Of a stretch of 38,032 nucleotides of DNA, positions 1-38,032 are shown in pieces. The stretch covers positions 1-38,032 of the forward strand of contig PVWI01000020.1 in assembly GCA_003003725.1 (NCBI GenBank), read 5' to 3'. The stretch is from a filamentous cyanobacterium Phorm 6. Lineage in GTDB: Bacteria; Cyanobacteriota; Cyanobacteriia; Cyanobacteriales; Microcoleaceae. Position numbers and translations under genes: made by a program. The notes beneath the pieces were generated by a model. That model had not been told where the DNA came from. It did not search any database and saw nothing but the letters and a program-made list of their open reading frames with translations. Each line of letters begins with the position of its first letter. The first letter of the stretch is position 1.

Positions 1-385
1 CCATAAGCCCCCCCTTACCAAGGGGGGGTTGGGGGGGTTCTACGCTGTTAAGGAGGGGTAAAGGCACATTCCAGCGCACGGAACGGGGCCACTTAGTTAC
101 GCCGTTGAGAGGGCCTGTTTCTAGGATTTTTTGACCTAAAAGCGCGTTTAAGACGGCTGATTTGCCGCGACTGACTAGGCCAAAGGTAGCAATCCGAATG
201 ACTTTGTTGTCAAGTTTTTCTGAGGTGTAACTTAAGATGTCTAACTGAGTTTGCAGCGCCGCTTCTAATTCTGTATTATTCGAGTTTTTTTTGCCTTGGC
301 GCAAGTGAGAATACCGCGCGAGGGCTTCGCGCAAACTGGCACGGGCTAGGGACAAGCGATTTTCTTGGATGGAATTGTCAGCCAT
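1..385 (-). CDS. GTPase, DUF697-associated type (N-terminal part, cut by window edge)
   Basis: The reading frame starts at an ATG at 385 and stays open to base 1, so about 128 N-terminal residues are visible. A Walker A/G1 motif reads GLVSRGKSAVLN at about residue 70, followed by a switch-like stretch with a Thr (NGVTKW). This fits the Era/dynamin-like cyanobacterial GTPases that carry a C-terminal DUF697 membrane domain, although that domain is outside the window. The gene follows another GTPase (start 2149, end 704) on the same strand, so tandem paralogues are likely. Residues about 112-128 (PPQPPLGKGGL) are encoded by a C/G-rich dispersed repeat that stays in frame, an unusual insertion close after the G2 region. 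GTPase call fairly sure; exact role unknown. Confidence 0.75.
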   Translation of the reverse strand, partial: MADNSIQENRLSLARASLREALARYSHLRQGKKNSNNTELEAALQTQLDILSYTSEKLDNKVIRIATFGLVSRGKSAVLNALLGQKILETGPLNGVTKWPRSVRWNVPLPLLNSVEPPQPPLGKGGLM

Positions 386-561
386 TGGCGATCGGCTTTT
401 TTAAGCAATGTAATTGAGCGTCGAACTATAACATTCTATTTCTTATTTTAATACAATTTTTGATAAAATTCTAGTTTTTTATTAGGGAGTTAGGTAGGGA
501 CTGCCCATTAGAGTCAGCTTAAGACAAAAACTTTTGATAAATCTCGTCTGTAGTCGAGGCC

Positions 562-645
562 AGATCCCCCTAAATCCCCCTTAAGAAGGGGGACTTTGAG
601 AATTCTCTTGTCCCCCCCTTTTTTAAGGGGGATTTAGGGGGATCT
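562..645. repeat. Long palindromic C/G-rich dispersed repeat
   Basis: Two perfect 23-bp inverted arms, 562-584 and 623-645, enclose a 38-nt centre that is itself nearly palindromic around GAGAATTCTC. The whole piece folds into one long hairpin with blocks of AATCCCCC and GGGGGATT. It lies in the 318-bp gap 386-703 between the two GTPase genes; no other gene is seen there. The same C/G-rich repeat style occurs inside coding sequence at 1-40 and 5545-5600. It could act as a transcript-stabilising or terminating hairpin between the two GTPase genes (inference). Confidence 0.8.
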
Positions 646-703
646 AGACCTAATCGTCAGACAAACCGGGTATGGTTTCTGTCCGCCCGTGCCTCAGTCC
701 TAT

Positions 704-2149
704 TTAATTGACTGCTGAATTAACTGCCTCGGATTGAGATATCTGAGGCGAGAGACGACTCGCCACTTGGTTGATGAAAGCTTGCAAGAAGGAAACTTGC
801 TGATTTTGCATAAATACTGCTTGCAAAGTTTTCGTCAGTTCCGTAAGATTGAAGATGCCTTTAGCATTTTCCAATTCTTGAGTTGAGAAATATTCAATCA
901 AACTCAGTCCGGCTATTCTGGTAAAATAGGCTGCACTAATTCCCTGCACCGCGCCTCCTGCTACATAGGTGACGGCATTGCTTTTCAGCAGTCCAGTAAT
1001 AGTTTGGGTAGACAGTTCTACTAATCCCAGCTTGAACATTTGGCTTGCTAAAGTTCCCGCTACTGTTTTAGCTTGGTCTAAGGAAAACTTTTGCTGGTAG
1101 ATAGCGCCGAGGTCGATGACAAGTTGGGTGCTGATGGCGGTTGTTGCTAGCAAGTCTAAGGCTGGAACTGGGTTAGCAAAGACGGCGGCGGCGGCGATGT
1201 ACTGATATTGTTCGATGATGGGAATCGATCGATCGCGCCTGACGACATTTAATAAGGTTTTCGCTTCTAATTTGACCGTTACAGCCGATCGCACTGCACT
1301 CGCCCAGACCAACTGTTGCCCTTCTTCTGTTAAAATTTGAGTCAATCTTGCTGTCAGTGGCTCAAGTTGAGAAACTTGATTTTCGATCCGTTCTGCAAAT
1401 GTGCCGTCCGCTTGGTGTTGGCGCACTTTAATCGAATTGGGGGAAGCGGCGATCGCAATTATATCTTCTGTCCCCAATATTCCCTGCATTTTCTGCTGCA
1501 AAGAGTTCAAAATTTGCGACTGCTGCGCGGGCAAATATTGGTCTTGTTTGTTCCAGATTAGCAGCACGCGCTGACCTGCGGACGCTAACTGAGATAATGT
1601 TTTAAATTCGGAATCGGTGATGTCGCCCGCTGTCACAAACAGCACTAAATCACCGCCGATTTTGACATCAGTATTTGTATTGGCAAACAGCGGTGATGTT
1701 TCTGGGAAACTCAGCTTTTGCGGGTGTTGGGATACCCAATTAGAATTTAAAACTTGAATTAAGGCAGTTTTGCCGACAGCTTTGCCGCCGGTTACGGTAA
1801 TCCGCAAGTCTTGTCTGTCTAATTCCGCTTTGAGCCGATCGAGCTTGGCGGTTAGATTAGCCGGATCTGCCGAATTTTGAGCTTCCAAGGAGAGCAAATT
1901 AATTCCGGCTTCCGCCTGCGCGATCGCTTTTTCGGCTGCTTCCCTGTTCGCCCTGGGTTGTAGGAGTGCAAGTTCGAGTTTGGGCGATCGTTGGTTCCAC
2001 CACCAATACCCGGCACCGACAGCAGCCAAGCCGATGAGTGCCGTTTCGCCCATTTCTGAACCTGAGTGCTGTAAAGTTTCCAACAGCCATAGCGCTGCTG
2101 AAAGTCCTATTCCGCCTATTAAAATCGGTCGCCGCAAGTTAAGTGTCAT
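704..2149 (-). CDS. GTPase with two N-terminal membrane segments and C-terminal DUF697 domain
   Basis: The start is placed at the ATG at 2149 (481 aa) because GGAAGG lies six bases upstream; an upstream in-frame start at 2275 has no such site. The N-terminus has two hydrophobic spans (about residues 8-25 and 36-50), then a long helical linker, then a G domain with Walker A GGKAVGKTA near residue 120 and an NKQD G4 motif near residue 200 (WNKQDQ). The C-terminal third (AAAAVFANPVPALDLLATTAISTQ...) is typical of DUF697, an alpha-helical region found with membrane-associated GTPases. Likely acts at a membrane, perhaps in membrane remodelling or protein assembly, but no substrate is known. It would be co-transcribed with the GTPase gene downstream (385-1). 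Confidence 0.8.
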   Translation of the reverse strand: MTLNLRRPILIGGIGLSAALWLLETLQHSGSEMGETALIGLAAVGAGYWWWNQRSPKLELALLQPRANREAAEKAIAQAEAGINLLSLEAQNSADPANLTAKLDRLKAELDRQDLRITVTGGKAVGKTALIQVLNSNWVSQHPQKLSFPETSPLFANTNTDVKIGGDLVLFVTAGDITDSEFKTLSQLASAGQRVLLIWNKQDQYLPAQQSQILNSLQQKMQGILGTEDIIAIAASPNSIKVRQHQADGTFAERIENQVSQLEPLTARLTQILTEEGQQLVWASAVRSAVTVKLEAKTLLNVVRRDRSIPIIEQYQYIAAAAVFANPVPALDLLATTAISTQLVIDLGAIYQQKFSLDQAKTVAGTLASQMFKLGLVELSTQTITGLLKSNAVTYVAGGAVQGISAAYFTRIAGLSLIEYFSTQELENAKGIFNLTELTKTLQAVFMQNQQVSFLQAFINQVASRLSPQISQSEAVNSAVN

Positions 2150-2463
2150 TTTTTCCTTCCTGTGGGTATTGTCGCCAAGCTTAACCTTTGCGGGCTTGAC
2201 CTTGTTCCCTATATTCCATCGTACCTCTGTGGCATCCAAATTGGCAGGTGGGCAATCCGACTTTTGCCGATTCACGCTCGGGATAGCTTCGCTTCACGGG
2301 ATTTGCGGCTTGTTGTACGATCGACTTTTTGCACTTCTACAAACGGGGATGAAGGACTAAAGTCCTCACTACAAACGGGGAGTTTTTTACATGATTTTGT
2401 AAATATAAGAATTAATTTTCCTCTATGTTGGTAATGCTTGAAACTGTTATCTATAGATTGATT
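2150..2463. other. Intergenic region with small dispersed repeats
   Basis: No gene seen. It holds one copy of the small repeat containing GGGATAGCTTCGCTTCACGG (about 2279-2303; the same word appears reversed at 23745-23780 and 25696-25725). A second repeat, with AAGGACTAAAGTCCTCACTA at 2352-2371, is flanked by two copies of CTACAAACGGGGA. The latter matches the palindromic repeat near 33310-33475. The promoter of the GTPase gene (start 2149) must lie here or just inside, but no clear -35/-10 pair stands out. Confidence 0.6.
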
Positions 2464-2706
2464 TCACTTCGGATTGAGGCGTTTAGAAATTTGGTTAGTT
2501 ATGCCGCTGACAATTGCGCCTCCCATCAGAATGCCGAGGGCGGGATTAAATACGGGCTGCCACAGACTGTACCATAAATCAAAACCGAGATTCACTCCGG
2601 TCGATCGACCCACTACGGCGATCGCAAACCACCCAAAGCTGGCAAAGACGAAAAATACATCAGCTACTAGAATGAAATTGAGCAAATTGAGAAATTTATC
2701 TTTCAT
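2464..2706 (-). CDS. Small membrane protein, 80 aa, function unknown
   Basis: An 80-aa protein with two hydrophobic stretches: residues about 8-32 (LNFILVADVFFVFASFGWFA and following) and about 52-68 (FNPALGILMGGAIVSGI), ending in a basic tail (QISKRLNPK). This predicts two membrane spans. A short mixed loop with Trp residues lies between them. The family is not recognised; it looks like a conserved cyanobacterial small membrane protein. It stands alone on its strand between the GTPase gene and a repeat-rich gap. Coding status is supported by a well-formed membrane topology rather than by a known domain. Confidence 0.65.
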   Translation of the reverse strand: MKDKFLNLLNFILVADVFFVFASFGWFAIAVVGRSTGVNLGFDLWYSLWQPVFNPALGILMGGAIVSGITNQISKRLNPK

Positions 2707-2763
2707 GGTTGAGCGTTCCTTTTGAGTGCATATCTGTCAAGTTTTGGCAAGCGGTTGTTTATT

Positions 2764-2801
2764 CAGTTGACAGTTGACAGTTGACAGTTGACAGTTGACA
2801 G
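2764..2801. repeat. Heptanucleotide tandem repeat (CAGTTGA)n
   Basis: Five tandem CAGTTGA units followed by CAG. This is the short tandemly repeated repetitive (STRR) type known from filamentous cyanobacteria. Related arrays are at 6131-6158 (TTGACGG), 26157-26186 (reverse complement) and 32147-32180. The gap 2707-3025 also carries a repeat with GCCTGAGCGAAGCCGAGGGG at 2805-2824. No other gene is seen in it. Confidence 0.85.
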
Positions 2802-3025
2802 CTTGGCCTGAGCGAAGCCGAGGGGAGCCGATCGTTAGGTTGACAGCACTTGACAAAAGAAGTCCGAGGATTGGAGTAATGAATAGTCTGATTATAATTT
2901 CTCCCTGCAAGGGTTCCGGCTTTAAACCAATTCTTGTTGGTAGTGGGGCGGATTGATAGCTGCAACAGGCGATCGAATCAAGATAAAATATCATTCAATT
3001 GTTGTCGCACACTTCTGGTCAAAAT

Positions 3026-3532
3026 ATGGTTCGCTATACACTTCCTCAAAGCCCCGAAATTATTTTAACTGTCAAAGGGAAAGATTCAGCGAAAGCCCGC
3101 GAAGAAGCGATGGATAAGCTGATGCTGCTGATGGATGAAGGCAAGCTGCCCACGGAACTCGTAGAAGGATTCGGGCCCAAGCAGTTTGTAGAAGTTAGGG
3201 ATATCGAAGATGCTGCGTCTGACGGTGAGGACGCGATTACTGAAGCTGTGCAGATTTTGAGCAATTTGGCAAGTCTCAAATTGAAAGTGATGGAATCCCG
3301 CGAAGAAGCACTCAAAATCCGGGCGGCGATCGACATTTTGTTTACAGATGAGGCTGTGACTGCCGAGGAAATTTCCAGTCTCAAAGACGGTTTCAAGGTT
3401 CTCAAAAACTTCGCTCAAGCTAATGTCCGCTATCGAGATGCTAGGGGCAAAGCCGAGGTGGCGCGGGCAATTCTCGATGAAGCTTTGCAATCTGTCGAAC
3501 CCGAAAACAAATCGCAGAAGTCAGCGAAATAG
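3026..3532 (+). CDS. Conserved hypothetical cyanobacterial protein, 168 aa
   Basis: The start is put at the ATG at 3026 (168 aa). A TTG at 2999 in frame would add nine residues, but no ribosome site favours it. The N-terminus reads MVRYTLPQSPEIILTVKGKDS, then an acidic, largely helical protein follows with heptad-like runs (about residues 75-115, LSNLASLKLKVMESREEALKIRAAIDIL). There are no membrane spans and no cysteines. The charge pattern and helical content suggest a soluble coiled-coil or regulatory protein. Not recognised as a named family. An AT-rich TAAAAT sequence at about 2981-2986 could be its -10 box (weak). Confidence 0.75.
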   Translation: MVRYTLPQSPEIILTVKGKDSAKAREEAMDKLMLLMDEGKLPTELVEGFGPKQFVEVRDIEDAASDGEDAITEAVQILSNLASLKLKVMESREEALKIRAAIDILFTDEAVTAEEISSLKDGFKVLKNFAQANVRYRDARGKAEVARAILDEALQSVEPENKSQKSAK

Positions 3533-3644
3533 AGACAATCTTGGACGCACAAACTCTATCTGTAGGGTGCTTATGGCCAGCCCTGTCTGGCGTGTGTACC
3601 CAGCTTGCTTTTTAATGCCGAAAATGCTTGAAATTTGGTAATTT

Positions 3645-3769
3645 GTAGGGTGGGCCGTAAGCACCAGTTGACTTTGATACCCACCGAAATGCGTACTGGT
3701 TGACTTTTTCAATTCTTTTTGACGCACCCTACAAGATGAGCCGGTGCGCATTGCGCACCCTACAAACTA
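3645..3769. repeat. Dispersed repeat, copy 1 (GTAGGGTGGGCCGTAAGCACC ... GGTGCGCATTGCGCACC)
   Basis: This stretch begins GTAGGGTGGGCCGTAAGCAC and ends in a GGTGCGCA/TGCGCACC palindrome followed by CTACAAACTA. The same two ends occur at 4844-5030 around a different centre. A further related fragment, with the words CAGCCCTGTCTGGCGTGTG (3578-3596) and its near reverse complement (3812-3830), lies on each side. The gap 3533-3984 holds these repeats and, at 3840-3975, a protein-like stretch not accepted as a gene. Confidence 0.7.
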
Positions 3770-3984
3770 CGATATTTTAGGTGTTTGAGAAACTTTTATC
3801 CAGACTCAGCACACACGCCAGACAGGGCTGGGTGCTTAGGTTGCACCTTACGGGCACAGGTATCTCAGATCGCATCCGGTAGCATCGGTATTATTAATGC
3901 TACCGAAATCAGGACACTCGCTGATCATTCCGATGCAACCGGAAACGATATCAAGCACGAGCACTCAAAATCAGGATAAATATT

Positions 3985-4800
3985 ATGAACCAACAAACAG
4001 GAACTCCCAGAAACACGATGTCAGGCAGCCTTCTGATGGCAAAAAATTTAGGTTATGAACCGAAAACTGTGATTGATGTCGGTGCGGCATTGGGGACTTT
4101 CAACCTTTATGAAACTTTTCCCGATGCGCGACATTTGTTGATTGAGCCGATCGCCGAAAATGAACCTTATCTCGCCAAAATTTGCCGCCACCTCAAAAGT
4201 GCAGAATATATCATTGCCGCTGCTACCAAACAATCAGGAGTTTTCACCCTTAACATCAGTCCCGATATGGTGCACTCTTCGATTTCCGAAGGTGTCAATG
4301 CTGACAACCGCAATCCTTATTTGAGGAACATACCAGCAATTACGCTTGATGAAATATGCAGGAAAAAAAAATTACCAGGCCCGTATTTAATTAAAGTTGA
4401 TGTAGACGGACTAGAATTAGATGTTTTAATGGGAGCAACTCAGATATTGCAGCAGACAGAATATGTCATTGTCGAAGTTTGTTTGTTCGCTCAAATGTAT
4501 GATATAGTTCATTTTATGAAATCCCAAGGATTTGTAGCCTACGATATTGTAGACTTAGGATATCGCCAGAGTGATGCAGCTTTGTGGCAAGTTGACATGG
4601 TTTTTGTTAAGGAATCGGGTCAATTTAGAAAAGATACCCATTACGCGACAGGACAGCAGGATATTCCAGTGCTTGACTCGTATCTCAAAGCGTATCGAGA
4701 AAATTTAATCGCACACATTGACACTCATTACAGCGACCCCGTAGAGCCCAAAGCGCAGGTTATTCAAGCTGTTTTGGGCGAAGATTATGTGATCATTTAA
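3985..4800 (+). CDS. FkbM-family SAM-dependent methyltransferase
   Basis: A 271-aa protein whose fold matches the FkbM methyltransferases. The SAM-binding motif I is VIDVGAALGTF at residues about 29-39, an acidic strand end follows (LLIEPIAENEP), and the family's hallmark IKVDVDGLELDVLMGA occurs at about residues 133-148. The length is typical. FkbM proteins methylate hydroxyl groups on polyketides, sugars or lipids; the substrate here cannot be read from sequence. It stands alone, flanked on both sides by copies of the same dispersed repeat (3645-3769 and 4844-5030), so it may have moved as a unit (inference). The ATG follows AGGATAAATATT, a weak ribosome site. Confidence 0.88.
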   Translation: MNQQTGTPRNTMSGSLLMAKNLGYEPKTVIDVGAALGTFNLYETFPDARHLLIEPIAENEPYLAKICRHLKSAEYIIAAATKQSGVFTLNISPDMVHSSISEGVNADNRNPYLRNIPAITLDEICRKKKLPGPYLIKVDVDGLELDVLMGATQILQQTEYVIVEVCLFAQMYDIVHFMKSQGFVAYDIVDLGYRQSDAALWQVDMVFVKESGQFRKDTHYATGQQDIPVLDSYLKAYRENLIAHIDTHYSDPVEPKAQVIQAVLGEDYVII

Positions 4801-4843
4801 TAAACTGTACTGCATTTAAACTGCATATTTTACTTTGTACTTT

Positions 4844-5030
4844 GTAGGGTGGGCCGTAAGCACCGATTGACTTAGGAATGAGAATTAAATAACTTCCACA
4901 AGTTTGTGAGATGGGCGTCCCGCCCGTCTTGAACAGGCTTTCCTGCCTGTTCGACAATAATAATTAAAATTGTAAGTTATTTAATTTGCGATCCTTAGAT
5001 GCCGGTGCGCATTGCGCACCCTACCAACTA
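4844..5030. repeat. Dispersed repeat, copy 2, flanking the FkbM gene
   Basis: It shares the start GTAGGGTGGGCCGTAAGCAC and the end GCCGGTGCGCATTGCGCACC with the copy at 3645-3769. The centre differs and contains a GGGCGTCCCGCCCG / GGCTTTCCTGCC palindromic segment at about 4912-4950. It occupies nearly all of the gap 4801-5041. No gene is seen. Confidence 0.7.
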
Positions 5031-5041
5031 CAAACCAAAGC

Positions 5042-6121
5042 TTATAAACTTAAAAAAGGCAGGTTTACTACTTCTCCTGACACTTCTCCTAGCTGCACTT
5101 TCAGCCCTTCGCCGCCTGCTTTGGTGCGGATGTAAGCAAGACCAAAAAAGCCGGATTCGGTTTCTGTAAAACTGGTTAGTTTGCCGACTTTTTCTTCTCC
5201 TATTGTGACTGCTGTTCCGGGTTCAACTGCACCGCTCAACTGCACGCCCCAAAGTTGCTGTTTGACTCCTTTATAGGTGTTCAATCTGGCAATTGTTTCT
5301 TGGCCAATGTAGCAGCCTTTTTCATAGGTAATTGTGTGTAAAAGGCGGGCTTCTAGGGGGTTGTAATCGTCTGTGAGTTCAAAATCTGTTGCGGGGCGGC
5401 CTTGTTGGATTCGCAGTTGTTCCCAAACTCGATCGCCCATTGGTACAGCCCCAGCTTTGACTAACTCAGTCCACAAGCGGGCTGCATCGCTAGCTGCTGC
5501 AATTAAGGTGTATCCGGGTGTTGCTAAACCGCTACCAACAGCAACTCGAACCCCCCCTTCATCCCCCCTTTGGCAAGGGGGGGAAAGAGGGGGGGTTTTT
5601 ATTAATTTGTGAGCAGCGTAAGGTTGATTTTGTAGTTCGGTAACTCCGATTTTTGCTAATAGTTGAGTGCTTTCCGGGCCGAAAAGACTAAAAGCAACAG
5701 TTGTATCGGTTAAATCTGTTAATCCTACGCGATCCATTGGGAAAATATAGCGATCGAGCAATTCCAGCAGTTGGCGGCGACGGTTGGCTGAAACTAGCAA
5801 TATTACAGCATCTTCTGTAGCATAGGCGGTGGCAAGGTCGATCGTCCGAGCGGTGGATGTGACGAAAACGGTGTCGCAGCCCTGTCCGGGTTTGAGTATA
5901 TTAAAGTTATTGGTGCTTTGATTGTGCAAAAAGCGGAGTCGATCGCTGTCTGAGATTTGAATGCGTCCCCAGTGAGTGCGATCGTACAAAGCTACACCCT
6001 GTTTGGTTGCAGCAATGGCGGCTGCATCATTACCAAAACTAACTATGACTGTTTCTGTGGTTGTTAACTCGGTAAAAGTAGCGCCGGCGGCGGCTTGAAT
6101 ATCGTGCAATTCTTGAATCAT
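5042..6121 (-). CDS. ygfZ: YgfZ/CAF17-type folate-binding protein (GcvT-like)
   Basis: A 359-aa protein when started at the ATG at 6121; a frame start at 6184 would read through a tandem repeat and is unlikely. It belongs to the GcvT-like tetrahydrofolate-binding family that helps assemble or repair some iron-sulfur enzymes. The diagnostic KGCYIGQE motif (with the essential Cys) is at about residues 270-277, preceded by the typical LLHTITYEKG. Residues about 175-188 (KTPPLSPPCQRGDEGG) have no place in the family and are encoded by a C/G-rich dispersed repeat at about 5545-5600 that kept the frame open; the insertion lies before the last third of the protein and is probably a surface loop. Confidence 0.88.
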   Translation of the reverse strand: MIQELHDIQAAAGATFTELTTTETVIVSFGNDAAAIAATKQGVALYDRTHWGRIQISDSDRLRFLHNQSTNNFNILKPGQGCDTVFVTSTARTIDLATAYATEDAVILLVSANRRRQLLELLDRYIFPMDRVGLTDLTDTTVAFSLFGPESTQLLAKIGVTELQNQPYAAHKLIKTPPLSPPCQRGDEGGVRVAVGSGLATPGYTLIAAASDAARLWTELVKAGAVPMGDRVWEQLRIQQGRPATDFELTDDYNPLEARLLHTITYEKGCYIGQETIARLNTYKGVKQQLWGVQLSGAVEPGTAVTIGEEKVGKLTSFTETESGFFGLAYIRTKAGGEGLKVQLGEVSGEVVNLPFLSL

Positions 6122-6130
6122 AATATTTTG

Positions 6131-6300
6131 TTGACGGTTGACGGTTGACGGTTGACGGTTGTTACCAATTAGTAAGGTGCGCACTGCGCACCCTACGAAT
6201 AACTACGAATAACAAGTTACCAATTAGTAAGGTGCGCAGTGCCAGCCCTGTCAATTAGTAAGGTGCGCAGTGCGCACCCTACGAATAACCAATAACCAAT
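6131..6300. repeat. STRR heptamers plus three GGTGCGCA/TGCGCACC palindrome units
   Basis: Four TTGACGG units (6131-6158) are followed by three units beginning CAATTAGTAAGGTGCGCA. Units 1 and 3 complete the palindrome GGTGCGCAcTGCGCACC and are followed by CTACGAATAAC. Unit 2 is cut short by CCAGCCCTGTC. The region lies upstream of ygfZ and downstream of the 127-aa gene that ends at 6303. No gene is seen. Confidence 0.8.
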
Positions 6301-6302
6301 AA

Positions 6303-6686
6303 CTAATTACTCAAATTAGCGAATACTTCCTGGATTAATTGACTGGCTTTGGCATCAAGACGATTCCAATCTATATCGCCAGTATCATCTTCTATCAAAT
6401 GAGTGTCAATTAAAACTTCCTGGCTTTGCATTTGAGTGTGGGCGGGATGGTAGTTGACAAAGCAGACTTGGTAGCAAAGTTCCCAAATATCGACGGATCT
6501 TTGCTCGCCTTGATGCTTTAAAATTAGTTGATAACCGGGAATGGGAACCTGTACTTCTTGATAAGTCCCCGTCCAAACTGACTCCTCTAATTGTTTGCGG
6601 ATATTGTCAATAACTCGGATCATGGCGGGCTGCATGAGAAGTTCAGCTTGCTTCCAGGCGATCGGGCTGGTTATTTTAGGCTTCAT
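6303..6686 (-). CDS. Conserved hypothetical protein, 127 aa
   Basis: A soluble 127-aa protein with no membrane span. The N-terminal part (ITSPIAWKQAELLMQPAMIRVIDNIRKQLE) is helical. The middle, with PIPGYQLILKHQGEQRSVDIWELCYQVCF, is beta-like, and the C-terminus carries an acidic DDTGDIDWNRLDAKASQLI stretch. It resembles a family common in cyanobacteria without an assigned role; I do not recognise a catalytic motif. The start ATG at 6686 is the only candidate near the open-frame beginning. It lies upstream of ygfZ on the same strand, but the repeat block between them makes an operon doubtful. Confidence 0.75.
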   Translation of the reverse strand: MKPKITSPIAWKQAELLMQPAMIRVIDNIRKQLEESVWTGTYQEVQVPIPGYQLILKHQGEQRSVDIWELCYQVCFVNYHPAHTQMQSQEVLIDTHLIEDDTGDIDWNRLDAKASQLIQEVFANLSN

Positions 6687-6812
6687 ATATCAGGATTGTC
6701 AAAAGGAAAATCAATTAATCAATTAATTTTCCAATATAGAGTGCCAATTTTGCTGACATTTGTCCCAGAATGTTTAATTGACAGTCAGTCAACAGTTAAC
6801 CACAAAAGTTTG

Positions 6813-6844
6813 AGCCGTTCTCAGCTCGAAGGCTGAAAACGGCT
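6813..6844 (-). terminator. Hairpin downstream of tRNA-Val, probable terminator
   Basis: AGCCGTTCTCAGC (6813-6825) pairs with GCTGAAAACGGCT (6832-6844) with one mismatch and a six-base loop. It is 40 bases past the 3' end of the tRNA on its strand. The tail after the hairpin is only moderately T-rich (AAACTTTTG), so the terminator call is tentative. Confidence 0.55.
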
Positions 6845-6883
6845 GAATCTGTGGGAAATTGACGGGAAATTGACTTTTACTAT

Positions 6884-6954
6884 GGGCGATATAGGACTTG
6901 AACCTATGGCATCCTGCGTGTAAAGCAGGCGCTCTACCACTGAGCTAATCGCCC
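6884..6954 (-). tRNA. tRNA-Val (anticodon UAC)
   Basis: Read on the minus strand, the 71-nt sequence gives a perfect 7-bp acceptor stem (GGGCGAT/ATCGCCC), D-arm GCTC-AGTGGTA-GAGC, anticodon stem CCTGC/GCAGG with loop TTTACAC (anticodon TAC, valine GUA codons) and T-arm ATAGG-TTCAAGT-CCTAT. CCA is not encoded, as is usual in cyanobacteria. It is transcribed divergently from the DUF2227 gene at 7026. Confidence 0.95.
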
Positions 6955-7025
6955 AATTGCGCTTACAGGGATTTATCATATCACAGTAGCCGAAAAAAAT
7001 CAAGTAAAAAAATCATAAAGTTTCA

Positions 7026-7616
7026 ATGCCCTCTGGCCGCACGCACGATCGTATAACCTTGTGGAGTTTGCCCGCTGTGGCAGCTTTGACGTTTAGCCTG
7101 ACTCGGAGCAGCAACCTGACTTTGCTCGTTTCTGGCAGCTTCTTATTCGGCGGGCTGATGTTCGGGCCTGACTTGGATATCTACTCCTGCCAGTATCAGC
7201 GCTGGGGATGGTTCAAACCGATTTGGCTCCCATACCAAAAAAACCTGCGCCACCGCTCTTTGTGGTCCCACGGCCCTTTGATCGGCACTGCTTTGCGAAT
7301 CTTGTACCTGACTACCTGGATCGCGGTTTTCGGGACGTTGGGATTGGCGATTGCTGAAAAATTTGGCCCTCCTGGGTGGACTTGGGAGGATGTGGTTGTA
7401 GGTTGTTGGCGATCGATCTCGGAACACCCGATCGAATTCTCTTCTGTTTACATCGGCTTAGAATTAGGCGCGATGAGCCACTATCTCAGCGATTGGGGCG
7501 GCTCTGCTTACAAAAGATTCAAAAAGCAAGAATTGAAGGAATTACGATCGCCAAGGTCAATTAATCCGCGCCAACGCAAACCACGCATTCGCACATCTAG
7601 GAAATCTAAAAGGTAA
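7026..7616 (+). CDS. DUF2227-family putative metal-binding membrane protein
   Basis: A 196-aa protein matching the DUF2227 family. The N-terminus MPSGRTHDRITLWSLP carries the conserved His-Asp pair, the motif MFGPDLDIYS is at about residues 46-55, and RHRSLWSHGPLIG follows at about 77-89. These His/Asp clusters are thought to bind a metal. At least three hydrophobic segments (residues about 15-30, 35-50 and 90-110) predict an integral membrane protein, and the C-terminus is strongly basic (PRQRKPRIRTSRKSKR). Its TAA stop is immediately followed by the mazG ATG, so the two are probably co-transcribed. The biological function is unknown. Confidence 0.85.
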   Translation: MPSGRTHDRITLWSLPAVAALTFSLTRSSNLTLLVSGSFLFGGLMFGPDLDIYSCQYQRWGWFKPIWLPYQKNLRHRSLWSHGPLIGTALRILYLTTWIAVFGTLGLAIAEKFGPPGWTWEDVVVGCWRSISEHPIEFSSVYIGLELGAMSHYLSDWGGSAYKRFKKQELKELRSPRSINPRQRKPRIRTSRKSKR

Positions 7617-8447
7617 ATGATGATGTCTAATTCGCAGAGTCGATCGCTCACAGCAATTCAAGAGCTCATAGAAGTGGTGGCAAAATTGCGAGATCCAGAC
7701 GGCGGATGTCCTTGGGATTTGGCCCAAACGCCCCAAACTCTGATTCCGCACATCATTGAGGAAGCTTACGAAACGGCTGATGCGATTCGCCAAGGAGATC
7801 GAAATGCGATCGTCGAAGAATTGGGCGACTTACTGTTACAAGTAGTTTTACAAGCTCAAATTGCCAGCGAATCCAGTCAATTCACCCTCGCAGAAATCGC
7901 CGACGGGATTACAGAAAAACTGATTCGTCGTCATCCGCACGTCTTCGGCGATGTCGAGATTAATAGTGTCGAAGAAGTGAACGAAAATTGGGAAAAAATC
8001 AAAGCAGCCGAAAAAGGCGAAACTGCTCAAAAACCAACTTTAGCATCAAAACTGAGCCGTTATGCTAGCACTTTACCACCGATCGCCGCCGGGATAAAAA
8101 TCTCTCAAAAAGCGGCGGAAGTAAATTTTGATTGGGAAAGTGTGGACGGCGTTTGGGATAAATTCCACGAAGAAATGGCAGAATTTGAACACGCTCTCAA
8201 ACACGAGGACAAAGCAGCGCAGGAGTCGGAATTGGGAGATATTATGTTTGTGTTGATTCAATTAGCTCGCTGGTACGATTTAGATGCGTCGTCCGCTTTG
8301 CAGGGAACGAACGATCGCTTCGTGCAACGGTTTGCCTTAGTTGAGGCAAAGTGCGATCGACCTTTGTCAGATTATCCGCCCGAAGAGTTAGATGCTTTGT
8401 GGAATCAGGCTAAAGCAATGCTAGCGAAACAAAAGGGTGCGCCGTAA
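7617..8447 (+). CDS. mazG: Nucleoside triphosphate pyrophosphohydrolase MazG
   Basis: A 276-aa protein with the two tandem MazG domains. The first has CPWDLAQTPQTLIPHIIEEAYE and VEELGDLLLQVVLQAQ (EExxE...ExxD metal-binding residues). The second (about residues 160-250) has KFHEEMAEFEHAL...ESELGDIMFVLIQLARW. MazG hydrolyses NTPs and dNTPs to the monophosphate and pyrophosphate and so cleans aberrant nucleotides. The gene starts directly at the stop codon of the DUF2227 gene (TAA-ATG); ATG codons at 7617, 7620 and 7623 cannot be told apart from the sequence. It converges with the XRE gene, leaving one base between the two stop codons. Confidence 0.93.
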   Translation: MMMSNSQSRSLTAIQELIEVVAKLRDPDGGCPWDLAQTPQTLIPHIIEEAYETADAIRQGDRNAIVEELGDLLLQVVLQAQIASESSQFTLAEIADGITEKLIRRHPHVFGDVEINSVEEVNENWEKIKAAEKGETAQKPTLASKLSRYASTLPPIAAGIKISQKAAEVNFDWESVDGVWDKFHEEMAEFEHALKHEDKAAQESELGDIMFVLIQLARWYDLDASSALQGTNDRFVQRFALVEAKCDRPLSDYPPEELDALWNQAKAMLAKQKGAP

Positions 8448-8448
8448 T

Positions 8449-8850
8449 TCACTCGTAAAGCTTCGCGTCGTTGTACGGCGGATGTTCGCAGGCGATGTAA
8501 AGGGCGTTTGTCGGTTCGAGGGGTTGATTTGTTATGGGATCGATCGGCTTCAGGACAAAGCATAACAGAGAGAGCGATCGCCAATCCAAGCTTTCTAATT
8601 TGCCCCGTTCATAGCGGCTAACAGTCGCATTACTAATACCCACATCTTTGGGTACAGGTTCTCCGGCTGTCCGAAACAAAGCAGCCTCATATTCTTTTGT
8701 CACCATTTCTGTTTCAATAATTGACCAGCCTCGAACCTCTCTAGCTGCTTTCAGAAGTTTGCCCAATCTACCGCGTCCCGTATCCGTGAATCGCACAGGG
8801 CGTAGTTTTTCCTGCTCAACGACAGCCTTAAAGTCAAGAAATCCCGGCAT
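8449..8850 (-). CDS. XRE-like helix-turn-helix regulator, copy A
   Basis: A 133-aa protein. The motif GISNATVSRYERGKLESLDWRSLSLL (about residues 72-97) is the recognition half of an XRE/Cro-type helix-turn-helix; the region before it (GRLGKLLKAAREVRGWSI) is the first helix pair, separated by a longer insert than usual. The C-terminus ACEHPPYNDAKLYE is shared almost word for word with copy B (9573-9977). It is divergent from the 126-aa gene at 9029, with 178 bp between the starts holding a palindrome at 8942-8951. Probably represses its own divergent promoter (inference). AGG is found eight to ten bases before the ATG. Confidence 0.8.
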   Translation of the reverse strand: MPGFLDFKAVVEQEKLRPVRFTDTGRGRLGKLLKAAREVRGWSIIETEMVTKEYEAALFRTAGEPVPKDVGISNATVSRYERGKLESLDWRSLSLLCFVLKPIDPITNQPLEPTNALYIACEHPPYNDAKLYE

Positions 8851-9028
8851 TTTACAGACCTAATTTAACCCTTAAGCGAGCTTTACTTTTGCTCTGCGAA
8901 AGGCAGCATACAAGATTTTAGCATTACACATTTACAAACATAGTTGCAACTCGTCTGCATTCGTGTAGAATGTTATAGAATAGAAATCAGACACAAACTC
9001 AAGCCCCAATTTCAGGAGTGACTCAGCC
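8851..9028. promoter_or_regulatory. Divergent promoter region A with palindrome AGTTGCAACT
   Basis: The gap between the divergent XRE gene and the 126-aa gene. A perfect 10-bp palindrome AGTTGCAACT is at 8942-8951. A TATAGAAT -10-like box follows at about 8976-8983, and AGGAG at 9014-9018 is the ribosome site for the 126-aa gene. The core TTGC...GCAA is shared with the palindromes in divergent region B (10028-10090), which supports a common operator recognised by the paralogous XRE proteins (inference). Confidence 0.5.
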
Positions 9029-9409
9029 ATGACAGCACTATTTCGCCGTATCCAGCCCTCGAAAAAGCTCCGCATCACCGTGAGATCGATCGCCCAAATG
9101 CTCAAAATCCGCGAAAATCTGATTAAGCGAGTCGAATCTTGGGCTAACGTGGTGTTCGTGCACCATCACAAAGGCGGACAATTTATCTCGTACCGCAGAC
9201 TGGAAGAATGGCAAAATGCAATCGCCCATCAAATCCAAACCTGCCCCACCCTTTCCCAACTCTCGCAGCTCAAAATATCGATTCAGTACGACTGTCGGAA
9301 ATTCACAAAACAATATTTCCAAAAAAGTCTTGACTTTTTAATTGAAATGTGCATAGAAAGACAAGACATTTTAGAAATCTGGGAAAGCTCAAACTGCATT
9401 GCTTCCTAG
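9029..9409 (+). CDS. Partner of the XRE regulator, 126 aa, function unknown (copy A, intact)
   Basis: The ATG at 9029 follows AGGAG by ten bases. The protein is basic and alpha-helical. Residues about 15-60 (KLRITVRSIAQMLKIRENLIKRVESWANVV...GGQFISYRRLEEW) look like a winged or tri-helical DNA-binding domain with a helix pair and a beta hairpin (FVHHHKGGQFISY). The C-terminal half is helical with Cys residues (CPTL, YDCRKF, MCIERQD). No named family is recognised. It is always opposite an XRE gene here (two tandem copies), so a regulator/effector pair is likely; toxin, anti-repressor or phage-like switch are all possible. Confidence 0.75.
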   Translation: MTALFRRIQPSKKLRITVRSIAQMLKIRENLIKRVESWANVVFVHHHKGGQFISYRRLEEWQNAIAHQIQTCPTLSQLSQLKISIQYDCRKFTKQYFQKSLDFLIEMCIERQDILEIWESSNCIAS

Positions 9410-9572
9410 CAGAAACTCAACAGATTTACTGGGGTTGTTTTCATAGCGGAATATCGGTTTGATTTCTCAAAATGTAGAGCTAGCGTTCGGTGTTTGGGCG
9501 GTCATTTAATACTTGCATTCAGCAACACCGCTAAAGCTGTGATTTCTCAACAAAAAGGCGGTCAGTATTAAT

Positions 9573-9977
9573 TTACTCCTCGTAAAGCTTCGCATCGTTG
9601 TACGGCGGATGTTCGCAGGCGATGTAAAGGGCGTTTGTTGGTTCGAGGGGTTGATTTGTCACCGGATCGATCGGCTTGAGGACAAAGCATAGCAGAGAGA
9701 GCGATCGCCAGTCTAGATTATCCAACTTCCCGCGTTCGTAACGGTTGACTGTCGCGGCACTGATACCGACATCTTTCGGTACGGGTTGATTCATAGCCAT
9801 AAACAGCGCTTCTTCATAACCCTTGGTTTTAAACTCTGTTTCACTAACAGACCAACCTGTTGTCTGTCTTGCAGCCTTTAACATCTTGCCCAAACGCATC
9901 CGCCCCGTCTCAGTGAAGCGAACGGGACGCAATTCTTGCAGATTGTCTACCACAGCTTTGTTATAAAGTCCTGACAT
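9573..9977 (-). CDS. XRE-like helix-turn-helix regulator, copy B
   Basis: A 134-aa paralogue of the gene at 8449-8850. The segments from PVPKDVGIS to the C-terminus NDAKLYEE are nearly identical, while the N-terminal 15 residues and the segment TTGWSVSETEFKTKGYEEALF have drifted. The helix-turn-helix motif is intact (GISAATVNRYERGKLDNLDWRSL). It is divergent from the broken copy of the 126-aa gene (10162-10589). The downstream gap 9410-9572 holds no gene. Copy B looks functional, so its own promoter is probably kept although its partner is broken. Confidence 0.8.
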   Translation of the reverse strand: MSGLYNKAVVDNLQELRPVRFTETGRMRLGKMLKAARQTTGWSVSETEFKTKGYEEALFMAMNQPVPKDVGISAATVNRYERGKLDNLDWRSLSLLCFVLKPIDPVTNQPLEPTNALYIACEHPPYNDAKLYEE

Positions 9978-10027
9978 TTTTTCTACCTAGCTTAACCCTC
10001 AAACTATCACAGCATCAACGATTGAGG

Positions 10028-10105
10028 GTTGCTCATGCAACATCTGAGCTTAAATTTAAGTTTAAATAAAATCGACTTGCACTTGTGCAATGAGACTGTT
10101 ATACA
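10028..10105 (+). promoter_or_regulatory. Divergent promoter B with two operator-like palindromes
   Basis: A -35/-10 pair TTGCAC (10077-10082) and TATACA (10100-10105) is separated by exactly 17 bases and points to the broken 126-aa gene. The -35 box lies in a palindrome TTGCAC-TT-GTGCAA (10077-10090). A second palindrome GTTGC-TCAT-GCAAC is at 10028-10041. Both share TTGC...GCAA arms with the palindrome in region A, as expected of an operator for the XRE regulators (inference). Confidence 0.6.
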
Positions 10106-10161
10106 CTAATATGTAATTAAGTCTAAACAGAACTTGCATCTCAAGCCCTGAGTATACAGCC

Positions 10162-10589
10162 ATGACACCACTATTTCGCCGCATCCAACCCTCGAAAAAG
10201 CTCCGCATCACCGTTCGGTCGTAGGCGTAAGCCGGGGCGTAGCCATCGCCCAAATGCTCAAAATCCGCCAAAATCTAATTAAGCGAGTCGAATCCTGGGC
10301 TAACGTGGTGTTTGTGCATCGGCTCGACAAAGGCGGACAATTTATCAGCTACCGTTCGCTTCAAGAATGGCAAAATGCGTTAGCGAAGCCCTCGAAGAGG
10401 ATCGGGCACCAAATCCAAACTTGCCCCACCCTTTCTGAACTCTCGAAACTCGCCACATCCATTAAACACGACAGCCGAAAATTCAAGAAACAATATCTCC
10501 AACAAACACTTGACTTTTTAAATCAAATGTGCATTGAAAGACAAGACACTCTCGAAATCTGGGAAAGCTTAAACAGCCTTGCTTCCTAG
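10162..10589 (+). pseudogene. Partner of the XRE regulator, copy B, broken by two small repeat insertions
   Basis: The ATG at 10162 starts MTPLFRRIQPSKKLRITVRS, matching copy A at 9029, and then hits a stop. Relative to copy A, 23 bases (TAGGCGTAAGCCGGGGCGTAGCC, written here as TAGGCGTAAG at its start and GGCGTAGCC at its end) are inserted after codon 20, giving a stop and a shift of two. The rest continues in another frame from 10254 (111 residues, MLKIRQNLIKRVESWANVV...). A second insertion of 21 bases (from about 10378) adds seven residues in frame (LAKPSKRIG in place of IA). Both inserts belong to the small GCGTAGC/GCGAAGCC dispersed repeats. A shortened product from 10254 is possible but would lack the start of the domain. 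Confidence 0.8.
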
Positions 10590-10706
10590 CAGAAACTCAG
10601 CAGATTTCTTTGTCTAAAACAGAAGCGAAACATTTGCGAGCAATTGCGAGATAAAATCACCCCAAAATCACGCGCCAATGCTCCGCCACATCCGGCACAA
10701 AACCAA

Positions 10707-11192
10707 TTAAGACATTGACTGAGCAATATAATCAAAATAAGGAGCAGCTTCCTTAGCATCATCCTGATTGAGCAAAGCCAAAGAAGCTTCCTTCAAACAG
10801 CGGATAGCTTCCACCATCCCAGGAACAGGAACGCCCAGAGAATTGTACATTTCCCGAACGCCAATCAAACCGATAGTTTCGATCGGCTCCTTGTCACCCG
10901 CCAAGATACCATAGGTAATCAGACGCAAGTACCAGCCGTAGTCTCGCAGACACAAAGCCCGTTCGCGTTGGCCGTAAGCATTACCTCCGGGGGAGATAAA
11001 ATCAGGGCGTTTTTTCCAGAGTTTTTTGCTAGCTTCTTCAACAATTTTTTTCTCACTGTCAGAAAGCGCAGTAGCAATACGCACCCGCTGTTCTCCCGTT
11101 TTAAAAAAATCTTTGATGCTTTGAAGTTCGCCGGTACTGGGATAGCGAAGTTCGTCGTCGGCTTGGAGAATAAATTGGCTAACTACGCTCAT
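10707..11192 (-). CDS. apcD: Allophycocyanin alpha-B subunit
   Basis: A 161-aa phycobiliprotein, the family's usual length. The sequence [23 protein letters not shown] and the phycocyanobilin-binding [17 protein letters not shown] (chromophore Cys at about residue 81) identify an allophycocyanin; the specific residues throughout ([29 protein letters not shown]) favour ApcD over ApcA. ApcD is a terminal emitter of the phycobilisome core and passes energy mainly to photosystem I. It stands alone, as apcD usually does. The upstream region is occupied by a structured element (11252-11628), so its promoter either lies within 60 bp of the ATG or has been displaced. Confidence 0.92.
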
Positions 11193-11251
11193 AAAAAAAC
11201 TCGGTAAGTGGGAAACTAAAAGTCTTTAGACCTGAGAGAAAAAGGCCGCGA

Positions 11252-11628
11252 GCGGTTTTAACCGCCGTGAATCCCCTTGCGGGGTAGAGGGGTATGGTTG
11301 CCCCTCTGCGGAGATATGGTTGTCTCCAAGCCCTTACGGGTAATGTTAGCTTCGCCAATGTTATGAGAGCTTTTTATATCTGCAACACTGTTTCAGTGAC
11401 TTTAAAACTGTTTAATTGCAGATGACAGAGCAAGGAACTAGCTACGCATCCCAGGGTGTCATGACTCAAATAACGTAGTCAGTTAAGACTTAGGCTGGTC
11501 AACACAGCTTGCTCGATTGCTCTTACAAGCTCAGTGGCACTTAGCCCTGAGTTGCTGACTGTTATTCAAAAAAATTGAGGATATTTCAGAGTAAGATTAA
11601 TTGACATTCTCATCCCTTAAAGATGAGA
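11252..11628 (+). ncRNA. Candidate structured RNA / ORF-less IS200-IS605- or HEARO-like element
   Basis: A chain of hairpins runs through this stretch: GCGGTT/AACCGC (11252-11265), CCCC-TTGC-GGGG (11273-11284), AGAGGGG/CCCCTCT (11286-11307), GGAGA/TCTCC (11310-11327), CCC-TTAC-GGG (11331-11340), a nested pair ATCTGCAA/TTGCAGAT (11378-11423) enclosing CACTG-TTT-CAGTG, AGCTTG/CAAGCT (11506-11531), and finally TCTCATC-CCTTAAA-GATGAGA (11608-11628), preceded by TTGACAT. The last part resembles the subterminal right-end hairpin of cyanobacterial IS200/IS605-type elements, from memory of that family. G-U pairs that extend two of the stems favour the plus strand. No protein is encoded. Hairpins are seen; element identity is inferred. 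Confidence 0.4.
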
Positions 11629-12029
11629 TTATTGCTGGGGCGATTTACTTGGCTTCTAACATTTATCAACCTTAGAAGTAGCAGGTAAATCTCAGCAAGC
11701 GTTATGCTTAGCGTTCAAGCCAGTTTCCCTGTGTTCCAGGGTACTGCGGGAAAAACTCAAAAACTGCAAGTAAGAGTTTTGATGTCGGCAGACACTTTGA
11801 CTGTTTAATGAGTTTTTGCTACATCGCCCCAACAGCATATCGCACCGACTCGATCGGGGGCAATCTCCCCGGTTGAAGCACAGGCTTTAGCAGCAAAAGG
11901 TTCAGCAGCAGGAATACAGCCTGTCATTGAACTTGGGTGCGATGGCTTACGCCCCGCTTCGCTACGACTGGCTCTCAGTAAACAGAGAGCGATTTTGCAT
12001 TACCATATTAAATCCTACCACGACTACTT
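11629..12029. other. Intergenic region upstream of rlmD with residual structure and a dispersed repeat
   Basis: No gene seen. It contains an imperfect stem (GATTTAC...CTTC at about 11642-11656 against GAAG...GTAAATC at about 11673-11689), a CCCTG-TGTTC-CAGGG hairpin at about 11729-11743, and a GCGATGGCTTACGCCCCGC repeat at about 11940-11958. This last repeat is a reverse-orientation relative of the insert that broke the gene at 10162. The rlmD promoter should lie in the last 100 bases but is not obvious. Confidence 0.5.
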
Positions 12030-13442
12030 GTGACCAAATCTAAATTCCCTACCCCAAACTCTACGAAATTGGCAAACCCTTGCCAGCAAGGTCAACTGAT
12101 TGAGCTTGAGATTACCGACTTGACAGACACCGGCGACGGAGTTGGTCGTTACGATGAGCTCGTTATATTTGTGTCCGATACCGTTCCGGGCGATCGCATC
12201 CTGGCTCGCCTCGTGCAAGTCAAATCCGGCTATGCTACAGGCAAGCTGGACACACTTCTTTCAGCATCCGAACACCGCATCCGAGCCAACTGTATTGTCG
12301 CCGACAAGTGCGGCGGCTGTCAGTGGCAGCACGTAGATTATGAATATCAGCTTACAGCCAAGCAAAATCAGATAGTTCAAGCTTTAGAACGGATTGGCGG
12401 ATTTAGCGATTTGCAAGTCGATGAAATTTTAACGGGAAAAATCGAGGGATTTCCCCAATTTTTGGGATATCGCAACAAAGCGACTTATCCCGTGGCAGTT
12501 TCTGCGACAGGTCAAGTCCAAGCAGGTTACTATCAAAAAAGCACCCACAAATTAGTCAATCTGAATCAGTGTCCGGTGCAAGATCCGCGCCTCAATCCTT
12601 TGTTAAAAGAAGTCAAAGAAGACATCCACTGGAGGGATTGGCCAGTTTACGATGAAAAGAAACATACAGGAGAATTGCGTCACTTGTCCTTACGAATCGG
12701 ACGGCGCACGGGCGAGATGCTGCTAACTTTAATAGTTCGCACTGGAGAATTGCCGGGAATCGAAGAACAAGCATCTGAGTGGCTGAATCGCTATCCTCAA
12801 CTGGTCGGTGTTTGTTTGAATGTAAATTCAGCTCAAACTAATGTAATTTTTGGTGCAGAAACTCGCTGTATTGCGGGTCAGTCTTATTTGCGAGAAAGGT
12901 TTGCTGGCTTGAACTTTCAGCTAAGGGCAGATACTTTTTTCCAGGTAAATACAGAGGCTGCTGAAGCGTTGTTGGAAGTGATTGTCGGGGAATTGAATTT
13001 ACAAGGAAACGAGGTTTTGGTGGATGCTTACTGCGGCATTGGGACTTTTACTTTACCGCTGGCGAAACAAGTGAAAATAGCCATTGGTTTGGAAGTGCAA
13101 CCGGCGGCGATCGAGCAAGCCAGATTAAATGCTGAATTAAATGATTTGAGAAATGTCGAGTTTCAGGTAGGAACTGTAGAGAATTTGCTGCCTACTTTGG
13201 GATTGACACCGGATATTGTACTGCTAGATCCGCCGCGTAAAGGGTGCGATCGGGCGGTTTTGGAAACAATCAAGGAAATCAAACCAAATCGCATTGTTTA
13301 TGTTAGCTGCAAGCCTGCTACTTTGGCTCGCGACCTCAAGATTTTGTGCGAAAATGGGGATTATAAGTTAGCGCGGGTGCAGCCTGCGGATTTCTTTCCT
13401 CAGACTTCTCATGTGGAGTGTGTGGCGTTTTTGGTGAGGTAG
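12030..13442 (+). CDS. rlmD: 23S rRNA (uracil-5-)-methyltransferase, RlmD/RumA type
   Basis: A 470-aa protein started at the GTG at 12030. It begins with a TRAM domain (residues about 20-80, LIELEITDLTDTGDGVGRYD), followed by an iron-sulfur cluster motif CIVADKCGGC at about residues 90-99 with a fourth Cys near NQCPVQDP. The methyltransferase domain shows motif I VDAYCGIGTFTLPLA and the catalytic LLDPPRKGCD plus VYVSCKPATLARDL with its nucleophilic Cys. The family methylates C5 of a uridine in 23S rRNA; the exact target (U1939 or U747 type) is not readable here. The gene has no clear ribosome site. Confidence 0.9.
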   Translation: MTKSKFPTPNSTKLANPCQQGQLIELEITDLTDTGDGVGRYDELVIFVSDTVPGDRILARLVQVKSGYATGKLDTLLSASEHRIRANCIVADKCGGCQWQHVDYEYQLTAKQNQIVQALERIGGFSDLQVDEILTGKIEGFPQFLGYRNKATYPVAVSATGQVQAGYYQKSTHKLVNLNQCPVQDPRLNPLLKEVKEDIHWRDWPVYDEKKHTGELRHLSLRIGRRTGEMLLTLIVRTGELPGIEEQASEWLNRYPQLVGVCLNVNSAQTNVIFGAETRCIAGQSYLRERFAGLNFQLRADTFFQVNTEAAEALLEVIVGELNLQGNEVLVDAYCGIGTFTLPLAKQVKIAIGLEVQPAAIEQARLNAELNDLRNVEFQVGTVENLLPTLGLTPDIVLLDPPRKGCDRAVLETIKEIKPNRIVYVSCKPATLARDLKILCENGDYKLARVQPADFFPQTSHVECVAFLVR

Positions 13443-13447
13443 CTTAA

Positions 13448-13531
13448 GGGGCGATCGCTTTTTGGGAATGAAAGGGCGATCGAGCTTATTTGATTCTTGG
13501 GATTTTGGCTGAGTGTTATAATACTATGTTG
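13448..13531 (+). promoter_or_regulatory. Promoter module upstream of xisHI (shared with the next operon)
   Basis: The module has two HIP1-containing words, GGGCGATCGCTTTTTGGG and AATGAAAGGGCGATCG, then TGATTCTTGGGATTTTGGCT, then an extended -10 TGT-TATAAT with TATAAT at 13517-13522. Almost the same module is at 14371-14450 in front of the DUF433-DUF5615 operon. No good -35 box is seen, as expected of an extended -10 promoter. Confidence 0.55.
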
Positions 13532-13592
13532 TGCTAAGTTCCTAAGTGCGCGGGTTTGGATAGAATGGAAATAAGGTCTGTGAGTAAAGTCT

Positions 13593-14012
13593 ATGTCGGC
13601 TAGGGATGTTTTCCATGAGTCTGTCAAATCCGCTCTCTTGAAGGATAATTGGGTGATTACCCACGCTCCGCTGAAGCTAAAGTTTAGCAAAGACGATCGG
13701 CTCAGGATTGACTTGGGAGCGGAACAGCTCCTAGTCGCAGAGCGAGGTGTGCAGAAGATTGCGGTGGAGGTTAAAAGCTTTCTGAGTGAATCAGCCATGT
13801 TTGATTTCCACCTAGCCCTAGGTCAATTCCTGAATTATCGACTAGCGCTCAGGAGTCTGGAGGCGGATCGATCGCTCTATTTAGCAGTTCCGATCGCAGC
13901 CTATAATTCATTTTTCTGTCGTGCTTTGCCCCAAGCGGCCATCGCTGAATATGATTTGAAGTTGTTGGTATACGACCCTACTAATGAGGTGATTGTGGAA
14001 TGGATCGATTAG
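13593..14012 (+). CDS. XisH-family protein (fdxN element excision controlling factor type)
   Basis: A 139-aa protein typical of XisH: MSARDVFHESVKSALLKDNWVITHAPLKL, then DLGAEQLLVAERGVQKIAVEVKSF at about residues 46-68. The pattern D-x(n)-EVK resembles the PD-(D/E)xK nuclease core, and XisH proteins are thought to share that fold. In Anabaena, XisH and XisI help the recombinase XisF excise the fdxN element, but the families are far more common than such elements, and no recombinase is seen here. It overlaps xisI by 13 bases. It is preceded by an extended -10 promoter at 13514-13522. Confidence 0.88.
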   Translation: MSARDVFHESVKSALLKDNWVITHAPLKLKFSKDDRLRIDLGAEQLLVAERGVQKIAVEVKSFLSESAMFDFHLALGQFLNYRLALRSLEADRSLYLAVPIAAYNSFFCRALPQAAIAEYDLKLLVYDPTNEVIVEWID

Positions 14013-14335
14013 CTAAATATCGGCAGATTGTTCGCACTTTCCTCATGGAATATAGCAAGACTAAACCTATCAATGACGACATTGAAATCCAGGTATTATT
14101 AGACACCGAACATGATCATTATCAGATAGTAGATTTAGGTTGGGACGGTCACAATCGGATTTATAGTTGCCCGATCCACTTAGACATCCGAAATGAAAAA
14201 GTCTGGATTCAACGCAATCAAACCGATGAACTGATTGGTGAGGAGTTAGTGCTGATGGGTGTGGCACGGGAGGATATTGTTTTGGGGCTTCAGCCTCCCT
14301 ATGCAAGGCAGTTTACGAGCTATGGTGTTGCTTAG
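14000..14335 (+). CDS. XisI-family protein (fdxN element excision controlling factor type)
   Basis: A 111-aa XisI protein: MDRLAKYRQIVRTFLMEYS at the start, then DTEHDHYQIVDLGWDG (about residues 35-50), and the C-terminal LQPPYARQFTSYGVA. It begins inside the last codons of xisH, so translation is probably coupled. The pair has the shape of a two-gene toxin-antitoxin-like module: a nuclease-like first gene and a small partner. That idea is inference. The partner recombinase of true fdxN excision is absent. A duplicated promoter module (14371-14450) begins 35 bases after its stop codon. Confidence 0.88.
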   Translation: MDRLAKYRQIVRTFLMEYSKTKPINDDIEIQVLLDTEHDHYQIVDLGWDGHNRIYSCPIHLDIRNEKVWIQRNQTDELIGEELVLMGVAREDIVLGLQPPYARQFTSYGVA

Positions 14336-14370
14336 GCTGTTGCGATCGCACTTATAATGTCTTGTCACAA

Positions 14371-14460
14371 GGGCGATCGCTTTTGGGAATGAAAGGGCGA
14401 TCGCTTTGTTTAATTCTTTTGATTTTTGCTAACTGTTATAATACTATTTGTGCTAATATC
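14371..14460 (+). promoter_or_regulatory. Promoter module upstream of the DUF433-DUF5615 operon (copy of the xisHI module)
   Basis: It repeats the xisHI module: GGGCGATCGCTTTTGGGAAT, GAAAGGGCGATCGC, TTTAATTCTTTTGATTTTTG and an extended -10 TGT-TATAAT with TATAAT at 14437-14442, then ACTATTTGTGCTA (compare ACTATGTTGTGCTA). The ATG of the next gene is at 14485, giving a leader of about 35 bases. Confidence 0.55.
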
Positions 14461-14484
14461 CTGTAGAGATAGATCCAAAAAGCA

Positions 14485-14799
14485 ATGACATCAGCTTTAA
14501 TTTATCCTCATATCGAGAAAGTAGCGGGTCAACCCGCACGGTTGCAGCGGATACCCCGCGTGCGGGTTGCTCAGATTGTGATGGATTATCTAGCTTACGG
14601 TTGGTCAGTGGAAGAGATGTGCCGCCAGCATCCTTATTTGATGCAGTCGGAGGCTCATGCAGCAATGGCTTATTACTTCGACTTTCAAGCTGAAATTGAG
14701 CAGGAGATTCGGACGGAATGGGAGCAGGTACAACAGGAAAAATCTCTGCTTTCGCCTTCACCATTTTTCGTGAGAATGCGAGCTAAGGGGTTGTTGTAA
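14485..14799 (+). CDS. DUF433-family antitoxin-like protein
   Basis: A 104-aa protein of the DUF433 family (an HTH-like domain that pairs with DUF5615). Seen: RIPRVRVAQIVMDYLAYGWSVEEMCRQHPYLMQSEAHAAMAYYFDFQAEIEQEI, the typical region where the chain descends through helices to the acidic YYFDFQ motif. The usual N-terminal G-x-P-x-I-x-G-T-R motif is partly replaced (VAGQPARLQRIPRVRVAQI). Its TAA is directly followed by the GTG of the DUF5615 gene. In known DUF433-DUF5615 modules this is the antitoxin or regulator. Confidence 0.82.
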   Translation: MTSALIYPHIEKVAGQPARLQRIPRVRVAQIVMDYLAYGWSVEEMCRQHPYLMQSEAHAAMAYYFDFQAEIEQEIRTEWEQVQQEKSLLSPSPFFVRMRAKGLL

Positions 14800-15147
14800 G
14801 TGGCGATCGCTCTGTACATGGACGTTCACATCCCGCAAGCAATTACCGAGCAGTTGCGCCGTCGCGGTGTGGATGTTTTGACTGCGCTTGAAGACGGTGC
14901 GACAGAATTGCCGGATAACGAACTTTTGGAACGTGCCACTCAGCTAGGAAGAGTATTGTTTACTCACGATATCCTTTTTAAGGCAATGGCTCAAGATTGG
15001 CAGCGTCAGGAAAAACAGTTTGCTGGTTTGATATTTGGACATCAGCTAGGCGGTACAATCGGACAGTTTGTTAAGGATTTGGAAGTGATTGCTTTAGCGT
15101 CGGACTCTGATGAATGGATGAATGCTGTTGAGTATATTCCTTTTTAG
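14800..15147 (+). CDS. DUF5615-family PIN-like toxin
   Basis: A 115-aa PIN-like protein starting at GTG 14800. The acidic residues expected of this fold are at MDVHI (residue 8), TALEDGATELPDNELLERA (about 28-46) and LFTHDILF (about 51-58). DUF5615 proteins resemble PIN/Mut7-C nucleases and are predicted ribonuclease toxins. The gene forms a tight operon with the DUF433 gene at 14485. Its stop codon is back to back with the stop of the convergent ParD-like gene (TAG then TCA). Confidence 0.82.
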   Translation: MAIALYMDVHIPQAITEQLRRRGVDVLTALEDGATELPDNELLERATQLGRVLFTHDILFKAMAQDWQRQEKQFAGLIFGHQLGGTIGQFVKDLEVIALASDSDEWMNAVEYIPF

Positions 15148-15414
15148 TCAGTTGTACTCTCGATCGCCCGATCGCAAATTAGCTCGAATTTGTGCCATTG
15201 CGGTTGCACCGTCTAGGACTTCACCGCGTTGGGATGCTTGCTGGCCAATCTGTGCGTCTCGTTGGAGTTCTTGCAGTCGTCCTTGATAAATATCTTGCTG
15301 TTGTTCGAGCAGTTGAATGGCTGCAAGGATAACGTCGATCGCGCTGTTGTATTTGCCGCTGGTGAGTTGGCGCTGTATGAGGGCTTCGGCTTCAGGTGGC
15401 AAAACAATTTGCAT
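15148..15414 (-). CDS. Orphan ParD-family antitoxin
   Basis: An 88-aa protein with a ribbon-helix-helix start (MQIVLPPEAEALIQRQLTSGKYNSAIDVILAAIQLLEQQQ) and an acidic, Gln-rich tail (GRLQELQRDAQIGQQ), typical of ParD. No ParE toxin adjoins: it converges with the DUF5615 gene and its upstream gene is an HTH protein. A broken copy of this gene is at 28023-28283, so the gene has been duplicated. It may be a remnant of a lost parDE pair or an antitoxin that acts in trans on the ParE at 24950-25255. Confidence 0.82.
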   Translation of the reverse strand: MQIVLPPEAEALIQRQLTSGKYNSAIDVILAAIQLLEQQQDIYQGRLQELQRDAQIGQQASQRGEVLDGATAMAQIRANLRSGDREYN

Positions 15415-15496
15415 GGTGTTTGAGATGAGGAGTGTTGATTCTATTGTAGGCGATCGCCCTTCAGTTAGATTGGTTAGTATAGGGGCGATCGCCCAT

Positions 15497-15997
15497 CTAA
15501 TCTTTTTTATCTAAGTCTTCTGTTTTCGGAGTTTCTGAAGTTGAGGGGATTGAAACCCGGATGTTAATATCAATTGTTCCTGTATTAGAATCAAAACCTA
15601 TATTAACTATTTTTACTAATGCTTCTGTAGGTACAGAATTATTTATTTTAAATTCAGGAGAAGACTGAGTTTTATATCCGGCTTCCTGTAGCCGATCGCA
15701 AATATTGCGCCAATTTCCTACAGGTTCGTTAGGTACATCTGCGATTTTTTTAACATATTGGTATAAAGTTTTACATAAATAAACCTCTGCACTTTTGGAA
15801 GTCTGAAACAGTTGGCGGGCGATTTCAGCGGGACTGCAACCGGAAAGTAAGCCTCGGAGGTAGAGTTTTTCGGTTTCTGTGAGTCCCCGGCGCGATCGGG
15901 GGGAGATTTGCCGTTTAGCTTCTGCAAAAGCTTGGTAGAGCCTTTCTAAGTCCCAGTTTTTGGCGGCTTCGGTAAATAAGTCTTCTTTTGGTACCAT
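15497..15997 (-). CDS. Helix-turn-helix protein with a LuxR-like domain
   Basis: The start is put at the ATG at 15997 (166 aa); the longer frame to 16345 reads through a non-conserved stretch. Residues about 1-30 (MVPKEDLFTEAAKNWDLERLYQAF) and the following SPRSRRGLTETEKLYLRGLLSGCSPAEIARQLFQTSKSAEVYLCKTLYQYVKKI form a LuxR-like HTH. The same domain opens many cyanobacterial WD40/NB-ARC signalling proteins and the vWA-MoxR associated proteins. The C-terminal half (about residues 100-166, FKINNSVPTEALVKIVNIG...) is beta-like and unassigned. It stands alone and diverges from the glycosyltransferase at 16330. Confidence 0.65.
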   Translation of the reverse strand: MVPKEDLFTEAAKNWDLERLYQAFAEAKRQISPRSRRGLTETEKLYLRGLLSGCSPAEIARQLFQTSKSAEVYLCKTLYQYVKKIADVPNEPVGNWRNICDRLQEAGYKTQSSPEFKINNSVPTEALVKIVNIGFDSNTGTIDINIRVSIPSTSETPKTEDLDKKD

Positions 15998-16329
15998 TGT
16001 CGGGTGTGTTGAGATGTGACTAACGATAGCATAACCGAAATTGCTAGCGTTTGTTAGTTGCTTGCTAGCTTTACTTAGTGTATTGTTATATACATCAAAT
16101 ATAGTTGAGTTTGTTGGGCGGTGTGACGCCGAGTAGGAATACTCAGAGTCAGCAATGGGCGCGATCGCTGCAACTAACCTCAAAGCTACTATCTGCGAAC
16201 GTCTGAGGGCAATAGGTAAAGTTTTGTAACAAAAGACAAGTATTTTGCATAAAACTTGGGGACTCAGCCCGATAGATAAATAGAGCTTGAGAAGTACCGC
16301 TACTGTTTGTCTTGAAAGGGAGGATCGTA
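15998..16329. other. Divergent intergenic region, no gene seen
   Basis: The 332 bp lie between the starts of the HTH gene and the glycosyltransferase gene. HIP1-like GCGATCGC is at about 16161-16168. No sigma-70-like pair of good quality was found; GGGAGG at 16318-16323 is the ribosome site of the glycosyltransferase. Confidence 0.5.
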
Positions 16330-17187
16330 ATGCAAAAAGTTTCAATCATTATGCCTGCATTTAAAGCAGAAGATACAATTGCCAGCGCTATTTTGAGCGT
16401 CATTAAGCAAGAATATAAAGACTGGGAATTGATCATTGTTGCAGACGATTACGTTGATTATGAGTCAGTTCTTGGTCGTGTGGGGTTGTTGCACAAAAGC
16501 ATCCGATTCCTTTCTAGTGGAGGCAATGCTTCAGGGTCGCCGATTCCCAGAAATATAGGTCTGGATTCCGCCCGCTTTGAATACGCTGCCATACTCGATG
16601 CTGATGATATGATGCATCCGCAGAAGCTTGAGCTTGCGGTTGTACAGTTACAATACCATCCGATAATTTCTTGTGCCCTTCAGTTACTGACGAAGAATCA
16701 CAAACCTTTAAGAACGGTGGGTGAAGGTTCTGACCGCATCCTTACAAGTCAAGACTATAAATTCACTAACTTCTCAAGCGATTCTATGCTCGTGTACGAT
16801 CGCAGGGTTGCCGATCCGAGATTTGATTCCACCCTGTCATGTGTTACTGATATTGATTTCCTGTTGAAACTCTTTTCCAAGAGCGATCGCTGCTTTCATT
16901 TTGGACAGACACTTCATTCTTATGTGAAGCGACCTATTTCTGTAACTAATGGACCTGGTGCTAGCCAAAAGATTGCTCTTACCAAGCAACTAATGTTGGA
17001 GAGGCTATCTTCTGGACACTACCCATTAGCTGACCCACAGAGTATTCCTTCTTTTCAGCAGTTTTTCACATTATCACTAAAGGCAGAAAAATTGTATAGT
17101 AATGCGTTACTCACTAACTCTGCCACACTGTTTGAAGATTATATAGAGCAAACCATCCTAGGTAATACTGACCATGTATTTAGATAG
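16330..17187 (+). CDS. Glycosyltransferase family 2 protein
   Basis: A 285-aa GT2 (GT-A fold) started at the ATG at 16330, eight bases after GGGAGG. The N-terminus VSIIMPAFKAEDTIASAILSVIKQEY is the nucleotide-binding start, and ILDADDMMHP at about residues 88-97 gives the D-x-D metal site. The acceptor-binding region FDSTLSCVTDIDFLLKLFSK (about 161-180) is consistent with a family 2 enzyme. It transfers a sugar from a nucleotide-sugar to an unknown acceptor. It leads a four-gene, same-strand block with an unknown protein and two methyltransferases. The block is visibly AT-richer than its surroundings, which suggests transfer. Confidence 0.88.
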   Translation: MQKVSIIMPAFKAEDTIASAILSVIKQEYKDWELIIVADDYVDYESVLGRVGLLHKSIRFLSSGGNASGSPIPRNIGLDSARFEYAAILDADDMMHPQKLELAVVQLQYHPIISCALQLLTKNHKPLRTVGEGSDRILTSQDYKFTNFSSDSMLVYDRRVADPRFDSTLSCVTDIDFLLKLFSKSDRCFHFGQTLHSYVKRPISVTNGPGASQKIALTKQLMLERLSSGHYPLADPQSIPSFQQFFTLSLKAEKLYSNALLTNSATLFEDYIEQTILGNTDHVFR

Positions 17188-17220
17188 AAAGCAGCACGAT
17201 TATTTTATTTGGAAAATCTT

Positions 17221-19365
17221 ATGATGCAGAAAAAAGTTTACAATCCAGAACCTCATCTATGGACTTCACTATCTCTATTTTGGGATGGGATATACAACGT
17301 TGATAGTGTTGGTAAACCGATTGTTCCTCCCAAATCTCCAATTGATAATCAGTCCGTCTGTTATGATTGCACAAGACGTTTGTTGAAGCTTCATTCTATA
17401 TGTTGGGAGAGAAGAGATATAATACCATATTCCAGAGGTTGTGAGAATATTGCGGTTAGGATAGGGGATTACACAGGAAATACATCCTCTGGTGTTGCTG
17501 TTGATTTCACGCCCTATGAACAAGTGTTAGTGATACCGATACAGATACTCAAAATCGAGCAGGTTAATACTCTGATGCTTCGTATCTACAGATGTGTTCC
17601 AAGCGATATTGGTGAAGACCAAGCAGATGTTGAATATCAAGTGGGAAAAAATGAGAACTATCTTGTGTATCAAGAGAGCCTCGATCGGGTCGAGCTCGAT
17701 GGCCTTCCGACTATCGAGACACTCGTCTTGAAAGAAACTCATTCTGATTTTTCCAGCCGAATTGCAAACTACTGGGGAGTAGAGGACTTCGCTAACTGGT
17801 ATCACCACACTTATAGCATCGAAGTCTGGATCTCAATTATACCTGGAGCCTTTACAGAAGTTAATGGTGTTCATCATCCAAAGCAAAGAGTTGGAAACAC
17901 TGTACACAGTCGGATGATGAATGAGATTAGTGGGAAGGGCTTGACTAATCGAACTAGGAGGGAAAATGCAATACACCGAGACAATACAGAAGCAATTGAG
18001 GATGTCATCAAGATACCTAAAAATCCCAAAAACGCTCGAATACGGGCTTGCGATCATTTAAACTACAACTATAACTTTGAACGGAGGAAGGACTCTTTCA
18101 GGTGGCTCAGCGATTTTTCCCGCGTTCAGCGCCTGCTGAGAAATCAAAAAATATTCTTCGAGTATCTTCGTCACATAGAAGGCTATCTTAAAGCAAAACC
18201 CAATGCAGAGTTACTCGAAGCATTAGAGTTCTTTGAAGACCAAGCCTATTTCCCAACAACCCAAGCGATCCCTGTTGGTGTCTTATCCTCATCATGCTTT
18301 AGTGAGTTAGTTACTCGTGCTTACGCTATCTATGATGTGGGAGTCCGCTCTTGCCACGGAGGACTCACGCATAGATTTCAATGGCACGCTATCATCCATT
18401 TGATGACGAACAGGCATACAACCGCTATTGCTCAGGGATTCTACCACTCAGCCTTAGAACTGTATTGCGAGGCCCGTGGTTCTCTCTTCAAGACTACCAA
18501 TAGACCAAATTCCGAATTCACAATCGATCTTTGGAGGTTTTTATTTGACCGATTCGATAAATATACAACAAAGGATAGTCCACAGTCGGCTCTGATTGTT
18601 AAATATCCCGAGCAATATGATGATGAGCTACATTACGCTGAGCAGGCTTATATGGCATTACTGGATTTCCCAAAGAATCCTCGGATAACTCAAGACTTTA
18701 TAATGGAATTGGGGACTCAGCCAGGTAAGCTAACCTCAAGCTCGATATTTGTCTCAACTCTATTACAAAGTAACTGTATGCTTCCTAAAAAGCTTCATAA
18801 TTGGATCGAACAGTATTTAAGTCATTTAGGGCTGATATCAGGAGCTGATTTCGCTGTTTACACCACAGATGAACGATTAAAATGGGGGTGTCTAATTAGC
18901 TCTGATGAGTGGGCGGAGATTGACGCAGAACTAGAGATTCGGCGCATTCATTTTCACAATCTTTCGCATATAGCATCTAAACTTCGCTCTTTTTTCTTGG
19001 AGGCTGTTGTTTCAGTTCGAGTGATTTCAGAACTTTATAGCAACCCTGGATTGATTCCATCCGAAAGCCCACATTATAAAGCTATTTTCATAAAAAATAT
19101 GGCAGATAGACCGCTTGCAAATATATTTGAAGAAGTTGCTCCATACGTGCGTATTTTGAGTTTATTGCGCCAAGTTTGTAGTGATGGAAAACCATTATTT
19201 TCACAAATGATAGACAGTGAAGAAAATAGTATCGAGTGTCTCATGAAAACAGATTCAACTTTGCTGAGTCAGGAAGAAATAGATACATTAAAGGCTCGGA
19301 GCCGCTTAAGTGTCAAAGCCCATAAATCTGATGTTTGGAATACAAAAGGTATAGCATTTTTTTAA
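17221..19365 (+). CDS. Large protein of unknown function, about 714 aa, in the transferase block
   Basis: The ATG at 17221 is used (714 aa); a TTG at 17209 is the only upstream in-frame start. No known domain is recognised. The first 230 residues are beta-rich with scattered Cys (VCYDCTRRLLKLHSICWERR), and the rest is helical. Marked motifs are RSCHGGLTHRFQWHAI at about residues 377-392, a possible His/Arg active site, and a run of acidic and aromatic residues (HYAEQAYMALLDFP). The HGG-x-THR-x-QW pattern reminds me of a motif in LirA/MavJ-type effectors, from memory and with low confidence. No signal peptide or membrane span. It sits between the GT2 gene and two methyltransferases with short gaps, so an operon is likely. 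Confidence 0.8.
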   Translation: MMQKKVYNPEPHLWTSLSLFWDGIYNVDSVGKPIVPPKSPIDNQSVCYDCTRRLLKLHSICWERRDIIPYSRGCENIAVRIGDYTGNTSSGVAVDFTPYEQVLVIPIQILKIEQVNTLMLRIYRCVPSDIGEDQADVEYQVGKNENYLVYQESLDRVELDGLPTIETLVLKETHSDFSSRIANYWGVEDFANWYHHTYSIEVWISIIPGAFTEVNGVHHPKQRVGNTVHSRMMNEISGKGLTNRTRRENAIHRDNTEAIEDVIKIPKNPKNARIRACDHLNYNYNFERRKDSFRWLSDFSRVQRLLRNQKIFFEYLRHIEGYLKAKPNAELLEALEFFEDQAYFPTTQAIPVGVLSSSCFSELVTRAYAIYDVGVRSCHGGLTHRFQWHAIIHLMTNRHTTAIAQGFYHSALELYCEARGSLFKTTNRPNSEFTIDLWRFLFDRFDKYTTKDSPQSALIVKYPEQYDDELHYAEQAYMALLDFPKNPRITQDFIMELGTQPGKLTSSSIFVSTLLQSNCMLPKKLHNWIEQYLSHLGLISGADFAVYTTDERLKWGCLISSDEWAEIDAELEIRRIHFHNLSHIASKLRSFFLEAVVSVRVISELYSNPGLIPSESPHYKAIFIKNMADRPLANIFEEVAPYVRILSLLRQVCSDGKPLFSQMIDSEENSIECLMKTDSTLLSQEEIDTLKARSRLSVKAHKSDVWNTKGIAFF

Positions 19366-19393
19366 ATCTTTAAATTATGTTTTCCTCTAAAAA

Positions 19394-20140
19394 ATGACAA
19401 AGTTCCGTTGTATAGACTTGAAGGTAAGACCAATTAAGATGATAAATCTATCAAAAAATATGGGATTTCTGCAAAGAATAATACTATCTGTAACCCAAAA
19501 ACCTAGAAGAATAGTCGAATGTTATCTTAGCTCGAACGAGATCAAAAAATTGCATATTGGATGTGGAGGGAATTTCCTTGAAGGTTGGCTGAATACTGAT
19601 TCAATCCCAGTTTCAAATAAAATTCTTTTTATGGATGCTACTCGAAAATTACCTTTTGATGATAATAGATTTGACTATATATTTAGTGAACACATGATAG
19701 AGCATATTACTTACACTCAAGGAGGATTAATGCTTTCGGAGTGCTTCCGAGTTTTGAAGTCAGGAGGTAAGTTGAGAATATCAACGCCTGATCTTCAATT
19801 TTTAATCGATCTTTATACAGAAAACAACACCGAAATACAACTTGAATTTATAAAGCATTCATCAGAACGATGGATTAAAAAATCTCCCCACTATAAAAAT
19901 GCTCCTAGCTTTCATGAGACATTCGTTATTAATAATTATATGCGGGCGTGGGGGCATCAGTTTATTTACGACGAGAGAGTCTTGCGTGATTTGCTAGAAA
20001 AAGTCGGATTTGTAAAAATTCATAGGGTTAATGTTTGCGAAAGTCAAGACAGATGTCTACAAAATTTAGAGAACGTTTCTCGAAAGCCTCCAGGCTTGAT
20101 AGCTTTAGAGTCTTTGGTCGTTGATTGTGCAAAACCATGA
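19394..20140 (+). CDS. Class I SAM-dependent methyltransferase (type 11-like)
   Basis: A 248-aa protein with motif I LHIGCGGNFLEGW at about residues 53-65, an acidic motif II end LFMDATRKLPFDDNRFDYIFSEHMIEHI (about 78-105, with the post-I acid D), and the typical ECFRVLKSGGKLRISTPDL. It fits the methyltransferases used on sugars or small molecules in polysaccharide gene clusters. The upstream gap from the unknown gene is 28 bases. AT-rich codon use like its neighbours. The substrate is not known. Confidence 0.85.
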   Translation: MTKFRCIDLKVRPIKMINLSKNMGFLQRIILSVTQKPRRIVECYLSSNEIKKLHIGCGGNFLEGWLNTDSIPVSNKILFMDATRKLPFDDNRFDYIFSEHMIEHITYTQGGLMLSECFRVLKSGGKLRISTPDLQFLIDLYTENNTEIQLEFIKHSSERWIKKSPHYKNAPSFHETFVINNYMRAWGHQFIYDERVLRDLLEKVGFVKIHRVNVCESQDRCLQNLENVSRKPPGLIALESLVVDCAKP

Positions 20141-20260
20141 GTTTATCTGGATTTATCATTCTTCTCGATTTTTAAATTTTCTGCTTTCATTTCTGGCTTC
20201 AAGCATTTAAAAAGAGAATAACTGCTAGTATAGCTTGTGTTGTTTAACCCAAGAAATTTT

Positions 20261-20938
20261 ATGAATCATTTCGAGCTTTTATGGACAACTGGAGAAATCC
20301 AAATACGGTATCAGTCAATTTTGGATGCAGGCGGTACACTCCATGCACCTATTCTCGCGCAATATTTGAATAATAGATTTGGTCTGCGTGCAGAAAATGC
20401 CTTAGAAGCCTTTTCTGGTCCAGGTTTTATTGGTTTTCATCTCCTAAGTGAGGGAATTGCGAATAAGATGACTTTTCTCGACATTAACCCTATGGCAATC
20501 GAGTCTGTTTTAAAAACCATTCTAGCTAATAATTTATTAAAAAAATGTTCTGCATACTGCGGGGACAATTTAGAGCCATTGCCTACAGAATCTAAGTTTA
20601 ATCTTGTAGTGGGAAACCCACCTTGGTCATTCAAGTGCCAGGGCAATACTAAAGGTTTGATTGAAAGCGATCCAGGCTGGCGCATTCACTGGTCGTTCTA
20701 TAAAGGAATCGCAAAACACTTACAACCGGGTGGAATGGTTGTTCTTCTTGAATGGAAACCGTATGAAATAGAGCCTTCAGGGTCAGGCAGAGAATCTTGG
20801 GATATTAGACCGCGACCACCTCACTTTGATTTCCTGGAAATGATTGAGGCTGGAGGATTACGGCATATTGAGACTGTCTCGCTGGAGGGGGGATGGCGTG
20901 GTCTATATGCAGTGGTTTCAATGAAAATCAATGAATAG
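20261..20938 (+). CDS. SAM-dependent methyltransferase with an N-P-P-W active-site motif
   Basis: The ATG at 20261 gives 225 aa; an earlier TTG at 20237 adds eight residues. Motif I is ALEAFSGPGFIGFHLL at about residues 46-61, followed by FLDINPMAIESVL, and the catalytic VVGNPPWSF at about residues 120-128 is of the N/D-P-P-Y/W type seen in N6-adenine, N5-glutamine and small-molecule methyltransferases. The C-terminal GGMVVLLEWKPYEIEPSG lies in the usual beta-hairpin position. It could methylate a nucleic acid, a protein or a small molecule; the context with a GT2 gene favours a small molecule (inference). Confidence 0.78.
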   Translation: MNHFELLWTTGEIQIRYQSILDAGGTLHAPILAQYLNNRFGLRAENALEAFSGPGFIGFHLLSEGIANKMTFLDINPMAIESVLKTILANNLLKKCSAYCGDNLEPLPTESKFNLVVGNPPWSFKCQGNTKGLIESDPGWRIHWSFYKGIAKHLQPGGMVVLLEWKPYEIEPSGSGRESWDIRPRPPHFDFLEMIEAGGLRHIETVSLEGGWRGLYAVVSMKINE

Positions 20939-20945
20939 AAAATAC

Positions 20946-21077
20946 CGATCAAAGCTCGATCGCGATTTGGAAGCTTTGATTGCAGCAGGTATCCCCTGTC
21001 ATTTATTCAAAATACTGACGAACAACGATGACATCGATTTGAAGCCCATAACCCAATACCTCAAAGCAGTCCGATAA
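20946..21077 (+). pseudogene. 3' fragment of the hypothetical gene at 23245 (43 codons)
   Basis: An open stretch reads KLDRDLEALIAAGIPCHLF followed by KILTNNDDIDLKPITQYL and a stop, matching the last 43 codons of the 129-aa protein at 23245-23634 (KLDRDLEALMAAGIP...). Only the 3' third is present, directly after the end of the methyltransferase. The sequences differ at many third positions, so this is an old duplicate. The two copies stand at the two edges of the region 21.1-23.5 kb. Confidence 0.8.
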
Positions 21078-21260
21078 TCTCTTGGGTGTATCGCAATTGT
21101 TGCTTTTTTAAAGTATGCGCGTGCGAAGCTATCCCGTAGGGAATCGCCCTTATTGTCCGAAAGTGCGATCGCCTTTCCCATGCCGAATCCCAAAGGGCGA
21201 TCGCCCTTTTTGTCCGAAAGTGCGATCGCTCTTTCATCAATCAATAAAAACTTCTGAGTT
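21078..21260. repeat. Short HIP1-containing repeats after the fragment
   Basis: The words GGAATCGCCCTTATTGTCCG, AAAGTGCGATCGCC and GGGCGATCGCCCTTTTTG at about 21139-21230 are close relatives of the repeat unit found at 22221-25688 (CGCCCTTTCAGTCC, AAAAGTGCG...). GCGAAGCTATCCCGTAGGGA also occurs (about 21123-21142). No gene is seen here. Confidence 0.6.
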
Positions 21261-21272
21261 TGAACTACAACT

Positions 21273-21500
21273 CTAAACGTGATAAGCAGTAATAGCAACT
21301 ATTCCATCAGCACTGTAAATAGCTTCAATGCGTCTAAAAGTAGGATGAGTCCACCACACTTTCAGCCGATTTCCCTGAGCCGGAGCCGTACCAATTTTAC
21401 CGTAGCCTGCTGTCAATAGAAGTAACTCAAATTCTGTAGAAGGCAAAGTTTTGACAGTAATTTGAGTAATGCCGTCAAGCTTATGCTTATCAAGGGTCAT
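21273..21500 (-). CDS. Small protein of unknown function, 75 aa
   Basis: A 75-aa protein MTLDKHKLDGITQITVKTLPS... with the sequence KVWWTHPTFRRIEAIYSADGIVAITAYH at its end. No membrane span. It overlaps the end of the upstream gene by 11 bases (21490-21500), so the two genes are probably co-translated. Not recognised as a named family; the shape of a small beta-rich protein is seen. The pair of small genes among toxin-antitoxin modules may itself be a two-gene module. Confidence 0.6.
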   Translation of the reverse strand: MTLDKHKLDGITQITVKTLPSTEFELLLLTAGYGKIGTAPAQGNRLKVWWTHPTFRRIEAIYSADGIVAITAYHV

Positions 21501-21747
21501 AAGTACCTTGGTAAGTGCTGTAAATGCGATAGCCAGGGAACACTAAAGCAATACCTATTGCACTGTGAATTGTTCCAGGATAACTTTCTTCGGCCTCGCT
21601 ACCCCCAATCCGAATTTTGAGCGCACCCAGCCAAATGTAGAGCCCTGGAATTAAAGTATCTAAACTGTAGGCGATCGCCCGCATTTGAAGATCCGGGGGA
21701 TTAATTGGTTTTAAATACTGTGGCTTTTCAGGTTGGGAAATAGACAT
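21490..21747 (-). CDS. Small protein of unknown function, 85 aa
   Basis: An 85-aa protein, MSISQPEKPQYLKPINPPDLQ at the start, then LDTLIPGLYIWLGALKIRIGG and HSAIGIALVFPGYRIYSTYQ. Two weakly hydrophobic segments do not reach clear membrane-span length. It is followed by a gene overlapping its end by 11 bases. No family recognised. The overlapping arrangement is the main reason for calling it coding. Confidence 0.55.
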   Translation of the reverse strand: MSISQPEKPQYLKPINPPDLQMRAIAYSLDTLIPGLYIWLGALKIRIGGSEAEESYPGTIHSAIGIALVFPGYRIYSTYQGTYDP

Positions 21748-21843
21748 GACATTGATTCCAATGTGACATAGTGCAAAAATAATCTTGTTGATTACACTTT
21801 AACATAATCTAAGCTTCACTTTTTAATTATTAAGCTTATTTAA

Positions 21844-22134
21844 CTATTTTCTCATAGCAGCTTTCACAGCAGGATGAATAAATTCTTCAGGAATTCGATT
21901 GCGCTCAATATAAGTATTTATTTCCTCTTGGTTATCCAAATAAAAGCTCAGTGCGTCAAAAATTTGAGCTAATTTCAGATGAGGTAAGTGCATCGGGATT
22001 TCTTCAGGAGTAATACCCAAACGCCACAATTCTACGATCGCACGAACGGAAGTTCTCGTTCCTGCGATAATTGGTTCCCCTTGCAAGATTTCAGGGTGAC
22101 GTGCGACATAACGCGAAACAGATTGTGTAGTCAT
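21844..22134 (-). CDS. DUF433-family protein, orphan (copy 1)
   Basis: A 96-aa DUF433 protein with the hallmark EILQGEPIIAGTRTSVRAIVELW (about residues 15-37; invariant G-T-R), then GITPEEIPMHLPHLKLAQIFDALSFYLDNQEEINTYIE. No DUF5615 toxin gene is next to it. A near-identical copy is at 27652-27945 in the same orientation. The family is predicted to act as antitoxins or DNA-binding regulators of PIN-like toxins. It may have lost its toxin or act in trans. Confidence 0.82.
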   Translation of the reverse strand: MTTQSVSRYVARHPEILQGEPIIAGTRTSVRAIVELWRLGITPEEIPMHLPHLKLAQIFDALSFYLDNQEEINTYIERNRIPEEFIHPAVKAAMRK

Positions 22135-22220
22135 CGAAGATTAACAGGACAGATCCATCTTGATTATAACTTACGCTAAAACTCGGTAAAAGATTCAGGG
22201 CGGTGGTCATCCCAAGTACC

Positions 22221-22331
22221 AAAGTGCGCCCCTCTCCCATCTTAAATCTCACGCGGGCGATCGCCCTTTCAGTCCAAAAGCGCGCCCCTATCCCATCCTA
22301 AATCTCACGCGGGCGATCGCCCTTTCATTCC
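22221..22331. repeat. 55-56 bp repeat unit, two tandem copies
   Basis: Each unit reads AAAAGTGCGCCCCTATCCCA, then TCCTAAATCTCACGCG, then GGCGATCGCCCTTTCAGTCC in its best form. Unit 1 is 22221-22275 and unit 2 is 22276-22331. The units abut without spacers. Further copies are at 23681-23740, 24801-24912 and 25584-25688. Confidence 0.85.
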
Positions 22332-22451
22332 AAAAGTGCGATCGCTCCATCCAAAGAATTTATGCTGTAGAATATTTGTCAAACGCCACCCAGCAATTAG
22401 TATAATTTAATAATCAACATCAAAGCACATCAAATACAGTCAATTAATGCC

Positions 22452-22790
22452 ATGATTGCTAACTTGCCCCTCAAGCTGCCTCACTTACCCAACAGCTTGC
22501 CAAGCGAAGGTTCTGTCCGCATTGAGTTAGTTAACGGACTTTTAATATTTAGCGCTTCTATCAAAACCCAGGAGAGAATCAAAACTTTAACTGCTCAACA
22601 ACAAGCATCAAGTCTAACTTCCGAAGAACAAACAGAATTGGATGGATATCGAGAATTCATTAGCTATCTTAGTTTAGTTAATGAAACCATGAACAATGCT
22701 TTTCTATATCCTTTGCGAGGCACTGTCATTGGCTATGATGAGCCATTTGAACCAGCAGTTCCGTTGGAAGATTGGGAAGTGTTACGATGA
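22452..22790 (+). CDS. Antitoxin-like protein preceding a VapC toxin
   Basis: A 112-aa protein with no recognised DNA-binding motif; the sequence KLPHLPNSLPSEGSVRIELVNGLLIFSASIKTQERIKTL has a beta-strand then helix pattern, and the C-terminus is acidic (DEPFEPAVPLEDWEVLR). Its stop codon overlaps the vapC start in ATGA (22787-22790). The position directly before a PIN toxin is the usual antitoxin position. It does not look like the common VapB, AbrB or Phd types, so it may be a less known antitoxin family. Confidence 0.7.
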   Translation: MIANLPLKLPHLPNSLPSEGSVRIELVNGLLIFSASIKTQERIKTLTAQQQASSLTSEEQTELDGYREFISYLSLVNETMNNAFLYPLRGTVIGYDEPFEPAVPLEDWEVLR

Positions 22791-23176
22791 TTGTACTAGA
22801 TACTCATATATGGGTTTGGTGGGTTGACGATAACCCGCGACTGACTCAAAAACATCGGGACTGGATACAACAATATCAATCTCAAGGTTTAGGAGTCAGC
22901 ATCATTTCTTGCTGGGAAGTTTCTAAATTAGTAGAAATGGGAAGACTTACTTTGTCCGTTACAGTTGATGAGTGGTTAACACAAGCTTTGGCTTATCCCG
23001 GAGTGCAGCTACTCGATCTCACCATTCCGATTATTGTCGAGTCAACTAAACTCACAGGTTTTCACCGCGATCCCGCAGATCAAATCATCGTCGCAACGGC
23101 CAGGATTTGTGCGTGTCCGTTACTAACTGCGGATGCTAAAATTCTAGCATATTCTGATGTAAAGACTCTTCATTGA
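22787..23176 (+). CDS. VapC-type PIN-domain toxin
   Basis: A 129-aa PIN protein started at the ATG at 22787 (in ATGA with the upstream gene). Its catalytic acids are D at LDTHIWVWW (about residue 4), E at SCWEVSKL (about 46), D at HRDPADQIIVATA (about 96-99) and D at LTADAKILAY. VapC proteins are PIN-fold endoribonucleases that cut tRNA or rRNA and are neutralised by the upstream partner. The family call is firm; the target is unknown. Confidence 0.88.
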   Translation: MIVLDTHIWVWWVDDNPRLTQKHRDWIQQYQSQGLGVSIISCWEVSKLVEMGRLTLSVTVDEWLTQALAYPGVQLLDLTIPIIVESTKLTGFHRDPADQIIVATARICACPLLTADAKILAYSDVKTLH

Positions 23177-23244
23177 AAGGTGAAAAATGCCTTCGCTGTG
23201 AAGGAAAAGCCTGGTTTCGCTGCTACTTTGAGTGAGGGAAACTC

Positions 23245-23634
23245 ATGAAAATTCGAGAATCGGTTGGTAAGAGTCTATGGAACTCTTCTCTTGGTTGGTG
23301 TTGCGAACCTCTTAACCCCATACCGCCCGGTCATATAGCCCTAGCTGTTGAACCAACGGATATGGATCTTGTGGATTGGGATATTGAAGAAATCGGGGAT
23401 AAAGCAGGTTTTGATATTGAGTACAGATACACGGGCGTGAATGACCCCAAGGATTCATCTTTAGCTTGTGTAACTCAGTTTGTCGGTATTTATGGGGACT
23501 GGTTAAAGCTCGATCGCGATTTAGAAGCTTTGATGGCGGCCGGCATCCCGCGCCATCTATTTAAAACGCTGGCTTCCAATGACGATATCGATTTGAAACC
23601 TGTAACCGAATACGTGAAAACCATTCTTGTTTAG
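23245..23634 (+). CDS. Hypothetical protein, 129 aa (parent of the fragment at 20946)
   Basis: A 129-aa acidic protein: MKIRESVGKSLWNSSLGWCC at the start, IALAVEPTDMDLVDWDIEEIGDKAG in the middle and RDLEALMAAGIPRHLF near the end. The C-terminal 43 residues were duplicated as a fragment at 20946-21077. No domain is recognised. It does not overlap its neighbours and follows vapC by 68 bases. The Cys pair WCC near residue 19 is its only striking feature. Confidence 0.65.
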   Translation: MKIRESVGKSLWNSSLGWCCEPLNPIPPGHIALAVEPTDMDLVDWDIEEIGDKAGFDIEYRYTGVNDPKDSSLACVTQFVGIYGDWLKLDRDLEALMAAGIPRHLFKTLASNDDIDLKPVTEYVKTILV

Positions 23635-23680
23635 GGTGCTAATCAAACAGCAGTAAACTTGGCGATCGCCCTTTGCTTTC

Positions 23681-23793
23681 AAAATCGATCTCGCCCCTAT
23701 CCCATCCTAAATCTCATGCGGGCGATCGCCTTTTCAGTCCAAAAGCGCGTGAAGCGAAGCTATCCCGTAGGGAATCGCCTTTATCTAACTTCT
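23681..23793. repeat. Repeat unit copy plus GAAGCGAAGCTATCCCGTAGGG repeat
   Basis: One 55-60 bp unit (23681-23740), with CTCATGCGGG in place of CTCACGCGGG, is joined to a second small repeat GCGTGAAGCGAAGCTATCCC at about 23746-23765. The latter also follows the units at 25634-25688 and appears reversed at 2279-2303. Confidence 0.8.
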
Positions 23794-23807
23794 ATTCCCT
23801 CACATTA

Positions 23808-24071
23808 CTAAGCAACTGCGAGTTCATATTGCAGAACTAAAATTTCATCTGCTTTCAAAATAGCCATAGCATATTCAATACCTTGACTATCAGCAAACTC
23901 CACTAAATACTGACATTCCTTTCCCGTATCATACACTTCAACAATAGTTCCCACAAGTCCTACTGGCAAACTAGAAACAGATTCATATTCCGGTTCCACT
24001 AGCGTTAATCGCGTATTTGAAACAGGCTGGAGAATCGCGACAGAATCCAAAAGTCTAAAGTTTTTTATCAT
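23808..24071 (-). CDS. DUF4926-domain protein
   Basis: An 87-aa protein with the DUF4926 pattern: LLDSVAILQPV...LPVGLVGTIVEVYDTGKECQYLVEFADSQG. A short beta-barrel-like sequence is expected. It overlaps the end of the preceding DUF6883-like gene by 17 bases (24055-24071). DUF4926 and DUF6883 genes are often found side by side and resemble a toxin-antitoxin pair, but no activity is established to my knowledge. Confidence 0.75.
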   Translation of the reverse strand: MIKNFRLLDSVAILQPVSNTRLTLVEPEYESVSSLPVGLVGTIVEVYDTGKECQYLVEFADSQGIEYAMAILKADEILVLQYELAVA

Positions 24072-24400
24072 GGTTTAAGAAAGCTGAAATCAAACGAGGG
24101 TTAGAATTAGTCGAAGTAATTTCCCAGATTGTCCGAAGCTCAATCCCCACTGTATCGGGTACAGTCCAATCAACTTTAAACTGTTGCCCAAAATCAGTAG
24201 TATTTTCTTGTACAACTTCACCTTCAATGGCTGCCTTTTGAATAAGCTCTCGCAAAACTTCTGCATTATTAGCCGTGATTCCCAAAACCGAAGCAAAGAC
24301 TCTGGCTTTGTGCTTTCCACTCTTATTGCTCTGGATTTAAGCAATAGCCGACCAGCTTTTGCAGAGAAACTTCAGCCTGATTGCCATTGGGTAGTTTCAT
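24055..24400 (-). pseudogene. DUF6883 gene with a frameshift
   Basis: The ATG at 24400 follows GGAG by five bases and starts MKLPNGNQAEVSLQKLVGYC, the usual DUF6883 start, but runs into TAA at 24323-24325 after residue 25. One base later the second frame continues with KSGKHKARVFASVLGITANN, the expected next part of the family, and ends at 24055 before the DUF4926 gene. So the gene needs a +1 shift at codon 25-26 (CAA-T-AAG). It could be a true mutation or a sequencing error; no slippery site or recoding signal was seen. A shorter product from internal start 24285 would lack the conserved first third. Confidence 0.78.
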
Positions 24401-24412
24401 TATAACTCCTCA

Positions 24413-24499
24413 TCACCCCCTAATTAATCTAAATTTTTCTGGTAACGGAGAGAGTGGACTGTTGCGCTTTAATTCTTTCACAATATATCGACTTTCCGC
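24413..24499 (-). pseudogene. C-terminal fragment of a DUF433 gene
   Basis: The frame reads AESRYIVKELKRNSPLSPLP and ends in TGA at 24413. It is the counterpart of the end of the DUF433 protein at 26181-26504 (AESRSIVEELKRKSSPSPLE). Only 29 codons remain, next to a VapB-like gene. This is a relic of a former DUF433 gene at this place. Confidence 0.75.
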
Positions 24500-24509
24500 T
24501 TGTTTGTCG

Positions 24510-24695
24510 CTATTGCTTGTAGTTATCATCTTCATCATACTCAATAGTACCGAACAATTCCAATATTTTTAGTTGTTTGCGACGTTGAATGAACTCGCGT
24601 AAAGCCGCTTCAATTAATGTATTAGGTGTTGGATGATTACTCAAATCAAGGGCTTCTTGAAGAAGAGTTTTGTCAATTTCGAGCGTAGTTACCAT
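24510..24695 (-). CDS. VapB-like antitoxin, orphan
   Basis: The ATG at 24695 is preceded by GGAGG about eight bases upstream, so the 61-aa form is preferred to the longer frame from 24728. It reads MVTTLEIDKTLLQEALDLSNHPTPNTLIEAALREFIQRRKQLKILEL with an acidic tail EYDEDDNY. This is the VapB/ribbon-helix-helix antitoxin type with a toxin-binding C-terminus. No toxin gene follows: instead the DUF433 fragment and the frameshifted DUF6883 gene lie downstream. An orphan antitoxin. Confidence 0.8.
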   Translation of the reverse strand: MVTTLEIDKTLLQEALDLSNHPTPNTLIEAALREFIQRRKQLKILELFGTIEYDEDDNYKQ

Positions 24696-24800
24696 GTATT
24701 TTCCTCCTGCAAGTAGGGTATGACGCAATTGTCACCGAACAATGCTGTATTTTTAGTGTAACACTCAAACTCTATCAATGAGCGATCGCCCTTTCAGTCC

Positions 24801-24912
24801 AAAAGTGCGCCCCTATCCCATCCTAAATCTCACGCGGGCGATCGCCCTTTCAGTCCAAAAGTGCGCCCCTATCCCATCCTAAATCTCACGCGGGCGATCG
24901 CCTTTTCAGTCC
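24801..24912. repeat. 55-56 bp repeat unit, two tandem copies
   Basis: Units 24801-24856 and 24857-24912 are both 56 bp. They differ at only one place (GCCCTTTC or GCCTTTTC). A further partial unit (AGCGATCGCCCTTTCAGTCC) precedes them at 24781-24800. Confidence 0.85.
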
Positions 24913-24949
24913 AAAAGCGCGATCGCCATTCAGCTCCATCCAACACAGA

Positions 24950-25255
24950 TTAATCTTCCCCTAACTCTGAAAACAATAATACCAAATCTCGATCGCCACG
25001 CACCACGCGAGCAATATCAATCCCGTCCGATCTGGGGTAGTAAAAAATTAAGTAATCCTTAACAATAAATCCGCGCAAATTTGAGTCAAATATCTCATAA
25101 CGTTTTCCCATATTGGGAAATTCTGCCACAAGTTTACATTTTTGACGGATGGCATCAAAAAGCTCGCTGGCAGGCTTAGAACTATTTCGAGCAATGTAGT
25201 CACAAATCTCATTCAAGTCTCGCACAGCTTCATCAGAAAATGTGTAACTGTTCAT
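24950..25255 (-). CDS. ParE/RelE-family toxin
   Basis: A 101-aa ParE-like protein: the sequence SDEAVRDLNEICDYIARNSSKPASELFDAIRQKCKLVAEFPNMGKRYE and the C-terminal GFIVKDYLIFYYPRSDGIDIARVVRGDRDL are typical. It overlaps the parD stop by four bases (ATGA at 25252-25255). ParE proteins inhibit DNA gyrase, whereas related RelE proteins cleave mRNA; the present sequence has the ParE shape. Expressed after its antitoxin from one operon. Confidence 0.87.
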   Translation of the reverse strand: MNSYTFSDEAVRDLNEICDYIARNSSKPASELFDAIRQKCKLVAEFPNMGKRYEIFDSNLRGFIVKDYLIFYYPRSDGIDIARVVRGDRDLVLLFSELGED

Positions 25256-25506
25256 ATTTCTGACTGTTCTATGCGATCGATCTTTTCTTGCAGTCTGGCA
25301 AAAACAAGTTCCCCATCAGTCACTTGTCCCTTAGCAATTTGTGCACTTCCCACTGCTATTTTCTCACGCAGTTCTTCGATGTGTCGTTTTCGTTCTCTCA
25401 AAAGCGCGATCGCTTCTCCAATGATTTCTTCAACACTGCCATATTTCCCGCTTTGCATTTGGGATTGAATAAACTCTTCATATTCTGGTTTGAGGACAAT
25501 ATTCAT
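25252..25506 (-). CDS. ParD-family antitoxin
   Basis: An 84-aa ParD: ribbon-helix-helix MNIVLKPEYEEFIQSQMQSGKYGSVEEIIGEAIALLRERKR, then an alpha-helical acidic C-terminus (HIEELREKIAVGSAQI). Its stop overlaps parE in ATGA. It would neutralise the ParE toxin and repress the operon. AGGAG is seen upstream (about 25512-25516 reading the minus strand). Confidence 0.87.
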   Translation of the reverse strand: MNIVLKPEYEEFIQSQMQSGKYGSVEEIIGEAIALLRERKRHIEELREKIAVGSAQIAKGQVTDGELVFARLQEKIDRIEQSEI

Positions 25507-25583
25507 CTAATTGCTCCTTATCAAAGGATCTTTATTATAACTTAGGCTCAAAGCTTGCTGAAAAAGCGATCGGCTTAGTCGCC

Positions 25584-25688
25584 ATCGCCCCTATCCCATC
25601 CTAAATCTCACGCGGGCGAGATCCATTTGTTCCAAAAGTGCGCCCCTATCCCATCCTAAATCTCACGCGGGCGAGATCCATTTGTTCC
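25584..25688. repeat. Repeat unit, two copies with a variant end
   Basis: Both units end GCGAGATCCATTTGTTCC instead of GCGATCGCCCTTTCAGTCC. Unit 1 is incomplete at its left end (about 25584-25633); unit 2 is 25634-25688. A CTATCCCGTAGGGAATCGCC repeat follows to about 25730. Confidence 0.85.
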
Positions 25689-25738
25689 AAAAGTGCGTGA
25701 AGCGTAGCTATCCCGTAGGGAATCGCCTTACAATCATG

Positions 25739-26083
25739 TCAAATATATTCAATTCTCCCCATCATCTCTTCAGGCGTATAAACTTCATAAATTAAAATCA
25801 AACTACGGATAATTTCACCAACAGAACGAGAATTAGGAGGACAATAGACAATCCCCGGATAATCTGTGGTATCGCTTGCCATAATTAGAAAATCGTCATC
25901 GTGAGTTACTATCACGCGCTGCTGTTCGCGAATAAACGCGAGGTGTAACTCATCACTTTTAGTACGCAATCCTGCATCCACTGTTGTCGTAACATCTATC
26001 CCATACCGACGCAAACCGCGTGCAATGTTAGAGTCAATATGTTCATCTAAATGAAAACGAATTTTCTCACTCACCGAAAGCAT
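25739..26083 (-). CDS. DUF5615-family PIN-like toxin
   Basis: A 114-aa PIN-like toxin with RFHLDEHIDSNIARGLRRYGIDVTTTVDAGLRTKSDELHLAF (about residues 9-50) and RVIVTHDDDFLIMA (about 57-70) that hold the acidic active-site residues. It is the toxin partner of the DUF433 gene at 26181-26504, which precedes it on the same strand. The two are separated by a 97-bp palindromic repeat instead of abutting as in the copy at 14485-15147, so the operon is interrupted by repeat insertion. Confidence 0.83.
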   Translation of the reverse strand: MLSVSEKIRFHLDEHIDSNIARGLRRYGIDVTTTVDAGLRTKSDELHLAFIREQQRVIVTHDDDFLIMASDTTDYPGIVYCPPNSRSVGEIIRSLILIYEVYTPEEMMGRIEYI

Positions 26084-26190
26084 AGGGGATTTAAGCCCCC
26101 ACCTTTAGGTGGATTGTTTTTAGGCAGGGGCTTAAATCCCCTGCCTAAAAACTTCGCTGTCAACTGTCAACTGTCAACTGTCAACTGTTA
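26084..26190. repeat. Palindromic dispersed repeat plus STRR between antitoxin and toxin
   Basis: Positions 26084-26153 read ATAGGGGATTTAAGCCCCCA, CCTTTAGGTGG and TTTTTAGGCAGGGGCTTAAA, ending CCCTGCCTAAAAACT. A near-identical copy in the opposite orientation is at 34988-35058. An STRR of CTGTCAA units follows (26157-26186) and reaches into the antitoxin gene, giving its stop codon (TGA, 26181-26183). Confidence 0.85.
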
Positions 26191-26504
26191 ACTCTAATTG
26201 CCCTCAATTGTTCTTCTAACGGAGATGGTGAACTTTTGCGCTTTAATTCTTCCACAATAGATCGGCTTTCCGCAGTGTGACGATCGATTTCTTCTCGATG
26301 ATCGTAATAATATGTCATTGCGGCATGAACCGAGGCTAGTGGCAAATCATACTTTCCCGCGATTTCTTCTACAGAAATCCCCATTTTAAGATACATTTCC
26401 GCGATATGTGCCACAGCAATTCGATGACCCGCAATCCGTGGCTTACCACCAAGCATCCCAGGGGTAATTTCAATATGTTCTGTGATGACTGATTCCTTCG
26501 ACAT
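26181..26504 (-). CDS. DUF433-family antitoxin-like protein
   Basis: A 107-aa DUF433 protein with EITPGMLGGKPRIAGHRIAVAHIAEMYLKMGISVEEIAGKYDL, then DHREEIDRHTAESRSIVEELKRKSSPSPLEEQLRAIRVNS. The hallmark reads GGKPRIAGHR where other copies have GTR. The stop codon and last residues (RVNS) come from the heptanucleotide tandem repeat at 26157-26186, so the original C-terminus has been altered. It precedes the DUF5615 toxin at 25739-26083. The fragment at 24413-24499 is its nearest relative in the window. Confidence 0.84.
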   Translation of the reverse strand: MSKESVITEHIEITPGMLGGKPRIAGHRIAVAHIAEMYLKMGISVEEIAGKYDLPLASVHAAMTYYYDHREEIDRHTAESRSIVEELKRKSSPSPLEEQLRAIRVNS

Positions 26505-26613
26505 TTTAGTAAAAGACTCTTAATAGGTAATGTTTAAGCTATTTAATGCTAGCACAGACAGATTTAGCGCCATCGCCTCTCATTCATCCACCTGTATCTG
26601 CGTTCTTCTGCGG

Positions 26614-26976
26614 TTAAAGTATCCGCCGCGCAGCTATCCTGTAGGCGATCGCCCTTTCATTCCAAAAGTGCGATCGCCCTAAGCTACCGGGCGGGCAAAT
26701 TTCCACTTTGACAGTCATCCCTACTCGATCGAGCATTGCAATCAGAATATCAACCGAAAACAGCCCTATTTTACCTTGAGTGAGAGCTTTGATTTCGTCA
26801 CTTGACTGTCTGAGATGTTGAGCCGTTTGCTCGATCGTCCAACCGTGATGCTTAATCTGATTTTGCAAGGCCAGCATTAATTGCGATCGAATCAGTAAAT
26901 TATCAGCTTCTTCCGCTGAAAATCCCAGATCGATAAAAATATTATCGGCGGATTGGGTAATAGTATTTTCGCTCAT
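26614..26976 (-). CDS. XRE-type helix-turn-helix antitoxin-like protein
   Basis: A 120-aa protein; the HTH region NLLIRSQLMLALQNQIKHHGWTIEQTAQHLRQSSDEIKALTQGK (about residues 26-69) followed by SVDILIAMLDRVGMTVKVEI is of the HTH_37 type seen in HigA-like antitoxins. The family normally ends soon after VKVEI. Here the frame runs on through PPGSLGRSHFWNERAIAYRI, encoded by the repeats at 26614-26690 (GGCGATCGCCCTTTC in reverse). The last 25 or so residues are thus repeat-derived. No toxin gene adjoins. Confidence 0.8.
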   Translation of the reverse strand: MSENTITQSADNIFIDLGFSAEEADNLLIRSQLMLALQNQIKHHGWTIEQTAQHLRQSSDEIKALTQGKIGLFSVDILIAMLDRVGMTVKVEICPPGSLGRSHFWNERAIAYRIAARRIL

Positions 26977-27074
26977 TGTTCAGATTTTTTTGAATTAAAA
27001 CCGAATCGGTTTGATGCTCATCGGGTTTGTTGAAAATCGAATACTATAGCAATTCTAACACAGAGTCAGCACAA

Positions 27075-27491
27075 CTAAAATTGCATCGTGTAGCCTTGAT
27101 TTATACCCCACTCAATCCAAGCTGATGCCATCTGTTTTACCCTTCCTCTTTGTTCTGGTTTAACCGGATTTTCACCCGTAATTGCACTCAATGCCGATCA
27201 CCAGTAAAGGGGATTTTTTTTCATTTCAGATAGCAACAGCGGCACAATTTTAGTACCCATACTAATAATTTCCTGATATGCAGGATGCAGGGACATTTGA
27301 GCCGTCGAAGACATCCCCGCAACTTCACTCTGCCATTCCGTAGTAAGAACATAAAATTTGTCAACTACCTCTGTGGATATTTCCGCATTTTTCTTGAGGA
27401 TATCTTGAGCGGTATTTGGGGAGGAAACTTCTCGTTGTGCGATCGAGCTTTCAATGCTCATCAAGACTAACTCTTCGATCGATACATTCAT
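27075..27491 (-). pseudogene. Hypothetical gene interrupted by one in-frame TGA
   Basis: One frame from 27491 to 27075 (139 codons) is open except for a single TGA at 27198-27200, right after KKNPLYW. The first part is MNVSIEELVLMSIESSIAQR...SAVAGM-like and the second SALSAITGENPVKPEQRGRV...WIEWGINQGYTM, which together fit one conserved cyanobacterial protein. The sequence TGG-TGA-TCG suggests a TGG-to-TGA nonsense change of a second Trp. The N-terminus is also affected: the expected extra residues upstream (TLKLQQVAAQ) are in frame but blocked by TGA. So it is probably a decayed gene; UGA recoding is unlikely in cyanobacteria. Confidence 0.7.
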
Positions 27492-27651
27492 CTGTGCAGC
27501 AACTTGTTGTAATTTTAGTGTTCATCTGAAAGGGCGATCGCGATCGTGTTCATCTGACTTACAAACTAGCATGATGCCTTAAGTATAGCAAGTAAATTAC
27601 TGATATTTTATATTGCGCGATCGCTATCTGTATGAATAGTTGCGAACAGTT

Positions 27652-27945
27652 TCAAACTCTTCTCGTTGCAGATTTAACAGCAGGATGAATCAATTCTTCA
27701 GGAATTCGATTGCGCTCAATATAAGTATTTATTTTTTCCTGATTATCCAAATAAAAGCTCAGTGCATCAAAAACTTGAGCTAATTTCAGATGAGGTAAGT
27801 GCATCGGAATTTCTTCTGGAGTAATACCCAAACGCCACAATTCTACGATCGCACGAACAGAAGTTCTCGTTTCTGCGATAATTGGTTCGCCTTGCAAGAT
27901 TTCTGGGTGACGTGCGACATAACGCGACACCGATTGTGTGGTCAT
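27652..27945 (-). CDS. DUF433-family protein, orphan (copy 2, hallmark Gly changed)
   Basis: A 97-aa near copy of the protein at 21844-22134. The key difference is GEPIIAETRT where copy 1 has GEPIIAGTRT, that is the conserved Gly of the G-T-R hallmark is Glu. The last residues also differ (KSATRRV instead of KAAMRK). No toxin partner adjoins. It is a duplicated antitoxin-like gene that may have lost function. The sequence between the two copies holds the other modules. Confidence 0.8.
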   Translation of the reverse strand: MTTQSVSRYVARHPEILQGEPIIAETRTSVRAIVELWRLGITPEEIPMHLPHLKLAQVFDALSFYLDNQEKINTYIERNRIPEELIHPAVKSATRRV

Positions 27946-28022
27946 AAAAGATTAACACGACACAGCGATCTTTATTATAACTTAGGCTAAAACTCGGTAA
28001 AAGATTCAGAAGCGCGATCTGC

Positions 28023-28283
28023 CTACGGCACGCTGCGCGATCGCCCTTTGGCGCGGATTTGTGATATGGCTGTAGCGCCATCTACAACTTCACCGCATTG
28101 GGACGCTTATTGGCCAATCAGCGCGTCTTTTTGGAGCTCCACGAGTCGCCAATGATAAATATCTTCTTGCTGTTCGAGCAGTTGAATACCTGCTACGATA
28201 ACTTCGATCGCACTTTTGTATTTGCCAGTCGTGAGTTGACGCTGCACGATGGCTTAGACTTCAGGTGACAAAACAATTTGCAT
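28023..28283 (-). pseudogene. ParD-family antitoxin, broken by two stops
   Basis: The ATG at 28283 starts MQIVLSPEV and then TAA. The frame continues AIVQRQLTTGKYKSAIEVIV, with a second TAA after IGQ, and ends VVDGATAISQIRAKGRSRSV. The match to the intact ParD-like protein at 15148-15414 is clear along the whole length. The C-terminal end runs into a GGGCGATCGC repeat. An evident duplicate that has decayed. Confidence 0.85.
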
Positions 28284-28591
28284 GGCATTTGAAAGGAGAA
28301 GTGTTGGTTATTTTATAGGCGATTTTAGATAAACTAATTTTTACTTTTCAAGTGTTAAGCTTATTTTACTATTTGGTCGCGATCGCCTTCTCTGAAGATT
28401 ACATTTGACCGATAATTTCGTCAAGTAAAGTATAGCAAATAAATGATAGATGCAAACTAGATCCAGTACGTGCTGAATCGGGACTCGTGGAGGCGTACAC
28501 TATAGAAGTTACCGAACCGGCACACCGGCCGATCGCGCCCCCAGCAATTTGTTACCCTAAAAGTAGAATCTCCCCTTCCTCAACTCCTCCC
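28284..28591. other. Intergenic region upstream of the SPFH-FHA gene
   Basis: No gene is accepted. A GTG-started frame from 28487 could extend the SPFH-FHA protein by 35 residues but is proline-rich and not typical of the family. It has AT-rich stretches and one HIP1 site at about 28378-28385. Confidence 0.45.
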
Positions 28592-29707
28592 ATGAACAAT
28601 GCTTCTCCCCTGATTCAAACCATCACACCCGAACGCTGGGCCGGCTTTAGCATGGACTTTATCGGGGCGGGTTACACGGGGCTGTTGGTCAAAAACGGCC
28701 GCGCTGTGCGTACCCTGAAAGCGGGACGGCATTTCAGCTTTGCCCTTCCCCTGCTAGAACAGTGTCAAATTGTTCTCGTAGACACCAAACTCCGCAACTT
28801 GGACGTGCAATCCCAAGGCGATTTCTTATCTAAAGATCGGTTTTTAATTGATGCTACACTAACCGTTATTTATCAAGTTATAGATCCGAAACGAGTAGCT
28901 TTGGAATTGTCCGATCCGATCGCCGCTTTGGCTAGTGCTGTTAAAGATTGCATGGGACTGGCGATCGGGCAAATTCCTCTGCAACAGCTTATCAGTCAAG
29001 GACGGCTGTTGTTGCGCCAAAATTTGCTCGATCGCGTCCAAGATTTTTATACACTAGGTTTTAACTTAGAAGACGTGCGAATTGGCGATGTCAGCTTTCC
29101 CGAAACAAACGGAGTTATTCGCCAAGTTGAGGGAATGAGTTCCAGACAAGAAGCAGAAAATTCCGCCGCCCTACAAATGAGAATTGCCGAAGCAGGGCGA
29201 CCAATTCAGCCTCAAGCTCCCATACAGCAGTTAAACTTAATTTCAGGTCATTCTCCAGCGACTCTTCCAGCTTCTGACACAGCAGCAGGATTCGATCGCG
29301 ATTTGCAACAACTGACAGAACAACTTGCTCAAAACAGTCTCCCACCAGCCCTGAATCGCCCGCAACTTGCACCGACGATATTGGCAAGTAGCGATCGCAA
29401 AAACACCGCATATTTAATCTACAAGTTTTCGGGACAGGCGATCGGTTTAACGGCCAATCCTTTTACAATTGGACGGGAACCGACTAACAGTTTAGTGTTA
29501 CAAGATCCGCAAAGTTCGCGCTACCACGCCCAGATCCGTCGGGCCACTGACGAAGTTGGCAAACAGCGATATCAACTTGTCGATAGCGGCAGTTCCAACG
29601 GCACTTTTGTAGGGGGGCAGAGGCTGGCTGCTAACGAGCCTTTTTGGTTGACGAACGGTTGCGAAATTGCGATCGGCGACCAAAAATGGGTGTTTCAAGA
29701 CGGGTGA
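28592..29707 (+). CDS. SPFH/band-7-like protein fused to a C-terminal FHA domain
   Basis: The preferred ATG at 28592 gives 371 aa; an in-frame GTG at 28487 would add 35 residues. Residues about 15-210 fit the SPFH/band-7 family: FIGAGYTGLLVKNGRAVRTLKAGRHFSFALPL, DTKLRNLDVQSQ, FLIDATLTVIYQVIDPKRVALEL and YTLGFNLEDVRIGDVSFPE. After a Gln/Pro-rich linker, residues about 280-370 are an FHA phosphothreonine-binding domain: FTIGREPTNSLVLQDPQSSRYHAQI (G-R...S-x-x-H), then DSGSSNGTFVGGQRL (SNGT). No clear membrane span. It probably links membrane-domain scaffolding to Ser/Thr kinase signalling (inference). Confidence 0.85.
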   Translation: MNNASPLIQTITPERWAGFSMDFIGAGYTGLLVKNGRAVRTLKAGRHFSFALPLLEQCQIVLVDTKLRNLDVQSQGDFLSKDRFLIDATLTVIYQVIDPKRVALELSDPIAALASAVKDCMGLAIGQIPLQQLISQGRLLLRQNLLDRVQDFYTLGFNLEDVRIGDVSFPETNGVIRQVEGMSSRQEAENSAALQMRIAEAGRPIQPQAPIQQLNLISGHSPATLPASDTAAGFDRDLQQLTEQLAQNSLPPALNRPQLAPTILASSDRKNTAYLIYKFSGQAIGLTANPFTIGREPTNSLVLQDPQSSRYHAQIRRATDEVGKQRYQLVDSGSSNGTFVGGQRLAANEPFWLTNGCEIAIGDQKWVFQDG

Positions 29708-30020
29708 TAAGTGCCCTTTTTTCGATTGAACTTAACGCTCTGTCCAAACTCGGACTACGGGTATTTTCTAATACTCATTTTATTCGCCTGTACTTAGATT
29801 TATTGTAGGGCGATCGGTGGAAAAAATCTCTGTTAAAATCGGATTTTGGCATTTTGACAGAGAATAAATAAATTTTGAAAGTCTTTCTCTGCAAGGCTTT
29901 GCGAAGATACTATCCAGAATAAATGGTTTTTTTGACTGACTTTTGGCAATAAAAATTTCAGTAATTTGGTCGATTGACCGCATCGCAACTATCAAAAAAG
30001 CAGGTGTTAACTTATACCAA

Positions 30021-30046
30021 AAAACTGTTCCTTACAGAACAGTTTT
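30021..30046. terminator. Rho-independent terminator-like hairpin
   Basis: AAAACTGTTC-CTTACA-GAACAGTTTT is a perfect 10-bp stem followed by GTTTGTTC on the plus strand and by A/T sequence on the minus strand. It is 310 bases after the SPFH-FHA gene, so it may end that transcript, or be bidirectional. Confidence 0.5.
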
Positions 30047-30134
30047 GTTTGTTCAAAATAGCAGTTCCTAACCCAAGTTACGGTGCTCAAAATCGCTACT
30101 CTACTAAATAGTTGAGTGGCAAAATATAGCGGTT

Positions 30135-30213
30135 CTCAAAAAAGTGAGGATAGCCCTATGCCCTATGCCCTATGCCCTATGCCCTATGCCGGATAGTACC
30201 TCACCTTTTTGAG
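30135..30213. repeat. Inverted repeat enclosing five CCCTATG heptamers
   Basis: Arms CTCAAAAAAGTGAGG (30135-30149) and CCTCACCTTTTTGAG (30199-30213) pair with one mismatch. Between them are five tandem CCCTATG units (30154-30188). This combines a hairpin with an STRR in its loop. Confidence 0.8.
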
Positions 30214-30585
30214 AAAGGGTATACAATGACCCAGCTCAGAAGGTGCGTCGCTGTTAAATCGTCGATATTTTTCAGGGATTGTTGATGGCGACACACCCTA
30301 CGATTACTGTGGCATTAATTTGACTCTCTTGGTATTAGACAGTCGCATCAAACGCAAGAAACCGGGGTTTTTCCAAAGAATTCTTCGTTGCAGCCTGCTG
30401 ATTCAGCCAAAAACCCGGTTTGTGCACGCGCGGGTTCACAAACAGTGTCTCAACTCTCAATTCAACAGTACCCAATTCCAAATACCTCCGAGTAGAATTT
30501 TCTTCCCAACCCTAGGGGGGATATCTCCACAAGCGTTTCGAGCGACAATCGGTGAAGATTAAAAATATAAGTAGAGGACAACCCC

Positions 30586-30897
30586 ATGAACTTTTCTATA
30601 CAATCTGTTTACAACTGGTATCGCGAAACCCTCCGCAACCCCAAATACCGCTGGTGGATTATTCTGGGAACGCTGGCATATCTGGTAAGCCCGATCGACA
30701 TTGCGCCGGATTTCCTGCCAGTTGTCGGACAAATTGACGATGTAGCAATTGCTGTGCTGCTGATTTCCGAAATTTCCCAAATGTCGATCGACTATTTTAA
30801 ATCCCGCCAGACTCAGACAAATGCAACATCTTCCGCCACCGGTGGCCCTTCTGAAGCTAAAGGTAGCACCGTTGACGTAGATGCAGTTTCTATGTAA
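30586..30897 (+). CDS. DUF1232 (YkvA-type) membrane protein
   Basis: A 103-aa protein with the DUF1232 core RETLRNPKYRWWIILGTLAYLVSPIDIAPDFLPVVGQIDDVAIAVLLISEI (about residues 13-65), the SPIDIAPDFLPVVGQIDD part being the family hallmark. Two hydrophobic segments (about residues 25-38 and 48-63) indicate a membrane protein; the C-terminus is polar (Thr/Ser/Ala-rich). Function unknown in the family. Followed by a clear terminator at 30926-30963. Confidence 0.88.
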   Translation: MNFSIQSVYNWYRETLRNPKYRWWIILGTLAYLVSPIDIAPDFLPVVGQIDDVAIAVLLISEISQMSIDYFKSRQTQTNATSSATGGPSEAKGSTVDVDAVSM

Positions 30898-30925
30898 TAG
30901 ACTGCCAAAAGTAATGACGATTTAT

Positions 30926-30963
30926 AACCCCGACTTCTTGAAGAAGTTGGGGTTGGTTTTTTA
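30926..30963 (+). terminator. Rho-independent terminator
   Basis: AACCCCGACTTCTT-GAAG region pairs with AAGTTGGGGTT, followed by GGTTTTTT. It stands 29 bases after the stop of the DUF1232 gene and closes its transcript. Confidence 0.8.
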
Positions 30964-31104
30964 AATGCTAAATGCTCAGAAAGTGCTCGAAAACTGGTAG
31001 TTTTGAAAGTGGCAAATCAGTTAGGTAATGGTAAGATGCGCATGGCACCCTACATATAGCGGTTCTGCGTAAGTCCTGTCACTATCAACAACAAATTTTT
31101 ATAG

Positions 31105-32145
31105 ATGAAATTTAGCGAAATCCTAGAAAAACTTAATTTAGCCAGCAGTCACAGCCTAAAAGCCTCAAGTGCTACCGATCGAGAAATTGCAGGCCCCGCC
31201 CCAGTCGATGAAGCCACATCGGGGACAATCAGCTACATAGAAGGTGCTAAATTTGCCTCTCATATCACCTCAACAAATGCTTCTGCCTTAATTTTACCCT
31301 TAGATGAAAGCCTGCAAGCGAAGTGTGACGATCGCGATATAGCTTGGATCGCCGCAGCCGATCCGCGATTGCTGTTTGCTCAAACGATCGCCCTTTTTTA
31401 TCAACCGTTTCGCCCAGAATCCGAAATTCATCCATCAGCCACGATTCACCCCACATCACAAATTGGTAAAAATGTCTACATCGGCGCCCATGCCGTTATT
31501 CAACCAGGAGTTAAAATTGGCAGCAACGTTTGCATTCACCCAAATGTCGTAATTTACCCAGATGTAGAAATAGGCGAAGGCACTGTTTTACACGCTAACT
31601 GTGTGATTCACGAACGTACTCGCATCGGGGCAAATTGCGTGATTCATAGTGGTGCGGCGATCGGTTCTGAAGGTTTTGGGTTCGTGCCGACAGCGACAGG
31701 GTGGGTGAAAATGGAGCAGTCTGGCTGCACTGTATTAGAAGAAGGGGTTGAGGTAGGTTGCAACAGTACGATCGACAGGCCTGCTGTTGGAGAAACCCGC
31801 ATCGGTCAAAATACCAAGATTGACAATTTAGTACACGTCGGCCACGGCTGTCAAATTGGGAACAATTGCGCGTTTGCCGCTCAAGTCGGCATGGCGGGCG
31901 GGGTAAAAATTGGCAACAATGTAATTTTGGCCGGTCAAGCGGGAATTGCCAATCAAGCTAAAATCGGAGATGGGGCGATCGCCACAGCCAAAGCCGGAAT
32001 TCACAGCGACGTGCCCGCAGGGGCGATCGTGACTGGGGTGCCAGCAATTCCCCACAAACTATTTCTGAAAGCCGCAGCCGTTTACAGCCGCTTGCCGGAA
32101 ATGTACCAATCTTTGAGGCAAATTCAGCGTAAGCTCGATCGGTAG
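31105..32145 (+). CDS. lpxD: UDP-3-O-acylglucosamine N-acyltransferase
   Basis: A 346-aa protein with an N-terminal uridine-binding domain (residues about 1-100, MKFSEILEKLNLASS...) and a left-handed beta-helix built of hexapeptide repeats (IGKNVYIGAHAVIQPGVKIG and on). The catalytic His is in DNLVHVGHGCQIGNN at about residues 245-259. The final helix-rich tail LFLKAAAVYSRLPEMYQSLRQIQ makes the trimer interface. LpxD adds the N-linked acyl chain in lipid A synthesis; cyanobacteria have lpxD although their lipid A is simple or atypical. It stands alone here, unlike the lpxC-fabZ-lpxA clusters. The stop is followed at once by an STRR. Confidence 0.93.
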   Translation: MKFSEILEKLNLASSHSLKASSATDREIAGPAPVDEATSGTISYIEGAKFASHITSTNASALILPLDESLQAKCDDRDIAWIAAADPRLLFAQTIALFYQPFRPESEIHPSATIHPTSQIGKNVYIGAHAVIQPGVKIGSNVCIHPNVVIYPDVEIGEGTVLHANCVIHERTRIGANCVIHSGAAIGSEGFGFVPTATGWVKMEQSGCTVLEEGVEVGCNSTIDRPAVGETRIGQNTKIDNLVHVGHGCQIGNNCAFAAQVGMAGGVKIGNNVILAGQAGIANQAKIGDGAIATAKAGIHSDVPAGAIVTGVPAIPHKLFLKAAAVYSRLPEMYQSLRQIQRKLDR

Positions 32146-32146
32146 T

Positions 32147-32303
32147 CAGTTGACAGTTGACAGTTGACAGTTGACAGTTGTTATTAGTCATTAGCAACTC
32201 TGGACACGGCAATGCCGTTTCCCTACCCCAAAATAATCAATCGCACTCGATGAGAGATGTAACCATCGCCAGATTAATTGTAGGGAGACGGCACTGCCGT
32301 GTC
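32147..32303. repeat. STRR array and inverted repeat after lpxD
   Basis: Four CAGTTGA units plus CAGTTG at 32147-32180. Then the inverted repeat GACACGGCAATGCCGTTTCC (32203-32222 onward to 32226) faces GTAGGGAGACGGCACTGCCG (32280-32299, to 32303), 24-base arms with two mismatches. The gap 32146-32410 has no gene. Confidence 0.8.
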
Positions 32304-32410
32304 CTGACTGTGGGTAATATGAATTCCGATGCCACCGGATTTGAGATTACTGCTTGTTGAAACCGATCGTACGCTCCGTCCAATACTCTGTTATAGTTGC
32401 AACCCCTTAA

Positions 32411-33277
32411 ATGTGGAATCACTTAAACAACCTGCGATTGATGTCACCGTCAATACCAGCAATTGTCAAAATAATCTTATTTTTTTCAACTTGGATTGTG
32501 GTGTGGCTTCCCGCAGGGATCGTGCTGGCGATCGCCCTCAAATGGCATCCACCCCAACCCCTGGAAAACAAAAAACTACCTTTACTAGCTTCCCTGTACC
32601 TGATTGTCCCCTTCATTTTATGGGCAACAACCTGGATAGAAAATACATCTTTTGCTAACTGGGGTTGGGATTGGCAACCCGCAGTTTTGATATCCTTAGT
32701 GCGGGGATTAGGATTAGGGATAATCAGCTTATTTATTTTATTTGGCTTGCAATTAACCGCAGGCTGGATCGAGCTTAAAAAAAGCGAAAATTCAACCGAC
32801 ATAGGAGGTGAAAAAACGATTAATTTTGGGGCTTTAATTTTTAATCCTGCTAGTTTACTGACTCTGTTATTAGGACTGTGGATTAGCGCGACAGAAGAGT
32901 TAATTTTTCGCGGTTGTTTGCAAAATATACTCCAGCAAGATTACTCAATACTAACAGCAGCAACGATCGCCAGTTTCATTTTTGCGATCGCCCACCTCAT
33001 CTGGGCCGCCAAAGAAACCCTACCGCAACTCCCCGGATTGTGGCTGATGGGCATGGTTTTAACCTTAGCCCGCATCGCCGACAATGGTAGTTTAGGATTG
33101 GCGATCGGCATTCACGCAGCTTGGATTTGGGGCATAACTACCGTAGATACAGCACAAGCAATTAAACCTACTTCTACCGTACCCGAATGGATTACAGGAA
33201 TAGCAGCAAAACCCCTAGCAGGTGCAGCCGGAATTCTGTTATTGCTAGCAACAGCAGCCGTAGTTTTGTCAATGTAA
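32411..33277 (+). CDS. CPBP-family intramembrane metalloprotease
   Basis: A 288-aa polytopic membrane protein of the CPBP/Abi family. The family motifs are seen: TEELIFRGCLQ (EExxxR) at about residues 159-169, FAIAHLIWAA (FxxxH) at about 193-202, and a later GIHAAWIWG with the third metal-binding His at about residue 233. At least seven hydrophobic segments. The family cleaves or processes prenylated or membrane proteins; in cyanobacteria the targets are mostly unknown. The last 17 bases of the gene are part of a 108-bp tandem duplication (33261-33475). Confidence 0.88.
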   Translation: MWNHLNNLRLMSPSIPAIVKIILFFSTWIVVWLPAGIVLAIALKWHPPQPLENKKLPLLASLYLIVPFILWATTWIENTSFANWGWDWQPAVLISLVRGLGLGIISLFILFGLQLTAGWIELKKSENSTDIGGEKTINFGALIFNPASLLTLLLGLWISATEELIFRGCLQNILQQDYSILTAATIASFIFAIAHLIWAAKETLPQLPGLWLMGMVLTLARIADNGSLGLAIGIHAAWIWGITTVDTAQAIKPTSTVPEWITGIAAKPLAGAAGILLLLATAAVVLSM

Positions 33278-33475
33278 ATAAGACTTATTGCTAACGATAA
33301 ATCAAAGGTTTGTAGTGAGGACTTTAGTCCGCATAATCCAGAGCACTAAAGTCCCCACCAAAGGTTTGTAGTTTTGTTAATGTAAATAAGACTTATTGCT
33401 AACGATAAATCAAAGGTTTGTAGTGAGGACTTTAGTCCGCATAATCCAGAGGACTAAAGTCCTCACTACAAACAG
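33261..33475. repeat. 108-bp tandem duplication that includes the end of the CPBP gene
   Basis: Copy 1 is 33261-33368 and copy 2 is 33369 to about 33475. Both begin TAGTTTTGTCAATGTAAATA (T for C in copy 2), continue AGACTTATTGCTAACGATAA and hold the palindrome GTTTGTAGTGAGGACTTTAG facing CTAAAGTCC(T/C)CACTAC. In copy 1 the first 17 bases are the last codons and stop of the CPBP gene. Confidence 0.88.
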
Positions 33476-33502
33476 CCTTAATCTGCGGTTAAAAGTCTAA
33501 AA

Positions 33503-34786
33503 TTAATCCAAAAGCCGATCGATCGTAATAATCGAAACCGGCCGCAACGGATCGAAACGAGTCAAATTCCCAGCCAACAAAGAACGCGATAACTGCACTT
33601 GCAAAATTCGGTAACTCCAGTGCGGTTCCCGGCGCACCCGATCGCCAATCCAGCTCAAAACAGTAGCAATATCTTCCAAAGCTTCCAAAACCAGCACGAT
33701 CGAGCCTCCCGGGAGCAGCCGCAGGGCGCAAACGCCCAAAATTTTAGTCAACCCTCCACCACTACCGCCGATCAAAATCCGGTGCGGCGGACGCAAGCGG
33801 TGCAAGATTTCCGGGGCAGTGCCGTGAATCGAGAACACATTTTGCAGCCCAAAACGAGCGCAGTTGAGTTCGATCGCCGAAATACCAGAAACCGTTTGTT
33901 CGATCGCGTATACCTCAGATTGCGGGAATAAACGCGCAATCTCGATGGACACAGCACCGTTACCAGCACCAACATCCCAGACAACTTGTTCCGGTTGTAG
34001 CGTCAATTGAGCCAGCACCAAAACCCGCACTTCCCTTTCTACCGTCAAGCCCGGGCGATCGCCACAACCCACAAAAGCCCCATCAGGAACGCCCAACAAA
34101 GGCAACTTCGCCAAATCCAAAGGTTCAGCCCTCGGTGGGGACTCCCGCAGCATCACCACCACGCTCAGCGGTGCAAAAGACTCTCTCAGTAAAGCTTCCA
34201 GAGACTTGCGAATTACCCGTTCGTCCGCCGCACCCAAATTTTCGCAAACCCAAAACTCGTAGCGTGTTGGCAAATCGAGAGCTTTTACCAAATTTGCTAT
34301 AGCCACCGGAGTTCGAGTTTCGTCCGCAAGGACGGCAATCTTCTCCACACCGAGCTTCAGCTTCGCTGTCAGCTCCTCAAAATAGCGTCCTTGAGATCCT
34401 ACACAATGAGCATCTTGCCAAGGGATTCTCAAGCGATTAAAAGCCAACTGCACGCAACTGACATGGGGGTGAAATGTCAATTTATCTGGCGGTAGTTGGG
34501 CAATTAGCAGCTTTCCCCAGCCGTGGAACAGCGGGTCTCCGGCTACTAAAAGGACGATCGACCCAGCATCCGGCTCTAATTCGGCTATGCTCGCCAAATG
34601 GCGCCGAATTTCGAGAATTGCTTCGGTTAAATCGGACAGTGCCCAGCGCTCTCCGTAATGCTGGGGAAAATAGCTCAAATGGCGATCGCTCCCTATTAAC
34701 AAAGCGGCCATTTCTACAACCTGCCGCGCCGATTCACTCAGCCCAGCAGCTCCATCTAAACCGATACCAACAACGTGTACTGTCAC
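33503..34786 (-). CDS. cobL: Precorrin-6Y C5,15-methyltransferase (decarboxylating)
   Basis: A 427-aa CbiE-CbiT fusion. The N-terminal CbiE part (residues about 1-210) begins with MTVHVVGIGLDGAAGLSESA and has GDPLFHGWGKLLIAQL at about residues 82-97. The C-terminal CbiT part (about 235-427) has the SAM-binding VVWDVGAGNGAVSIEIARLFP (about 262-282) and VYAIEQ (about 287-292). CobL methylates C5 and C15 of precorrin-6Y and decarboxylates it in cobalamin synthesis. It stands alone. A hairpin with a T-rich tail lies 20 bases upstream of its ATG (34806-34834). Confidence 0.92.
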   Translation of the reverse strand: MTVHVVGIGLDGAAGLSESARQVVEMAALLIGSDRHLSYFPQHYGERWALSDLTEAILEIRRHLASIAELEPDAGSIVLLVAGDPLFHGWGKLLIAQLPPDKLTFHPHVSCVQLAFNRLRIPWQDAHCVGSQGRYFEELTAKLKLGVEKIAVLADETRTPVAIANLVKALDLPTRYEFWVCENLGAADERVIRKSLEALLRESFAPLSVVVMLRESPPRAEPLDLAKLPLLGVPDGAFVGCGDRPGLTVEREVRVLVLAQLTLQPEQVVWDVGAGNGAVSIEIARLFPQSEVYAIEQTVSGISAIELNCARFGLQNVFSIHGTAPEILHRLRPPHRILIGGSGGGLTKILGVCALRLLPGGSIVLVLEALEDIATVLSWIGDRVRREPHWSYRILQVQLSRSLLAGNLTRFDPLRPVSIITIDRLLD

Positions 34787-34805
34787 TTTTTAATCAAAAA
34801 TTAAA

Positions 34806-34834
34806 AAACCAGAATTACTGATTTTTTCTGGTTT
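34806..34834 (-). terminator. Terminator-like hairpin just upstream of cobL
   Basis: AAACCAGAA (34806-34814) pairs with TTCTGGTTT (34826-34834). On the minus strand the stem is followed by TTTTTTAATTTTTGATT and then the cobL start at 34786. It could end the transcript of the DUF1868 gene (35076-35861) or act as an attenuator in the cobL leader. No cobalamin riboswitch is recognised. Confidence 0.5.
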
Positions 34835-34920
34835 CTCATAAGTTTTTTGCTTGACTTTGTTGCCAAGCCAGAATAATTAAAGCATTTAATCTGCCAACTT
34901 TTGACTTTTGACTGATATCT

Positions 34921-34961
34921 AGCATTCGGCAGAATATTTGATGTTGATTCTGCCGAATGCT
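34921..34961. other. Perfect inverted repeat (15-bp arms)
   Basis: AGCATTCGGCAGAAT (34921-34935) and ATTCTGCCGAATGCT (34947-34961) are perfect inverted arms with an 11-base loop. It lies between cobL and the DUF1868 gene. It may be a bidirectional transcription stop or a repeat. Confidence 0.75.
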
Positions 34962-34987
34962 AAATACGCATTAACAGATGAGTGCGA

Positions 34988-35058
34988 AGTTTTTAGGCAG
35001 GGGATTTAAGCCCCAGCCTAAAAACAATCCACCTAAAGGTGGGGCTTAAATCCCCTGT
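34988..35058. repeat. Palindromic dispersed repeat (reverse copy of the one at 26084)
   Basis: GTTTTTAGGCAGGGGATTTA, then AGCCCCAGCCTAAAAAC, then AATCCACCTAAAGGTGG and GGCTTAAATCCCCTG. Read in reverse complement it is nearly identical to 26084-26153, which separates a toxin from its antitoxin. Confidence 0.85.
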
Positions 35059-35075
35059 GCTTTAGTCATGGCCGT

Positions 35076-35861
35076 TCAAAACTCGAAAACAGGCCAATCC
35101 GGTTGTCGGAGGTAGCTAGTCATGTCGTCAAACTTCCGCAGTTCGGCTCGGTGTATGAGCAGTTCTTGGGGCGTGTCGAGCCATTGCTCGTTTAATTCAG
35201 ACATAACAGCGCACAGACGAGCGCGGTCTAGGTTCGGGCCGATGTCGCCAAAATAAGCCAGAGTAATGTGTGCCGTAAAATGGTATTGCTGTTCAATTCC
35301 CAAGGCAATTAAATCGGGATTTTGATAGATCGATCGACGTAACTCTAGAATTTGCTTGTAAGAGTTTTCGTCCGTCGGTGCAACACAAACACCTATAGCT
35401 CTAGTCATCACCATAAAGCCCAGGACTGTCCAGCGAATGGGAGACTTGCCCGATTGGACAGGTTTTGAGGCGGCAAAACCATCTGCCATGCAGCCTCGAA
35501 GTTGCACTTCAAATTCAGGATTTTTATCCGAGGCATCTCGAAAAGCACTGCTCCAAATCAAATCTGCCAGAGTGACATGGAAGCTATCGGGAGGTAGTGC
35601 GATCGAGGAACCAGGATGAAGTTCCTGCTGTAGCCGTTGTTGGCAAGAGTGTAAGTTAGCATAGAATACAGCATTTTCTGCATCTTCCCCAGCAGGTGGC
35701 GTAATCACCGAATAGCCGGGAAATGGCACTGCAACTTTAACGCCAGCTTTGTCCAGTCCAAATTTGGGAGATTCCTGAATGTGCTCTATCTGGGACTTGT
35801 AGGAGTCCAGCAGCGTCATTCGCGCTACCCGATTTACATAAGCTTGATAAGTATCGTCCAA
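35076..35861 (-). CDS. DUF1868 protein, 2H phosphoesterase-like
   Basis: A 261-aa protein; two H-x-T motifs of the 2H phosphoesterase/2'-5' RNA-ligase-like fold are seen: DSFHVTLADLIW (about residues 92-103) and FTAHITLAYFGDIG (about 196-209). The spacing of the two motifs is as expected. N-terminal helices (YQAYVNRVARMTLLDSYKSQIEHI) precede the fold, and VKVAVPFPGYSVITPP is a DUF1868-type stretch. The activity (cyclic phosphodiesterase or nucleotide ligase) is unknown. It stands alone. The stop is close to a palindromic repeat at 34988-35058. Confidence 0.82.
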   Translation of the reverse strand: MDDTYQAYVNRVARMTLLDSYKSQIEHIQESPKFGLDKAGVKVAVPFPGYSVITPPAGEDAENAVFYANLHSCQQRLQQELHPGSSIALPPDSFHVTLADLIWSSAFRDASDKNPEFEVQLRGCMADGFAASKPVQSGKSPIRWTVLGFMVMTRAIGVCVAPTDENSYKQILELRRSIYQNPDLIALGIEQQYHFTAHITLAYFGDIGPNLDRARLCAVMSELNEQWLDTPQELLIHRAELRKFDDMTSYLRQPDWPVFEF

Positions 35862-36126
35862 TCTCCATTTCCTCGTGCTAATTAATAGCTTTGGGCACTT
35901 ACCTGACTTGAGAATTGTTAGGACTTGCGCAGAGAAAGAAAATCTATGTTTGAGATTCCTTTGTGCTGTTGAGTGTGACAGAATCTGTCACGATCGTACA
36001 AACCCTAACTTTCAAATTCTAGATATTTGAGAATAGTGCAAGATGTAAAAATTATCGAATAGAATCTTTAACTACTTGCAACAAACTTTATATAATACAC
36101 CATTGTTGGGTGGCTTGGTGCTAGAA

Positions 36127-37104
36127 ATGCAAATTTACCTGTTTTGGGGAGAGGACGACTTTGCGATGGGGCAAGCTGTGACAAGTTTACGCCAAAGTGC
36201 CGTCGATCCCAACTGGGCTAGTTTTAACTATGACAAGATTATTGCCGATCGCGCCGATGCCGTGGTCGAAGGACTCGATCGAGCCTTAACGCCACCCTTT
36301 GGTACCGGCAGTCGTTTTGTCTGGCTCGCCAATACCACTGTAGCCCAGCAGTGTTCTCCAGAACTGTTAGCGCAATTTGAACGGACGCTGCCAGTGATAC
36401 CCGACACCACGGTGTTACTGCTGACATCCGTCAAAAAACCCGATAGCCGGCTCAAGTCCACCAAGTTACTCACCAAGTCCGCCCAAGTGCGGGAATTTTC
36501 ACCGATTCCGCCTTGGAATGACAAAGAATTAGCCCAGCGGGTGCGCCAAGTCGCCACCGAAATGAATGTCAAATTGACCGCCACGGCGATCGAACTTTTG
36601 GCCGAATCCATTGGTAGCGATACCCGCGGGCTATACAGCGAAATGGAAAAATTGCTGCTGTTTGCCGGCAACCGCAGCCAACCTCTCAACCCCGATGAAG
36701 TGGCAGCACTGGTGCACTGTCACGCCCAGAATACATTCCAGCTAGCCGATGCCATTCGCGAGGGCAATACCTCCCTCGCTTTGGAGTTATTGGCGGGCTT
36801 AACGGCCCGGAGCGAGCCTGGTTTGAGGATTGTGGCAGGCTTGACTGGTAAGTTTCGGATTTGGTTGTGGGTAAAGGCAATGATCGAAGCGGGCGATCGG
36901 GATGATAAAATTGCTCAAGCTCTAGACCTCGGCAATCCGAAACGAATCTACTATTTTCGCCAAGAAGTCAAGAATGCCAGCTTAGAAAAACTCCAAAAAA
37001 GTTTACCTTTGCTGCTAGAGTTAGAAGCCTCCTTAAAGCGGGGCAGGGAGGAAGTCTCAACCCTGCAAACCAAAGTTATAGAACTTTCTAGCTTATTTCG
37101 CTGA
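36127..37104 (+). CDS. holA: DNA polymerase III subunit delta
   Basis: Started at the ATG at 36127 (325 aa); the frame could begin at TTG 36076 but MQIYLFWGEDDFAMGQAVTSLRQ is the normal family start. The delta subunit opens the sliding clamp in the clamp loader. Visible features are the N-terminal AAA-like fold (FWGEDDF, VWLANTTVAQQ), LLLTSVKKPDSRLKSTKLL at about residues 97-115, and the C-terminal helical collar domain with LELLAGLTARSEPGLRIVAGL and YYFRQEVKNASLEKLQKSLPLLLELEASLKRG. Alone on this strand; the hairpin at 37110-37127 follows its stop. Confidence 0.88.
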   Translation: MQIYLFWGEDDFAMGQAVTSLRQSAVDPNWASFNYDKIIADRADAVVEGLDRALTPPFGTGSRFVWLANTTVAQQCSPELLAQFERTLPVIPDTTVLLLTSVKKPDSRLKSTKLLTKSAQVREFSPIPPWNDKELAQRVRQVATEMNVKLTATAIELLAESIGSDTRGLYSEMEKLLLFAGNRSQPLNPDEVAALVHCHAQNTFQLADAIREGNTSLALELLAGLTARSEPGLRIVAGLTGKFRIWLWVKAMIEAGDRDDKIAQALDLGNPKRIYYFRQEVKNASLEKLQKSLPLLLELEASLKRGREEVSTLQTKVIELSSLFR

Positions 37105-37109
37105 TGTCG

Positions 37110-37127
37110 GCTCCTGGCAACAGGAGC
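37110..37127 (+). terminator. Hairpin after holA
   Basis: GCTCCTG-GCAA-CAGGAGC is a perfect 7-bp stem five bases after the holA stop. The following T-run is delayed, so it is only a weak terminator candidate. The gap 37105-37343 has no other feature that I recognise. Confidence 0.45.
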
Positions 37128-37343
37128 AGGTACTAATTTAATTGTAAATTTTTACAACAAATTTCGCGCTCTGGTATACGCTAGATGCCAGGAGCGGGCA
37201 AAAAATCTTGAGTATATAGCAGAAATAATCTCAGAATGCCACAGTAGAAGTTAATGTGGTAAATAAATGTTGTCCGCCGCCGAATGCCGATCGGTTAATA
37301 TTATTTGCCGGCTCTCCACCCCCCCAACAAAAGAGCGCTACCC

Positions 37344-38032
37344 ATGACACAACAGAACCTGCGGGAACTTCTCAAGCAGGGCGATCCAAAAGCGATCGCA
37401 TCTAGCATCAACCGTACACTCAAGCCCAAAGGCATCAACGCCGATGTGACGCGGGATGAAGGCTGTCTCCACATAATTCTGGAGTCAGACAAAGTACCGA
37501 GTCAAATGGCATTGGTCGATTTCATCCGCAGCGGGATGACGAAATTGGGAGTCGAATCAATTCACACTATCAAGGTTTACGGGCGTCGAACAGGTGACGG
37601 CTCGGCCGCGTGGGAAGATGAAATAGAGCTGATGCCCTCAGAGCCAATGTACGCCTCTGACAGTGAAATTTCTGACGACTCCGTAGGTTTAGATGATGTC
37701 GAGCCCGAAGGCGAAGACTATTATCAAGAGGGAGAATTCGATCGAGATGATGACGAAGACGAAGACGAAGACGAAGACGAAGACGAAGACGAAGACGAAG
37801 ATATAGCCCCGCCTCCGAAAAAACAATTCCCTAAATGGGCAATACCTGTGGGTATCTTAGTGCCTCTGGGGGCGATCGCAGGGCTATTTCTTACTGGAAA
37901 TTTACCCTTCGGCGGTGGCTCGAACCCAGAATCGAGCGCCCCGGTTGCCACTTCGCCCTCCCCCAAAGCCTCATCTGCTGCGCCTAAAGCTACCACACCC
38001 TCTCCCGGCGCATCAGCTCCAGCTCCACAGGC
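37344..38032 (+). CDS. Acidic single-span membrane protein, 3' end outside the window
   Basis: The frame begins at the ATG at 37344 and is open to the window end (about 229 residues visible). The N-terminal domain MTQQNLRELLKQGDPKAIAS...GINADVTRDEGCLHIILES...GVESIHTIKVYGRRTGD is a cyanobacterial domain often found at the start of membrane proteins; it has no known role. It is followed by a Glu/Asp-rich linker with a (GACGAA)n microsatellite (37752-37800; DE repeats), a single membrane span WAIPVGILVPLGAIAGLFL (about residues 170-188) and then a Pro/Ser/Ala-rich segment. Probably a membrane-anchored scaffold or extracytoplasmic protein. Confidence 0.82.
   Translation, partial: MTQQNLRELLKQGDPKAIASSINRTLKPKGINADVTRDEGCLHIILESDKVPSQMALVDFIRSGMTKLGVESIHTIKVYGRRTGDGSAAWEDEIELMPSEPMYASDSEISDDSVGLDDVEPEGEDYYQEGEFDRDDDEDEDEDEDEDEDEDEDIAPPPKKQFPKWAIPVGILVPLGAIAGLFLTGNLPFGGGSNPESSAPVATSPSPKASSAAPKATTPSPGASAPAPQ

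Follow-up and report, generated by a model that had tools for sequence, protein, structure and literature searches.

The locus studied here raises the question of what kind of element lies in front of apcD and why it lies exactly where it does. The window, a 38,032-nucleotide stretch of contig PVWI01000020.1 from the filamentous cyanobacterium Phorm 6, carries on its minus strand an intact ORF of 161 aa (10707-11192; Pfam Phycobilisome, PF00502), which we take to be apcD following its earlier naming. For the region upstream, the original prediction had proposed a structured, ORF-less IS200/IS605- or HEARO-like RNA at 11252-11628. Folding bore out the strong structure of this stretch (z of -4.1 on the plus and -5.3 on the minus strand, with 0 of 100 shuffles equally good on either strand), and no ORF of at least 80 aa was listed in it, in line with the proposed absence of a protein gene. 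A search of the whole window against Rfam returned two matches, one to a distant tRNA and a single minus-strand match to HEARO (RF02033) at 11559-11340, which scored 153.8 bits against a cut-off of 83 and spanned positions 1-211 of the 211-position model, that is, the full-length scaffold. The proposed HEARO identity was confirmed by this match; the strand had to be corrected, as the RNA runs on the minus strand from 11559 to 11340, the sense strand of apcD, and a plus-strand RNA was ruled out. The covariance-model match, together with the 12 HEARO matches present in the genome, also meant that two of the three outcomes named in advance as counting against the prediction (no covariance-model hit and no copies elsewhere) did not occur.

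HEARO or omega RNAs are parts of IscB elements, IscB being a relative of the ancestor of Cas9, and they insert at ATGA or GTGA. At this locus, the 148 nt between the scaffold and apcD held no ORF of at least 80 aa; an iscB gene is absent downstream of the scaffold, and the element lacks a nuclease gene, as had been predicted. The segment 11340-11559 of the window is a HEARO/omega RNA without a nuclease gene, within a mobile element. An ORF-less HEARO is in itself of a known kind, and the part worth following is its exact and recurrent seat at host start codons.

The ends of the element were obtained by searching for apcD in relatives, among which 22 loci of the same genus matched the gene well. 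In 20 of them the native leader was joined directly to ATGAGCGTAG (ATGAGCG junction), and because these leaders run directly into the apcD start, the element was delimited as 11193-11559 on the minus strand, a complete ORF-less HEARO element of 367 bp. It starts with GTCAG at the first base of the HEARO match (11559), and it ends with a run of T followed by ATGA (11192-11189), which is the target site and predicted TAM and in which the apcD start codon lies. Between the scaffold (11340-11559) and the right end there is a hairpin-rich part (11239-11339); the fold of 11193-11340 had a z of -2.9, with the final 11 nt unpaired. The right end itself (11193-11238; type A, ...CTCAGG..TTTCCCACTTACCGAGTTTTTTT) was common to other copies and is now the immediate leader of apcD. 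The displaced native leader, present in the element-free relatives, occupies 11560-11750 on the same strand (far limit approximate) and holds a hairpin at 11608-11628; its 16 nt directly 5' of the element (11560-11575) adjoin the scaffold and are the predicted guide, 16 nt being the usual guide length. The ends first given, 11252-11628, were replaced by 11193-11559 on the basis of the empty sites and the shared right end, and the description of the element as lying upstream of apcD was right in linking it to this gene but understated the relation, since the element touches the start codon.

The TTGACAT motif and hairpin at 11602-11628, originally read as an IS200/IS605-type right end, proved to be native leader: the TCTCATCT arm of the hairpin was found in the apcD leader of 17 of the 22 same-genus relatives, which have no element there. 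Three others (L017, L032, and L033) carried a variant of the hairpin as judged by eye, and the leader was lost in two. Across the genus the native apcD leader keeps this hairpin, which is possibly a regulatory element of apcD.

The final ten leader bases, TTGAATAACA, which stand 5' of the HEARO in the window, preceded ATGA in 15 of the 22 relatives, and all 16 predicted guide bases did so in one (L021). No HEARO above the gathering score was found in the 20 relatives' apcD loci (of 22) that were run against Rfam. Two relatives, G006 and G023, had neither a HEARO nor the native leader, and a copy of the right end stood directly before apcD; a tree of apcD and its downstream DNA, built to date these remnants, gave long and doubtful branches and was set aside. 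The final ~46 nt before apcD were also considered as an ancestral leader, a candidate that was rejected because 20 of the 22 relatives lack this sequence and other elements carry it.

The genome of the window contained its 12 HEARO matches at E <= 0.001, 9 of them over the cut-off. Seven of nine ORF-less copies ended at a gene start, namely those of apcD, rplM, rplR, a FraC-family gene, a bifunctional-nuclease-domain gene, a DUF4079 gene, and an actin-like gene (the actin-like and rplR genes were scanned with Pfam through their orthologues L138 and L121, respectively). The remaining two were L161 and L162, the latter lying 46 nt before a murC-like gene in the sense orientation. At rplM, for which a single match was found in this genome, the element lies between the leader and the ATG, and this site was empty in all 17 same-genus relatives. 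The L13 protein is essential and the only rplM found lies behind the element, so translation must start behind the right end.

A scan of this genome for the type A right end gave 15 matches with at most one mismatch, against 3 for a control pattern. Beyond the known copies, these comprised a right end standing alone in front of gnd and three copies that lack a HEARO. The latter (L328, L335, and L337, on G000 contigs C131, C433, and C486) shared 219 identical bases and a type A right end, had no HEARO match, and represent a shorter HEARO-less derivative, non-autonomous in two steps. Separately, a 172-bp stretch of the Cetobacterium somerae plasmid NZ_CP143322.1, a fusobacterial plasmid from far outside the cyanobacteria, was 77% identical to the element region of the window (match H5), which may reflect wide transfer or a mixed record.

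A survey of the genus was used to examine how often such insertion occurs. HEARO was present in all 29 genomes, that of the window included. The 117 loci used were mainly the best-scoring among the matches listed, not every listed place being taken; of 29 further loci (L045-L073), three (L070-L072) were left out. Insertion points were set by the right end, which was assigned to type A (...CCCACTTACCGA...T before ATGA), type B (...GGTTTCTACCCATTTTTCTG before ATGA), or type C (...CTCGTTTTTTG before GTGA), with patterns that were widened after misses had been seen. In 94 of the 117 loci a right end was recognised; judged by the 3' flank, these make up 84 distinct sites, of which 74 are ORF-less. 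The 23 loci in which no right end was recognised were excluded; ten of these were IscB-bearing and two ended at a contig end within 72 bases, and at least one of the excluded loci, L148, looks like a further start-codon site.

At 54 of the 74 distinct ORF-less sites an ORF of at least 60 aa opened at the insertion point, and at 47 of them one of at least 90 aa. A Pfam match was obtained for 44 of the 54 ORFs and none for the other 10; with three IscB-bearing sites included, 47 of 57 ORFs of at least 60 aa were matched. Three shorter ORFs, psaI, petL, and rpmJ, also had Pfam matches. The families found at these starts included ribosomal proteins L13, L18, and L36, SecG, GrpE, trigger factor, class II tRNA synthetases (ThrS and LysS by reading), argininosuccinate synthase, and heme oxygenase, and such elements also preceded the start of photosynthesis genes (psaI, petL, PsbQ-like, Pbs27-like, and CP12). 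Insertion at host start codons is recurrent, and some of the genes hit are essential.

Two nulls were compared with this position. In 400 kb of G021, 161 genes with [AG]TGA within their first 30 codons stood against 1124 non-coding [AG]TGA sites (12.5%), or 17.8% when ATGA alone was considered; at the latter rate, the binomial chance of 47 of 74 is 4e-18. The local null, which draws from the candidate sites no more than 300 bp away from an insertion, in neighbourhoods that hold the hit start by selection, gave 24.3 expected against 45 observed among the 69 of 74 sites that it covered (the flanks of the other five were too short), and none of 200,000 simulations reached this number. Between the nulls, the start-codon excess therefore ranges from about 2-fold to about 5-fold. 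Among sense sites, 58 were at a start and 6 within 100 nt upstream as read by eye, compared with 125 and 200 in the background; the 58 comprise the 54 ORFs above, psaI, petL, rpmJ, and a sqdB-like start cut by a contig end, which was recognised by eye and has no Pfam match. Ten of the 74 sites were neither at a start nor near upstream of one. Of 17 IscB-bearing copies, 6 stood at the start of an ORF of 60 aa or longer, and in 3 more the ORF ran off the locus.

The same start codon can be hit more than once. The gnd survey consisted of L333/L338 and the gnd loci of 25 other genomes. Among the 26 genomes with a start-bearing gnd match, a type A right end stood directly before the start in 8, a type B right end with a HEARO of 137.9 bits in one, and neither in 17, so that one start codon has been hit by different element types. 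All eight type A gnd loci were scanned and none had a HEARO over the cut-off, one of them (L343) being cut by a contig end soon upstream. Right ends without a HEARO before both gnd and apcD indicate that right ends can outlive their HEARO. Likewise, one and the same start of a DUF697 GTPase gene was hit by an element of type A in G017 (L046) and by one of type B in G021 (L059).

In other genera, HEARO was found in 32 of 60 genomes of an even sample of the order. Nineteen of the 21 new loci were read; seven were ORF-less, one of them cut by a contig end, and at four of these seven a plausible gene opened at the expected place, as judged by eye without Pfam. In Planktothrix and Scytonema, where 27 of 30 loci were read, 13 of 20 ORF-less loci opened a gene at the insertion, again by eye and without Pfam (Planktothrix rubescens PCC 7821, 6 of 7; Planktothrix PCC 11201, 2 of 2; Scytonema NIES-4073, 5 of 11). 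HtrA-like and DUF1802 genes were hit in Microcoleus and, by resemblance of their first residues, seemingly in Scytonema too. At locus L377 of Scytonema NIES-4073, an ORF-less HEARO appears to have entered a PIN-domain-like gene at an ATGA within it, as judged from the resemblance of the residues that follow.

A possible partner for the ORF-less RNA is encoded elsewhere in the genome of the window, where contig C21 holds an intact IscB gene of 426 aa with RRXRR and HNH domains. This gene adjoins a divergent HEARO of only 75 bits, below the cut-off, and the C21 IscB may therefore not accept the RNA of the window. A second IscB gene (L158, G000:C261 20900-25780) was in two pieces ~2.4 kb apart; a match to a group II intron (Intron_gpII) lies on the same strand, after the HEARO and before the second IscB piece. 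In L128 of G012, the sequence after the HEARO begins in the same way as in L158. The genome also holds two Y1 transposase genes. When the HEARO of the window was compared with the 116 others used, the closest included L098 of G020, an IscB-bearing type A copy with 89.5% identity, from whose lineage the copy of the window probably stems, as judged from this identity.

We considered that these findings are best explained by a non-autonomous, ORF-less HEARO of the IscB family inserted exactly between the apcD leader and its start codon and kept there by a mechanism that may be called 'leader capture'; to this account as a whole we give an even chance of being correct. The scaffold, the insertion point, the intact apcD, the empty sites, the intact IscB gene, and the positional excess were observed directly. 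The apcD transcript, made from the host promoter, would consist of the guide (16 nt of native leader), the scaffold, the right-end leader, and apcD, and the host promoter would thereby supply omega RNA for an IscB encoded elsewhere. IscB made in trans would bind this RNA and cut the empty apcD allele, where ATGA comes directly after the guide sequence, and the element would be kept as a result. The right end, which is rich in U and has no Shine-Dalgarno motif, would act as a new translation start region. Such a motif was found in 0 of 54 right ends (last 20 nt), as against 10 of 54 displaced leaders (last 18 nt), and initiation that is independent of Shine-Dalgarno sequences and dependent on S1 has been reported for cyanobacterial rbcS (a title cited in PMC6847405). 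With the right end as part of the gene's leader, only precise excision would be harmless. Start-codon copies would thus persist because the host promoter makes the guide RNA and the right end joins the leader of the gene, and retention of this kind would be the cause of the start-codon bias. Several observations weigh against this account: the predicted guide is exact at the empty site in only 1 of 22 relatives, so that IscB may cut those alleles only weakly; the HEARO beside the C21 IscB is divergent; IscB-bearing copies also lie at start codons; the local null leaves an excess of about 2-fold; and a scan of 11150-12040 found no sigma-70-like promoter.

The presence of IscB-bearing copies at start codons makes targeting at the time of insertion a serious rival, in which the transposase or the target DNA favours start regions through an extended motif or through single-stranded, AT-rich, transcribed DNA, with no retention afterwards. 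The A-rich flanks around the site would suit it, as would the preference for starts when these are compared with the remaining sense [AG]TGA up to 100 nt away (58:6, with 125:200 in the background); however, A-richness after ATG is also typical of start regions themselves, and the right ends kept after loss of the HEARO point to retention. We regard targeting without retention as improbable. A simpler reading, somewhat more credible than targeting and still unlikely in our judgement, is that of an ordinary, now inert HEARO remnant, inserted wherever [AG]TGA occurs, for which starts are merely common and harmless sites near genes. It agrees with the [AG]TGA target at all sites, which follows from how the sites were defined, with the third of sites that the local null places at starts by chance, and with the ten sites that fit neither a start nor its near upstream. 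It accounts less well for an excess that survives both nulls, for a scaffold that is complete and high-scoring, and for gnd and DUF697 GTPase starts that were each hit by different element types.

We also considered that the scaffold, with or without IscB, might be kept as a riboregulator controlling the translation or transcription of apcD. Its position in the sense leader of apcD and the like arrangement at psaI, petL, PsbQ-like, Pbs27-like, and CP12 genes would fit such a role, but it is not conserved at apcD (the scan of 20 relatives' loci gave no HEARO over the gathering score), and the target genes are very mixed; this reading appears very improbable. Leader capture followed by retention remains the reading we prefer for the apcD element. 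Its extension to the family, namely that cyanobacterial IscB/HEARO elements systematically capture start codons, with expression from the host promoter, a guide taken from the leader, and a right end that becomes obligatory leader, is put forward tentatively, at rather less than even confidence.

Comparison with known systems sets the element apart in several respects. It resembles the HEARO RF02033/IscB omega RNA in that the whole scaffold model is matched, at the left end of the element, with ATGA at the right junction, and it differs in having no iscB gene. We know of no mention of a seat at a host start codon in the description of the HEARO family. Stand-alone ORF-less omega RNAs of IscB systems exist, for example in Ktedonobacter, and share a scaffold without a nuclease gene and an IscB elsewhere in the genome; in contrast to these, the copies described here have been placed to the base, the majority of them abut a host start codon, and the right end now lies in an mRNA leader. 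MITE-like leader insertions are likewise short, non-autonomous elements in 5' leaders, whereas the apcD element carries the whole scaffold of a nuclease guide and abuts the start codon without a gap.

In PMC11870625, the guide RNA of IS200/IS605 TnpB is treated as a means of retention or as a gene drive: the guide carries a record of where the element inserted, and the nuclease, by cutting the empty site, favours the element. An insertion-site guide and cutting of the empty site, as shown for TnpB, would apply to the apcD element as well, which differs in belonging to the IscB family, in its left-end guide, in a nuclease available in trans only, and in its start-codon target. A 2021 study of the cyanobacterium Limnospira left HEARO RNAs out of consideration as remnants and called for an examination of their precise location (PMC8400943). 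A start-codon position of HEARO was not reported in the available parts of that study or of PMC9755519, PMC13180657, PMC11870625, PMC9956272, PMC6847405, and PMC12286853. In the open-licence literature, a scope outside which the founding HEARO and omega RNA papers lie, nothing was found on the exact seats of ORF-less HEARO copies.

If the pattern holds, it would account for the expression of ORF-less copies that lack their own promoter and for their being tolerated beside essential genes. Two questions would also become open to testing: whether guide RNAs derive from host mRNAs, and whether the end of a transposon can act as a translation start region. If the family-wide reading is true, a mobile element would become the obligatory 5' leader even of essential genes, and each such host mRNA would double as the precursor of a guide RNA used in trans by an IscB.
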